Positions 1 through 51,229 of a stretch of 51,229 bases of DNA are shown here, one piece after another. A program made the position numbers and the translations under genes. Within the stretch, counting starts at the first letter, position 1, and every line of letters starts with the position of its first letter. A model generated the notes under the pieces. The model had not been told where the DNA came from, made no database searches, and saw only the letters and a list, made by a program, of their open reading frames with translations. Source of the stretch: Alphaproteobacteria bacterium (GTDB lineage Bacteria; Pseudomonadota; Alphaproteobacteria; Rs-D84). The stretch covers positions 1 through 51,229 of the forward strand of contig WRCA01000006.1 of assembly GCA_009784275.1 (NCBI GenBank). The letters are read 5' to 3'.

Positions 1-756
1 AATTGGGAATACGGAAATCATCTTTATCACTGCTGGGAAAAACATGGACATGGCTCCATGAATCTGGAAACAGCTTTGCAAAAATCATGTGATATTTATT
101 TTTATCAGATTGCATTACGAATTGGAATTAACCCTATCAAATCGATGGCTGAAAAACTGGGGCTGGGACAAAAGCTGTTGGATATTCTGCCGCGTGAAAT
201 GCCGGGTGTACTGCCTGACAGAGACTGGAAAAAACAAAACATCCGGCAGTCATGGATGCATGGCGACACTATAATGTCCGGCATAGGGCAGGGATATATT
301 CTGACGAATTGCCTGCAATTGGCGATTATGGGCGCACGTGCTGCGACCAATCGCGCCATTTTGCCAAAGCTGATAGAAGCAAAAGACAACAGATCAGAAG
401 CCAAAAGTCTGGGATTAAGTCCTGAAAATATAAAAATAGTAATGAATGGATTAGCGAAAGTTACACAAGAAGGCGGAACGGCTTATGGTGCCGCAATTAA
501 TATTCGCGGGCAAAAAATGGGCGGGAAAACTGGAACCAGTCAGGTGCGAAGAATAAGTTTGGAAGAACGCAAAAGTGGAGTAAAGACAAACGACCAGCTG
601 GCATGGAGCCAACGCAACCATGGTCTTTTTGTCGGGCTTGCGCCAATAGACGACCCAAAATATTCGGTCGCAATTATAACCGAGCATGCTGGTTCATCCG
701 GTCCCGCGGCACGCGCAGCAGCAGAAACTATGAAAGAGATATTAAAGAATGGCTAG
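1..756 (+). CDS. mrdA: Penicillin-binding protein 2 (peptidoglycan D,D-transpeptidase), C-terminal part; open at the 5' edge
   Basis: Frame is open from base 1 (NWEYGNHLYHCWEKHGHGSMNLETALQKSCDIYFYQIA); KTGT motif (GGKTGTSQ); followed by rodA. Confidence 0.93.
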   Translation, partial: NWEYGNHLYHCWEKHGHGSMNLETALQKSCDIYFYQIALRIGINPIKSMAEKLGLGQKLLDILPREMPGVLPDRDWKKQNIRQSWMHGDTIMSGIGQGYILTNCLQLAIMGARAATNRAILPKLIEAKDNRSEAKSLGLSPENIKIVMNGLAKVTQEGGTAYGAAINIRGQKMGGKTGTSQVRRISLEERKSGVKTNDQLAWSQRNHGLFVGLAPIDDPKYSVAIITEHAGSSGPAARAAAETMKEILKNG

Positions 757-1933
757 GCAGACTCGCATCTCAAGGGCAGAAAATATCGGCTTAACAGAAA
801 AGCTGCGTCATTTCAACTGGTCGCTATTTGTTCTGATGTCCCTTGTCTTGGTGCTGTCGATTGTGTCATTGTATTCGGCCGGAAAACCCGTATGCACTGA
901 AACGGCGGCCACTTGCAATAAGTTTGGCGGATGGTATCCATTTGCAATTTCACAGTTGGGAAAAATATTCTTGGGCCTTATCGTATTTTTTATCGTTGCA
1001 TTCGCGAATATAAAAACCTGGTTGAAAAACTCATATACGATTTATCTTTTGGCATTGATACTGGTGGTGCTTGTAACTTTTGTGGGACATACAGGAATGG
1101 GCGCGCAAAGGTGGCTTAATTTGGGTTTCATTCATATCCAGCCGTCAGAGTTTATAAAGATTGCGTTTGTTATGGCCTTGGCGCGATATTTCGCATGGAT
1201 GAATTCGGTAGAATTGTCAAAGTTCAAAAATTATCTGATTCCATTCGCATTGCTGGCCATTCCTTTTCTTTTAATTGTTGCGCAGCCGGACCTTGGCACA
1301 TCCGTGTCATTGGGGCTGATTACGGTCGGCATGTTTTATATTGTTGGCGCGAACAAGAAATGGTTTTTGATTGCGGGAATTTTGGCGGCGCTGGCGGCGC
1401 CAATGGTTTGGTATGGCGGAATGCATGATTATCAACGGAGTCGAATAATTACTTTCGTAAATCCAGAAGCTGATCCAAGCGGCGCTGGATATCAGATTAA
1501 CCAGTCGAAAATAGCATTCGGATCAGGCGGCATAATCGGCAAAGGATATTTGCAAGGCACGCAGTCGCATCTTTCATTCCTGCCGGAAAAACAAACTGAT
1601 TTTATTTTTGCAATGTTCGGGGAAGAGCTGGGGTTTGCCGGCGGTTTTCTGCTGATTATAATCTATTCCGCAATCATAGGAATGGTTTTTTGGGTTGCAA
1701 AAACATCCAGGAATAGATTCGGGCAATTGGTGTGTTTTGGTTTTATGTTGAATTTCTTTGTTTATTACTCTATAAATATCGCCATGGTTTTGGGACTGGT
1801 GCCGACTGTGGGGGTTCCGCTGCCGTTAATGTCATTCGGCGGATCGTCATTGTTGTCTTTGATGTTTGGGTTCGGGCTGGTACAAAATGCATATATTAAT
1901 AAGGATCAACAGCTATCCGCCAAAGGTATCTAG
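749..1933 (+). CDS. rodA: Rod shape-determining protein RodA (SEDS family)
   Basis: Multi-TM protein with SEDS motifs (QPDLGTS, FGEELGF, VGVPLPLMSFGGSS); overlaps the PBP2 stop. Confidence 0.95.
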   Translation: MARQTRISRAENIGLTEKLRHFNWSLFVLMSLVLVLSIVSLYSAGKPVCTETAATCNKFGGWYPFAISQLGKIFLGLIVFFIVAFANIKTWLKNSYTIYLLALILVVLVTFVGHTGMGAQRWLNLGFIHIQPSEFIKIAFVMALARYFAWMNSVELSKFKNYLIPFALLAIPFLLIVAQPDLGTSVSLGLITVGMFYIVGANKKWFLIAGILAALAAPMVWYGGMHDYQRSRIITFVNPEADPSGAGYQINQSKIAFGSGGIIGKGYLQGTQSHLSFLPEKQTDFIFAMFGEELGFAGGFLLIIIYSAIIGMVFWVAKTSRNRFGQLVCFGFMLNFFVYYSINIAMVLGLVPTVGVPLPLMSFGGSSLLSLMFGFGLVQNAYINKDQQLSAKGI

Positions 1934-1934
1934 T

Positions 1935-4199
1935 ATGAACTTACTTATCGTCGAATCTCCTGCAAAAGCGAAAACTATTGAAAAATATTTGGGCAAAGAC
2001 TATCGCGTTGTTGCGTCTGTCGGTCATGTGCGTGATTTGGTCCCAGAAGACGGCAGCGTTGATGTGAAGAATGATTTCGCAATGAAATGGCAGATTATGC
2101 CGGGAAAGGAAAAACAAATAAAAATAATTCTGGATGAATTAAAAAAAGCGGACGCGTTATATCTTGCGCCCGACCCTGACCGCGAGGGAGAGGCAATTGC
2201 ATGGCACTTGTTGGATATATTAAATTCGCGCGGCGCATTGAAAAATAAAAAAGTTTATCGCGTTACATTTAATGAAATTACAAAGAAAACTGTCCAAGCA
2301 GCAATTGATAACCCACGCGAAATCGACCAAAATTTAGTGGACGCGTATCTGGTGCGACGCGCTTTGGATTACCTGATTGGATTTAGATTATCGCCTGTGC
2401 TGTGGCGCAGAAATTTGGGACGCAGCGCCGGGCGGGTTCAGTCGGTCGCCGTTGCCTTGGTTGTCGCCAGGGAGCGTGAAATTGAAGCATTCAAACCAGT
2501 GGAATATTGGTCATTAGGTGCAGAATGCGCATTGGCAAAAAGTAATTTCATTGCGCAGCTTACGCGATTTGATGGTGAAAAAATTGAAAAGCTGTCCATC
2601 GAAAACAAAACTTCTATGGATACTATCCTGGCCGCAATTGGCGAACCTGTTATTCCTGCGGAAGTTATAAATGTCGAAAAGAAAAAGACTTCGCGCAAGC
2701 CGGCCGCGCCATTTACCACCAGCACTTTGCAACAAGAAGCGGCCCGAAAATTGAGGTTTTCATCAAAACGAACTATGTCCGTCGCGCAAAAGTTGTACGA
2801 GCAAGGACTGATTACATACATGCGAACTGATGCCACGAACCTGTCGCAAGATGCAGTTGCGTCCATCCGTAATTTCATACAAGAAAAATATGGCAATGCA
2901 TTTCTGCCCGGAATACCGAACATCTATGTGACCAAATCAAAGAACGCGCAAGAAGCGCACGAAGCGATACGTCCCACAGATGCGGCCCGTGTCGGCGCCG
3001 GCGAAGGTGACGAGTACAAGCTTTATGATTTGATATGGAAGCGCACGGTTGCCTGTCAGATGACCAATGCGGAATTTGATTCAGTTGTTGTTGATATAAA
3101 ACCAAACATCAAAACAGATGCGATCTTTCATGCAGTTGGTACAACACGCACATTTGACGGCTTTATGAAGGTTTATATCGAAGATAAAGATGATGCGGAA
3201 GAAGAAGGCGAAACAAAACTGCCGCCGATGGTTGTTGGCGATAAAATCAATATCACGAAATTGCTGCCGGAACAGCATTTTACTCAGCCGCCACCTAGAT
3301 ATACCGAAGCGTCACTTGTGAAAAAGTTGGAAGAACTGGGGATCGGGCGACCATCGACCTATGCAACGATTATGTCCACTATCGTTGATCGCGAATATGT
3401 AAAGATTGATAAACAGCGATTTTTTCCAACGCCCGCAGGCTGGATAGTCGCAGCGTTTTTATCGCGTTATTTCGTAGATATAATCGCGGTTGATTTCACT
3501 GCGAAAACCGAAGATACATTGGATGACGTCGCGGCGGGTGAACAGAAACGCTTGGCAGCACTACTGGCATTCTGGAATCCATTTAATAAAGTTCTGGAAA
3601 GTGCAAAAGATGTTCCAACGCCAGAAGTATTGCTTGAAATTAATAAAGATCTGGCTGCGCATTTATTCCCTGATGATAATCGTATCTGCCCTGAATGCAG
3701 CAAAGGCACACTTTCATTAAAGGTATCGAAATACGGCGCATTCTTGGGCTGCAGCAATTATCCAGAATGCAAATATACGAAGAATCTGGCTGCTACTGAC
3801 AATGCTGGGGAAAAATCCGGTGATGAAAACGGCGCCAAAACCAATACTAACAACGACCTGGGCGAAGGGATAAAATTTATGATTGGTCGTTTCGGGCCTT
3901 ATGTTACGGATGGCAAGAAAAATGCGAGCGCGAAAAAATATACTGCCGAAACCATGACCTTGGAAATCGCAAAAGAATTACTATCTGGCGAAAAGAAAAA
4001 AGCCGAAGGCATCGAACTTGGCACAAATCCAGTTACCGGAAAGCCGATATTGTATTATGCCGAAGGAAGATATGGTGCATATATTTCCAGTAATAAAGTA
4101 AATGTATCTGTTAAAGAACAGCCCGACCTTACCACCGCCACAGATTTGATTAATAATAAAAAACCCAGCACAAAGAAGACATGGGGAAAGAAAAAATAG
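1935..4199 (+). CDS. topA: DNA topoisomerase I
   Basis: MNLLIVESPAKAKTIEKYLG start, Toprim DPDREGEAIAWH, C-terminal zinc-finger CPECSKGTLSLKVSKYGAFLGCSNYPEC. The ORF-track start at 1866 lies inside rodA; ATG at 1935 is preferred. Confidence 0.96.
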   Translation: MNLLIVESPAKAKTIEKYLGKDYRVVASVGHVRDLVPEDGSVDVKNDFAMKWQIMPGKEKQIKIILDELKKADALYLAPDPDREGEAIAWHLLDILNSRGALKNKKVYRVTFNEITKKTVQAAIDNPREIDQNLVDAYLVRRALDYLIGFRLSPVLWRRNLGRSAGRVQSVAVALVVAREREIEAFKPVEYWSLGAECALAKSNFIAQLTRFDGEKIEKLSIENKTSMDTILAAIGEPVIPAEVINVEKKKTSRKPAAPFTTSTLQQEAARKLRFSSKRTMSVAQKLYEQGLITYMRTDATNLSQDAVASIRNFIQEKYGNAFLPGIPNIYVTKSKNAQEAHEAIRPTDAARVGAGEGDEYKLYDLIWKRTVACQMTNAEFDSVVVDIKPNIKTDAIFHAVGTTRTFDGFMKVYIEDKDDAEEEGETKLPPMVVGDKINITKLLPEQHFTQPPPRYTEASLVKKLEELGIGRPSTYATIMSTIVDREYVKIDKQRFFPTPAGWIVAAFLSRYFVDIIAVDFTAKTEDTLDDVAAGEQKRLAALLAFWNPFNKVLESAKDVPTPEVLLEINKDLAAHLFPDDNRICPECSKGTLSLKVSKYGAFLGCSNYPECKYTKNLAATDNAGEKSGDENGAKTNTNNDLGEGIKFMIGRFGPYVTDGKKNASAKKYTAETMTLEIAKELLSGEKKKAEGIELGTNPVTGKPILYYAEGRYGAYISSNKVNVSVKEQPDLTTATDLINNKKPSTKKTWGKKK

Positions 4200-4207
4200 T
4201 TAAGTCG

Positions 4208-4231
4208 AAACCCGCCGATTGGCGGGTTTTT
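4208..4231. terminator. Rho-independent terminator after topA
   Basis: AAACCCGCC-gatt-GGCGGGTTT followed by T-run; lies between convergent genes. Confidence 0.85.
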
Positions 4232-4233
4232 AC

Positions 4234-4818
4234 TTATTTTAAGTTACTATAATATTCTTTGGCGACTTTTGTTCTTTCATTATCTTTTCTTTTTATCTCT
4301 TCGAAAGACACTTCCGGATCTGTTAACAAGAACGCTTCCGCTGTTTTTTTCGCGCGTCTTTTTGTTATTAACTGCACCGGAATGGTGCCGACGCCTATTT
4401 GAGCACGCTTTGCGTTGTCTATGGCCGATTTTTTAGAAAAGATTGTGCTCGCACGTATGTTGGTATATAAATTTGCGCGCAAGACCGCACCACCGCCGCC
4501 ATTTGTAAATAAAAGCGCGCGCTCATGCGGGCCTTCTACAAACTCATGCGCCAATTCGCCGGTATTATGTCCGGCAAGCGCAACCCAGTCCATAGGTATT
4601 GCAAGATCGGGACTATACCCGGCAAGCTCGCCGCCATTCGCACTGGCGATATTATATTTTTTCACAAGTTTATAAGGAATTTTATCAACAAAAACCAAAC
4701 TCCATTTCTGCTTGATCTTCGGTTTTTCAGACAGATACTCAAAAACTTCTCTCGCAACTCTTACACAATCTTTGGATGCAAAAAAATAAACTTTCTGCGT
4801 CTGATGATAATCTGACAT
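4234..4818 (-). CDS. Hypothetical protein, 194 aa
   Basis: Long ORF convergent with topA and sharing its terminator; no family recognised. Confidence 0.7.
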   Translation of the reverse strand: MSDYHQTQKVYFFASKDCVRVAREVFEYLSEKPKIKQKWSLVFVDKIPYKLVKKYNIASANGGELAGYSPDLAIPMDWVALAGHNTGELAHEFVEGPHERALLFTNGGGGAVLRANLYTNIRASTIFSKKSAIDNAKRAQIGVGTIPVQLITKRRAKKTAEAFLLTDPEVSFEEIKRKDNERTKVAKEYYSNLK

Positions 4819-4955
4819 GGTCTTCTCTTTCGTATATTATTAGCCCCAGACTAGCATAACTACACCATTTGTCAATATCTTTGCGTTTGACAAATTGGAT
4901 TGCTATGATAATATGATCGATATGTTTTAAAGCTGTGTAATCAGGCGAAAAACCA

Positions 4956-5792
4956 ATGATTGAAAAATTCTTTCCATTTTTAATGACCGCTGGGAAATAT
5001 GCTGCAGATATGCAGAAGAATATCGATTTTCTTGGCAGCTATTCCAAATCGGAACAAATCGCAGATATAGTAACCAGAATAGATCTAGATATCTCACAGA
5101 AATTCATAAAATTCTGCGCGGACAATTTTGAAGGCGAAGATTACATAATCGTTGATGAAGAACGCTTGCAAGATTTGGGCGCCGACCCAAAGGCTGAAAT
5201 TAAAAATCATAAATATGCATTTATAATTGACCCCATTGACGGCACATTACCATATAGAAACAAATTGCCTATGTGGGCAATATCGATTGGCGTTTGGAGT
5301 TATGGTCAGCCCCTTTATGGCGTCGTATATGCCCCATCTATGCAAATTATGCAATATTGCGATGACGATAATGCATATTTGATAGAAGGCGTTTTCACCA
5401 GTCAGGAATGGAAACAAACTATAAAGCCATTACCCGATTCCGAAGAAAGTTCTAAATTATTCATTATGACCAGCAATAGCATTCTGATGGCGCGACATTG
5501 GCGCGAACATAAGATCCCGCGACAAAGCTTTAACAGCGCGGTAATTTCCGGAATGATGGTTTTGACCGGTAAGGCAATCGGATTTATTGGTCGCGATTAC
5601 CTGTGGGATTTCGCGGCATTGCTGCCTATCGCGAATAAAGTCGGTGTGAAAATTTACAATTTCAAAACCAAACAAGTCTTTGATTTTTCCATGTTGAATA
5701 ATAAATTGGGGCTGGCCGACTATGAACTTATTTGCCGCCCAAAATATTTGGAATTTATCAAAGAAAACACAGAATATTCAGATGTGAAATAG
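4956..5792 (+). CDS. Inositol monophosphatase / FBPase-like (IMPase family) phosphatase
   Basis: Metal-binding motif IIDPIDGTLPY; WDFAALLPIANKVG near the C-terminus. Confidence 0.85.
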   Translation: MIEKFFPFLMTAGKYAADMQKNIDFLGSYSKSEQIADIVTRIDLDISQKFIKFCADNFEGEDYIIVDEERLQDLGADPKAEIKNHKYAFIIDPIDGTLPYRNKLPMWAISIGVWSYGQPLYGVVYAPSMQIMQYCDDDNAYLIEGVFTSQEWKQTIKPLPDSEESSKLFIMTSNSILMARHWREHKIPRQSFNSAVISGMMVLTGKAIGFIGRDYLWDFAALLPIANKVGVKIYNFKTKQVFDFSMLNNKLGLADYELICRPKYLEFIKENTEYSDVK

Positions 5793-5916
5793 CGGCTAAA
5801 AGAAACAATTTTGCCATTCAATAAATACCCATTTGACAACCGGATTTTGACTTGAATTCTGAAATCCATGCTCTATAATCCAGCCACACAGTCCATGTCA
5901 AATACTGGAATAACAT

Positions 5917-6504
5917 ATGGAAAATAGAGTAACTTGCTTCAATGGTCCGATGGGATCCGGCAAAACCGCCATACCAAAGCTTATTCAATTGCTCTGTCCG
6001 ATGCCCATCAAAATAATAGGGGTCGGCGATATGTTGCGCGCGGCCCAGGTTGATGGTCGCCTTGATCAAGCCCGAACGAAAAAAATGAATGACGGATATC
6101 TGTTGGATTCTGAATTCATATGGAACTTTATAAAACCGAATTTACCAATAGATAAATCATTTTTCATAGATGGATTTCCGCGTCGCAGCAACCAGGTTCC
6201 AATGATTCTGAAATGGTGTCAGGAAAACAAATTCAGCATGTTATATTTCAATATAACTCAATCTCACGAAATTACCGAACGCCGCCTGTCCGAACGCTCG
6301 GCGGAGCGCAACAGGAATGATAATAAGCCGAAAACACGCGGCGTAAGATGGAAAGAATATGAAAAACATACCCAAAACGTCGCTAATGAACTAAATAAAC
6401 AAATCCACAATTTCCCTATTCCGTTGGAAATTATCGAATTCGACTCGAACCAAATCATAGATTACCCCAGCCTGTTTAAATACACCAAGGTCAGGACTAA
6501 TTAA
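5917..6504 (+). CDS. Adenylate kinase-like nucleoside monophosphate kinase
   Basis: P-loop GPMGSGKT, FFIDGFPRRSNQ motif, VGDMLRA. Confidence 0.75.
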   Translation: MENRVTCFNGPMGSGKTAIPKLIQLLCPMPIKIIGVGDMLRAAQVDGRLDQARTKKMNDGYLLDSEFIWNFIKPNLPIDKSFFIDGFPRRSNQVPMILKWCQENKFSMLYFNITQSHEITERRLSERSAERNRNDNKPKTRGVRWKEYEKHTQNVANELNKQIHNFPIPLEIIEFDSNQIIDYPSLFKYTKVRTN

Positions 6505-6510
6505 GCCAAA

Positions 6511-8136
6511 ATGGCATATGCGACAAATAATTTTAATGATGAATTGCGCGCAAGGCTGTCCATTGTGGATGTTGTTGGCCGGCGTGTTCCACTTTCCAAG
6601 AGAGGCCAAAATTACTGGGGATGCTGTCCTTTTCACAATGAAAAAACTGCTTCGTTTTCAGTTAGCGAGCAAAAGGGCTTTTATCACTGTTTCGGATGTG
6701 GTGAGCATGGCGACATAATCTCGTTCGTGATGAAATCCCAGAATATGCAATACATTGATGCTATTAAAGAACTGGCGCAGCTCGCAGGGCTTAAAGTGCC
6801 AGAATTTAAACCCAAGACGCCGGAACAAGCCGCTCGTGAAGCTTCATATTTCGAAATAATGGAAGGTGCCACGCGGGTTTATCAGGAGGCTTTATGGTCT
6901 CACGCCGGCGCAACAGCTTTGGAATATATACGCAAGCGCGGATTTTCTGATGAGGTTATAAAAAAATATAGGCTGGGGTTTGCACCATCGGGAAATAAAA
7001 TCGCGGCAAAATTCGCAAGTCAAAAGGTTGCAAATGTTGTAGCGACCGGCCTTGTGCGCCAGAATGAGCGTGGCGCATATGACTTCTTTCGCGATCGTCT
7101 GATGTTTCCAATTTTCAATCCGAATGGCCAAGTGATTGCTTTCAGCGGGCGTTCGTTAGACGGCAGCGAGCCGAAATATATCAACACCCAAGACACCGAA
7201 TTATTTCATAAAAGACGCACCATATTCGGATTTAATTTCGCGCGCGATGCAATTTATAAAGCAAATCGCAGCATTGTTGTCGAAGGTCAAATTGATGCAA
7301 TTCAAATGCAGATTCATGGGTTCCCGGAAACTGTCGCGCCACTGGGTACCGCATTAACCGAGGAACATCTGCAGATTCTGTGCAAGGCAAATCGCAATAT
7401 TATCTTTTGTTTTGACGGTGATACGGCGGGGCAAAAGGCCGCGGCGCGCGCGGCAGGACTGATGATGCCTTTGCTTCGTGATAATTCCGATGTGCGCTTT
7501 GCCTTCGTTACTGGGGGAAAAGATCCAGATGATGTTTTGCGGCAAAAAGATGGGAAAAACATTATGGATTCTGTTATAAAATCCGCGATTCCTTTGGTGG
7601 ATTTTTTATGGCAGATAACAAATAAGAATTATTTGATTTCAACGCCTGGGGGCAGGGCCACCGCGGAAAAATTATTGCGTGCGGAAATTGAAAAGATAGC
7701 CGACCCAAATCTTAAAAACGAATTCCGGCAAGAGTATGATCAACGGAAATTTAACGAATGGCATAAATGGAAGGCGGAAGGCAAAAAACAAAAAGCAAAT
7801 GTAGAAGTACCAAAAGTTGATTCATTGGATCAAAAAACACTTTCTGAAATTGCGGCAAATTATCCAACATTGATTGAAAAGCATTCGGAGTTTTTGTTAA
7901 AGATCGGTGCGGACCTTGGTGGCGGCCACGCCCACGGAAATGCGATAAATCTAACCGAGGAAGATGCAGAAAAATTTATCGTCGCATTAAAATTAAAAAA
8001 TCATATTAGTAATTTGAATTCTGATCGCGCAGTAGCATTGAAAGAAATGACCCCGGAATCACTGGCTCGGATTAAAGCGCTTGATTCCGAAATAAATGAT
8101 GCAACAGAAAAGCTAAACAGACTGTCAGAAATTTAA
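6511..8136 (+). CDS. dnaG: DNA primase
   Basis: Zinc-binding CPFHNEKTASFSVSEQKGFYHCFGCGEHGD; Toprim VVEGQIDAI and FDGDTAGQKAA. Confidence 0.95.
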   Translation: MAYATNNFNDELRARLSIVDVVGRRVPLSKRGQNYWGCCPFHNEKTASFSVSEQKGFYHCFGCGEHGDIISFVMKSQNMQYIDAIKELAQLAGLKVPEFKPKTPEQAAREASYFEIMEGATRVYQEALWSHAGATALEYIRKRGFSDEVIKKYRLGFAPSGNKIAAKFASQKVANVVATGLVRQNERGAYDFFRDRLMFPIFNPNGQVIAFSGRSLDGSEPKYINTQDTELFHKRRTIFGFNFARDAIYKANRSIVVEGQIDAIQMQIHGFPETVAPLGTALTEEHLQILCKANRNIIFCFDGDTAGQKAAARAAGLMMPLLRDNSDVRFAFVTGGKDPDDVLRQKDGKNIMDSVIKSAIPLVDFLWQITNKNYLISTPGGRATAEKLLRAEIEKIADPNLKNEFRQEYDQRKFNEWHKWKAEGKKQKANVEVPKVDSLDQKTLSEIAANYPTLIEKHSEFLLKIGADLGGGHAHGNAINLTEEDAEKFIVALKLKNHISNLNSDRAVALKEMTPESLARIKALDSEINDATEKLNRLSEI

Positions 8137-8150
8137 CCCCAAAATAAAAA

Positions 8151-8165
8151 GGCGGGAATTCCGCC
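8151..8165. terminator. Probable bidirectional terminator between dnaG and a lipoprotein gene
   Basis: GGCGG-gaatt-CCGCC between convergent ORFs, with A-rich and T-rich flanks. Confidence 0.5.
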
Positions 8166-8171
8166 ATTTCA

Positions 8172-8516
8172 TTATCTCAAATTAATTACATGTGTTTCTA
8201 CTACTTGCTCCTGTATAACAGGCTTTGGAAACTCTGGGTATTTTGTTTGAAGCACATTCAGCGCACTATCATTCTTTTCATATGCTGTGGCCCATCCGTC
8301 AACCAGTTCTGCGGCCTGTTCCCAATTCGTAAGATCAGCAGCCATACTTGTATTTTCAAGAACCTCCAGGGCAATAATAAGCGCTACCCTTACATTTTCC
8401 AGGCTATCGCGCTGAACAAGCAAACGATCGTATTCCGCGCGGTCTTTCCTTTTGCCACATCCGATCAGTATCAGCGCTGTAAGCAAAAATGGAAGATATT
8501 TTTTCGTTCTTTTCAT
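8172..8516 (-). CDS. Small predicted lipoprotein
   Basis: MKRTKKYLPFLLTALILIGCGK signal with lipobox (LIGC). Confidence 0.65.
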   Translation of the reverse strand: MKRTKKYLPFLLTALILIGCGKRKDRAEYDRLLVQRDSLENVRVALIIALEVLENTSMAADLTNWEQAAELVDGWATAYEKNDSALNVLQTKYPEFPKPVIQEQVVETHVINLR

Positions 8517-8567
8517 AGTATTATCCTTTACCAGAACAATACTATTATTTAATAATTTGTCAATGTT

Positions 8568-9638
8568 TTAATTGTTAAACAAAAAATGACATATGTCGCC
8601 GGGTTGCATTACATAGTCTTTGCCCACCAGGCGCATTTTTCCAGCTTCTTTTACCGCTGTTTCGCTGCCCAATACCAAATAATCCACAGGAGAAATAATT
8701 TCTGCGCGGATAAAGCCTTTCTCGAAATCGGTATGGATTTTTCCCGCCGCTTGCGGCGCTGTCATACCAACCGTAACTGTCCAAGCATGTGCTTCTTTTG
8801 GTCCGACTGTATAAAAAGTTTGCAAACCCAATAACGCATATCCTGCTTTTATAACTTTATCCAAGCCAGATTCGGAAAGGCCTAAATCTGATAAGAACAT
8901 TGCGCGTTCTTCTTTATCCGAAAGCAGCGAGATTTCTTGCTCTATCTTGCTTGAAATCACCAGAACTGGTGCCGATTTCCCATATTTTTCCATAACTATA
9001 TCTGAAAATTTATTTCCGGTTGCAGCAGATGCTTCATCCACATTACATATATACATTACAGGTTTTTCAGTAAGAAGATTAAACTTAAAGTCAGTTTCAC
9101 GGACAGGAATTCCATTTTCCAAACCGGTTTTTATTTTTTCTGCGATTTCCAGCTGCTTTATCGCTTCCTTATCTTGCCCGCGGGCTTTTTTGGTTAGATT
9201 TGCAATTTGTTTTTCAACAGATTCCAAATCCGCCAGCATTAATTCAGTTTCAATTGTCGCAATATCATCCAATGGATCAATACGGCCGGAAACATGCGTT
9301 ATATCATCATTCTCGAAACACCGGATTACATGGATTATTGCATCCACGGCTTGAATATGTCCCAAGAATTTATTGCCCAGACCTTCGCCGGCAGATGCGC
9401 CTTTGACCAAGCCGGCAATATCGACTATTTCCAGTTGAGTCGGGATTGTCTTTTGCGATTTTGCAACTGCCGCCAATTTTAAAAGTATTTCATCCGGGAC
9501 TACTACTTTTCCGGTATTCGGTTCTATGGTGCAAAAGGGATAATTCTGTGCATCCGCTGCGATTGTTGCGGTCAGCGCGTTAAACAGTGTTGATTTTCCA
9601 ACATTTGGCAACCCAACAATTCCGCAATTGAAACTCAT
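8568..9638 (-). CDS. ychF: Ribosome-binding ATPase YchF (Obg-family)
   Basis: MSFNCGIVGLPNVGKSTLFNALT; C-terminal TGS domain ending DYVMQPGDICHFLFNN. ATG at 9638 preferred to the ORF-track start at 9746. Confidence 0.96.
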   Translation of the reverse strand: MSFNCGIVGLPNVGKSTLFNALTATIAADAQNYPFCTIEPNTGKVVVPDEILLKLAAVAKSQKTIPTQLEIVDIAGLVKGASAGEGLGNKFLGHIQAVDAIIHVIRCFENDDITHVSGRIDPLDDIATIETELMLADLESVEKQIANLTKKARGQDKEAIKQLEIAEKIKTGLENGIPVRETDFKFNLLTEKPVMYICNVDEASAATGNKFSDIVMEKYGKSAPVLVISSKIEQEISLLSDKEERAMFLSDLGLSESGLDKVIKAGYALLGLQTFYTVGPKEAHAWTVTVGMTAPQAAGKIHTDFEKGFIRAEIISPVDYLVLGSETAVKEAGKMRLVGKDYVMQPGDICHFLFNN

Positions 9639-9665
9639 CTTAAAATCCTTTATAGTCCGCTTACT

Positions 9666-10343
9666 ATGACTTACTTGTGGGATGAATTCAATATAAAAAC
9701 TTTCCCAGCGGAAACCATTATTTTCCGCGATGGATTTTATCAGCATGAATTATCAACCTTGCCGCCAGACCTTAAAATCTCAAAAAAGTACGATTTGCCT
9801 GTTCATATCGTATTTATTGGCGAAATAGCCGGGAAAACAGACATAAACTGTGAAATTTTAGTGCCAAATCAGCAAGTATTTCTGACCGCGAAAATAAATA
9901 CCAAAAAGCCGGCTTTTTTGAACATTTTTATCAAAAACACCGGGAAAAATTCTGTTTTTAATGGCAAAATTCTGGTGCAGAGCTATGGACAGCTGGAAAT
10001 TAATGAAAAAGCCGGCCATTTTGCAGAAAATACTGGTATTTTCATATCTAATAAGGTAGTCGCTCATTCTGGATCTGATACAAAGTTATTTGGCGTTGTT
10101 GAAATTGCGCCGGGGTGTGAACAGTGTGATTCAGATATCAGTTTTACAGCTTTGGCTGCAAAAGACGCAAAGATTCAATTTTCGCCAAACCAGCGTATTT
10201 CTGTGGTTCCCGACTCTGCTGCTCATTCGGCTTCTATTTGGCACGCAAATCAAGCACAAACCGAGTATTTGCGCACGGCGGGCATGTCTGGCGCGGAAAT
10301 CAAAAAAGTTTTGGAAGAGGCCTTTACAAACGATTTTATATAA
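9666..10343 (+). CDS. SufD-like (SufB/SufD family) Fe-S assembly scaffold protein
   Basis: Short beta-helical-looking protein with SufB/D-type C-terminus (HSASIWHANQAQTEYLRTAGMSGAEIKKVLEEAF). Confidence 0.6.
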   Translation: MTYLWDEFNIKTFPAETIIFRDGFYQHELSTLPPDLKISKKYDLPVHIVFIGEIAGKTDINCEILVPNQQVFLTAKINTKKPAFLNIFIKNTGKNSVFNGKILVQSYGQLEINEKAGHFAENTGIFISNKVVAHSGSDTKLFGVVEIAPGCEQCDSDISFTALAAKDAKIQFSPNQRISVVPDSAAHSASIWHANQAQTEYLRTAGMSGAEIKKVLEEAFTNDFI

Positions 10344-10373
10344 TATATAATTCCCCCACAAAAAGGATATGTT

Positions 10374-10508
10374 ATGAAATTTTTAAGTTCCTTAAAAGGC
10401 TGGAAAAAACGCGGCAATGTAAAACAAATTCGCCGCGGCAAACAGGTTATACTGATTGATCCAGACAAACCAAAGTTTAAAGCCAAACAAGGCTTTAAAA
10501 AGAAATAA
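10374..10508 (+). CDS. rpmJ: 50S ribosomal protein L36 (bL36), 44 aa, absent from the supplied ORF track
   Basis: MKFLSSLKGWKKRGNVKQIRRGKQVILIDPDKPKFKAKQGFKKK; upstream AAAGGA RBS; matches the bL36 pattern (SSLK..KKR...VRRG...VI....P.FKA.QG). Confidence 0.9.
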   Translation: MKFLSSLKGWKKRGNVKQIRRGKQVILIDPDKPKFKAKQGFKKK

Positions 10509-10510
10509 TG

Positions 10511-10535
10511 CCTGACGAAAGTCAGGTTTTCTTTT
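10511..10535 (+). terminator. Rho-independent terminator after rpmJ
   Basis: CCTGAC-gaaa-GTCAGG followed by TTTTCTTTTT. Confidence 0.85.
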
Positions 10536-10826
10536 TGCAATTAATTCATACTTGTAAATAAAACCAAAAATCAAATTTATATTATATTGTTTTTGTTATT
10601 ATACCTGTTAAATCAGTTAAAAACAATTTTTTACTTTTAATTAACACGTTTTCAATAAATAAAAGGCTGTTTTCAGCCATAAAAGATAAATGTGTTAAAG
10701 ATTTGTGTCAGCAATAAACATGTTAAAAAATGTGTTTTTTTCAGTATTTTTAACAAAACTGACCACCATTATTTTGTGCTTGTTGAAAACGAAGAAAATT
10801 TGTTAGAATCCGGGATAGGAGAAAGA

Positions 10827-11120
10827 ATGCGGCAGCAAGTATTAAAAGCTTTGGCGAATCCGGCGCGCATATTTTATGTGCCCTATAATCTTGCTATATT
10901 GAATTTTGTCGTTCAATTCCTGGTTTATGTTGTAATTTTTGTGGTCGGGGTTTCTACAACAGGCGAGATGCCGATCGATCCGCTATATTTCATGCTGTCA
11001 GTTTTTCTTGTCCATTTTATCTTGATGGTATATTCAAAAAGAGAGCCGCAGATGATGCAGATGCTGCTCGCGAAAATAAATATGCTGCGGAAAAGAGTGC
11101 CGAAAGCTTTGAGGGTTTGA
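10827..11120 (+). CDS. VirB3-like type IV secretion protein
   Basis: Short protein with paired TM segments (NPARIFYVPYNLAILNFVVQFLVYVVIF...) directly upstream of a VirB4-like gene; RBS GGATAGGAGAAAGA before ATG 10827 (ORF track begins 10692). Confidence 0.6.
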   Translation: MRQQVLKALANPARIFYVPYNLAILNFVVQFLVYVVIFVVGVSTTGEMPIDPLYFMLSVFLVHFILMVYSKREPQMMQMLLAKINMLRKRVPKALRV

Positions 11121-11124
11121 TTAA

Positions 11125-13542
11125 GTGGAAGATTTGTTAAATCTTTTTACAATGGATCTCGCATCACCGACTATTTTGGTGATGGCTGGCATTGTGGTGA
11201 TTTTCGTCATAGTTCTGTATTTATATGCTGGGGTTTTGACCAAAATTGTTCTTCCGAAATTTGGGTATGAAAAGTATTCGGCTTATTTGCCATTTGGGTC
11301 GCTTTATTCTGACAATGCGACCGTGGGGCTATTAGACGGGACGGTTGTTCGCGCTTATGAAATTGCTGGAATACAAACTTCTATGCATGATGATGCGACC
11401 AAGGCCAAATTTTTGGAGCTGCGCGCGCAATTATTCAATCAAATAAAAGATCCAGCAGTAATACTTCGATTCTTTATGATTCGCGATAATGCCGAACAAA
11501 AAATGGATTATGAATTCGATCAGCCGGTATTGCAAAGGATAAATGACCAATGGAATTCACAAGGTTTGAAAATTTTCAAGAATTCTTACTACGCGGTGAT
11601 AGAAATCCGCGGCGCGAACGCCGTTGAAAAAATTACCCAGTATTCGAATTATATTGAATCGATTCTGGCGGCATACAGACCTGTTTTAATGAAACATAAT
11701 TCGGTTAAGAACTTTGCATCTTTGTATGCGCGGATTTTATCGCCTGTATCAAAGCCTTCGGTTTTCAGGGTTGATTCAAACATGTCAGACATGATGACCG
11801 TAGATGATATAGGGTTTAGTGGCGATGGAATAATAGAAGCCGCGCATGGTTCGGCAAAAAAATACTTGGCAATGGTATCATTCAAGACTTCGCCAGATTT
11901 CATGGATGAAGATTTTTTTGATGCGATTGGAACCATCCAAACAGAATTAATTTGTATGAATGCATTCAATATTCTGGGCACAGCAAAAACCGAGACAGTA
12001 ATACGGCAAAAAATGGCCGGCAGTGATTCCAATAATGAAAGCGAAGATATAGCGGCACAGCAGATCGGCGAAGCATTATATTCTATGGATGAAAATGTTT
12101 CGAACAGCCAAACGCTGATAGATTATTATCCTTTGTTTGTAATATCGGGCGATACAAGGGCAGAGCTGGCCGGGCATATCGCGGACTTTAATAAAATCTG
12201 CGCAGGGTTTGGTATTTCGCCTGTGACTGAAAACTTCGCAGCACAGGCGTCTTGGTTTGCAATGCTGCCGGGGTTCGATGTGTTTCCGCGTTCGTTCAAG
12301 TTATTGAGCATGACCGCGGCAACCAGTATTCCATTATCAAATATGCCGACTGGTGTTGCAAATTCCGATTGGGGACCCGGACCGTTGGTGGTATTTCCAA
12401 CATCGAGCGGAACGCCCTATCAGTTCCAATTCCATGTCTCCGATGCCCAGGCGGCGGTCGCGCATACGCTGACCATAGGTCCGACGGGTGGCGGTAAAAC
12501 AACCCTGTTCAGTTTCTTGATTGCGCAGTCATTGCGACATCCGAAATTAAAAGCGTTCTTCTTTGATAGAAATCGTGGCGCGGAAATCTTTACGCTCGCA
12601 ACAGGTGGAAAATATCTGACCTTTAACGATAAATCCAAAGATAAAATCAGCGCTGGATTTGAAACTCGCCTGAATCCATTTAAATTGGACGATACAGGTG
12701 CAAACAGGGCTTTCTTGCGGCGTTGGCTGATGATGATTTCCGGGCAGGGCGATCCAGAGTCTTTGGATGAAATTGCGCGCGCGGTCAGCGTCAGTTTTGA
12801 TTATCTGGAATCGGATCAAAGGATGTTGAAAAACCTGTGGATTTCGTGTTTCTCGTCAGATGGTAAAATGCGCCCGGCCTTGAAGAAGTGGATTGATGAT
12901 TTGCAATATGGTGGAATATTCAACGAAAGCAAAGATACTTTGGATTTGTATTCCAGACTGACTACATTTGACTTTACGGATGTTCTGCAAGACGAAACAT
13001 TGGCACCCGCGGTTATCTCTTATATAATCCATCGAATAAATAATGTTACCACATCTGGCGGAAACCCCAGCCTTATTATGATAGACGAAACTGCGCCGAT
13101 GCTGGAGAACAAGATGTTCCGCGAGAATTTCATAGTCGGACTGCAAGAAGGCCGCAAGAATCGTCAGGCTTATATGGCGGCATTCCAACGCGCAAATGTG
13201 CTGGATAAATTGGGAATAGGCGATGTGGTGCGCGGCCAAGCGCAGACGGTGCTGTTCTTCCGCAATCCTGCGGCGGATACGGCGGATTACGAGCATTGGA
13301 AGTTGAACCCGCTGGAAATGGCGTTTATCCAAGGGAAAGCTTATCCACACCTAAAACGTGCTGTGTTGCTATCAAGGCCGGTTAATGGGGAATCGGTAAT
13401 ACTGAATACAGAATTGGGCGGACTGGGTAGTATGCTGCGCTTGTTTGAATCCGGGCGTTCGGCAGTATTGCTGGCGGAAGAGCTTTATAAGACCATGGGC
13501 AATCAGTTTGTGGAAGAATACTTGCGTAAAACCAGCAGCTAA
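11125..13542 (+). CDS. VirB4/CagE-family type IV secretion ATPase
   Basis: Walker A TIGPTGGGKTTLFSFL, Walker B-like SLIMIDETAPML, size and N-terminal organisation; GTG start. Confidence 0.85.
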   Translation: MEDLLNLFTMDLASPTILVMAGIVVIFVIVLYLYAGVLTKIVLPKFGYEKYSAYLPFGSLYSDNATVGLLDGTVVRAYEIAGIQTSMHDDATKAKFLELRAQLFNQIKDPAVILRFFMIRDNAEQKMDYEFDQPVLQRINDQWNSQGLKIFKNSYYAVIEIRGANAVEKITQYSNYIESILAAYRPVLMKHNSVKNFASLYARILSPVSKPSVFRVDSNMSDMMTVDDIGFSGDGIIEAAHGSAKKYLAMVSFKTSPDFMDEDFFDAIGTIQTELICMNAFNILGTAKTETVIRQKMAGSDSNNESEDIAAQQIGEALYSMDENVSNSQTLIDYYPLFVISGDTRAELAGHIADFNKICAGFGISPVTENFAAQASWFAMLPGFDVFPRSFKLLSMTAATSIPLSNMPTGVANSDWGPGPLVVFPTSSGTPYQFQFHVSDAQAAVAHTLTIGPTGGGKTTLFSFLIAQSLRHPKLKAFFFDRNRGAEIFTLATGGKYLTFNDKSKDKISAGFETRLNPFKLDDTGANRAFLRRWLMMISGQGDPESLDEIARAVSVSFDYLESDQRMLKNLWISCFSSDGKMRPALKKWIDDLQYGGIFNESKDTLDLYSRLTTFDFTDVLQDETLAPAVISYIIHRINNVTTSGGNPSLIMIDETAPMLENKMFRENFIVGLQEGRKNRQAYMAAFQRANVLDKLGIGDVVRGQAQTVLFFRNPAADTADYEHWKLNPLEMAFIQGKAYPHLKRAVLLSRPVNGESVILNTELGGLGSMLRLFESGRSAVLLAEELYKTMGNQFVEEYLRKTSS

Positions 13543-14156
13543 TGAAAAAAGCCGTATCATTTTTTATTTTCACTTTCTGTTTTTCTGGATTTGCCTTTGC
13601 TGATGATTGCTTGTCGCATAAAGTTTCCCCGACCGTGGAAGTAATCAGACCGGAATGGACCGTGGAAGCAATGCAGCCATCGGAATCCATGGATGCCTTG
13701 CATGGAACTGTGGCCGCAACATTCGAAGAAGAATATAACCTGTCGGTTGCATCGGAACCTTTGGACGCAGGCTATTGCGTAGTGCTGCGTTCCGTCCGCG
13801 CGTCTGTGGGGTATACAGATTTCCTTGTGAGAATAGACGCCTCGCATATACCAGGGTCTTGCGGATATGATATGACCATGGAGCATGAGGAAGAACACAT
13901 AACAGCGCACATAGCGGCATTGGACGGCGAGTATGCCAGTATAGAGAAAACGATAGAAACAGCTGCGAATTCTATAATGCCAGTGTTTGTAAAAAGCCTG
14001 GATGGAGTAGACGCTGTTCTGGATAAAATGCAGAGCGATCTGCAAAATGATCCGGGAATTATACTGATGAAACAGAAATTGGACGTACAGCAAGAAATAG
14101 GAAATAAGAAAGTCGATGAACACGACGACGGCAAGCGAATAAATTCGTGTAAGTAA
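13542..14156 (+). CDS. Secreted protein with HExxH motif (possible zincin / DUF922-like)
   Basis: Signal peptide MKKAVSFFIFTFCFSGFAFA; HEEEH within TMEHEEEHITAHIAAL; start overlaps the virB4 stop (TAATG). Confidence 0.6.
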   Translation: MKKAVSFFIFTFCFSGFAFADDCLSHKVSPTVEVIRPEWTVEAMQPSESMDALHGTVAATFEEEYNLSVASEPLDAGYCVVLRSVRASVGYTDFLVRIDASHIPGSCGYDMTMEHEEEHITAHIAALDGEYASIEKTIETAANSIMPVFVKSLDGVDAVLDKMQSDLQNDPGIILMKQKLDVQQEIGNKKVDEHDDGKRINSCK

Positions 14157-14191
14157 AGATACGTAGATGGCGCAGAAGTGAAATGCTTCTT

Positions 14192-14524
14192 TTATGAAGA
14201 AAATAAGTTTCTTTCTGCTAATTTATATATGGCACGATCAACAGAGGTTATTTGCGGGTTTTCAAGTTTGCTCATATTATAAAGTTTTAACATAATTTGA
14301 CGCTTTGATTTAAGTTTTGCACCAGGTTTTGTTTTATATTCGCCTTCTTTCATTGAAGCAGAAAATAGCCTATAATATGCAATGTAAACTTGGTCAACTG
14401 TTAACGGGCCATCAGCCATTCTGAATAGTTGAATAATTTCATCGCCGAAAGGGTCGCGTTTCAAACCACCACGAACATCTTTCGGAATGTTTTCCAAGTT
14501 CTTAATATCAAAAATATTAACCAT
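14192..14524 (-). CDS. Hypothetical protein, 110 aa
   Basis: ORF with coherent sequence; no family recognised. Confidence 0.5.
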   Translation of the reverse strand: MVNIFDIKNLENIPKDVRGGLKRDPFGDEIIQLFRMADGPLTVDQVYIAYYRLFSASMKEGEYKTKPGAKLKSKRQIMLKLYNMSKLENPQITSVDRAIYKLAERNLFSS

Positions 14525-14751
14525 CTTAAACCCTCATAGTAAAATAATATTTACATATATGACACAAAATATAATTAAGTCAAGTTTAATATATTAAACC
14601 AAGGTATAATATTTGTCTACTTGATGTTAGTATATCATAAAATTTCGAAAAATAATATTTTTGTTGCAATTCCAAAATGCTGCGCTAAAATCTTATTAGT
14701 CAAAGGTCGGTTTGGATAAAAAAGAGGTTGAGGCCTGCCTTTGAATAAAAT

Positions 14752-14899
14752 TAAAATCCGCCGTAGAGCAGCGGATTTTATGGGGATATCCTAATAATAA
14801 GAACCCACAGCATTCTTATTATATCAAAGTTCTCCGAATCGCGTCAACTGCTTTGTTGAGGATATGGCTGACGCATTAATTAACGAAAGGAGAACTGAA
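14752..14899 (+). promoter_or_regulatory. Structured 5' leader with two equal-geometry hairpins and an RBS-sequestering stem
   Basis: Stems 14752-14761/14771-14780 and 14794-14803/14813-14822 (each 10 bp, 9-nt loop); AGTTCTCC 14828-14835 pairs with GGAGAACT 14889-14896, which contains the RBS. Confidence 0.55.
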
Positions 14900-15028
14900 A
14901 TGCCTAGAAATAGCATCAGAACCTCTCGCTCTGTTGCATCCAAAGCATCAGTGCTTTTGCGTAGCCGTAGAACATCGGCCTTCACAAAATCTGTTGCAGC
15001 TGGATGTTTGAGCAATAGAGGCAAGTAA
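14900..15028 (+). CDS. 42-aa small basic protein (MPRNSIRTSRSVASKASVLLRSRRTSAFTKSVAAGCLSNRGK), absent from the ORF track
   Basis: Good RBS (AAGGAGA), ATG, repetitive RTS/SVASKAS composition; directly upstream of a DUF4145-like gene. Confidence 0.7.
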   Translation: MPRNSIRTSRSVASKASVLLRSRRTSAFTKSVAAGCLSNRGK

Positions 15029-15035
15029 ACCAAAC

Positions 15036-15059
15036 GCCGCCGCAATGAATTGCGGCGGC
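15036..15059. repeat. Perfect inverted repeat in intercistronic gap
   Basis: GCCGCCGCAAT-GA-ATTGCGGCGGC; no T-run on either side. Confidence 0.85.
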
Positions 15060-15090
15060 AATAAAAATGATATAATAAGGAGTAAAAAAA

Positions 15091-15843
15091 ATGAATGAAA
15101 GTAAGAAGTTGATTATCAACGGACAGCAGCATAATTGTTCGCATTGTGGGACGAAGAGCGCGAATTATTATGATATAAAAGTTGTACGGCTGCACGAGAC
15201 CAAAGATAAAACTCTGCATGCCTTATTCATAACCTGCAAGGTGTGTGGAAAAATTTCAATGCATTTGGTTAAAGGCCTTGGGAATGACTTAAGAGATTTT
15301 TCCATCAAAGAAAATGAAGAACAAAATTATTTCGGTTGTCATGGCTATTTTTATCTTCAAAATGATAAATTGAATACGTTGGATGATAACATCATTATGA
15401 GTATTCCGACACCAACTTTTATCATAGACGCTAACATTCCGAAAGAATTGAGAGACTTGCTGGTAGAGGCACTGGAATGTGTAAAAGCCAATTCTATGAC
15501 AGGAGCTTCTGCTTGTGTACGCAAGGCGATTTACACTTTCTTGGCGAAAGAAAAAGCAGAGGGTACGAATTATGGTGAAAAAATCAAAGCTATAAAAGGC
15601 AATTGGGCAAACCTTACGGATTATCTAGATGTGCTTGGCGGAATCAAAGGCGTCACTTCCGATCAATGTCATGAGGGAAGTTGTGAAAATTTTAACTCTG
15701 GCGAAGTCCAGGGTTATGTTCGTATTTTGGAAGAGATTTTCCGTGAAGTCTACGTAATCCCGCAACAGCGAACAGAAAAAAAGAATGCGATAATGAATAG
15801 ATTCAATGAGGCCAAGAAAGTAAAACAGCCAATAAAGGGATGA
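15091..15843 (+). CDS. DUF4145-like protein with N-terminal zinc ribbon
   Basis: CSHCGTKS...CKVCGK zinc-ribbon pairs; LRDLLVEALECVKANSMTGASACVRKAIYTFL typical of DUF4145-type proteins; RBS AAGGAG. Confidence 0.65.
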   Translation: MNESKKLIINGQQHNCSHCGTKSANYYDIKVVRLHETKDKTLHALFITCKVCGKISMHLVKGLGNDLRDFSIKENEEQNYFGCHGYFYLQNDKLNTLDDNIIMSIPTPTFIIDANIPKELRDLLVEALECVKANSMTGASACVRKAIYTFLAKEKAEGTNYGEKIKAIKGNWANLTDYLDVLGGIKGVTSDQCHEGSCENFNSGEVQGYVRILEEIFREVYVIPQQRTEKKNAIMNRFNEAKKVKQPIKG

Positions 15844-15848
15844 TTATA

Positions 15849-15872
15849 AAACCGCCCCAAAGGGCGGTTTTT
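15849..15872 (+). terminator. Rho-independent terminator
   Basis: AAACCGCCC-caaa-GGGCGGTTT followed by T-run. Confidence 0.85.
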
Positions 15873-15876
15873 AATT

Positions 15877-15953
<77 letters not shown>

Positions 15954-16139
15954 ATAGGCTTGCATTCTATATCATATCTGTCCAAAGTCAAGAAATAAAT
16001 CACGCTGTAACCCAATAAATCCAACCCAGAGCCCAAGAAATAGGTATCATTTATATACAATCTCAATTCCTGTTCTCAAAGACTATTCTTGAATTTTTCA
16101 TACGGGCTTGCTATATTTCCGTCAAACTGGGGTTATAAC

Positions 16140-16859
16140 ATGAAGAAACTTAAAAGCCTTTGGAAGAAGTTTTGGCGTAAATTTTTCGGACTCCATACTG
16201 TGCAATGGATTCTGGCCAGCATTATATTTCTGGGCATTTATTTAGTGTATTTCACTTCCAAGAAAGTAATTCATGGCGAAAAGATTTTCCGCGCTCATCG
16301 CCGCAAGCCCGCTATTTTCGTTTTCTGGCATGGACGGTCAATGATGCTTTCTCCCATCGTTCGCAGGTATGGATTTCGCGGGTTCGCCATTGCCTCACGT
16401 CATAAAGACGGTCGACTTATGGCCAAAATACAGCGTTTATTCGGGCTGCGTGCTATATTTGGCTCTACAGGGCGCGAAGGCGCGGTATCCGCTTTGCGCG
16501 AAGGCGTTCGACGTTTAAATCAAGGCTATATTTTGGCCCTGTCCCCTGATGGCCCAAAAGGTCCGCGAATGCGGCTGAACGACGGAGTGCTTTATTTCGC
16601 CCGCATGACAGGAGCGCCGATTATCCCTGTTTGTTTTACATCTTCAAGGCCTTGGTTTCAGAAAAGGTGGGACAGGTATTTGATTGCCACACCTTTTTCA
16701 AAGATAGTCTGCAATGTGGGGGAGCCTATATTTATTAACAAGGATAACTTCGATTCAATGCGAGAACATCTTGAAAAGTTTATGGTGAAACAATTGCATG
16801 AAACCGATGCGGAATTCGGATTGTCAAAGATAGAACCCGGCGAGCTCACAACCAAATGA
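16140..16859 (+). CDS. DUF374 family lysophospholipid acyltransferase-like protein
   Basis: IFVFWHGRSMM, ASRHKDGRLMAKIQRLFG, SPDGPKGPR motifs; next to lpxK. Confidence 0.85.
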   Translation: MKKLKSLWKKFWRKFFGLHTVQWILASIIFLGIYLVYFTSKKVIHGEKIFRAHRRKPAIFVFWHGRSMMLSPIVRRYGFRGFAIASRHKDGRLMAKIQRLFGLRAIFGSTGREGAVSALREGVRRLNQGYILALSPDGPKGPRMRLNDGVLYFARMTGAPIIPVCFTSSRPWFQKRWDRYLIATPFSKIVCNVGEPIFINKDNFDSMREHLEKFMVKQLHETDAEFGLSKIEPGELTTK

Positions 16860-17746
16860 AAACACCGAGTTGGTTTTTAAAGAGAAATTTTACAGCATAT
16901 TTATTGCTGCCGGTGTCTTGGATTTATTTTCTGATTAGTCGCTTGGTTTTCTTTTCCCGGTCTTTTTGCAAAAAAGTATCGAAAAGGCCGGTAATTTGCA
17001 TTGGCAATATTCTTGCCGGAGGCGTCGGAAAGACCCCAATTGTAGGCGAAATTGCAAAAAGGTTGAAATCCCCCGTTATTATGCGTGGATATAAGGGTGG
17101 CGATGAGGCAAAAATGCTCCAAAAGGCCGGTATTTCGGTATTTGTTGGTGACCGCATTAAAAATATAAATTATCTTAATTCCATCAAAAAGGCCGGCCCG
17201 ATAATAATGGATGATGGTTTTCAAAATCCGACAATAAAAAAAGATATTTCTATTTTGGTTTTTGATGGGAAAATAGGCATTGGGAATGGATTTATCTTGC
17301 CCGCCGGACCTTTGCGGGAACCCCTTTCGGCAATTAAACGGGCAGACGCGATAATCTTTGTTAACTGGGGCGGCAAACCAATAAGCCGGAAAAATCTCAA
17401 TCGCCCGGTGTTTTATGCGAAAAACAAAACGATTATGCCTGTGGGTGTTTCTCGTTTTATTGCTTTTGCTGGGATTGGTTATCCGCAGAAATTTTTTGAA
17501 AATTTGCCAAAAAGGCCGGTAAAATCGATATCTTTCCCGGATCATTATCAATATACTGACACGGATCTGAAAGAATTGTTTGCCTTGGCGGAAAAAGAAA
17601 AAGCCGAGTTAATAACAACTGAAAAAGACTGGGTTCGCTTGCCGCCTTCTGCGCAGAAAAAAATAAAAATCGCAAAATTGGAAACAACCATAGAACCGGC
17701 TTTCTGGGAATGGCTGAAGAAAAAATTAAATGAAGAAAGAAATTAA
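16856..17746 (+). CDS. lpxK: Tetraacyldisaccharide 4'-kinase
   Basis: Walker-type GNILAGGVGKTPIVGEIA, DDGFQNP motif. Confidence 0.92.
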   Translation: MKTPSWFLKRNFTAYLLLPVSWIYFLISRLVFFSRSFCKKVSKRPVICIGNILAGGVGKTPIVGEIAKRLKSPVIMRGYKGGDEAKMLQKAGISVFVGDRIKNINYLNSIKKAGPIIMDDGFQNPTIKKDISILVFDGKIGIGNGFILPAGPLREPLSAIKRADAIIFVNWGGKPISRKNLNRPVFYAKNKTIMPVGVSRFIAFAGIGYPQKFFENLPKRPVKSISFPDHYQYTDTDLKELFALAEKEKAELITTEKDWVRLPPSAQKKIKIAKLETTIEPAFWEWLKKKLNEERN

Positions 17747-18704
17747 ATTTTCGGGCATCGGGCTTATGTCCGGTAAGAACGCGAATGTGCGCATTCGCTT
17801 GACTTCCAGCCCTGGAATATTTTTTCACCGCACGGATTTACCGGGGGCTGCGCCCATACCAGCGACCTGGAACAATGTATCGAACACCGGTTTATGGAGC
17901 ACATCTGTGGGCAAAGCACCAAACCAAGTTCAGACGATTGAACATTTCATGGCGGCGCTGTTTGTTTGTGGCATAGATTCAGCCATTGTCGATATTGATG
18001 GACCAGAGTTTCCTATAATTGACGGCAGCGTAAAACAATTCATGGAAATGTTCGAAAAGTCCGGTATTTACAAGATGTGGCGTGGTCCGAAAATAATCGT
18101 GAAAAAGCCGATTATCGCGCATCGCCAAGAAATCATAAAACAATTGCCGTTATTTAAACGTATTGGGCTGTGGCTTTATAATTTACGCACCGGACGACGG
18201 GAAGATGGATTTGTAAAACTATCGCCATATTCAAAGGGTCTGCGGATAAAGGCCACTTTGGTTTATCCGGATAAAATAATCGGAACTCAAAGTGCGGAAT
18301 TCTTATTTGATGGCATGGCGAATTCGCGTGAAAAATTCAAACGGGAATTCGCAAACTCACGATCTTTTGGCCGCATATGGGAATGGGAGTATTTAAAAAA
18401 ACGCGGAATGGGACTGGGCGCGAATGAAGATAATATTCTCGCGCTTAATGAAAAGGGCGATGGAACATTAAACGAACTGCATTGTCCGGATGAATTTGTT
18501 CGACATAAATTAATCGATGCGGTCGGCGATATCTTTACCAGTGGCGGCATGGTAGTTGGTGAGTTAGAATCCTATAAAGGCAGCCATGGGCTGAATAACT
18601 TGGTTTTGCGGAAATTATTCGCAGACCCCGCGAACTACGAAATAAAGGAGGCGGCGAAGGCGCCGCGGCCTTCTAGCTTTGACTCCCAGTCTTTACGGGA
18701 TTAA
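17730..18704 (+). CDS. lpxC: UDP-3-O-acyl-N-acetylglucosamine deacetylase
   Basis: FSGIGLMSGKNANVRI, QTIEHFMAAL, VRHKLIDAVGDIF zinc/catalytic motifs. Confidence 0.92.
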   Translation: MKKEIKFSGIGLMSGKNANVRIRLTSSPGIFFHRTDLPGAAPIPATWNNVSNTGLWSTSVGKAPNQVQTIEHFMAALFVCGIDSAIVDIDGPEFPIIDGSVKQFMEMFEKSGIYKMWRGPKIIVKKPIIAHRQEIIKQLPLFKRIGLWLYNLRTGRREDGFVKLSPYSKGLRIKATLVYPDKIIGTQSAEFLFDGMANSREKFKREFANSRSFGRIWEWEYLKKRGMGLGANEDNILALNEKGDGTLNELHCPDEFVRHKLIDAVGDIFTSGGMVVGELESYKGSHGLNNLVLRKLFADPANYEIKEAAKAPRPSSFDSQSLRD

Positions 18705-18727
18705 GAAAATAAAAAAAGGAGGAAAGT

Positions 18728-19048
18728 ATGAAAAAACTAGCATTATTATCGGCATTGGTATTGGCTGCTTGCAACAATACTGTGGACATTAAAGAAGGCG
18801 CGAACAAGTTGGTCCGCCTGCATTCAGAACCGACAGGCTGCCAATTCTTATACGAACTGGACGCGGATGCTAATTTCTATAGCGAGCAAGACGCCATTCG
18901 ATACATTGAAAACCGTATTGCAGAAAGGTCCGGGAACGCTTATTGGCTGAAGTCAAATACAAAGCGTCAGAACGAATGGAAAATGTTCGCACCGGAATAT
19001 TCTTATGCGATGACCGCCAATGTTTATGATTGCCCGAATTTAAAATAA
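18728..19048 (+). CDS. Small lipoprotein (DUF4156-like) at the head of the pil-like cluster
   Basis: MKKLALLSALVLAAC lipobox; conserved-looking SEPTGCQFLYEL; first gene before pilO. Confidence 0.65.
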   Translation: MKKLALLSALVLAACNNTVDIKEGANKLVRLHSEPTGCQFLYELDADANFYSEQDAIRYIENRIAERSGNAYWLKSNTKRQNEWKMFAPEYSYAMTANVYDCPNLK

Positions 19049-19077
19049 TTTGTATAATTAGGGAAACGGAGAGAATA

Positions 19078-20313
19078 TTGCCTGCGCAAGTGATAACTAT
19101 TGAGCGTAAAAAATACGCCACAGGGCTGTTTTGGCAGCCCATGGCTGCTGGGCAAAATCCGCGTAATTTTGCAGGGGTCTTGGCAAAGCAAATATCAGGC
19201 ACAGTGAAGTATTTCGCAGAGTTCAGGTCTATGGTCGGCATCGGCAGCAGGTCCATGGGTCATCGTCGCGGGATGAAAATTGCCGCGGTCGAGGTTGTGA
19301 ATTCTTTTGCCGAATATAATTCATTCCTGGCAGCGTTCTTTGTGCCCCAAGGTTTTTGGATTGTCGCAGTACGCAATAATATAATAATTTACGATCAATT
19401 ATTTTCTAATGAAGCGGATGCAAAACGGGAATATGCCAATCTGGCAGAACTGCCCGATTGGGGCATTATGGTTGCACCGGGATACTGGACAATTCCGCGC
19501 GCGGTTGAAAGACCGTTAAGAGATATTGTTGCCGGTAACTCCAAGGTTTCATTGACGCCGATCAGCAGCACTTTTGGAAATATATTTTCATTGCTTCTTT
19601 TGGGAGTGTTTGTATTTGGCGCATGGTATTTTTTTCATGAGCCTATAGAAAAACTCTTTGCGCCGCGTACCCAGCAAGCGAATATAAATCCAGAGCTATT
19701 GGAAGAATATAAGCGTCAATTGGCAGCAAAAAATGCAGAGCATCATGTTGCGCCGCAGCCGGTACGGGTTAAGATGCCTTATGAAAATTTGCCGGATTCG
19801 CAAGTTCGTGCAGACCAGTGTTGGCGCGGTATTGCCTATGTGATGCAGCAAGTTCCAGGTTGGGTTCAGACAAGCGCGGAATGCGATGGGCTGGAAGCGC
19901 GTGCGCGTTTACATCGGTCATATGGCACTTTGGCCGGATTGCATGAATCAGTGCGCGCGTTGATGCGGGATGTTGTAATCGCAGAAAATACGGATTCGGA
20001 TGTCATGATTGCAGTCGGGCTGAAACAATTGACAGGCACGCAATCCTCGCCGCAAAACTTGGCTGAAGATATTGTGCATTCTGTGAACACTCTGTTTCAA
20101 ATGATTGGCGCAACGGCGTCTGTCAGACCTGCGATTGAAAATGCTGGCAGCGATATGCAGGCCAATATAGTTATCGTTACAACCGCATCGAAATTAAAGC
20201 CCGCGGAGTTCATGGAAATATTCGAAGGAATTTCACCGCTTTACTTGCAATCAGCAAAATGGGATGCCCGCTCTCGGGTCTGGAACTATGAGGTAAAAAT
20301 CTATGCCAAATAA
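19078..20313 (+). CDS. pilO: Type IVB pilus accessory protein PilO-like
   Basis: Order O-P-Q-R matches R64-type pil clusters; N-terminal FGMGS-like region, central TM (FSLLLLGVFVFGAWYFF). TTG at 19078 with upstream GGAGAG is preferred to the ATG at 19030, which is inside the preceding gene. Confidence 0.65.
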   Translation: MPAQVITIERKKYATGLFWQPMAAGQNPRNFAGVLAKQISGTVKYFAEFRSMVGIGSRSMGHRRGMKIAAVEVVNSFAEYNSFLAAFFVPQGFWIVAVRNNIIIYDQLFSNEADAKREYANLAELPDWGIMVAPGYWTIPRAVERPLRDIVAGNSKVSLTPISSTFGNIFSLLLLGVFVFGAWYFFHEPIEKLFAPRTQQANINPELLEEYKRQLAAKNAEHHVAPQPVRVKMPYENLPDSQVRADQCWRGIAYVMQQVPGWVQTSAECDGLEARARLHRSYGTLAGLHESVRALMRDVVIAENTDSDVMIAVGLKQLTGTQSSPQNLAEDIVHSVNTLFQMIGATASVRPAIENAGSDMQANIVIVTTASKLKPAEFMEIFEGISPLYLQSAKWDARSRVWNYEVKIYAK

Positions 20314-20935
20314 AAAATCATGTCAGTTATTCGTGTCCATATTCGTATTCGCCGCGTTATGTTCGCGCGCGAATGCCGACTTGGAACTGTCCGCAGTATC
20401 TGTGGATGATTACGAACCAGCAGGTTCCTTGTTCCAGATGATCGCTGACCTGGAGCAGGAAAAGATTGTATTACAGCTGGAAAAAGAAAAAGCCCAGCTG
20501 CAGCTGGATATGGATCGCTTGGCGGCAGAGCAAACGCGCATTCGCAATGAAATGGATGCGATGTCCGGCGCAGGTAATACTCAATCCGAAGCCATAGAGC
20601 TGGAACGTCAGCGTTTGGAGCTGGAAAGGGATAAGTTGGAAGCGCAAAGAAAGAATTTGGAAGCCCCGACTACGACCACGCCTGTAAAAAAGGAAACAGC
20701 CGCAAAGGTTGAAGAATCTTCGCCCATGGCGGAAAAGTATCGCCTGATTGAAATTATCGGCGCCGGTCGCCAGCTGTTCGCGACGGTAGAGGAAGTTTCA
20801 AGCGGCCAGCGTAAAAAGATTTCCGTCGGCAAAACCCTTGACGATTATCGCGTGGATTCAGTTTCGTTGGATGAAGGCGTAGTCTTATCCAGAGACGGCG
20901 AAACGGCAATTCTGGGCATCAGATCTATCGAATAA
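20303..20935 (+). CDS. pilP: Type IV pilus biogenesis protein PilP-like
   Basis: Signal peptide, coiled coil, C-terminal PilP-type domain (YRLIEIIGAGRQLFATVEEVSSGQRKKISVGKTLDDYRVDSV). Confidence 0.7.
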   Translation: MPNKKSCQLFVSIFVFAALCSRANADLELSAVSVDDYEPAGSLFQMIADLEQEKIVLQLEKEKAQLQLDMDRLAAEQTRIRNEMDAMSGAGNTQSEAIELERQRLELERDKLEAQRKNLEAPTTTTPVKKETAAKVEESSPMAEKYRLIEIIGAGRQLFATVEEVSSGQRKKISVGKTLDDYRVDSVSLDEGVVLSRDGETAILGIRSIE

Positions 20936-20949
20936 AGAAATAAAAATAT

Positions 20950-22593
20950 ATGATCGCGCGCAGGCATCTTAATCAAGGTTCTATATCCGCGCGCGCGGGG
21001 GCTTCTTCCGTACCCGCTGATCTTGCGGCCGCGCCCCAGAAAGAGATTATCGATTATCTTTTTTCAAATGGTAATGCTTTGCTGACTGCGAATGGTGCGC
21101 CGTTGGAGACCGCGAAAGATACTCAAAATTTACTGGCATATTTTTCCGGCGGAGAAATCATTATTTCCCGCACTCATCGCTATGACGGGCGCGTAATTTC
21201 TTTCTTGGAACTATTAAGACGCGAAAGACGCGCGGCCAAGGAGCCTTTTTACAGCGACCTGGGTTTAATTTCCAGCATTTATAAGTTTTACACTGCAAAG
21301 TTTGCGGGCGCAAGCTCGCGCGCGCCGCTGGATTATGACAACCAGATGCAAAAAGACTTTGTCGATATAATCGCGCGTGCGGCCAGTTTGAAAGTTTCTG
21401 ATATTCATATAGAAGTTGCTGATCAGACCACGGTTTATTTCCGTCTGGATGGCAGCATGCAGACTGTTTTGGAATATAATTCCCAATGGGGGGAATCTTT
21501 TGTTCGCGCGGCATTTGCTTCGGCCGATCAGTCTAATTCCAACTATGCCCAGAATGAATATCAAAGCGCGCAGAAAGACGGGCGCACACCTTTGCGCGGA
21601 ACACGCGACCTTTATCTGCCAGCGGGCATTATGGGCGTGCGTATGCAATTCAATCCGATTGCTTTCGGATCGCGCTATGTGGTTATGCGTTTGCTTTACG
21701 ATAATCCGGCTGACACCATAAAGACCGAGCAAGAATTCGGAGAGTACGAACGTGACTTGCTTATGCGCATGCGCTCTTTCCCGACCGGATTAGTTGTAAT
21801 TGCAGGTCCTACTAGTTCCGGTAAGTCTACGACTTTGTTTCAAAACATGTCGCTGATGTTGAAAGAACGGAATTATGAAATCAATCTGATCACAATCGAA
21901 GATCCGGCGGAAAGAAAAATTTTCGGCAGTCATCAGATTCCAGTCGTAAATGCCGGCAATGAAGACCAGCGGGAAGAAAAATTTACCGAGGCTTTGCAAT
22001 CCGCTTTGCGCAGTGATCCCGATGTTATGATGGTTGGTGAAATTCGCACGCTGTCCGCGGCGCAGCTGACTGTAAAGGGCGCATTGTCCGGTCATAGTGT
22101 TTGGACGACTTTGCATGCTAATTCCGCAATGGCGGCTTTGACACGCTTGTTGGATATGGGCGTCGAAGGATTCAAGTTAAAAGACGAAACGATGATGCGC
22201 GGCTTGGTATCCATGCGTCTTTTCCGCAAGCTGTGTCCGCAATGCAGAAAAATGTTGGTGAATTTCCCAGATCATCCCGCTTACAAGCGCGTACTGGAAG
22301 CATTCGGGGAAGTTGGTCTGCGTCAGGTTTATTTCCGCGGCGAAGGATGCAAGTACTGCGCGGGCAAGGGTACCATTGGACGGATTAAGGCGGGCGAGAT
22401 CATTATTACAGACAATAGATTCCTAGAATTGGCGCTGGCGGGAAACTCTGCGGATGCGGTAAAATACTGGCTGGAAGAGCTGGACGGGAGAACACTGAAA
22501 GAATCTGCGATAGAGTTAATGCTGAAGGGGACTATTGGCGTGGAAGAATTAGAACGCTGGGTTGGATTACTCGATCAGCCAGGCGTATATTAA
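20950..22593 (+). CDS. pilQ: GspE/PilQ-family (R64 PilQ-type) pilus ATPase
   Basis: Walker A IAGPTSSGKSTTLF, Walker B SDPDVMMVGEIR, CxxC pairs (CPQC, CKYC). Confidence 0.88.
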   Translation: MIARRHLNQGSISARAGASSVPADLAAAPQKEIIDYLFSNGNALLTANGAPLETAKDTQNLLAYFSGGEIIISRTHRYDGRVISFLELLRRERRAAKEPFYSDLGLISSIYKFYTAKFAGASSRAPLDYDNQMQKDFVDIIARAASLKVSDIHIEVADQTTVYFRLDGSMQTVLEYNSQWGESFVRAAFASADQSNSNYAQNEYQSAQKDGRTPLRGTRDLYLPAGIMGVRMQFNPIAFGSRYVVMRLLYDNPADTIKTEQEFGEYERDLLMRMRSFPTGLVVIAGPTSSGKSTTLFQNMSLMLKERNYEINLITIEDPAERKIFGSHQIPVVNAGNEDQREEKFTEALQSALRSDPDVMMVGEIRTLSAAQLTVKGALSGHSVWTTLHANSAMAALTRLLDMGVEGFKLKDETMMRGLVSMRLFRKLCPQCRKMLVNFPDHPAYKRVLEAFGEVGLRQVYFRGEGCKYCAGKGTIGRIKAGEIIITDNRFLELALAGNSADAVKYWLEELDGRTLKESAIELMLKGTIGVEELERWVGLLDQPGVY

Positions 22594-22597
22594 TTAA

Positions 22598-23671
22598 ATG
22601 GCAACCAGATTAGATATCTTATATGCAAAGTTTATGTTCCGCACTGATGAATCGAAGCGGATGGGTTTGTATCGAAAACTGGCGTCTATGCTGCGCAATA
22701 ATTTTACATTAATGGATGCGCTGGACAGGATTTATGCGACTGAAAGCAAAAATGGCCAGAAACCAAATGAGCCCTTTGCTATAGTAATAAGCGCTTGGCA
22801 GGATAATCTAGAGCGCGGTTTGTCATTCCCTGATGCCACGCGCGGATGGGTTCCTGCGAACGAGACATTAATGCTGGCGGTTGGTGATATATCCAAATTG
22901 TCGATTGCTTTGGATAATGTAGTGCGCGTTGGCGATGGCATTGGAAAAATCAAAAAGGCAATGTCGGATGCGCTTCTTTACCCGGCTGTTTTATTTGCTT
23001 TGACTTTTGTGATCATCATAGCGGTTGGATTATATCTGGTACCGCCACTGATGGAGGCAGCCGGCGGTGATATTGCCTGGCGCGGCACTGCGGCATCCTT
23101 GGTTGCTATATCAAGGTTCTCTGACAATTATTGGTATGTAATAGTTGCCGGATGCGCAGCGGCCGTAATTTTAGTCTGGATTTCGTTTGCTAATTGGTCT
23201 GGACGATTGCGTACTATGTTTGACGGCATTCCGCCTTGGTCTTTGTATAAAATTTCCGTATCTGTCGGATGGATGATGTCGCTTGCGGCGATGGTTGCGG
23301 CAGGGGGCAGCTTACCCATGTCTATGAAAATGCTGGCGGATAATTCTGGGAAATATCTGAAGGGCATTTTGGACAAGACTCTTCAATATATCTCTAATGG
23401 GGATAACCTGGGCCGTGCGTTGGAAAACACAGGCAGTAAATTTCCCAATGATGAGATTATCGGCGATTTGGCGATTTATGCGGATATGAACGGATTTGAT
23501 GAAAATCTCACCAAGATTGCAAATGACTATTTGGATTCTTCCGTAAGAAAGATGGAAAGTATTTCCAATATTTTGAATACTGTTGGAATATTGCTGGTAT
23601 CTGCGGTAATTGCTTGGGTAGTATTTGGAACATTTGAAATGCAAGATCAGATTACAGCGGCGCTTTCTTAG
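22598..23671 (+). CDS. pilR: GspF/PilR-family inner-membrane pilus protein
   Basis: Type II secretion F-domain-like TM organisation directly after the ATPase. Confidence 0.82.
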   Translation: MATRLDILYAKFMFRTDESKRMGLYRKLASMLRNNFTLMDALDRIYATESKNGQKPNEPFAIVISAWQDNLERGLSFPDATRGWVPANETLMLAVGDISKLSIALDNVVRVGDGIGKIKKAMSDALLYPAVLFALTFVIIIAVGLYLVPPLMEAAGGDIAWRGTAASLVAISRFSDNYWYVIVAGCAAAVILVWISFANWSGRLRTMFDGIPPWSLYKISVSVGWMMSLAAMVAAGGSLPMSMKMLADNSGKYLKGILDKTLQYISNGDNLGRALENTGSKFPNDEIIGDLAIYADMNGFDENLTKIANDYLDSSVRKMESISNILNTVGILLVSAVIAWVVFGTFEMQDQITAALS

Positions 23672-23725
23672 TCTATTGACTACTAACTATTTTTTGCTAT
23701 ATTTCTCTATATCAAGAGGTTAAAA

Positions 23726-24640
23726 ATGTCGTCCATTTTTATCTTTCCCGGACAAGGGTCGCAATCCGTCGGAATGGGAAAGGATTTATACGATAATAGT
23801 CCCGCAGCGCGCGAAGTATTTGATGAAGTTGATAATGCGCTGGGGCAAAAGCTGTCAAAGATAATTTTCGAAGGGTCTATGGAAGAACTGACGATGACAG
23901 CGAATGTTCAGCCGGCGATTTTTGCCGTATCCATGGCAATGTGGGCGGCATCAAAAACCAAAATATCGGAACAAGATTTTGTCGCGGGGCATTCTTTGGG
24001 CGAATATACCGCACTATGTGCTGCGGGTGCGCTGACTGTTCATGATACAGCAAAACTTTTACGCTTACGCGGGGATGCGATGCAGCGCGCGGTTCCAAAA
24101 GGTCAAGGCGCGATGGCCGTAATAATGGGCTTATCGATAGAACAAGTTCGCGGGGCATGTAAAACGGCCGAACAGCAGATGCAGGAGAGCAACCCAAATG
24201 TTGCAGATGTCGCGAATGATAATGCGCCGGGCCAGATTGTAATTTCAGGAAGTGAAACAACTATTCTTCGTGCGATGGAAGTTACGCGTGATATGGGCGC
24301 AAAGCGCGCTATACTGTTGCCATTATCTGTGCCGCCTCATTCCAGGCTGATGGGATCGGTCGCGATCGAAATGCAAGAAGCATTAGAAAAGATTGATATG
24401 AAAGCGCCGATCGTTCCACTGATTTCGAACAAGACTGCTGCGCCAATGCTCGACATTGCGGAAATAAAAGAAGCTTTGGTTTATCAGATTACCCATGGCG
24501 TGCGTTGGCGCGAAACGATTTTGTCTTTGCCGGCATTAGGTGTAACTGAAACAATAGAAGTTGGTCCAGGGAATGTCTTAACAGGGCTTACGCAGCGCAT
24601 AGTTCCAGAGCTGGGCGCAAGAAAATTGGAGGTGTTATAA
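23726..24640 (+). CDS. fabD: Malonyl-CoA:ACP transacylase
   Basis: IFPGQGSQSVGMGKDLY, VAGHSLGEYTAL. Confidence 0.96.
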   Translation: MSSIFIFPGQGSQSVGMGKDLYDNSPAAREVFDEVDNALGQKLSKIIFEGSMEELTMTANVQPAIFAVSMAMWAASKTKISEQDFVAGHSLGEYTALCAAGALTVHDTAKLLRLRGDAMQRAVPKGQGAMAVIMGLSIEQVRGACKTAEQQMQESNPNVADVANDNAPGQIVISGSETTILRAMEVTRDMGAKRAILLPLSVPPHSRLMGSVAIEMQEALEKIDMKAPIVPLISNKTAAPMLDIAEIKEALVYQITHGVRWRETILSLPALGVTETIEVGPGNVLTGLTQRIVPELGARKLEVL

Positions 24641-24641
24641 A

Positions 24642-24917
24642 ATGGCACCAGAAAATGAACATAAAAATACATATAATAGAGGCAAGGCAGTCATAAGGCT
24701 GCGGAGAGAATCGCAAGTGCCTAATGCGGAACTGGACGAGCTTAAAAGTATATTGCCGCGTAATATTTCAAGAAATCTGGAACCTGTAAAGTCCCCAGGA
24801 TTTTCGAAAAGTTTCGGGCAGAGTAAAGAGTCGCATAAAAAACGTAATGATGATCGTCGAAACAGTCGAAAATTCGGAGAGCTCAATTATTATACGGATA
24901 GAAGTAAGAAACGATAA
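24642..24917 (+). CDS. Hypothetical highly charged protein, 91 aa
   Basis: ATG 2 nt after the fabD stop, RBS GGAGGTGTTATAA; sits between fabD and fabG. Confidence 0.6.
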   Translation: MAPENEHKNTYNRGKAVIRLRRESQVPNAELDELKSILPRNISRNLEPVKSPGFSKSFGQSKESHKKRNDDRRNSRKFGELNYYTDRSKKR

Positions 24918-24935
24918 ATAATAAAGGAATAAAAA

Positions 24936-25661
24936 ATGTTATTACTTAAAGATAAAGTTGCATTAATTACAGGCGCCACAGGCGGAATTGGCGAAGCGAT
25001 CGCCAAGACTTTTCGTGATATGGGCGCGACTGTTGTTATTACAGGGCGCAATGAATCGAAGCTGAAAGAACTGGGCGATGGATTTATCGCGATTGCGGCC
25101 GATGTTTCAAAGCCCGGCGAAGCGGACCGATTAATCAAGGAAACTATCGAAAAGGCCGGTAAAATCGATATTTTGATCAATAATGCGGGCATCACAAAAG
25201 ACACCCTTTTGATGCGCATGACGGACGAGCAATTTGATGATGTGATCAATACCAACCTGCGCGCAACTTTTCAACTATGTCGCGCGGCGATTATACCCAT
25301 GATGAAAGCGAAATACGGGCGTATTATAAATATGTCTTCAATTATCGGGGCAATCGGTGGTCCGGGGCAAGCAAACTATGCCGCATCCAAAGGCGCAATT
25401 GTCGCAATGACTAAATCGATTGCGGCAGAAGTTGCATCCCGCAACATCACCGCGAACTGCATCGCTCCGGGATTTATCAAAACACCCATGACGGATGTTT
25501 TGCCAGAAGAATTAAAGGAAGCGTATTTAAAGCAGATTCCAGCCGGTCGGTTTGGCGAACCCAGCGACATCGCAAATGCGTGCTTGTTCTTGGCATCAGA
25601 TGTGTCGTCATACATCACAGGGCAAGTTCTGCATGTGAATGGTGGAATGGGAAGGTTCTAA
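24936..25661 (+). CDS. fabG: 3-oxoacyl-ACP reductase
   Basis: SDR motifs TGATGGIGEAIA, NNAGIT, YAASKGAIVAMTKS. Confidence 0.95.
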   Translation: MLLLKDKVALITGATGGIGEAIAKTFRDMGATVVITGRNESKLKELGDGFIAIAADVSKPGEADRLIKETIEKAGKIDILINNAGITKDTLLMRMTDEQFDDVINTNLRATFQLCRAAIIPMMKAKYGRIINMSSIIGAIGGPGQANYAASKGAIVAMTKSIAAEVASRNITANCIAPGFIKTPMTDVLPEELKEAYLKQIPAGRFGEPSDIANACLFLASDVSSYITGQVLHVNGGMGRF

Positions 25662-25686
25662 AAAAACGCGCCAGGGGCGCGTTTTT
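25662..25686. terminator. Bidirectional terminator after fabG
   Basis: AAAAACGCGCC-agg-GGCGCGTTTTT between convergent genes. Confidence 0.88.
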
Positions 25687-25689
25687 AAA

Positions 25690-28731
<3,042 letters not shown>

Positions 28732-28795
28732 CCGGCGAAGCCGCCGGTGGCTTCTAGTTTTGTTATGTGCATAAAAATGAAATCTAGAGTGTAAA

Positions 28796-29452
28796 GTGAA
28801 TTTAAATGCGGAATTCTTTTTTGATCTGGAACGGCAATTAAAAGCAGCCGGATTGGATTCGGACTTTGAAAGTTTTGATGTAATAAAGGCAAGATTGGCA
28901 AATAAAGAGCCCTTGTCTGCGGATGAATTTGCGCGCCAGGCGTTTTATGTAATTCTTGCTGGCGGGTTTTCCCAAAAAGCCGCGAAAAAAATTCATGCAA
29001 AAGTAATGGATTATATTGCGAATAATGTAAATCCCCAATTTGATGATCTTATAAAAATCTTCGATAATAAAAATAAGATGAATGCGATTTTGAAAATCTG
29101 GCAGAATCGCAAGGCATACCGCGATGGGTATTATCAATTGTCAGACCTTGTTTCCAAATTGACTTATTTATCTTCATTGCCCCATATTGGTAAAATTACT
29201 GCGAATCATTTGGCGCGGAATCTGGGCGAAGATATTGTGAAATATGATATTTGGATTCAGCGTTTGGGCGTTGCTTTCGCTGGCAATGACGAATTAAAAT
29301 CAAAAATAGATAATGGCAATCTTAATCCAGAAGTACAAGCCGCATGCGATGCAATGTTCGCGCATCTGGTTACAGAGACAGGTCTGCCCCGCGGTTACAT
29401 CGATGTGGTACTATGGAAAGCATGTCAGAATCACATGATAGAGGGAGTATGA
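28796..29452 (+). CDS. HhH-GPD-like DNA glycosylase family protein
   Basis: HhH-like [20 protein letters not shown] followed by putative catalytic Asp [13 protein letters not shown] start; directly upstream of ung. Confidence 0.5.
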
Positions 29453-29453
29453 A

Positions 29454-30116
29454 ATGAATGTGAAAATTGAACAGTCTTGGAAGGACGCGTTGAATTATGA
29501 ATTCGACAGGCCTTATTTTATTACCCTAACGGATTTCGTGCGTAATGAATATATGTCTGGCAAAAAGGTTTTCCCTGCGCCCGGTGACATTTTCAATGCT
29601 TTCAATTTATGCCCTTTGGACAAGGTCAAAGTCGTAATCATCGGCCAGGACCCTTATCACGAACCTGGCCAAGCGCATGGTTTATGCTTTTCTGTAAAAG
29701 AAGGCATTGCCTTGCCGCCAAGTCTACAAAATATTTATAAAGAAATTCGAGAAGATTTGGGACGGCCAAGTTCTACTCATGGTGATCTGACTAAATGGGC
29801 AGAGCAAGGTGTTTTGTTATTGAATTCAACACTGACTGTGCAAGCCCACACGGCCGCATCGCATGCAGGTAAAGGGTGGGAGCAATTTACGGATGCTGTC
29901 ATTCGCGCCTTGTCTTCGCGTGAAGGAATTGTTTATTTGCTCTGGGGCAGTTATGCGCAACGCAAGGCAGAGTTTGTAAATCCTTCAGAAAACCTGATAT
30001 TAAAGAGCGTGCATCCATCGCCATTATCTGCGTCCAGGGGCTTCTTTGGTAATCATCACTTTTCCCGCGCAAACGAATACCTGACCGCGCAAGGGAAAGA
30101 ACCGATTGACTGGTAA
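29454..30116 (+). CDS. ung: Uracil-DNA glycosylase (family 1)
   Basis: [52 protein letters not shown]. Confidence 0.97.
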
Positions 30117-30169
30117 AATTTGCCTTTTTTCTTGATTTTCTTTGTTCCGCTGATATAATCCGTCGCGCT

Positions 30170-30244
30170 GGCGGGTTAGCTCAGTGGTAGAGCAGAGGAA
30201 TCATAATCCTTTGGTCGGGGGTTCAAATCCCTCACCCGCTACCA
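30170..30244 (+). tRNA. tRNA-Met (CAT), elongator
   Basis: GGCGGGTTAGCTCAGTGGTAGAGCAGAGGAATCATAATCCTTTGGTCGGGGGTTCAAATCCCTCACCCGCTACCA; CAT anticodon, clear acceptor and T-arms. Confidence 0.9.
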
Positions 30245-30369
30245 AAATTTATTATAACGGCGCGTCTAGCTTACGTTTGCTCGTTTTGGCTCGGGTCATG
30301 TACGTCTTTGTACACTCCCCTCGCCAAAACTTCGCAATACGCGCTATCCGCACCATTCTAATAAATTTT
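30244..30369. repeat. Intergenic palindromic repeat element (imperfect nested inverted repeats)
   Basis: Outer AAAATTTATTA (30244-30254)/TAATAAATTTT (30359-30369); inner GTTTTGGC (30283-30290)/GCCAAAAC (30323-30330); core TGTAC/GTACA. Confidence 0.7.
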
Positions 30370-30386
30370 TGGGAGCTTTTATTATC

Positions 30387-30460
30387 GCCCCCTTAGTATA
30401 ATGGTAGAACACGTCCTTGGTAAGGACGAGGCGCAAGTCCGATTCTTGCAGGGGGCACCA
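30387..30460 (+). tRNA. tRNA-Thr (GGT)
   Basis: GCCCCCT/AGGGGGC acceptor, CGTCC-TTGGTAA-GGACG anticodon arm, GCAAG-TCCGATT-CTTGC T-arm, CCA end; weak D-stem. Confidence 0.85.
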
Positions 30461-31979
30461 CTTTATGAGTATCGGACGATAAATCGTCAAAAAGCCCGAA
30501 AATTGGGGACAAAACGACAGTCCCAAATTTTTGTTCCTTGTTATACGAAATCCGGTCAGAAAAACACAAAGTTAGGACTAACTGTTTAATACCATAATCC
30601 CCGTTGCGCCAAACTTCAACCGGGCGGCGAACAAAATCCGCCACATACCCAAACGCTTCATCAAAAGGCATAAGTTCGTCTTGAAAGTTATCCACATCGT
30701 TTTGTAAGGTCAGTTTTTCAGATTCCAGCGTTTCAATTTTCAAATTCAAGGCATTACGCATAATACCATTAGCCGTGGTGTATGAATCTGCAATTATCAT
30801 CTGTTCTTTGTCTATCTCGGCAATCCGGTGTTGTTTTGCCTCTTTATCTGCACCATTCGCATTATGGCGTTCTTTATATTCTTTAACGGCCAAAGCTCGA
30901 GTTAAAGCCAACAGGTTCTCATTCGGGGCGATTTTTTCCAAAACTTCCTTTTCAAATTCATCGTGCAATCGTCCAGTCGCAACATTTACAAGGTGTCGGT
31001 TCGGGCAATTTCTTTTGCTTTGGCATTGATAATATGGATATAGGCCGCCTTTTGACCTACTGCCGGTCAATGGAAATCCACACTCGGGACAAGTAATAAA
31101 ACCTTTTAATAAAAACTGTTCATCCTGTTTGTTATATTTGCGCACTGCTTTACCGATGTTGCGTCCTTTAAGGCGGTCTTGTATAAGATTGAAAGTAGCC
31201 GTGCTGATAAGCGGTTCTATGTGCCACTTTTGCGTAGGAATGCCTTTGTCGGGGCGTGCGAAAACACCGGTATAAAACTGATTTGTTAGCATTCGTTTTA
31301 CAAAATCAAGATTCGTTTTATTTTTACTGATTTCGGCAAAACGAACATTTAGAAAGCCCATAACATCGCTTTGTGATACCAATTGTGCGCTGGCATACAT
31401 TTCCATTGCGTCCTTGATAATGTTGGCCTCGGACTGTTTCAGAACGATGGTTTTTCTTTTATCGCCCGGCATTTGTTTCCAAGTATAACCGGGCGGAATA
31501 CCATAAATCCACCAACCATCTTTCAAACAGGCCAAAGAAAATTCTATACATTTTTCTTGATTTGATTCACGCATAAGTTGTGCTTGTGCCGCTTCCATAT
31601 TGGCAATAAACCTCGCAACAGCATTTTGTGCCATTATTCCGTTTCGGTCGGCAAGGCGATGTCCTTTTTGCTCTATGAGTTTGCGCAATAATCCCCAATC
31701 ACAACTATCACGGGATAGACGACTTATATCATAAAACAAAACAACATAAGGTTCTTTTGCCTTATTTAAGAAATCTAACATAGCATTCAGTTGCGGGCGG
31801 CTTTCAATGTCTTTTCCTGATATTCCTGCGTCTGCATAAACTTTTTTAATATCCCAACCCAGCCGCCGTGCAGTTTCACGACAAATTTTCTCTTGGCTTA
31901 TCAACCCACCGCCATTTGCCACTTGGTCTGCTGATGATACTCGGATATATGCTAAACATAGTTCAATTTTGTTTTCCAT
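30393..31979 (-). CDS. Large serine recombinase / site-specific integrase
   Basis: Resolvase domain (YIRVSSADQVANGGGLISQEKICRE, YDISRLSRDSCDW), Recombinase domain, zinc ribbon (CPECGFPLTG...CQSKRNCPN), coiled coil; C-terminus is antisense to tRNA-Thr. Confidence 0.93.
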   Translation of the reverse strand: MENKIELCLAYIRVSSADQVANGGGLISQEKICRETARRLGWDIKKVYADAGISGKDIESRPQLNAMLDFLNKAKEPYVVLFYDISRLSRDSCDWGLLRKLIEQKGHRLADRNGIMAQNAVARFIANMEAAQAQLMRESNQEKCIEFSLACLKDGWWIYGIPPGYTWKQMPGDKRKTIVLKQSEANIIKDAMEMYASAQLVSQSDVMGFLNVRFAEISKNKTNLDFVKRMLTNQFYTGVFARPDKGIPTQKWHIEPLISTATFNLIQDRLKGRNIGKAVRKYNKQDEQFLLKGFITCPECGFPLTGSRSKGGLYPYYQCQSKRNCPNRHLVNVATGRLHDEFEKEVLEKIAPNENLLALTRALAVKEYKERHNANGADKEAKQHRIAEIDKEQMIIADSYTTANGIMRNALNLKIETLESEKLTLQNDVDNFQDELMPFDEAFGYVADFVRRPVEVWRNGDYGIKQLVLTLCFSDRISYNKEQKFGTVVLSPIFGLFDDLSSDTHKVVPPARIGLAPRPYQGRVLPLY

Positions 31980-32109
31980 TTAATAGCACCTTGTCAAAGA
32001 TAGTGTTTATTAGAATAACTAATTTGTCCCGATAAAGTTCAACCTGTTCATCTGTAAGGTCTAGACCGTCCAGATACTTTCTGCATTCCTGCACCGACAT
32101 TGTCGCCAT
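31963..32109 (-). CDS. 48-aa small ORF overlapping the recombinase start
   Basis: MATMSVQECRKYLDGLDLTDEQVELYRDKLVILINTIFDKVLLNGKQN; acidic helical composition; overlaps the recombinase start by 17 nt. Confidence 0.6.
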   Translation of the reverse strand: MATMSVQECRKYLDGLDLTDEQVELYRDKLVILINTIFDKVLLNGKQN

Positions 32110-32237
32110 CGCGCCCACCGTAATGGGTTGCGTTCTGGCTTTTTGTTATGCCCATAAGCAAAAACTTGGTTGGATAAGGCATATCCTATGCCGAACATCG
32201 CGGCATATATCAAGATGAACCAATTACTTTTTCTCAT
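32061..32237 (-). CDS. 58-aa small ORF with N-terminal TM or signal segment
   Basis: MRKSNWFILIYAAMFGIGYALSNQVFAYGHNKKPERNPLRW...; ATG overlaps the end of the upstream MerR-like gene. Confidence 0.4.
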   Translation of the reverse strand: MRKSNWFILIYAAMFGIGYALSNQVFAYGHNKKPERNPLRWARWRQCRCRNAESIWTV

Positions 32238-32808
32238 TCCACGCCTCGTTCAGGTTCAAAATAAAAAAGTTATTGGACATCAATTTATTTTGCGCCATTG
32301 AAATCATATCATCGGCACGCAATACATTGCATTTCCCGAGTTCATCCACAAAAAGATGAATCTCGTCAGATTCCTTCTCTTTATCAAAATAAGTGTATGC
32401 AATCTCGATTAAACTAAAATCTGTTCTGCCTAATTTTGTAAAAAGGGAAACTTTGGCCTCTTGTAATTTACGAATAGATATTCCAAAATTACGACAGGCC
32501 TTTAATATATGAATATAGGCCACATCAATCTGTGAAAAAGTGCGCCATTGGTCTGCGTTCTCTCTGTTGTCTATCAATAGCCCCTTTTTGCACCAGTCAT
32601 TCAAAACGCGACTACTTATCGGCAAATCCTGTTTGCGAAATCTTTTTTCTCGTAAATCTTTTAGGTTAGTTTTGTTTGATAAGTGGTCAAAGACAGGCAA
32701 AAATTTATTCGCAGATTCGTTTGTGCGCATAACAAAGGCCAGTTTCGGGCTGGTCATAAACTCTTGTGCAGAGCATTGTTTGGCCGTTATTTTCTTTTCG
32801 ACTTTCAT
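32224..32808 (-). CDS. MerR-like HTH transcriptional regulator
   Basis: PISSRVLNDWCKKGLLIDNRENADQWRTFSQIDVAYIHILKACRNFGISIRKLQEAK resembles the MerR winged-helix pattern. Confidence 0.6.
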   Translation of the reverse strand: MKVEKKITAKQCSAQEFMTSPKLAFVMRTNESANKFLPVFDHLSNKTNLKDLREKRFRKQDLPISSRVLNDWCKKGLLIDNRENADQWRTFSQIDVAYIHILKACRNFGISIRKLQEAKVSLFTKLGRTDFSLIEIAYTYFDKEKESDEIHLFVDELGKCNVLRADDMISMAQNKLMSNNFFILNLNEAWNEKK

Positions 32809-33001
32809 TTATTTCCGCCTCTGTGTAAAATCTTACATACAAGTAAGATTAGCAGAAAGAATATCGTTTGTAAAGAAAAATTTTATAAAGGGGGTGGGGA
32901 GGGGTTCACGCCACACGCACAAACGATGGGGGCGGGGTCAAAAGCACCGCCGCGTCAATAAATCACAATTCTCGCTTCCGCAAGCCATAGGACTGGAAAA
33001 C

Positions 33002-33643
33002 TTATGGTTCAAGATTTAATTGTAATAATTGGCTTAATCGCGCCAACTCTTTTGTGCGAACAGGGGCTTTTTTCGCCGCCTTATCGACGGTCTCCCAGTA
33101 ATCTTTTACTAAAATTTTGCTGATATATCCTATCTCGTCAAAGAAATGTGGCATTTTGCCAAAAACATCGATGTATAGCCGCTCTAAAATGTCCATCGCA
33201 TCGCTTACAGTGTATTTCAAGTCATTGTAAATTATCATCGCTTTATCCCCATCGGGCATATTATGAGCAATAGCATCTCTAAAATTTTTCAAACGCACCC
33301 CGTGTTCTGATTTTTGTATATTATTAAACCAGTCAGTCAAATCTTGTTTCTGTTTTGCCTGTAAAATATCACAATCGGGCTTTGTAATGATTTTAACGAT
33401 TGAATCCAAATTCACTTTGCTTTTACCAGCCGGTTCTATCAGTTTCTTGGCCGACAAGATAGCGCGATTACGGATTGCATAATACGAATAAAGGAAAAGA
33501 TGGGTATTAGACTGCAATTTCGGGACTGCATCTGGATACATAAACATACAACTATCAAGATATGCGCCGATGGCCTGACTGCATACAATCGGTAGTTGTT
33601 TTTCTAATTGCTGTCTATATTGTTGTTGGATAGTAGCCATCAT
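33002..33643 (-). CDS. 213-aa protein with HEPN/AbiU2-like RX4H motif
   Basis: VRLKNFRDAIAHNMPDG contains R-DAIA-H; alpha-helical; ATG overlaps the stop of the upstream gene. Confidence 0.6.
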   Translation of the reverse strand: MMATIQQQYRQQLEKQLPIVCSQAIGAYLDSCMFMYPDAVPKLQSNTHLFLYSYYAIRNRAILSAKKLIEPAGKSKVNLDSIVKIITKPDCDILQAKQKQDLTDWFNNIQKSEHGVRLKNFRDAIAHNMPDGDKAMIIYNDLKYTVSDAMDILERLYIDVFGKMPHFFDEIGYISKILVKDYWETVDKAAKKAPVRTKELARLSQLLQLNLEP

Positions 33644-35649
33644 AACCTGAAAATCCTAGTAAATGGTTTATGTATTCGTTTTGTATCGAACTCTATAATG
33701 GCTTCATTATTATATTTTATTTTACGTCTTATGAAATTTTCAATATCTGTCATATTCTCGTCGTGATGAAAAAACAGGATGACGTTTAATTCTCCTGAAT
33801 GCCAAAAATGCGTTGTTTTTGCCTTTTTTAGCCCATCGTCAATGGCACGTATAAAATCTGACTGCTTCATCCCATCAGGGACAAGATTCTTATCATCAAA
33901 CGGCAGGCCTAACAAAGTTAAACAAACATCTACATATTCTACTCCGGATGCATATATAGCATTGATTATGTATCCTAATCTCTCATTCATAGTAGTTTTT
34001 GGCTTTCTTGCTTTGCTCGTCTTTTCTTTTAAATCATAATATCCATCAATTCCCATATCGGAGGACATACCAGAAAAACACACTGTGCCATACTTTTCTT
34101 TAAAAGATAGGTTTAATCCTGTGCTCAAATACACAGCAAGCAAATCCATTTCATCGCACATCGTTAGCGGAAAATCATCATTAAAATTTAAGTTATATCT
34201 CTTTACAAAGTAATCCAATAACAATATCTCATTGTCCAAAACGTCGGCCACGATTTCCAAATCAGATATAACAAAAGTTGGGTTAGCATTCTCTTCCAAA
34301 CTGTTTGCCTTTGCATATTCTAATAAACTTCGTCTATCCAATGGATTCGCCGGAAGATAATCTAAAATGACATTAAATTTTATATATTCCGTTATTTGAC
34401 TTGTATCAACACAAATTTTGCCATTTGCTGTGGTAATTTCAATATCGGCAGTTTTAGATTTTAGATATTCTTCAAATCGATTTGCTTGCGTTGATGCATA
34501 AATCACATTCTTTTGATAATTTTCATTGAATGATTTGGCAGAACCTCTATAAACAGAATCTTTGAACCTGCCTGCTTTGGCCTCAAAGATTAGGGCTTTA
34601 TTGCCAATGATTACAGTGTGGTCATTTTCATATCTAACGCCACCACAATAGAACTCACCATTTTGTAAGTGTATTGCATTCGGAAACGATTGTTTAAGTA
34701 TTGCGCCTAATTTATTTTCTAAATATCTCGGCCTTACCGCCTCACGATACTGTTTTTGCACGGCATCACTTGAACCTAACAGATTTTCAAGGATTTTACG
34801 ACTGTTTGTGAACATTCTTGTTAGATGTCCAGCAAAATAACAACCATCAGAAATACATATTATCGGTTTTGATTGAACTGGATTATCAAGAAATATGTGT
34901 TCATCCGGCTTGCTTGCTAAATCTCCGAATTTTAAAGACATTTTATCGAACAATGATTTTATTTGTTCTGTTGTGATGCCCTTCGGAAATAATGGTTGTA
35001 GGTCTGATAGCGTAAAAACCTGTGCTGATATAAACTCTTTTAGGGTATGTTCTTTGCCGTCTTTGATTTGAGATGCTATTTCTACGCCTTTTTTGAAGAA
35101 GAGTTTTGTTATATCTTCGTGTAAGATGTCCACGACCTCTGATAATTCAAATCCAAATTCGCCTTTTGTTGATATATCCGATAAAACGTCTTTCATAAAT
35201 TGTATTCTTTGAAAAGAATAAGATTCGCCTCTGACCAATGCTGTGTAATTTTGTATACCTTGTATAAACAAGTCATCGGACTGACTTGCCCATCCAAATT
35301 GTCCACAGCATTTAAACGCCAAATCAAAAATCTTTTTAACTTCCTCATTACTTGGTTCATTGAATTTAAAATCCTTGTATTCGTGTTTTAAAATCAGGGC
35401 TTGGATAAGTTCTAACGGAGCACAACTTGGATTGTCCGTTGGGTTATATTCGGCCGCTCGTTTTAGGGCTATGATATATTTGTGATAAATCACGTATATC
35501 AGAACTGTAATCGGTTCAAATTCTAATAATATACTCTTCAATTCGTTTAAACTTGCATCTAACGAATCTTTTAAACGTTTTTGAATATCTTTAAATTCTT
35601 CACCGGACTGCATATCATCTTCCTGTATATCAACTTGTGTGTCCATCAT
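33640..35649 (-). CDS. 669-aa protein with PD-(D/E)XK (NERD-like) nuclease motif
   Basis: RYLENKLGAIL...VRYENDHTVIIGNKALIFEAKAGRF gives the E...D...ExK arrangement in mid-protein. Confidence 0.65.
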   Translation of the reverse strand: MMDTQVDIQEDDMQSGEEFKDIQKRLKDSLDASLNELKSILLEFEPITVLIYVIYHKYIIALKRAAEYNPTDNPSCAPLELIQALILKHEYKDFKFNEPSNEEVKKIFDLAFKCCGQFGWASQSDDLFIQGIQNYTALVRGESYSFQRIQFMKDVLSDISTKGEFGFELSEVVDILHEDITKLFFKKGVEIASQIKDGKEHTLKEFISAQVFTLSDLQPLFPKGITTEQIKSLFDKMSLKFGDLASKPDEHIFLDNPVQSKPIICISDGCYFAGHLTRMFTNSRKILENLLGSSDAVQKQYREAVRPRYLENKLGAILKQSFPNAIHLQNGEFYCGGVRYENDHTVIIGNKALIFEAKAGRFKDSVYRGSAKSFNENYQKNVIYASTQANRFEEYLKSKTADIEITTANGKICVDTSQITEYIKFNVILDYLPANPLDRRSLLEYAKANSLEENANPTFVISDLEIVADVLDNEILLLDYFVKRYNLNFNDDFPLTMCDEMDLLAVYLSTGLNLSFKEKYGTVCFSGMSSDMGIDGYYDLKEKTSKARKPKTTMNERLGYIINAIYASGVEYVDVCLTLLGLPFDDKNLVPDGMKQSDFIRAIDDGLKKAKTTHFWHSGELNVILFFHHDENMTDIENFIRRKIKYNNEAIIEFDTKRIHKPFTRIFRL

Positions 35650-36808
35650 TCGGCTCTTGATTCATATATTCTTGGTTGGCATCTCTATATAAACAGACAT
35701 CTTGTATGTAATCCCAGTTTATGTAGTCCAACAAATTATCCAAATCGTCATAATGAGAATCGGGAACATATCTAGAAATATCCTTATGAGTAAGCATTTT
35801 GCATATTTTCCAAATAAAAGAGTTTTTGACTTGTTCTTTGGTGCGTAAGCCGCTAGCGGCCAAGTATTGCTTTGGTGGAAGATAGAAATCGCTCGGTAGA
35901 TTTATTCTATTATCAAAGAAATAATACTTAAAATGAATCTTCATAATCTGCAACACATCTACAATTGTGCCGTCTGCCACCAGTTCCACATCAAACCATT
36001 CGTAAAAATCGTCATAACAAGTATGATTTCTTATTCTGAAATCCCAATAATCCTTACATAATCCAGTATCGCCAACGAGCCACTCATAACATCGCACGTG
36101 TTCTCGTCTTTGCATATATCTGCAATTATCATCAACTTCACCTCGAACAATTTTGAATTTGTGGTTTTTTGTATAATAATAAGCATCTTCACTTAAATTG
36201 TCGTGTGAGAAAACCCCAGATGTTTTCGGACGTTCCCAACCACACAAATCATCCAAATATAATGCAAATCTCTCATTTGTTGGCATATGTTCGCCACGCT
36301 TACGCGCAAATAATTCTTCTAACACTGATTTTTTACATAATTCACCGATACCAGTGTTCCGACTTCCATCTCTTGCGAAAATCCAATCTATTGGAAGGAC
36401 GTGATGCCTGTTGTTTTCATCTTGATAATTATCTGTTCTATGAAGAACATATGGCAAATCCCTCACATTGGGTGTGATTTTAATAATATCAATATATTTG
36501 TCGCCCACCGGCTCTCGCACTATCTCTATATGCGGTATAGCAGGCATATGATTCCGAAGGGTCTGGGTGATATTTTCTTGTGTCCTATGATTTGCATCAT
36601 TTGACACATCGTGTATTGTCTTTTCTTTTGTTTCTCTGTTTTCTGAAACGCCGATAACAATGTATCTTTCAATGCTGTCCGTCAAAGAATTACACATACA
36701 TAGAATATCGTGAATCAGGTCAAATCGGGCAGATGCGCCGGAATACCACTGGCGTTTAAAATCAACATAGTCATTTTCGGTTGATTGTGAAAGTTTTGCC
36801 CATAACAT
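35630..36808 (-). CDS. Schlafen AlbA_2 domain (putative ATP-binding) protein
   Basis: ENDYVDFKRQWY...LIHDILCMCNS...ERYIVIGVSEN typical of AlbA_2/AAA_4 N-termini; overlaps the next gene by 20 nt. Confidence 0.75.
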   Translation of the reverse strand: MLWAKLSQSTENDYVDFKRQWYSGASARFDLIHDILCMCNSLTDSIERYIVIGVSENRETKEKTIHDVSNDANHRTQENITQTLRNHMPAIPHIEIVREPVGDKYIDIIKITPNVRDLPYVLHRTDNYQDENNRHHVLPIDWIFARDGSRNTGIGELCKKSVLEELFARKRGEHMPTNERFALYLDDLCGWERPKTSGVFSHDNLSEDAYYYTKNHKFKIVRGEVDDNCRYMQRREHVRCYEWLVGDTGLCKDYWDFRIRNHTCYDDFYEWFDVELVADGTIVDVLQIMKIHFKYYFFDNRINLPSDFYLPPKQYLAASGLRTKEQVKNSFIWKICKMLTHKDISRYVPDSHYDDLDNLLDYINWDYIQDVCLYRDANQEYMNQEPNDGHTS

Positions 36809-37057
36809 CTTCGCTTCCTTTGTTGTTATATTGCTTTGTGATATAGGTAAAATAATCCTAATTTCAAGGTATCAGGCGAGGATTTTCGCTTGAAAATTTG
36901 CGGAAAAGGGTATTGTAATTTCGTATGCGCTGGCTGTTTTTGATGTCCACGGTCGGATTTGGCCGTTCAGTATAGACCGTCCCCCGCCCCTTGTTTAATT
37001 TTACTGGTATTTTGCCGTCCGCTGTTCTATTATTCCTGTGCACAAGCGAATGCTAGT

Positions 37058-37126
37058 GTTGGGCTTTTCAACCCACCGTTAAGCGTCAAGGATGACGACA
37101 CATCCCCAACCTTTGGTTGGGATGTG
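37058..37126 (+). ncRNA. Candidate structured RNA / leader (three consecutive hairpins)
   Basis: GTTG/CAAC (37058-37072), CGTCA-AGGA-TGACG (37084-37097), CACATCCCCAACC-TTT-GGTTGGGATGTG (37099-37126). Confidence 0.4.
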
Positions 37127-37175
37127 CGAATATATTGAATAAGCACGCAATTCTTAACGATTGTTGAAAAATCCC

Positions 37176-37206
37176 AACCGCCCTTTCCTTGTGGCGGTTT
37201 TTCTTT
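37176..37206 (+). terminator. Rho-independent terminator immediately upstream of a CDS
   Basis: AACCGCC...GGCGGTT followed by TTTTCTTT, 18 nt before ATG 37224. Confidence 0.7.
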
Positions 37207-37223
37207 ACACAAAAGGATTTGAT

Positions 37224-37778
37224 ATGAAAAAATTGATTTTAAGTTCACTGACTTTATGTGCGCTGGCGACAACGCCTGTGTTTTCAGATTTCACACAACA
37301 GGTGGGCAGGGATTTTTTATATGATTCCTGTGAGGAAACAATGCGAAATGGTATGAAACAGCGCAATATAAAGGTCAATGCTGACTATGCTCATATAATA
37401 CGAACCACTTGTAATTGTTATGCCGACAAAATGATAGAAAAAATAGATTGGAATAAAATCAACAATATGCCCGAGGCGCAAGTTGATGCGTATGTTGCAG
37501 GATTTGAACCGTCAGCAAGGACGGAATGCGCAGAACAGATGAAAAACCAAGTTGTTCATAACCCATCCAATACCGCCGCATATGAGCGCGGTCGCTCGCA
37601 AGGCAATAATTATTCCCATAAACAGCATAATTCCAATGTGGATAGTTCGGATGAATGGCTAGGTCGTTTGATGGCCGGTATTATTTTTGCAGGTGTTTTC
37701 AGTTTGTTGGCTTGGCTTATTAGTAAAGGCCTTAAAAACATTAGTGGCAAAGATAAGGATACAGATTCCAAAAAATAA
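37224..37778 (+). CDS. Hypothetical exported protein with signal peptide and C-terminal TM
   Basis: MKKLILSSLTLCALATTPVFSDF signal; C-terminal LMAGIIFAGVFSLLAWLISKG. ORF track begins 37161; ATG 37224 preferred. Confidence 0.65.
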   Translation: MKKLILSSLTLCALATTPVFSDFTQQVGRDFLYDSCEETMRNGMKQRNIKVNADYAHIIRTTCNCYADKMIEKIDWNKINNMPEAQVDAYVAGFEPSARTECAEQMKNQVVHNPSNTAAYERGRSQGNNYSHKQHNSNVDSSDEWLGRLMAGIIFAGVFSLLAWLISKGLKNISGKDKDTDSKK

Positions 37779-37786
37779 TTGGCCGC

Positions 37787-37836
37787 CCACGATAAAGGAA
37801 AGATGCGCCCTAGGGCGCATCTTTCCTTTATCGTGG
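37787..37836. repeat. 50-bp perfect palindrome (25-bp arms, no spacer)
   Basis: CCACGATAAAGGAAAGATGCGCCCT/AGGGCGCATCTTTCCTTTATCGTGG. Confidence 0.95.
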
Positions 37837-37865
37837 ATTTCTTCTCGCTCTCTGCATTCTCTTGC

Positions 37866-38141
37866 CTATAACCTCATCTTATATGCACTAAAACGCTCTA
37901 TCCCTATGATTCTGTCGCCTACACTAATCAGGGCACTAGAACCATATCCTTTAACAACCTCATCTCTAATGCCAGCATACATACCATATACATCTATACT
38001 ATCACGAATACTAACTATCGGTCTTATACCGTTCCTATTCTTTACCAAGGTAAGTATCCGGGGAATCTGCGGAATCCACAAAACCACCGTTGGTAACCCG
38101 CTTTTTCTGTAAAATCCCGCTTTCCTTGATAATTCTTGCAT
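37866..38141 (-). CDS. Hypothetical protein, 91 aa
   Basis: ORF convergent with the preceding gene; protein-like composition; no family recognised. Confidence 0.4.
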   Translation of the reverse strand: MQELSRKAGFYRKSGLPTVVLWIPQIPRILTLVKNRNGIRPIVSIRDSIDVYGMYAGIRDEVVKGYGSSALISVGDRIIGIERFSAYKMRL

Positions 38142-38217
38142 TTTTGATGATTGTATTATAAACTTCGTCCCAGTTGCCTACCTTTTCCCAACTTTTGGAA
38201 AGGAGGGGCACCAGAAT

Positions 38218-38793
38218 TTATATTTGCCAGTTTTTTTGATACGTCTTGCAATTCGACATCAAATGAGCTTTTGCCGCTTTGGAGACATACGATGCAGTTT
38301 TATTTATCGCCTCGACAAGCGTTTCACCTTTAGCGATTTGCCAATATGGCCCTTTTATCCCGATTACAGCGTATATATCTTTTTGCTCTATAACACTCCC
38401 ATCCCTTAATACTATGTATTTCTTGTTTTGGATATTTTTGAAGATATCTTTGCCCAGCGGAGGATCCAATTGTCGCAAACTATCAAGTGTTGGACATAAA
38501 AGAAATGTGATTTTTTCATAATCATGGTAGGTCAATGCTACAGACCCTATCGTGAAAAATATATTAGGTTCGCAATTGGCGCGTATTATTTTTACATTTA
38601 CAGTTTCTGGCAACTGAATTTGAAAATAGAGCGCTTCGCTGTCCCAAAGTTTATTAAAACGATCCCAAATGTCTCTATCTTTCATACGTAGCGCACGTCC
38701 CTCCTTATCCAGATTGGTTATTATTTTTAATTTAAGGCCATTCAGGAAAATTCTATCCTTATTAAAATCTGGCTCAAACGTGCGAAATTCCAT
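38218..38793 (-). CDS. Hypothetical protein, 191 aa
   Basis: Long ORF; no family recognised. Confidence 0.6.
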   Translation of the reverse strand: MEFRTFEPDFNKDRIFLNGLKLKIITNLDKEGRALRMKDRDIWDRFNKLWDSEALYFQIQLPETVNVKIIRANCEPNIFFTIGSVALTYHDYEKITFLLCPTLDSLRQLDPPLGKDIFKNIQNKKYIVLRDGSVIEQKDIYAVIGIKGPYWQIAKGETLVEAINKTASYVSKAAKAHLMSNCKTYQKNWQI

Positions 38794-38955
38794 TTTTATA
38801 CCTTTGTTATCTCGAATAGTATCACTCTATAGATATTTGTCAATATTATTTGTAAGTATGTTTGTAAAAAGGAATTGCTTTTTTGCTGTGTTATATTAGC
38901 ATGTTATATGTCAACAAATTTGGGACGAGAGAGAACAGCCAAAAAAGGCCACAAT

Positions 38956-40251
38956 ATGCCATATCCAACCTCTGCCCAACGTCCGGATCTTCTTAAAATT
39001 CTGGAAGAAGAAATTGCCGTAATAAAATCAACCATCAAACCAGGCGAAAAAGTGCTCTGCGCGCTTTCCGGCGGCGTTGATTCATGTGTTGTTGCAAGCA
39101 TACTGCATGAAGCAATCGGCGATCAATTGATTTGCGTATTTGTTGATCATGGCGGGATGAGATTTGGTGAAGCCAAAGAAATCAAACAAAGATTTACCAA
39201 GCAATTCGGTCAAAGCTTTATCGCAGTAGATGCATCCAAGGAATATTTAAGAGCCATCAAGGGTGTTTCGGATTCCGAGCAACTACGCAAGATTATTGGT
39301 AAAAAATTCATAGATGTATTCAAGGAAACAGTTGATAAATTCGAAAACATAAAATACTTTGCACAAGGGACGATTTTAACCGACCTTGATGAAAGCGGGC
39401 ATGGGGGCAAAAATAAAATCAAGACTCATCATAATGTCGATGTTGATAAATTCGTTGAGGAAAAAGGGTGGACTTTGATAGAACCACTTAAACGTTTACG
39501 CAAGGAAGATGTTCGCACAATCGGCAGCTGGATGAATATTCCGGAAGAACATTTAAAGCGTCAGCCATTCCCCGGTCCCGGCAATTATCTTCGCGTCATA
39601 GGCGGCAGCGGCATAACAGGTAAAGATTTGAAAAAAGTTTCAGAGTTTGATGCAATTGTCAGGAGACGCCTCGATGCAGCCAAACTTCCTGATGCCAAAC
39701 AATATTTCGGCGCAGTAGCAAAAAATATGAAATTCAGAGGCGACTTTGTCAGAGGAATTAATAAAGAACTTATCGAGGAAGCCAAAGATATAATCGGAAG
39801 TGTTATTCATCCGAGATTTTTTACCGATGACCTGGTAAGTCTTGCGCCGAAAACCAAAGTCACCGGAATCAGGGATGAAGCGCGTGCCGAAGAACCAATC
39901 ATGGTTGTTAATGGTTTATCTATACTTAATGCGGCGCTTGGTGATGGTAAAGTTTCAAAAGATACTGATATTAAGTTAAACAAAATCAAGTGCGAAATAG
40001 CGGATAGGATTTGCGCTGCGCTGCCAATCGGTCGCGTGATGTACAACCAGAACATGGCTTCGCTCTCTAATCCTTATAGTTTTATTGTGCGTGCGATTAA
40101 TACCACGAACTTTGACCGAGCTGTGCCAACTTATATAAATATGGGCCTGCGGGTAACCATTAAGAGAGATCTTGATGAGCTGTTTGGGCGCTGTCAGTCT
40201 TTATTGTTCGATATGACCAGCAAGCCAAGCTCTACGGTAGAATACAGGTAA
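38956..40251 (+). CDS. guaA: GMP synthase-like ATP-pyrophosphatase without glutamine amidotransferase domain
   Basis: PP-loop CALSGGVDSCVVASIL; RQPFPGPGNYLRVIGG; C-terminal MTSKPSSTVEYR; no GATase region. ATG at 38908 is an alternative start. Confidence 0.75.
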   Translation: MPYPTSAQRPDLLKILEEEIAVIKSTIKPGEKVLCALSGGVDSCVVASILHEAIGDQLICVFVDHGGMRFGEAKEIKQRFTKQFGQSFIAVDASKEYLRAIKGVSDSEQLRKIIGKKFIDVFKETVDKFENIKYFAQGTILTDLDESGHGGKNKIKTHHNVDVDKFVEEKGWTLIEPLKRLRKEDVRTIGSWMNIPEEHLKRQPFPGPGNYLRVIGGSGITGKDLKKVSEFDAIVRRRLDAAKLPDAKQYFGAVAKNMKFRGDFVRGINKELIEEAKDIIGSVIHPRFFTDDLVSLAPKTKVTGIRDEARAEEPIMVVNGLSILNAALGDGKVSKDTDIKLNKIKCEIADRICAALPIGRVMYNQNMASLSNPYSFIVRAINTTNFDRAVPTYINMGLRVTIKRDLDELFGRCQSLLFDMTSKPSSTVEYR

Positions 40252-40258
40252 TTATACT

Positions 40259-41575
40259 TTATTCCCATCGAGTGCCCAGCATATAAATCGGAAGCTCTGT
40301 ATCGCCTTGTTTATGACGCAGGTGTCCCAGCGTCGCATAGATTGTTTCTTTCGGTTTGAAAGTTCCTTTGTAAAATTTCATACCCGGCGAGTGACGTCTG
40401 CCTTCATTTAGTCTAATTTTTACCGGCACGATTTGTCCCTTTGTTTCCAACACGAATTCTATTTCTCCGTAATTTTTGTCCCCATTCCAATAGAACATAG
40501 GAATTCCATCACCATGCGCGAGAAGTTCTTGGAAAACAAATTGCTCCATCGTACCACCGCTTACATTACCAAAGTTCGGATCACGGATTCCGCACATTGC
40601 GCACATCAGTCCAATATCTGGTAAGTACAATTTGAATATATGCGGTTCCGCATTATCCGCTAATGGTGGCTGCGGGATTCGCACCCTGTGCAAGGCATAC
40701 ATCATTCGCGTATCTTTCAGCCATTCCAATGCGGAATCAAAATCCCTTCCACGGGAACCAGGTCGGACCCTGGAATACAAAAAGCGCCGGTTTTGTTCCT
40801 GCAATTGCTTTGGCACGCTGTTCCATATCTCACCGGCACGGCGGGATAATGCTTTATCACCAGGGCGTTGTGAAAAGTCGGCGTAGTTAGCTGCCAGAAT
40901 CATCTCGTGCTCGCGTTGTGTATAAGCGCGATCTTTGCCGGTTTCCAAAAATTTTTTTACTGCGGCGGGCATTCCCCCCACGAATAAGTATTCCCCCAAA
41001 AGGGCCATGATAGAATCATGAAACACAGAAATCTTATCCCAGTCGCGGCTTTGCAAAGCTTTCGCATATTGACCAGAATCATCCGTCGCCGTCAGAAATT
41101 CCAGAAATGTCATTGGATATAGGGTCATTGTATCTATTTTATCTTCTGCCTCGACACACTCCTTGCGGCAAATGACTTCCAGGAAATTGCCTGCTGCTAT
41201 GATATGGTATTCAGGAGTTGACTTTCGGAATTCATTTAGCGCGATCAAGGCTTTTGGGCACCATTGGATATCGTCCAAAATAATCAATGTAGTTTCTGGA
41301 GAAATTTCTGTTTTTGTAAAAGAGGAAAGCTCTTTGATTATGCGTTTTGCGTCCAACGTTCCGTCAAAGATATGTTGCGCGCCGCTGTTCTGGTTAAAAT
41401 GGATGTATACAGCGTTTGTATAGCCGGTGCGTCCGAACTCCCTCATCAGCCAGGTTTTCCCCACAGATCGCGCCCCGCGCAGCAATAGGGGGCGTCTGTG
41501 CCCAGAATTTTTCCAATTTTCAAGCTTTTGCATCGCGATACGCCACATTTCCCAGCCTTTTGCTCTTGATTTCAT
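40259..41575 (-). CDS. AAA_14 / DUF4143 ATPase
   Basis: Walker A LLLRGARSVGKTWLMREFG, Walker B TLIILDDIQWCPKAL, ELLAHG...FYWNGDKNYGEIEFVLE DUF4143-type C-terminus. Confidence 0.85.
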   Translation of the reverse strand: MKSRAKGWEMWRIAMQKLENWKNSGHRRPLLLRGARSVGKTWLMREFGRTGYTNAVYIHFNQNSGAQHIFDGTLDAKRIIKELSSFTKTEISPETTLIILDDIQWCPKALIALNEFRKSTPEYHIIAAGNFLEVICRKECVEAEDKIDTMTLYPMTFLEFLTATDDSGQYAKALQSRDWDKISVFHDSIMALLGEYLFVGGMPAAVKKFLETGKDRAYTQREHEMILAANYADFSQRPGDKALSRRAGEIWNSVPKQLQEQNRRFLYSRVRPGSRGRDFDSALEWLKDTRMMYALHRVRIPQPPLADNAEPHIFKLYLPDIGLMCAMCGIRDPNFGNVSGGTMEQFVFQELLAHGDGIPMFYWNGDKNYGEIEFVLETKGQIVPVKIRLNEGRRHSPGMKFYKGTFKPKETIYATLGHLRHKQGDTELPIYMLGTRWE

Positions 41576-41770
41576 CAGAGTTATTATACCTATTTTTTAC
41601 CGAAATTCAAAGAAGTTCAGTGATAAGTTTGCACGTGATTCTAGAAATAATGTGCAATATAAACACATTATTCTAATTTTTCTCTTGACTATGGAATTCG
41701 GCGGACTAGACTTTTAATTGTTACAGAGTGGACGATTCGTCGGGCGAGAGATGGCAAAAGAGGCCAAAAA

Positions 41771-42199
41771 ATGGTGATTTTTGATAAAAACAGCTGGGAT
41801 AATGGCGCAATTAGCGAAAATTCTGCAAATGGAAGTTTTCTTCCAGAGTCTGTGATGCAGCAACCCGTCAATATAAAAGGGCAGATTTCATCCGCTGTGG
41901 CTGGACTTGGTATAATTCCACGGCTTCTGCCGGTTATCGAAGCATATGAATCAAAAGAGATAAGAAAAGAGCAGACAGAATTCTGTATGCCTGATTTTGT
42001 TTATGCTGCAAGTAAGGAAGACTCTTTTTGGAAAAACTTCAAACTGCTGCGCGACTGGCACGTCGCTGCAGGCGTCGAAAATCCGGACGAGGCCGTATTG
42101 CGGGATGTAGAGCAGTTATTGATTCTTGAACTCCGCTTGAGCGATTTTATATTCGAAGCATTTAAGAAAGATGGGAAGGCATACTTTATGCTTGCATGA
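41771..42199 (+). CDS. Hypothetical protein, 142 aa
   Basis: Coherent ORF; no family recognised. Confidence 0.5.
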   Translation: MVIFDKNSWDNGAISENSANGSFLPESVMQQPVNIKGQISSAVAGLGIIPRLLPVIEAYESKEIRKEQTEFCMPDFVYAASKEDSFWKNFKLLRDWHVAAGVENPDEAVLRDVEQLLILELRLSDFIFEAFKKDGKAYFMLA

Positions 42200-42223
42200 A
42201 TTACGATTGCAGATGATTACTGC

Positions 42224-42251
42224 TTGAAATGTTTTAAATTCAGATTATAAT
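42224..42251 (+). promoter_or_regulatory. Putative sigma-70 promoter of the T-box leader
   Basis: TTGAAA (42224-42229), 16-nt spacer, TATAAT (42246-42251). Confidence 0.6.
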
Positions 42252-42257
42252 ATTGGC

Positions 42258-42431
42258 AATGGAATTTATCTGCGATGACCCGATTGACGACCGGAGAGCT
42301 GTGATTTCCAAAAATTAAAGATAAAAGACAGGGTGGCACCGCGCTAAACCCACCCATCGAAATCTGTGATTTCGTTGGGACTAGGGATCCAGCGCCCCTG
42401 ATTATAAATAAGAAACAAAAAGGTGCTTTTC
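42258..42431 (+). promoter_or_regulatory. T-box-like leader upstream of aspS2
   Basis: AGGGTGGCACCGCG at 42330-42343; antiterminator-type fold CAGGG(42329-42333):CCCTG(42396-42400) and GCGCT(42341-42345):AGCGC(42391-42395) with 7-nt bulge TGGCACC; internal hairpin CGAAATC-TGT-GATTTCG. Confidence 0.8.
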
Positions 42432-43766
42432 ATGAAAACTAAAAGAACACATATTGCCGAAATTCCAAAAGAACAAGGTAAAAAAATAGAAATAGCAGGT
42501 CATGCACAAGTTATTCGCGGACAAAGCGCAGTTATGTTTATAATTCTGCGCGATATAACCGGCACTGTGCAATGTGTAATAGACAAAGCAAATCCGCAAT
42601 TCGAATTGGCGCAAACAATAACGACAGAATCCATTTTGGAAATTAAAGGAACGATTGTTGAAACGAAAGTAACTAATAGTACTCCGAATGGAATAGAGAT
42701 TCAGATCGAATCTTTTGAAATTCTGTCGCTGGCTGAAGCGTTACCAATTCCAATAATTGAAAAAGGCGGGATAGAAGTTACACCAGAAGTAAGTCAGGAC
42801 TGGCGCTTTTTGACAGTGCGCCGTGTACGTAATGCGACCATTATGAAAGCTTTATCTGCGCTGGATCGTGGATATTCAGAATTCCTGATCAGCCAGGGCT
42901 TCATTGGAACTCATACCCCAAAATTAATGGCGACAGCATCGGAATCAAATGCTGAATTATTCAAGTTGGATTATTTTGGTAAGACTGCATATTTGGCGCA
43001 AAGCCCGCAACTTTACAAACAAATGGCGATCGCTGCTGGGCTAGAACGAGTGTTTGAAATTGCTCCATTGTTCCGTGCTGATCCATCTTTCACGACACGT
43101 CATGCTACGGAATTTATCGGTCATGACGCAGAGATGGGATATATAAATGATTTCTCTGAAGTTATGGACATGTTGGAAAAAGCAATCATGCATATTGCGG
43201 AAACCATTCATGAAACTTGTGGTTCCGATATTGAAAAGTATCTCGGTATTTCGGATATTAGAATAAAGAAGCCATTCCTGCGAATAACTATGCATAAGGC
43301 ACGCGAGATTTTAAAAAACCGCGGTATCCAGACCGACGACGGGAAAGACCTTTCTACGGCCGAAGAAAAAGCAATCGGCGAATGGGCAAAGCAAGAGCAT
43401 GATAATGACTTCGTTTTCGTTACAGAATTTCCATGGGCGGCGCGTCCGTTCTATCATAAAAAAAGCGTCAGTAGTGATGATGGAGTAACTCCGATTACGA
43501 TTAGTGCAGACTTGATTTGCAAAGGTGTAGAGTTGGTTACGACTGCCCAACGTGAAGAAAATTATGAAAAGCTGGTTACGCAGTGTAAAGAGAAAGGGCT
43601 GCATCAAGAAGGTTTGCAATGGTATCTGGACTGTTTCCGGTTTGGTATGCCACCACATGGCGGCTGGGGAATGGGTGGCGGCCGATTGTTGAAACAATTA
43701 TTGAATTTGGAAACTCTGCGCGAAGCGACATTCTTATTCCGCGGACCAAATAGATTAACGCCATAA
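42432..43766 (+). CDS. aspS: Aspartyl-tRNA synthetase, archaeal/eukaryotic-like type (AspS2-like)
   Basis: KTAYLAQSPQLYKQMAIAAGLERVFEIAPLFRADPSFTTRHATEF; GMPPHGGWGMGGGRLLKQLLNL; lacks the long bacterial GAD insertion. ATG 42432 with AAAAAGG RBS preferred to GTG 42423. Confidence 0.88.
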   Translation: MKTKRTHIAEIPKEQGKKIEIAGHAQVIRGQSAVMFIILRDITGTVQCVIDKANPQFELAQTITTESILEIKGTIVETKVTNSTPNGIEIQIESFEILSLAEALPIPIIEKGGIEVTPEVSQDWRFLTVRRVRNATIMKALSALDRGYSEFLISQGFIGTHTPKLMATASESNAELFKLDYFGKTAYLAQSPQLYKQMAIAAGLERVFEIAPLFRADPSFTTRHATEFIGHDAEMGYINDFSEVMDMLEKAIMHIAETIHETCGSDIEKYLGISDIRIKKPFLRITMHKAREILKNRGIQTDDGKDLSTAEEKAIGEWAKQEHDNDFVFVTEFPWAARPFYHKKSVSSDDGVTPITISADLICKGVELVTTAQREENYEKLVTQCKEKGLHQEGLQWYLDCFRFGMPPHGGWGMGGGRLLKQLLNLETLREATFLFRGPNRLTP

Positions 43767-43791
43767 AAAATCCCGCAATTGCGGGATTTTT
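43766..43791 (+). terminator. Rho-independent terminator after aspS
   Basis: AAAAATCCCGCAATTGCGGGATTTTT. Confidence 0.88.
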
Positions 43792-43865
43792 AGTTATGAA
43801 TATCATCTTATACCCAACTAATTTTATTTCTACTACGATTTTCAGCATGGCGGAGGTAACAGAAA

Positions 43866-44231
43866 ATGCTGGAAAGCGAGCAAATCGAAAGTTTGGCAAG
43901 AAGTTTAAAGCTCACCCCGTATCAATTATATATGCTGCAGCAAAACGGGTATAAATATAATTTAAACAAGCTGGTTAAACGCGGCGCTCTTTTATACGCG
44001 CCATACAAGTGCGAGCTGGCACGTAACTGGTCTGACGGCGTTGCAAAGATTTTCTTGGGGTCGCGTGCAGACTTGATCGGTTCGGACAGAATTCTTGTTT
44101 ATGATCAACGTGGCATCAGGCTCTATAACTCTGGTCATTACCGTGCTGTGGACGGGTACGGCAATCATTATTATGCTGATCAAGATGGCAATTTAGTGAA
44201 CAGTGTGTATCTTACAGAACGCTCGCGTTAA
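43866..44231 (+). CDS. Hypothetical protein, 121 aa
   Basis: RBS GGAGG before ATG; overlaps the 3' end of the convergent AsmA-like gene. Confidence 0.55.
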   Translation: MLESEQIESLARSLKLTPYQLYMLQQNGYKYNLNKLVKRGALLYAPYKCELARNWSDGVAKIFLGSRADLIGSDRILVYDQRGIRLYNSGHYRAVDGYGNHYYADQDGNLVNSVYLTERSR

Positions 44232-46773
44232 CCCTTATGAAATCCGCCATATAATCAGGATCAAGCACCATCATGATTTCAGACAGAGAATAATTGCGTT
44301 CTCCATTCGGCATGATGTTCAATGATATCGGTCGTGGATCTGGTGACGAACCACGTAGCAAAATTCCAATTTGCGCAGAAAGTTTGCCCTCTTGCAATTG
44401 TAGGTTTCCTGACATTTCAGTATTTCGCGCAGTCAGCAAGAATTTTTTATTTGTTTGGAATTTTCCATTTTCATATATACCTGACACCCGCAAAGATTTT
44501 ATTTTCGTATCTCCGCCGGATAATGCATATGAAATTGTATCTTCGACATTCAATCTGGTAAGATTCGATGCGCGCGCATAGAACCAATCTGTTCCGATAC
44601 CGTTCAATATTCCACCATCAAAGCTGATATCTAATGTGCCTTTTATATTATTCCAAAAATCAAAAGCTATTTTCCCTTGGGAAGATAACGCAGCACGGCC
44701 TGTAATTACAGAATCTGAAACATCAAGCGGAGAATTGGGCCCCAGCAGAAATCCCGCAAAGGCAAACTTATTCAATTGCACCAAGATATCATAAGTTGCC
44801 GCAGAATTTTTCTTTATCGAAACCATAAGGCTTCCTTTGGCATCATCGGTAATTGAGAAGTCTTGCGTGCCATTGCGCAATGAATAAACAAAGTTATCGT
44901 ATGAATTTTCATCCCAAACAATCACAGATGCAGAAATCGATAGCCCTGTATCCCCCAGCATAAACGGTGCCAGGATCGGCGCGCCTGATAAGAACCGCAT
45001 TTCTTCGTAATTATCGAAGTATTTTTGGTTTGCAAATATATCCAGGTTAAGAATATCTGTTTTCAGGGTTATATTCGAACCGCTCATTGTTCCGCGAAAT
45101 ATATGATCCGCAATACGAATTTCCAAATCTTTGATATAAGGCTTTGAGTAATTCCCGGAAATTTGATACGGAAAATCATTTGCGAATACCAGCTCTATAT
45201 TTGGATAGAACGCAGTCAGAAGTTCTTGCGCGCTGTTTCCCGACATAAAAAAGAAATTGCCTTGCAGATGCAATTCCCATTCTTCGCCCACAGGTATAAA
45301 CGAAAAAGTTTCCGCGTCCCAGGTCATTTGTCCCCGCGCGCCGCGCATCGAAATGGGAAGAAACTCGAACCCTGCACCCAGCCAATCCAAGCTTTTATTT
45401 TTCACAGATGTATATTCGATTGTGAATTTTTTGTTTTTTATCGTGATTTTTCCGGCGGCATTTGCAAAATCAAAAACCACGACCCCATTATTTCCAAGGA
45501 AAGCGAGGGCTTTGGCAAAATCAAAGTTTTCAGGCATCATTGATTTTGACAGCAATGTTGCATGGAAAGAATTTTTATCGACTGCCAATGTTCCTGTTAT
45601 CGCAATGTCTTTGTTCGAATATGAGTATTCATTGCATTGCCAGACTTCTGCATCTCCGCTGAATAAGCAAGAGATTTCAGCGCCATCACGCATAAACCGC
45701 AGGGTCAGGCTTTGGGCGCCTTGCGCAGTAATTTCGCCCACAATAGAGCCGCTGATTTTATTATTCTCAAATTCGATCTTGTCTATGATTATCTCGTCGC
45801 CTTCACCCATTACATTCAGCTTTATACGATTATATACGGTGTTCATGAATTTCAGATTCCCGCGCAGGTCCAGGCTCAAGATGGAATCATTTACAATTGA
45901 TTGTTTCTTTAGTAAAAATGTTAAGTCAATATTGATATTATCCGATTTGAATTGGATTGTTTTTGGACCATTTTCTGGCAATTCTAAATTCCCAGTAAAA
46001 TCATAGCCGCCGATATCCCCGCGCAGATCAGAAAATTTAAATCCGTAATTGCCATCCCAATCAAAGTTCATGGTCAGGTTTACATGCTGTTCTATTTTAG
46101 GTTCCAGAAAATCAAACCAGGCGTTAATCTTGTCGGTATCTATTGCAAGCTGACCGACCGCGCCGCCACTTGGGCGCAGCATTCCGCGTATCAGCAGTCC
46201 TTCGTTTTTGTTAATAACGGTAAAGTCATATCCGCTGGTTTCTATTGTATACTTATGCTGATCGGTGCGTACGGTTCCGCGGAAGTTTCCATTCTGCAGC
46301 TGTCCTTCGAGGATGCGGTAAGATTTTCCCATAAAACTTACTTCTGAATCGCGTAGATCTATGGGTCTTATTATTTTCGGTGCGATGATTTCCTTGATTT
46401 CAAGTTTAGCGCCATCCAAAATGATTCTTTCGGTCAATGGCGCTTGGCTTATATCAAAAATGCTGGATAAAGGAACCGAAAATAAAACAGAATCGATTTT
46501 TCCGTCCGGGATCTTAACATCGCGCACTACGACGGTTGTGCGCCCCAGAAAGCTCATATGAATATTCCCGTTTATTTTTGCGGGGATTCCAGTTTGGGAA
46601 AGAATGACATGTTCAAAATGAGGTTTCAGCCTGTTAAGGCTGATCATTGGCGGAATAATCGCCACCGCCAGACCAAACAGTGCCAGTACCGATAAGACAA
46701 TTAAAAAAACGAGGCGTTTATGTCGAGCCTTCAATCTTCCCCCCTTGCAACTTGCAATCTGATTGTAAAACAT
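44212..46773 (-). CDS. AsmA-family-like envelope protein
   Basis: N-terminal TM followed by [44 protein letters not shown]; large beta-rich protein. True start may be downstream (e.g. TTG near 46733), because the ORF-track start is only 13 bp from divergent uvrB. Confidence 0.75.
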
Positions 46774-46786
46774 TATATTTAGCCTT

Positions 46787-48775
46787 GTGAATAAGAAAAT
46801 TTTTCATCTTGAAAGCGACTATAAACCTGCCGGCGATCAACCGGCGGCCATTACTGAACTGGTCGGTGGGCTGGAAGAAGGTAAAAAGGCCCAGGTTTTG
46901 TTGGGCGCAACCGGCACGGGCAAGACCTTTACCATGGCGAATATTATTGCCCAGATGGGACGACCCACGCTGATTATGGCGCCGAACAAGATTCTGGCGG
47001 CACAGCTTTATACCGAAATGAAGGCATTTTTCCCGCGCAATCATGTGGAATACTTCGTTTCGTATTATGATTATTATCAGCCAGAGGCTTATTTGCCTAC
47101 AACCGATACCTACATAGACAAAGATGCGTCGATAAATGACCAGTTGGATCGTATGCGGCATAGCGCAACACGTGCGATGTTGGAAGAACGTGATGTAATC
47201 GTGGTATCCAGTGTCTCCAGCATTTACGGGATGGGATCCCCCGCGCAATATTCTGGAATGAGGCTGTTTTTGGCCAAGGGTGAAAAAGTTAGTGCAAAAG
47301 ATGTAATGCGCGCCTTGGTCGATATCCAATACAAAAGAAATGATATCGGTTTCGACCGCGGTGAATTTCGCGTGCGCGGCGACACTATTGATATTTTCCC
47401 CAGTCACAGCCAAGATCGCGGATGGAAGCTTTCGTTTTTCGGGGATGAGATTGAAAATATATGGGAGTTTGATACTTTAACAGGTGGTAAGATAAAAAAC
47501 TTGGATAGCATTGCGGTTTATCCGAATACTCATTATGCAACGCCACAACCGACGGTTATGCAGGCCATCGGTGAAATTAAGAAAGATTTGGCCGTGCGAT
47601 TGGATTACTTTAAAGACAATATGAAGTATGTGGAAGAGCAAAGATTACGAGAGCGTACGAACTTTGACATAGAGATGATGGAAGCCACAGGAATTTGTCG
47701 CAGCATTGAAAACTATTCGCGGTATTTATCTGGACGCAAGGCGGGAGAATCTCCACCGACTTTATTTGAATACTTACCAAAGGATGCGATTTTATTTGTA
47801 GATGAATCGCATGTTTCTATTCCGCAAATTGGCGCGATGGGCAAGGGTGATGCGGCGCGTAAACGTTCGTTGTATGAATATGGTTTTCGTTTGCCATCAT
47901 GTGCAGATAATCGTCCATTGAAGTTCGAAGAATGGGATGCAATGCGTCCGCAGACTATTTTTGTATCCGCAACGCCCGCGGACTGGGAGATGGAGCAAGC
48001 CGGCGGCATAGTGACCGAGCAAGTGATTCGCCCGACAGGATTATTAGACCCGGAAGTAGAGGTTCGCCCAACAAAACATCAAGTTGATAATTTATTGGAA
48101 GAAATAAAAAAGACCAGTGGACGTGTGCTGATTACTACGCTCACTAAAAAAATGGCTGAACAGTTGACTGATTATTTGGTCGAGCATGGAATTCGCGCGC
48201 GATATTTGCACAGTGATATTGAAACTTTGGAACGCATAGATTTGTTGCGGTCGTTGCGTCTGGGCGAATTTGATGTTCTGGTCGGAATTAATCTTTTGCG
48301 CGAAGGACTGGATATTCCGGAATGCGAACTGGTTGCGATTATGGATGCGGACAAGGAAGGGTTTTTACGCAGCACCCGCAGCCTTATCCAAACAATCGGT
48401 CGCGCGGCACGAAATGTTAACGGGCATGTAATTTTATATGCTGATAATATTACTGATTCTATGCAAACCGCGATGAGCGAGACTGCGCGTCGTCGCGAAA
48501 AACAGATGGCGTATAATAAAAAACACGGCATAACTCCGAAGACCATTGTGAAGTCAGTATTTAATGAAGTTACCGACGCGCAAGAAAAGACTGATAAGAA
48601 AAAACAATTTCTTTATACTAAATCTGGCGTTATGGACCGCGCTGGCCTGGAAAAAGAAATCGCATCGCTTACCAGAAAGATGAGAAAGCATGCCGAGAAT
48701 TTGGAATTCGAAGAAGCTGGCGCCATCCGCGATACCGTCCGCAGACTGGAAAATGATTTACTATTATTGGAATAA
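46787..48775 (+). CDS. uvrB: Excinuclease ABC subunit B
   Basis: [51 protein letters not shown]-terminal UVR motif; GTG start. Confidence 0.97.
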
Positions 48776-48778
48776 GTT

Positions 48779-49177
48779 ATGGAAATAATATTAAAAAATA
48801 TAAATGAAACCCATAGCTGGGCAAAGGAGTTTGCGAAAACTCTGCGAGCGCCGGTGACGGTTGCTTTACATGGTGACCTGGGGATGGGGAAAAGTGAAAT
48901 TGCGCGCGTAATTATTCAAACCATGCGCGGCGCAGATACAGTTGTGCCAAGTCCTACCTTTACATTGGTACAGAACTATGACGGCATTTCTCATTTTGAT
49001 TTATATCGCATAGAAGACAAATCCGAACTGGAAGAAATTGGATTATCTCACGCGATTGCGAATGATATTGTTCTAATAGAATGGCCGGATATTGCGGGTG
49101 ATTTTTTGCCGCAAAATACTATTCATATCTATTTGGAAGAATTTAATGGCGGACGGAAATTAAAACTTATGGTTTAA
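48779..49177 (+). CDS. tsaE: tRNA threonylcarbamoyladenosine biosynthesis ATPase TsaE
   Basis: ALHGDLGMGKSEIARVI, PSPTFTLVQNYDG, HFDLYRIEDKSELEEIG. Confidence 0.95.
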   Translation: MEIILKNINETHSWAKEFAKTLRAPVTVALHGDLGMGKSEIARVIIQTMRGADTVVPSPTFTLVQNYDGISHFDLYRIEDKSELEEIGLSHAIANDIVLIEWPDIAGDFLPQNTIHIYLEEFNGGRKLKLMV

Positions 49178-49493
49178 TTTGTATTTTCCCAACCGCATCA
49201 TATCCGAAATACTTATCAATTTTTATTCTGAATTCTTCGGTTCTATACGAAAGCTCTGTTGCCATTGCAGGCACCATCGCCTTTAACGTTATATTAAATT
49301 TTTTGTCTTTTGTTTTTCGGGTGCCGGAAAGTTTTGCCAATTTTGCCAGTTCTGCGCCGACCACATGATTCCAATTCTGCGCCAAGTCCGCATCCGACGC
49401 GCGTGCGCCGAATATCTTCATTAGCCCGCCGAATGCCGCCCCCAGCGTTTGCGGTCTTGAAATTCGTTTTGAAAGATTTGGTTTATTTTCCAT
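49167..49493 (-). CDS. DUF721 (DciA-like) protein
   Basis: NWNHVVGAELAKLAKLSGTR.....FNITLKAMVPAMATELSYRTEEFRIKIDKYFG. Confidence 0.7.
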   Translation of the reverse strand: MENKPNLSKRISRPQTLGAAFGGLMKIFGARASDADLAQNWNHVVGAELAKLAKLSGTRKTKDKKFNITLKAMVPAMATELSYRTEEFRIKIDKYFGYDAVGKIQIKP

Positions 49494-50565
49494 ATGGTTT
49501 TGGCATCAGGATAAACAGTTCCCCTTGGGAATGCTGGCCATGCGCGTATTTATATGCTTCATCGCCGCTTCCAAAGAATATATCCCCGCGTATCCATCCG
49601 CGTATCGCCCCGCCAGTATCTTGCGCCACCATTAATCTTTGGAATTTCCGACCATCCACAGACAGGCTTGTATTAATATACACCGGCAGACCAAGCGTAT
49701 AAATCGTATCATCCATCGCTATGCTGCGAAGTTTCGACAATGGTGTCCCAATCTTCCCAATCACATCATGCGTATTCGCGACATAGAAAAATACATATCG
49801 CGGATTGTTATAGATGACTTCCCTTGCCAAAGTCGGGTTCTTTTTCAGATAAGACCAAACCGCTTCGGACGAATATCCCCCGTCCGGGCGAATTCCTTTC
49901 TGTTTTAGCTGGTCGCCGATTGATTTAAACGGCAAGTCGTTCACTGCCGCGAAATTCAGCTTTACCATGGTTCCATCTTCCAGCCTTAACATACCGCTGC
50001 CTTGGATCTGGATATTCTGGACATCCACCAGGTTTGCCCAATAAAGGACCCGCCCGATATTATTATTAACGATTGTCTTTTTATCCACGCCCTTGTATCC
50101 GCGTCCGTCAGTTGGGATGCCCAGAAGGGGCTCGTTACATTCCGCCGTCTTTGTTCTGCATGCTGGGATTGTCGGGGAATAATATCCGGTATAGGTTCCA
50201 GTGGCCTTGCCGGACTCGTCATGGATTTTATACGGCTGGAAATGAGATTCGAACCAATTCCGGACGGTCGTCGCGCTTGCGGATTCCGATGGCAGATTTT
50301 TGCACTTTTCTTCCAATAATTTGCGGTCCGGGATTACTTTCCCGGCGTATTGTAGTTTCGCTTTGCAGGTGTTTCGAAAGGCCTGCATGGCATAGCGGAC
50401 ATCGTCGTCCTGCCATCCTGGCAGCTGCCCGTACGAGGCCTTTTGCATATTCGACGGGCGCACGGAATTATCGCCGGTCGTATAGCTGCGTTCCTGGGTT
50501 AAATCGCCGCATCCAGAGAACCAGAGCAGGGGGCATAGGAAAAAGAGCACGGATAATTTTTTCAT
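49483..50565 (-). CDS. mltA: Membrane-bound lytic murein transglycosylase A
   Basis: Lipobox MKKLSVLFFLCPLLWFSGC; GYYSP, NNPRYVFFYV, VAQDTGGAIRGWIRGDIFFGSGDEAYKYAHGQHSQG. ATG 50565 preferred to the ORF-track start at 50841. Confidence 0.94.
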   Translation of the reverse strand: MKKLSVLFFLCPLLWFSGCGDLTQERSYTTGDNSVRPSNMQKASYGQLPGWQDDDVRYAMQAFRNTCKAKLQYAGKVIPDRKLLEEKCKNLPSESASATTVRNWFESHFQPYKIHDESGKATGTYTGYYSPTIPACRTKTAECNEPLLGIPTDGRGYKGVDKKTIVNNNIGRVLYWANLVDVQNIQIQGSGMLRLEDGTMVKLNFAAVNDLPFKSIGDQLKQKGIRPDGGYSSEAVWSYLKKNPTLAREVIYNNPRYVFFYVANTHDVIGKIGTPLSKLRSIAMDDTIYTLGLPVYINTSLSVDGRKFQRLMVAQDTGGAIRGWIRGDIFFGSGDEAYKYAHGQHSQGELFILMPKPYGK

Positions 50566-50646
50566 ATTTTTTATACTCCTACTTGTAAAATCGGAATTCT
50601 TTGCTATATTATCATAAAACCCAGGCCGAAAAAAGGAGCAATCGCA

Positions 50647-51087
50647 ATGGCAAAATTTCAACTGATATCTCAATTTCTGAAAGATTTTTCTTTCGAGTCC
50701 CCAAATGTCCCAGAACTGTTCTTTAAACAGGAAAATGGTCAGGCGAAAATGGACATCAATCTGGATATTCAAATCAAAGGTACAGAAAACAACATTTATA
50801 TGGTCGATTTGCTGGTAAAACTGCACAGCAAGCTGGAACAAGGCGATAAATCAATCTTTATGATTGAATCCACATATTCCGGTCTTGTCCAGGTCGAAAA
50901 ATCCGACAATGAAGAAGATTTGAAGAAGACCTTGCTGATAGAAGTCCCGAACTTGCTGTTCCCGTCTATCCGTGCAATTATCCTGCGTATGACCGGCGAA
51001 AGCGGATTCCCGCCATTCGCAATGCAGCCGATTGATTTCGAAAAACTGTATGAAGAAAAGAAGCAGGCCGCGCCTGCTGGCAAGTAG
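50647..51087 (+). CDS. secB: Protein-export chaperone SecB
   Basis: LKDFSFESPNVPELF, VPNLLFPSIRAIILRMTGESGFPPFAMQPIDFEKLYEEK. Confidence 0.95.
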   Translation: MAKFQLISQFLKDFSFESPNVPELFFKQENGQAKMDINLDIQIKGTENNIYMVDLLVKLHSKLEQGDKSIFMIESTYSGLVQVEKSDNEEDLKKTLLIEVPNLLFPSIRAIILRMTGESGFPPFAMQPIDFEKLYEEKKQAAPAGK

Positions 51088-51094
51088 TTTTTAC

Positions 51095-51119
51095 TCCCCG
51101 ATTATTCGGGGATTTTTTT
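51095..51119 (+). terminator. Rho-independent terminator after secB
   Basis: TCCCCGA-ttat-TCGGGGA followed by T-run. Confidence 0.85.
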
Positions 51120-51229
51120 ATATTTCTAACACTAATCCACAATGATCGGTAGGCTTTGAGTCCATTCTTGGGCGCATGTCTATATCACAGTATTTCACCA
51201 GTTTTCTAGCGGCATGGTTCGCCAGGAAA
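51118..51229 (-). CDS. C-terminal fragment of a CDS running off the window (possible exonuclease III-like family)
   Basis: Reverse frame open to the window edge: FLANHAARKLVKYCDIDMRPRMDSKPTDHCGLVLEI*; KPTDH resembles the PSDH motif of ExoIII-type enzymes. Confidence 0.4.
   Translation of the reverse strand, partial: FLANHAARKLVKYCDIDMRPRMDSKPTDHCGLVLEI

Follow-up and report, generated by a model that had tools for sequence, protein, structure and literature searches.

In the stretch of DNA analysed here (51,229 nucleotides; hereafter, the window), three minus-strand open reading frames with overlapping ends, designated P1, P2 and P3, are situated within an island next to a tRNA gene. They were found exactly at the coordinates given in a preliminary description of this DNA, and all motifs quoted there were located in the translations. 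The genome assembly containing the window comprises 889,944 bases and is 96% complete. The features of the region are as follows:

30387..30460, plus strand: tRNA-Thr(GGT), the left edge of the island, recognized by ARAGORN and Rfam.
30393..31979, minus strand: large serine recombinase (Pfam Resolvase/Recombinase/Zn_ribbon_recom).
30461..42270, no strand: the insert (island), about 11.8 kb, as compared with the empty sites in two genomes, G006 and G010.
32224..32808, minus strand: MerR-type regulator (Pfam MerR_1, 24.6 bits), downstream of P3 after a 193-nt gap.
33002..33643, minus strand: P3, ATG start, 213 aa, HEPN-like protein with R122-D-x3-H127.
33640..35649, minus strand: P2, ATG start, 669 aa, predicted PD-(D/E)XK nuclease with a helical N-terminal region.
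35630..36808, minus strand: P1, ATG start, 392 aa, Schlafen/AlbA_2-domain protein, candidate RNase.

P1 and P2 overlap by 20 nt, P2 and P3 by 4 nt (ATGA), and the G+C content by codon position is coding-like in all three genes (45/32/34, 43/30/30 and 46/29/38% for P1, P2 and P3, respectively). Since overlapping genes abound in this genome (of 15 neighbouring plus-strand gene pairs in the window, 5 overlap), the overlaps within the trio favour an operon, yet they are nothing unusual. The G+C content of the trio is 34–38% vs. 43% in the flanks. The motifs include ENDYVDFK (residues 11–18) and GVSEN (53–57) in P1, YLENK (from 309), YENDH (from 340) and FEAKAG (from 355) in P2, and FRDAIAHN, containing R122 and H127, in P3.

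The association of the trio with a tRNA-integrated serine recombinase was borne out: the recombinase reading frame runs into tRNA-Thr, so that the ~22 codons at its end lie on the strand opposite the tRNA gene, in antisense orientation (30393–30460). Apparent recombinase “homologues” of 22–28 aa (up to 91% identity), encountered in many relatives, represent only this tRNA-Thr antisense stretch and were discarded. In G006 and G010, the gene order is uracil-DNA glycosylase, tRNA-Met, tRNA-Thr and, directly thereafter, a class II tRNA synthetase gene; in the window, ~11.8 kb separates the latter two. The edges were delineated by comparison of gene order and by alignment of the synthetase leader, the right edge being approximate. 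Apart from the recombinase, the MerR-type regulator (probably island cargo rather than a member of the operon) and the trio, the insert harbors small uncharacterised genes, a GMP-synthase-like gene, an AAA_14/DUF4143 gene and another small gene, and it may be composite. No convincing att-site direct repeats were found at the island. A 12-mer, CGAGGCGCAAGT, is present both in tRNA-Thr (at 30427) and in the reading frame 37161–37778 (at 37472) and would bracket the recombinase and the trio; a match of this length is close to the chance expectation and may be fortuitous.

Several other elements in and near the insert were recorded. A 20-bp stem with a T-rich tail (37788–37835, plus strand), following the reading frame 37161–37778, is the strongest terminator-like hairpin of the region. 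The GMP-synthase-like ATP pyrophosphatase gene (38875–40251, plus strand) lacks the glutaminase domain, has a divergent C-terminal half and was not found in the five relatives searched; the AAA_14/DUF4143 ATPase gene occupies 40259–41575 on the minus strand. The class II tRNA synthetase gene is preceded in three genomes by a T-box-like leader (AGGGTGGCACCGCG...CGCCCCTG):

Window, 42213–42402, plus strand: T-box-like leader.
L026, 14168–14330, minus strand: T-box-like leader.
L024, 19178–19213, plus strand: T-box-like leader.

The Rfam T-box scores of these leaders are weak (E of 0.12, 0.026 and 0.0011, respectively) and far below the gathering score; a putative leader of this kind is unexpected here, the lineage being probably alphaproteobacterial.

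The N-terminus of P1, described earlier as AlbA_2-like, indeed matches Pfam SLFN_AlbA_2 (PF04326) at residues 11–127 with 31.9 bits, above the curated cut-off of 25.3, whereas residues 7–242 match the PADLOC candidate PDC-S50 with E = 4e-35, covering profile positions 14–224 of 387 only. In both matches P1 is akin to PDC-S50 and bacterial Schlafen proteins; it differs from PDC-S50 in the partial coverage of the profile and in E instead of D at the third acidic position. Plasmid relatives of P1 match the PDC-S50 profile at near full length. Eight of them (~345–400 aa) align along most of P1 with 19–23% identity; their neighbourhoods are varied and devoid of P2 or P3 relatives; unlike P1, these family members do not form an operon with such genes. 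The active-site acids of rat SLFN13 are E205, E210 and D248 (PMC5862951), and the five-residue spacing of the first two is the same as that of E11 and D16 in P1. The position of D in the GV.D motif is occupied by D in all eight aligned relatives and by E56 in P1. By alignment, E56 is possibly the third catalytic acid, equivalent to D248 of SLFN13; because it replaces the D of all eight relatives, the activity of P1 is uncertain. Relatives of P1 are mostly solitary genes, and none was found in the 60 relatives of the window genome sampled. On an E. coli plasmid (L045, 4977–9203), the gene of a PDC-S50 protein is convergent with that of a 932-aa SEC-C protein, which gave no match to the P2 profile.

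P2 matched neither Pfam nor PADLOC, and its nuclease-like E/D/ExK arrangement, proposed from the letters alone, was upheld by invariant residues, a fold model and Foldseek matches. A tblastn search in plasmids returned 13 records with 22–26% identity, and L002 aligns with P2 along the entire length. A DNA pattern made by hand from END-x12-EAKAG gave 63 loci in 84,980 genomes, nearly all belonging to the P2 family by profile search; a scan with patterns derived automatically from the alignment found nothing, the peptides picked being uninformative. In total, about 70 relatives were gathered. In P2 and seven plasmid relatives found by tblastn, i.e., without the pattern, E311, E341, D343, E356, K358 and Q388 are invariant. 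Among 60 family sequences, E311, Q388, P257, P262, R484, G242 and E500 are invariant though not demanded by the pattern, while the invariance of E341–D343 and E356–G360 in this set is built in, as these residues belonged to the search pattern.

The AF2 model of P2, built on a 31-sequence alignment, has a pTM of 0.77, and its core (residues 295–428) mostly displays pLDDT of ~90 or above, save the loop near 361–370. A helix (295–321) carrying E311 is followed by three strands (326–335, 338–348 and 351–358) with the acidic and lysine residues, a helix (371–398) carrying Q388 and further strands, an order corresponding in the model to the alpha-beta-beta-beta-alpha-beta core of PD-(D/E)XK enzymes. 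The best PDB matches by Foldseek are mostly such enzymes, e.g., Nt.BspD6I, R2, Can2/Card1-type proteins and McrC, with marginal E-values (from 2e-3). With its relatives, the invariant residues and this confident fold model, P2 is best described as a predicted PD-(D/E)XK nuclease; its family is large, in part NERD-like, and its members usually stand alone. In length and in the E...E-x-D...E-x-K...Q core it resembles the NERD-like PD-(D/E)XK proteins (often annotated as NERD or SEC-C), differing from them in the lack of a Pfam match and of a C-terminal SEC-C; Pfam NERD (PF08378) is matched at E ≤ 1 by four of the eight family members tested, P2 not being among them. NERD domains occur in other named systems (PMC10952713); no NERD-containing named system with the gene set of the trio was found.

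The P2 family is present in ~2% of the sampled Pseudomonadota (7/399) and was found neither in 30 relatives nor in 289 class members sampled. Of 96 genes adjoining P2 relatives, integrases form the commonest class; defence genes are few, and most of these neighbours are not related to defence. The closest relative, in Flavobacterium (L107), is followed by a gene of a STAND-type NTPase, a relative in Chryseobacterium (L052) has RloB nearby, and single matches to PD-T7-1, AbiEi and Old were recorded.

The identity of P3, a probable HEPN protein, is less firm than the domain identities of P1 and P2. Its best Pfam match is HEPN_AbiU2 (PF18734; E = 6.5e-5) with 22.9 bits, below the curated cut-off of 26.8 bits, followed by weak matches to two further HEPN families. 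Its homologues score 12.6–20.5 bits against HEPN_AbiU2 or do not match it; one other family member matches HEPN_AbiU2 (E = 3.5e-4) and HEPN_Apea. The pattern R-x4-6-H with a polar residue after R, characteristic of HEPN proteins, takes the form R122-D-A-I-A-H127 in P3. Since R-x4-H occurs in 14% of shuffled P3 sequences (2% with N/D/H after R), the motif alone is weak evidence. The real evidence for the putative HEPN identity is the invariance of the motif in six diverged homologues: the R-D-x3-H-N segment is the same in all six family proteins, whose pairwise identity is 26–51%. Thus, of the HEPN-type assignment proposed earlier, the motif stood, and its invariance was added; with an AbiU2 match below the cut-off, the assignment is only probable. 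A single-sequence AF2 model of P3 is helical, but with pLDDT of 37 it is useless as evidence of fold, and the hhalign profile comparison of P3 with AbiU2 relatives was not significant. P3 shares R-x4-H and the polar residue after R with the AbiU2/HEPN abortive-infection proteins; it differs in the sub-cut-off score. Additional positions are invariant within the P3 family, among them E70-P71 and Y182-W183. Searches of plasmids (E ≤ 0.1), of phages (E ≤ 1) and of viral contigs gave no relative of P3.

Taken together, the active sites bear on the idea that the locus is a restriction-like element, in which P2 would be the sole effector, a stand-alone DNase excluding incoming DNA, and P1 and P3 its non-catalytic regulators. 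P2 by itself is widely conserved, its active site being invariant, and among its fold matches are McrC as well as nicking and restriction endonucleases; however, the HEPN catalytic pair is kept in every P3 homologue, and P1 retains E11/D16 of the Schlafen motif, so we consider this explanation highly improbable.

The preliminary description presented the trio as a candidate undescribed three-gene system. The combination was not found described in the literature, and PADLOC, as anticipated, matched no named system, only P1 (to candidate PDC-S50), with no match for P2 and P3. What did not stand is its conservation. Around the ~70 loci of the P2 family, those of the P1 family and the remaining five loci with P3, no second member of the trio was found, nor was a second example found of the pairs P1–P2, P2–P3 or P1–P3, the scope being flanks of ~1.5–8 kb of the fetched loci searched with single sequences or profiles. 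The absence of co-occurrence anywhere examined, which the description itself had named as grounds for abandoning the idea, led us to reject the trio as a conserved system. A phage origin was likewise rejected, as INPHARED phages hold no relative of P1, P2 or P3; viral contigs gave no single-protein match to any of them, although two carry distant P2-family genes. PDB sequence searches with the single sequences or profiles of the three proteins yielded no convincing relative.

Alternatively, the three genes could be independent single-gene defence or toxin genes, merely adjacent as co-resident cargo of a compact island, with no joint mechanism. The usually solitary nature of P1 and P2 relatives, the lack of any recurring pair and the commonness of overlapping genes in the genome are in line with such an arrangement, whereas two overlaps (20 and 4 nt) within one operon imply that the genes are transcribed together and translated in a coupled manner, and in four other settings, too, P3 either overlaps its partner gene or lies right next to it; on balance, this explanation appears possible, if somewhat doubtful.

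These other settings came from a profile search, which found P3 in 6 of the 183 genomes of the taxonomic family of the window. The six neighbourhoods are all different:

Window: P3 with AlbA_2 (P1) and PD-(D/E)XK (P2) genes, overlapping P2 by 4 nt.
L143: P3 with a tyrosine integrase gene, 4-nt overlap.
L144: hipB-hipA-P3, 32-nt overlap.
L145: P3 on its own, with a Type ISP restriction-modification gene on one side and integrase fragments on the other, a SIR2-like gene nearby.
L152: P3 behind a Fic gene, 16-nt gap, restriction-modification genes downstream.
L153: P3 behind a gene of an ABM-domain (monooxygenase-like) protein, 3-nt gap.

The P1 and P2 profiles gave no match near the five other P3 loci. 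P3 recurs without P1 or P2 nearby, therefore the conserved unit is P3 and not the trio. In L144 (3728–8291) and L153 (1543–6769), P3 is found beside the same two genes, hydrolase-like and flavodoxin-like, with different partners (hipBA and ABM); these shared neighbours suggest an insertion hotspot.

A broader view would be that mobile HEPN cassettes make up a family specific to this lineage, with P3 as its founding member, and are swapped between unrelated toxin or defence operons (HipBA, Fic, Schlafen + PD-(D/E)XK) as a common RNase arm or control element, the window representing a three-nuclease version; as a generalization, we regard this as conceivable but rather unlikely. MNT proteins are known to control HEPN toxins by covalent modification. 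An improbable, though not far-fetched, explanation is a toxin–antitoxin or addiction module, in which P3 would act either as an RNase toxin of the HEPN type or as an antitoxin common to several modules, and its partners (P1/P2, the HipA kinase, the Fic AMPylase) would control it or vice versa. P3 homologues are encoded immediately behind HipA (32-nt overlap) and Fic (16-nt gap), both protein-modifying enzymes; HEPN-MNT pairs are known (PMC4621449), as is promiscuous exchange of partners in toxin–antitoxin systems (PMC10440598). Still, the partners in the window are nucleases, not modifying enzymes, and most of the six settings lack a modifying partner. The P3 loci resemble the HEPN-MNT and promiscuous toxin–antitoxin networks (PMC4621449, PMC10440598) in that a HEPN protein shares an operon with a different enzyme and a module has several partners; they differ in the absence of an MNT domain and in the partners (HipA, Fic, nucleases or integrase).

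Matters of observation are the genes, their domain identities (P3 less firmly), the residues of the active sites, the insertion of the island and the repeated occurrence of P3. Tentatively, and falling a little short of an even chance, the locus may be read as a three-gene nuclease operon belonging to the cargo of an island integrated at tRNA-Thr, i.e., an abortive-infection or anti-mobile-element module in which P3 is a mobile HEPN cassette. In the best reading, the trio would be a one-off operon of this island, its nucleases killing either the host or the invader, to which P3 was added as a mobile HEPN gene. The three genes would be co-transcribed, presumably from one promoter; P2, with its PD-(D/E)XK core and helical N-terminal region, would cut DNA, while P1 (Schlafen-type) and P3 (HEPN) would cut RNA, probably tRNA or rRNA, thereby stopping translation in the presence of an invader. 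As the mobile HEPN cassette of the lineage, P3 would be joined by overlap or close spacing to whichever gene for a toxin or for defence is found on the island. Abortive defence against phages or rival elements would be the simplest use of such a trio. HEPN families act in abortive infection (PMC3710099), and, according to PMC12839542, citing a preprint by Taboada et al. (2025), Schlafen-linked systems cleave tRNA in anti-phage defence; the reading accords with these recorded roles. It is favoured by the defence genes adjoining some P2 relatives (STAND-type NTPase, RloB, PD-T7-1, AbiEi, Old), whereas the lack of a recurring trio or pair, the mostly non-defence neighbours of P2 relatives, E56 in P1 and the sub-cut-off score of P3 speak against it.

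No description of the three-nuclease combination (Schlafen + PD-(D/E)XK + HEPN) was found, although P1 by itself already matches the candidate PDC-S50. Genome-reduced bacteria retain few accessory genes; hence, the expenditure of nearly 4 kb on three nucleases in a 0.89-Mb genome suggests real selection by phages or mobile DNA. If a HEPN gene of this kind indeed opens or closes many different toxin and defence operons, it would make the swapping of parts between such systems testable.

Follow-up and report, generated by a model that had tools for sequence, protein, structure and literature searches.

The leader that precedes aspS2 is very probably a minimal T-box riboswitch acting on translation. 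It lies on the plus strand of the window, by which we mean the whole 51,229-nucleotide stretch of DNA analysed here. T-boxes are regarded as a Gram-positive device. The source genome (0.89 Mb, 21 contigs), which had looked proteobacterial to the original prediction, is alphaproteobacterial according to its nearest named relatives with aspS2, all metagenome-assembled genomes of Alphaproteobacteria; several of these apparently come from termite guts, as read from their isolate codes. The proposal of a T-box-type leader in front of aspS2 is supported by the helices, the specifier codon, the bulge and covariation. By its testable defining features the leader is a T-box-type tRNA sensor, whose function we infer, and it belongs neither to the ultrashort actinobacterial subgroup nor to the long canonical form.

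Architecture of the aspS2 leader

The exact core motif AGGGTGGCACCGCG is located at 42330-42343, as predicted, on the plus strand; it is the sole exact copy in the window and none of 100 dinucleotide shuffles contains one. CAGGG (42329-42333) pairs with CCCTG (42396-42400) to form helix A1, and GCGCT (42341-42345) pairs with AGCGC (42391-42395) to form helix A2. The coordinates and the fold (z -3.3, with an equally good fold in 0 of 200 shuffles) bear out the earlier proposal that these helices enclose a 7-nt bulge, TGGCACC (42334-42340). The UGGC of the bulge is complementary to a tRNA 3' GCCA end, the fourth base of UGGN being C, which complements a G73 discriminator. The suggested match to G73 holds for the G73-CCA ends of tRNA-Asn in this genome and of tRNA-Asp in a relative; the tRNAs typed in the source genome, whose assembly is incomplete, did not include tRNA-Asp.

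The loop of helix A2 carries an additional hairpin (42353-42379) that alignment and folding mark as particular to this genome. A competing stem between GGGTGG (42331-42336) and CCACCC (42350-42355), put forward in the original prediction as a means of hiding the motif, is able to form but sits in this genome-specific insertion and is missing from the relatives, and it was rejected as the switch because it is not conserved.

Upstream, a sigma-70-like promoter (TTGAAA-16 nt-TATAAT, 42224-42251, plus strand) matches the consensus at 11 of 12 positions. Its -10 hexamer ends at 42251 and the RNA is predicted to start at about 42258, so no longer Stem I is concealed upstream and the very short Stem I anticipated earlier is the whole of Stem I. 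In the minimum-energy fold Stem I comprises 51 nt (42260-42310) with the specifier codon in its apical loop. The 5' arm of its basal helix (UGGAA, UUAU and GC, 42260-42273) pairs with the 3' arm at 42298-42310, and above this helix a kink-turn is indicated by a GAU bulge followed by GA (42274-42278) opposite GA (42296-42297). A standard kink-turn consists of a 3-nt bulge followed by G.A and A.G pairs, which the window sequence matches; T29, G30 and A31 on the 5' strand and G49 and A50 on the 3' strand of alignment A1 are at least 90% conserved. The 9-nt apical loop AUUGACGAC (42283-42291) contains the aspartate codon GAC at 42286-42288. Folded alone, the Stem I of the window barely beats its shuffles (z -0.8), which counts against the minimal T-box reading.

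Stem I and helix A1 are separated by a purine-rich linker of 18 nt by inspection (42311-42328), and neither Stem II nor a IIA/B element is present in this interval. The columns of the linker that form AAGNNANAA are conserved; in the 50-leader alignment this sequence may correspond to the RRRxG-Stem III-AA motif that precedes the antiterminator of T-boxes, but it has no Stem III helix, and the linker probably derives from the Stem III region.

Occurrence and covariation in related genomes

The search for the same leader in related alphaproteobacteria that the original prediction had proposed found the core motif, as pattern RGGTGGCACCGCG, in 170 of 201 genomes of the order, mostly as one copy each, and a reversed control pattern was rare. 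Among the loci read, most matches are upstream of a bacterial-type aspS and fewer are upstream of aspS2, while some are not leaders, a few of them lying inside coding sequence (L045, L052 and L060). The earlier suggestion of a new lineage of T-boxes comes near the truth. Throughout a family of Alphaproteobacteria with small genomes, the same leader is found ahead of the native aspS.

Class A, as we define it, comprises 105 distinct leaders of aspS or aspS2, chosen by their lack of a Stem IIB-like sequence. The core motif served as the search key and is therefore conserved by design; no such selection acted on Stem I, on the 3' strands of A1 and A2 or on the complement of the Shine-Dalgarno sequence. 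Helices A1 and A2 are present in all 105 leaders. In 104 leaders the apical loop of Stem I reads Y-Y-[G/A]-A-C-[A/G], located with a pattern that itself requires [GA]AC, and the codon is always one for Asp or Asn (GAC in 80, AAC in 24, other triplets in none), matching the amino acid of the downstream aspS or aspS2 in 104 of 104. The exception, L010, has a CGACA loop farther upstream together with a Stem II-like sequence and was misfiled as class A by the filter. A hairpin search free of the codon requirement recovered a hairpin flanked by the kink-turn, defined as a sequence pattern of NNN-GA opposite GA at the base of Stem I, in 97 of the 105 leaders, with the same loops in all but three. 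A second loop triplet read as a codon, or two tandem codons, was rejected, as this triplet varies (AAC, GAC, ACC, AAU, AAA, GCC).

Covariance support in homologous leaders, the absence of which the original prediction had named as evidence against a T-box, was found. In the 50-sequence alignment 95.4% of cells pair, and the covariation score is 0.503; shuffled alignments give 0.195, none of the 500 reaching the observed score, and slid partners give no more than 0.118. The shuffles leave relatedness in, and the slid-partner control and an arm swap agree with the shuffle result. Compensatory changes in these 50 leaders support all helices, including both strands of A1 and, within Stem I, every one of the 5 pairs of the inner basal helix and 2 of the 3 distal pairs. 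When basal arms were swapped between genomes, the mean energy over 104 leaders rose from -11.8 to -6.7 kcal/mol, and the source genome's own arms gave -10.0 versus -7.3 kcal/mol swapped.

Detection depends on the model used. At gathering score Rfam gives no match in the window, and a search of the source genome with RF00230 gives none either; this model, named in the original prediction as a check, aligns its 3' end on the element with 16.3 bits against a gathering cut-off of 93, so Rfam alone would miss it. The custom model proposed alongside fared better: our covariance model R1 scores the element at 80.4 bits, the window's own sequence being one of the 50 in the model. No genome among the 201 of the order reaches the RF00230 cut-off, and other such leaders have therefore probably been overlooked. 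Across 385 genomes of the class, R1 detected the family and weak matches to leaders of a second kind (class B, described below) in families f94 and f95, and RF00230 detected 9 genomes in the same sample; in 399 genomes of the phylum R1 found no convincing element outside the family, both samples being thin and the filters strict. Of 125 proteobacterial genomes in an early census, 2 had a T-box (PMC2494555), and no report of T-boxes in Alphaproteobacteria was found in the literature searched, which comprised papers readable without subscription.

The predicted switch and the history of the locus

We infer that the leader binds tRNA, rejects charged tRNA and switches in the following way and direction. 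Transcription would begin just upstream of Stem I, and the apical loop of the kink-turned Stem I would show GAC to the GUC anticodon of tRNA-Asp; some relatives would present AAC instead, for tRNA-Asn. Without uncharged tRNA, GGCACC of the bulge (42335-42340) would pair with the sequestrator GGUGCU (42422-42427) in the Shine-Dalgarno region and block ribosome entry. The GCCA end of an uncharged tRNA would pair with UGGC, stabilising helix A1 and freeing the Shine-Dalgarno sequence, and aspS2 would be translated once the charging of Asp-tRNA (or Asn-tRNA) drops.

The predicted folds are consistent with this scheme. The OFF state is the minimum-energy fold (-43.0 kcal/mol), with the bulge paired to the Shine-Dalgarno region, and the ON state with A1 is predicted at -42.5 kcal/mol, 0.5 kcal/mol higher; both strands of A2 stay paired in the two states. 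Such near-equal energies are as expected of a reversible translational switch and make a switch of this type the most likely one. The competitor that recurs in relatives is the pairing of GGTGC (42422-42426), at the Shine-Dalgarno sequence, with GCACC (42336-42340). GGTG[CT] occupies the Shine-Dalgarno position in 12 of 16 short leaders; L044, L046 and L226 are without it and L004 has GGAG instead. An accessibility model over all leaders, which used a crude 5-nt Shine-Dalgarno window, did not separate ON from OFF.

All 89 long leaders, nearly all of one genus, carry an anti-T-box element, GGTGCC, farther upstream. This raises a relay for the g10 leaders in which GGTGCC would release or pair with the 3' arm of a hairpin, this arm in turn serving as an anti-Shine-Dalgarno sequence, a reading for and against which we find the balance even. 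It is a variant of the best explanation for the relatives and no opponent of it for the window. The arm sequence tends to match the Shine-Dalgarno type: GGTG occurs with the arm CACC in 20 of 30 leaders (versus 2 of 39 when the Shine-Dalgarno is GGGA), GGGA with CCC in 35 of 39 (versus 7 of 30), and GGCG with CGCC in 6 of 6. Once relatedness is controlled, however, 1 independent pair is left on supported branches, the arms pair modestly better than swapped ones and the accessibility model gives no difference. The relay is suggestive only.

The product of aspS2 (42432-43766, plus strand) types as NCBIfam NF003483, aspartate--tRNA(Asn) ligase, the non-discriminating aspartyl-tRNA synthetase (436.7 bits, cut-off 353). 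No AsnRS model scored above its curated cut-off in any of 45 relatives, and GatB is present in the source genome. Asn-tRNA is therefore probably made by amidating Asp-tRNA-Asn, following established knowledge of this pathway, with AspRS charging both tRNAs.

In the source genome and in G024, aspS2 occupies the native aspS locus, the order of which (aspS or aspS2, a small ORF, an AsmA-like gene and uvrB) recurs in G010, G011 and G020, where the small ORF of G020 is unmatched. G020 and G003 carry both genes, with aspS2 elsewhere, and that of G020 stands behind a different, longer T-box, which is a class B leader. Horizontal acquisition had originally been suggested; acquisition of the leader together with aspS2 is rejected by the synteny and by the different leaders of aspS2 at other sites, and the leader is a feature of the native aspS locus. 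On the simplest reading of the gene orders, the coding sequence of aspS was exchanged in place for aspS2 while the resident class A leader was kept, and if so the regulator stays with the locus and not with the enzyme.

This replacement, together with the insertion in the A2 loop and basal arms that are just moderately better than swapped ones in the source genome, would also suit a decayed T-box left behind in this genome by the replacement and no longer regulating. We consider such decay unlikely: every part, from the promoter through the kink-turn, GAC loop, A1, bulge and A2 to the Shine-Dalgarno complement, is intact, R1 gives the leader 80.4 bits, and similar leaders have been retained before aspS2 in G024 and G005.

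Control of transcription rather than translation, through Rho or a terminator missed by the scan, appears quite improbable. Long T-boxes mostly act on transcription and some g10 leaders have U runs downstream of the anti-T-box element, but these runs do not directly follow a hairpin, there is no terminator-like site in 42120-42470, and the bulge complement overlaps the Shine-Dalgarno sequence in the 12 of 16 short leaders noted above.

Stem II and comparison with known T-boxes

The leader resembles the ultrashort translational T-boxes of Actinobacteria (ileS of Mycobacterium and Nocardia), in which Stem I is short and kink-turned and its apical loop holds the codon. Like them, it is without the elbow-binding double T-loop module, and control is predicted to lie at the Shine-Dalgarno sequence (PMC7583486, PMC10651847), which, judged by complementarity and folding only, would be sequestered in place of a terminator. 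It differs in carrying a codon for Asp or Asn rather than Ile and in occurring in another phylum. The ileS T-boxes also need Stem II, with its S-turn, and the IIA/B pseudoknot for tRNA binding, and these are absent from the window leader. When Stem II is missing, the short ileS Stem I has hardly any hold on tRNA (PMC7583486; PMC10651847), and on grounds of affinity this counts against the minimal T-box reading.

A second class of leaders, class B, has the same short Stem I with a GAC or AAC loop and the same UGGC bulge and differs in retaining Stem II and IIA/B-like sequence. Class B leaders precede aspS in G036 (f2), G037 (f3), G002 and G014 (both g2) and in families f94 and f95, which lie outside the order; in several genomes they precede aspS2. 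Their loops (CUAACAA, CAAACAA, AUAACAA, CGACA, CCGACA or CUGACA) again specify Asp or Asn. That the window leader is a complete ultrashort T-box of the actinobacterial kind with a Stem II diverged past recognition is very unlikely: Stem II-like and IIA/B-like sequences do occur in relatives inside and outside the family, but the 18 nt from Stem I to A1 are too few for Stem II and a IIA/B pseudoknot, and the gap is similarly short in other class A leaders. Since class B leaders keep Stem II inside and outside the family, the comparison of sequences indicates that it was probably lost within the family.

Among other T-boxes, those of Bacillus glyQS also have no Stem II, but their Stem I is long, bears the elbow-binding module and makes a G-C-rich GGC:GCC codon contact, and they are transcriptional (PMC7583486). 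The leader likewise lacks the features of canonical long T-boxes, namely an internal-loop specifier and the elbow-binding double T-loop module in distal Stem I. With the leuA T-boxes of Geobacter and Pelobacter it shares a Gram-negative host. Geobacter and Pelobacter are deltaproteobacteria, not alphaproteobacteria. Their leuA elements differ from the window leader in being called typical T-box elements and in preceding another gene (PMC2494555).

We hypothesise that the Stem I loop resembles an anticodon loop. The codon appears to have toggled between GAC and AAC at least 12 times by parsimony on a weakly supported tree of short sequences, which is an indication and not a measurement. A tentative proposal, which we put somewhat short of probable, is that among natural tRNA-sensing riboswitches of its kind this one is the smallest: without Stem II or an elbow-binding module it may grip tRNA by loop-loop contact, the Stem I loop mimicking an anticodon loop (Y32-Y33-[GAC/AAC]-R37-A38) in the manner of two complementary anticodons, and the codon may have toggled repeatedly because one non-discriminating synthetase serves both tRNAs. 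The toggle would tie the sensor to the non-discriminating charging pathway.

A T-box is conserved before an essential synthetase gene throughout an alphaproteobacterial family and occurs in further families. The domain said to be needed by T-boxes with a short Stem I for tRNA binding is missing here and kept in close relatives, so the contribution of Stem II can be tested by natural deletion, and the minimal leader may show how little RNA suffices to sense tRNA charging.

Several minor observations were made. Two kinds of T-box stand side by side in the one genome G015, where the class A aspS leader has as its divergent neighbour a class B T-box (L178, minus strand, position 565) that apparently belongs to aspS2. 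A GMP synthase-like ORF in the window (38875-40251) aligns to the guaA model (512 positions) over positions 198-442 only; the N-terminal glutaminase portion is lacking and the final 170 residues of the ORF are unmatched. A long T-box in an alphaproteobacterial assembly (L331, G417:C1:135170-135410) scores 110.3 bits, above the Rfam cut-off, and has a terminator-like hairpin upstream of a DAHP synthase-like gene; it may be a recent transfer or contamination. T-boxes with a UGGU bulge, a terminator-like hairpin and a U run precede a tyrosyl-tRNA synthetase-like gene at L061, L064 and L066 (G037, G043 and G040; families f3 and f6 of the order); RF00230 gives the highest-scoring of them 90.4 bits. 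Between the anti-T-box hairpin and the Shine-Dalgarno sequence, a hairpin of the form CCCACTTCGC...GCTTTGTGGG recurs in L072, L083 (twice), L196, L231, L234, L240 and L242, and it looks like a small repeat element.
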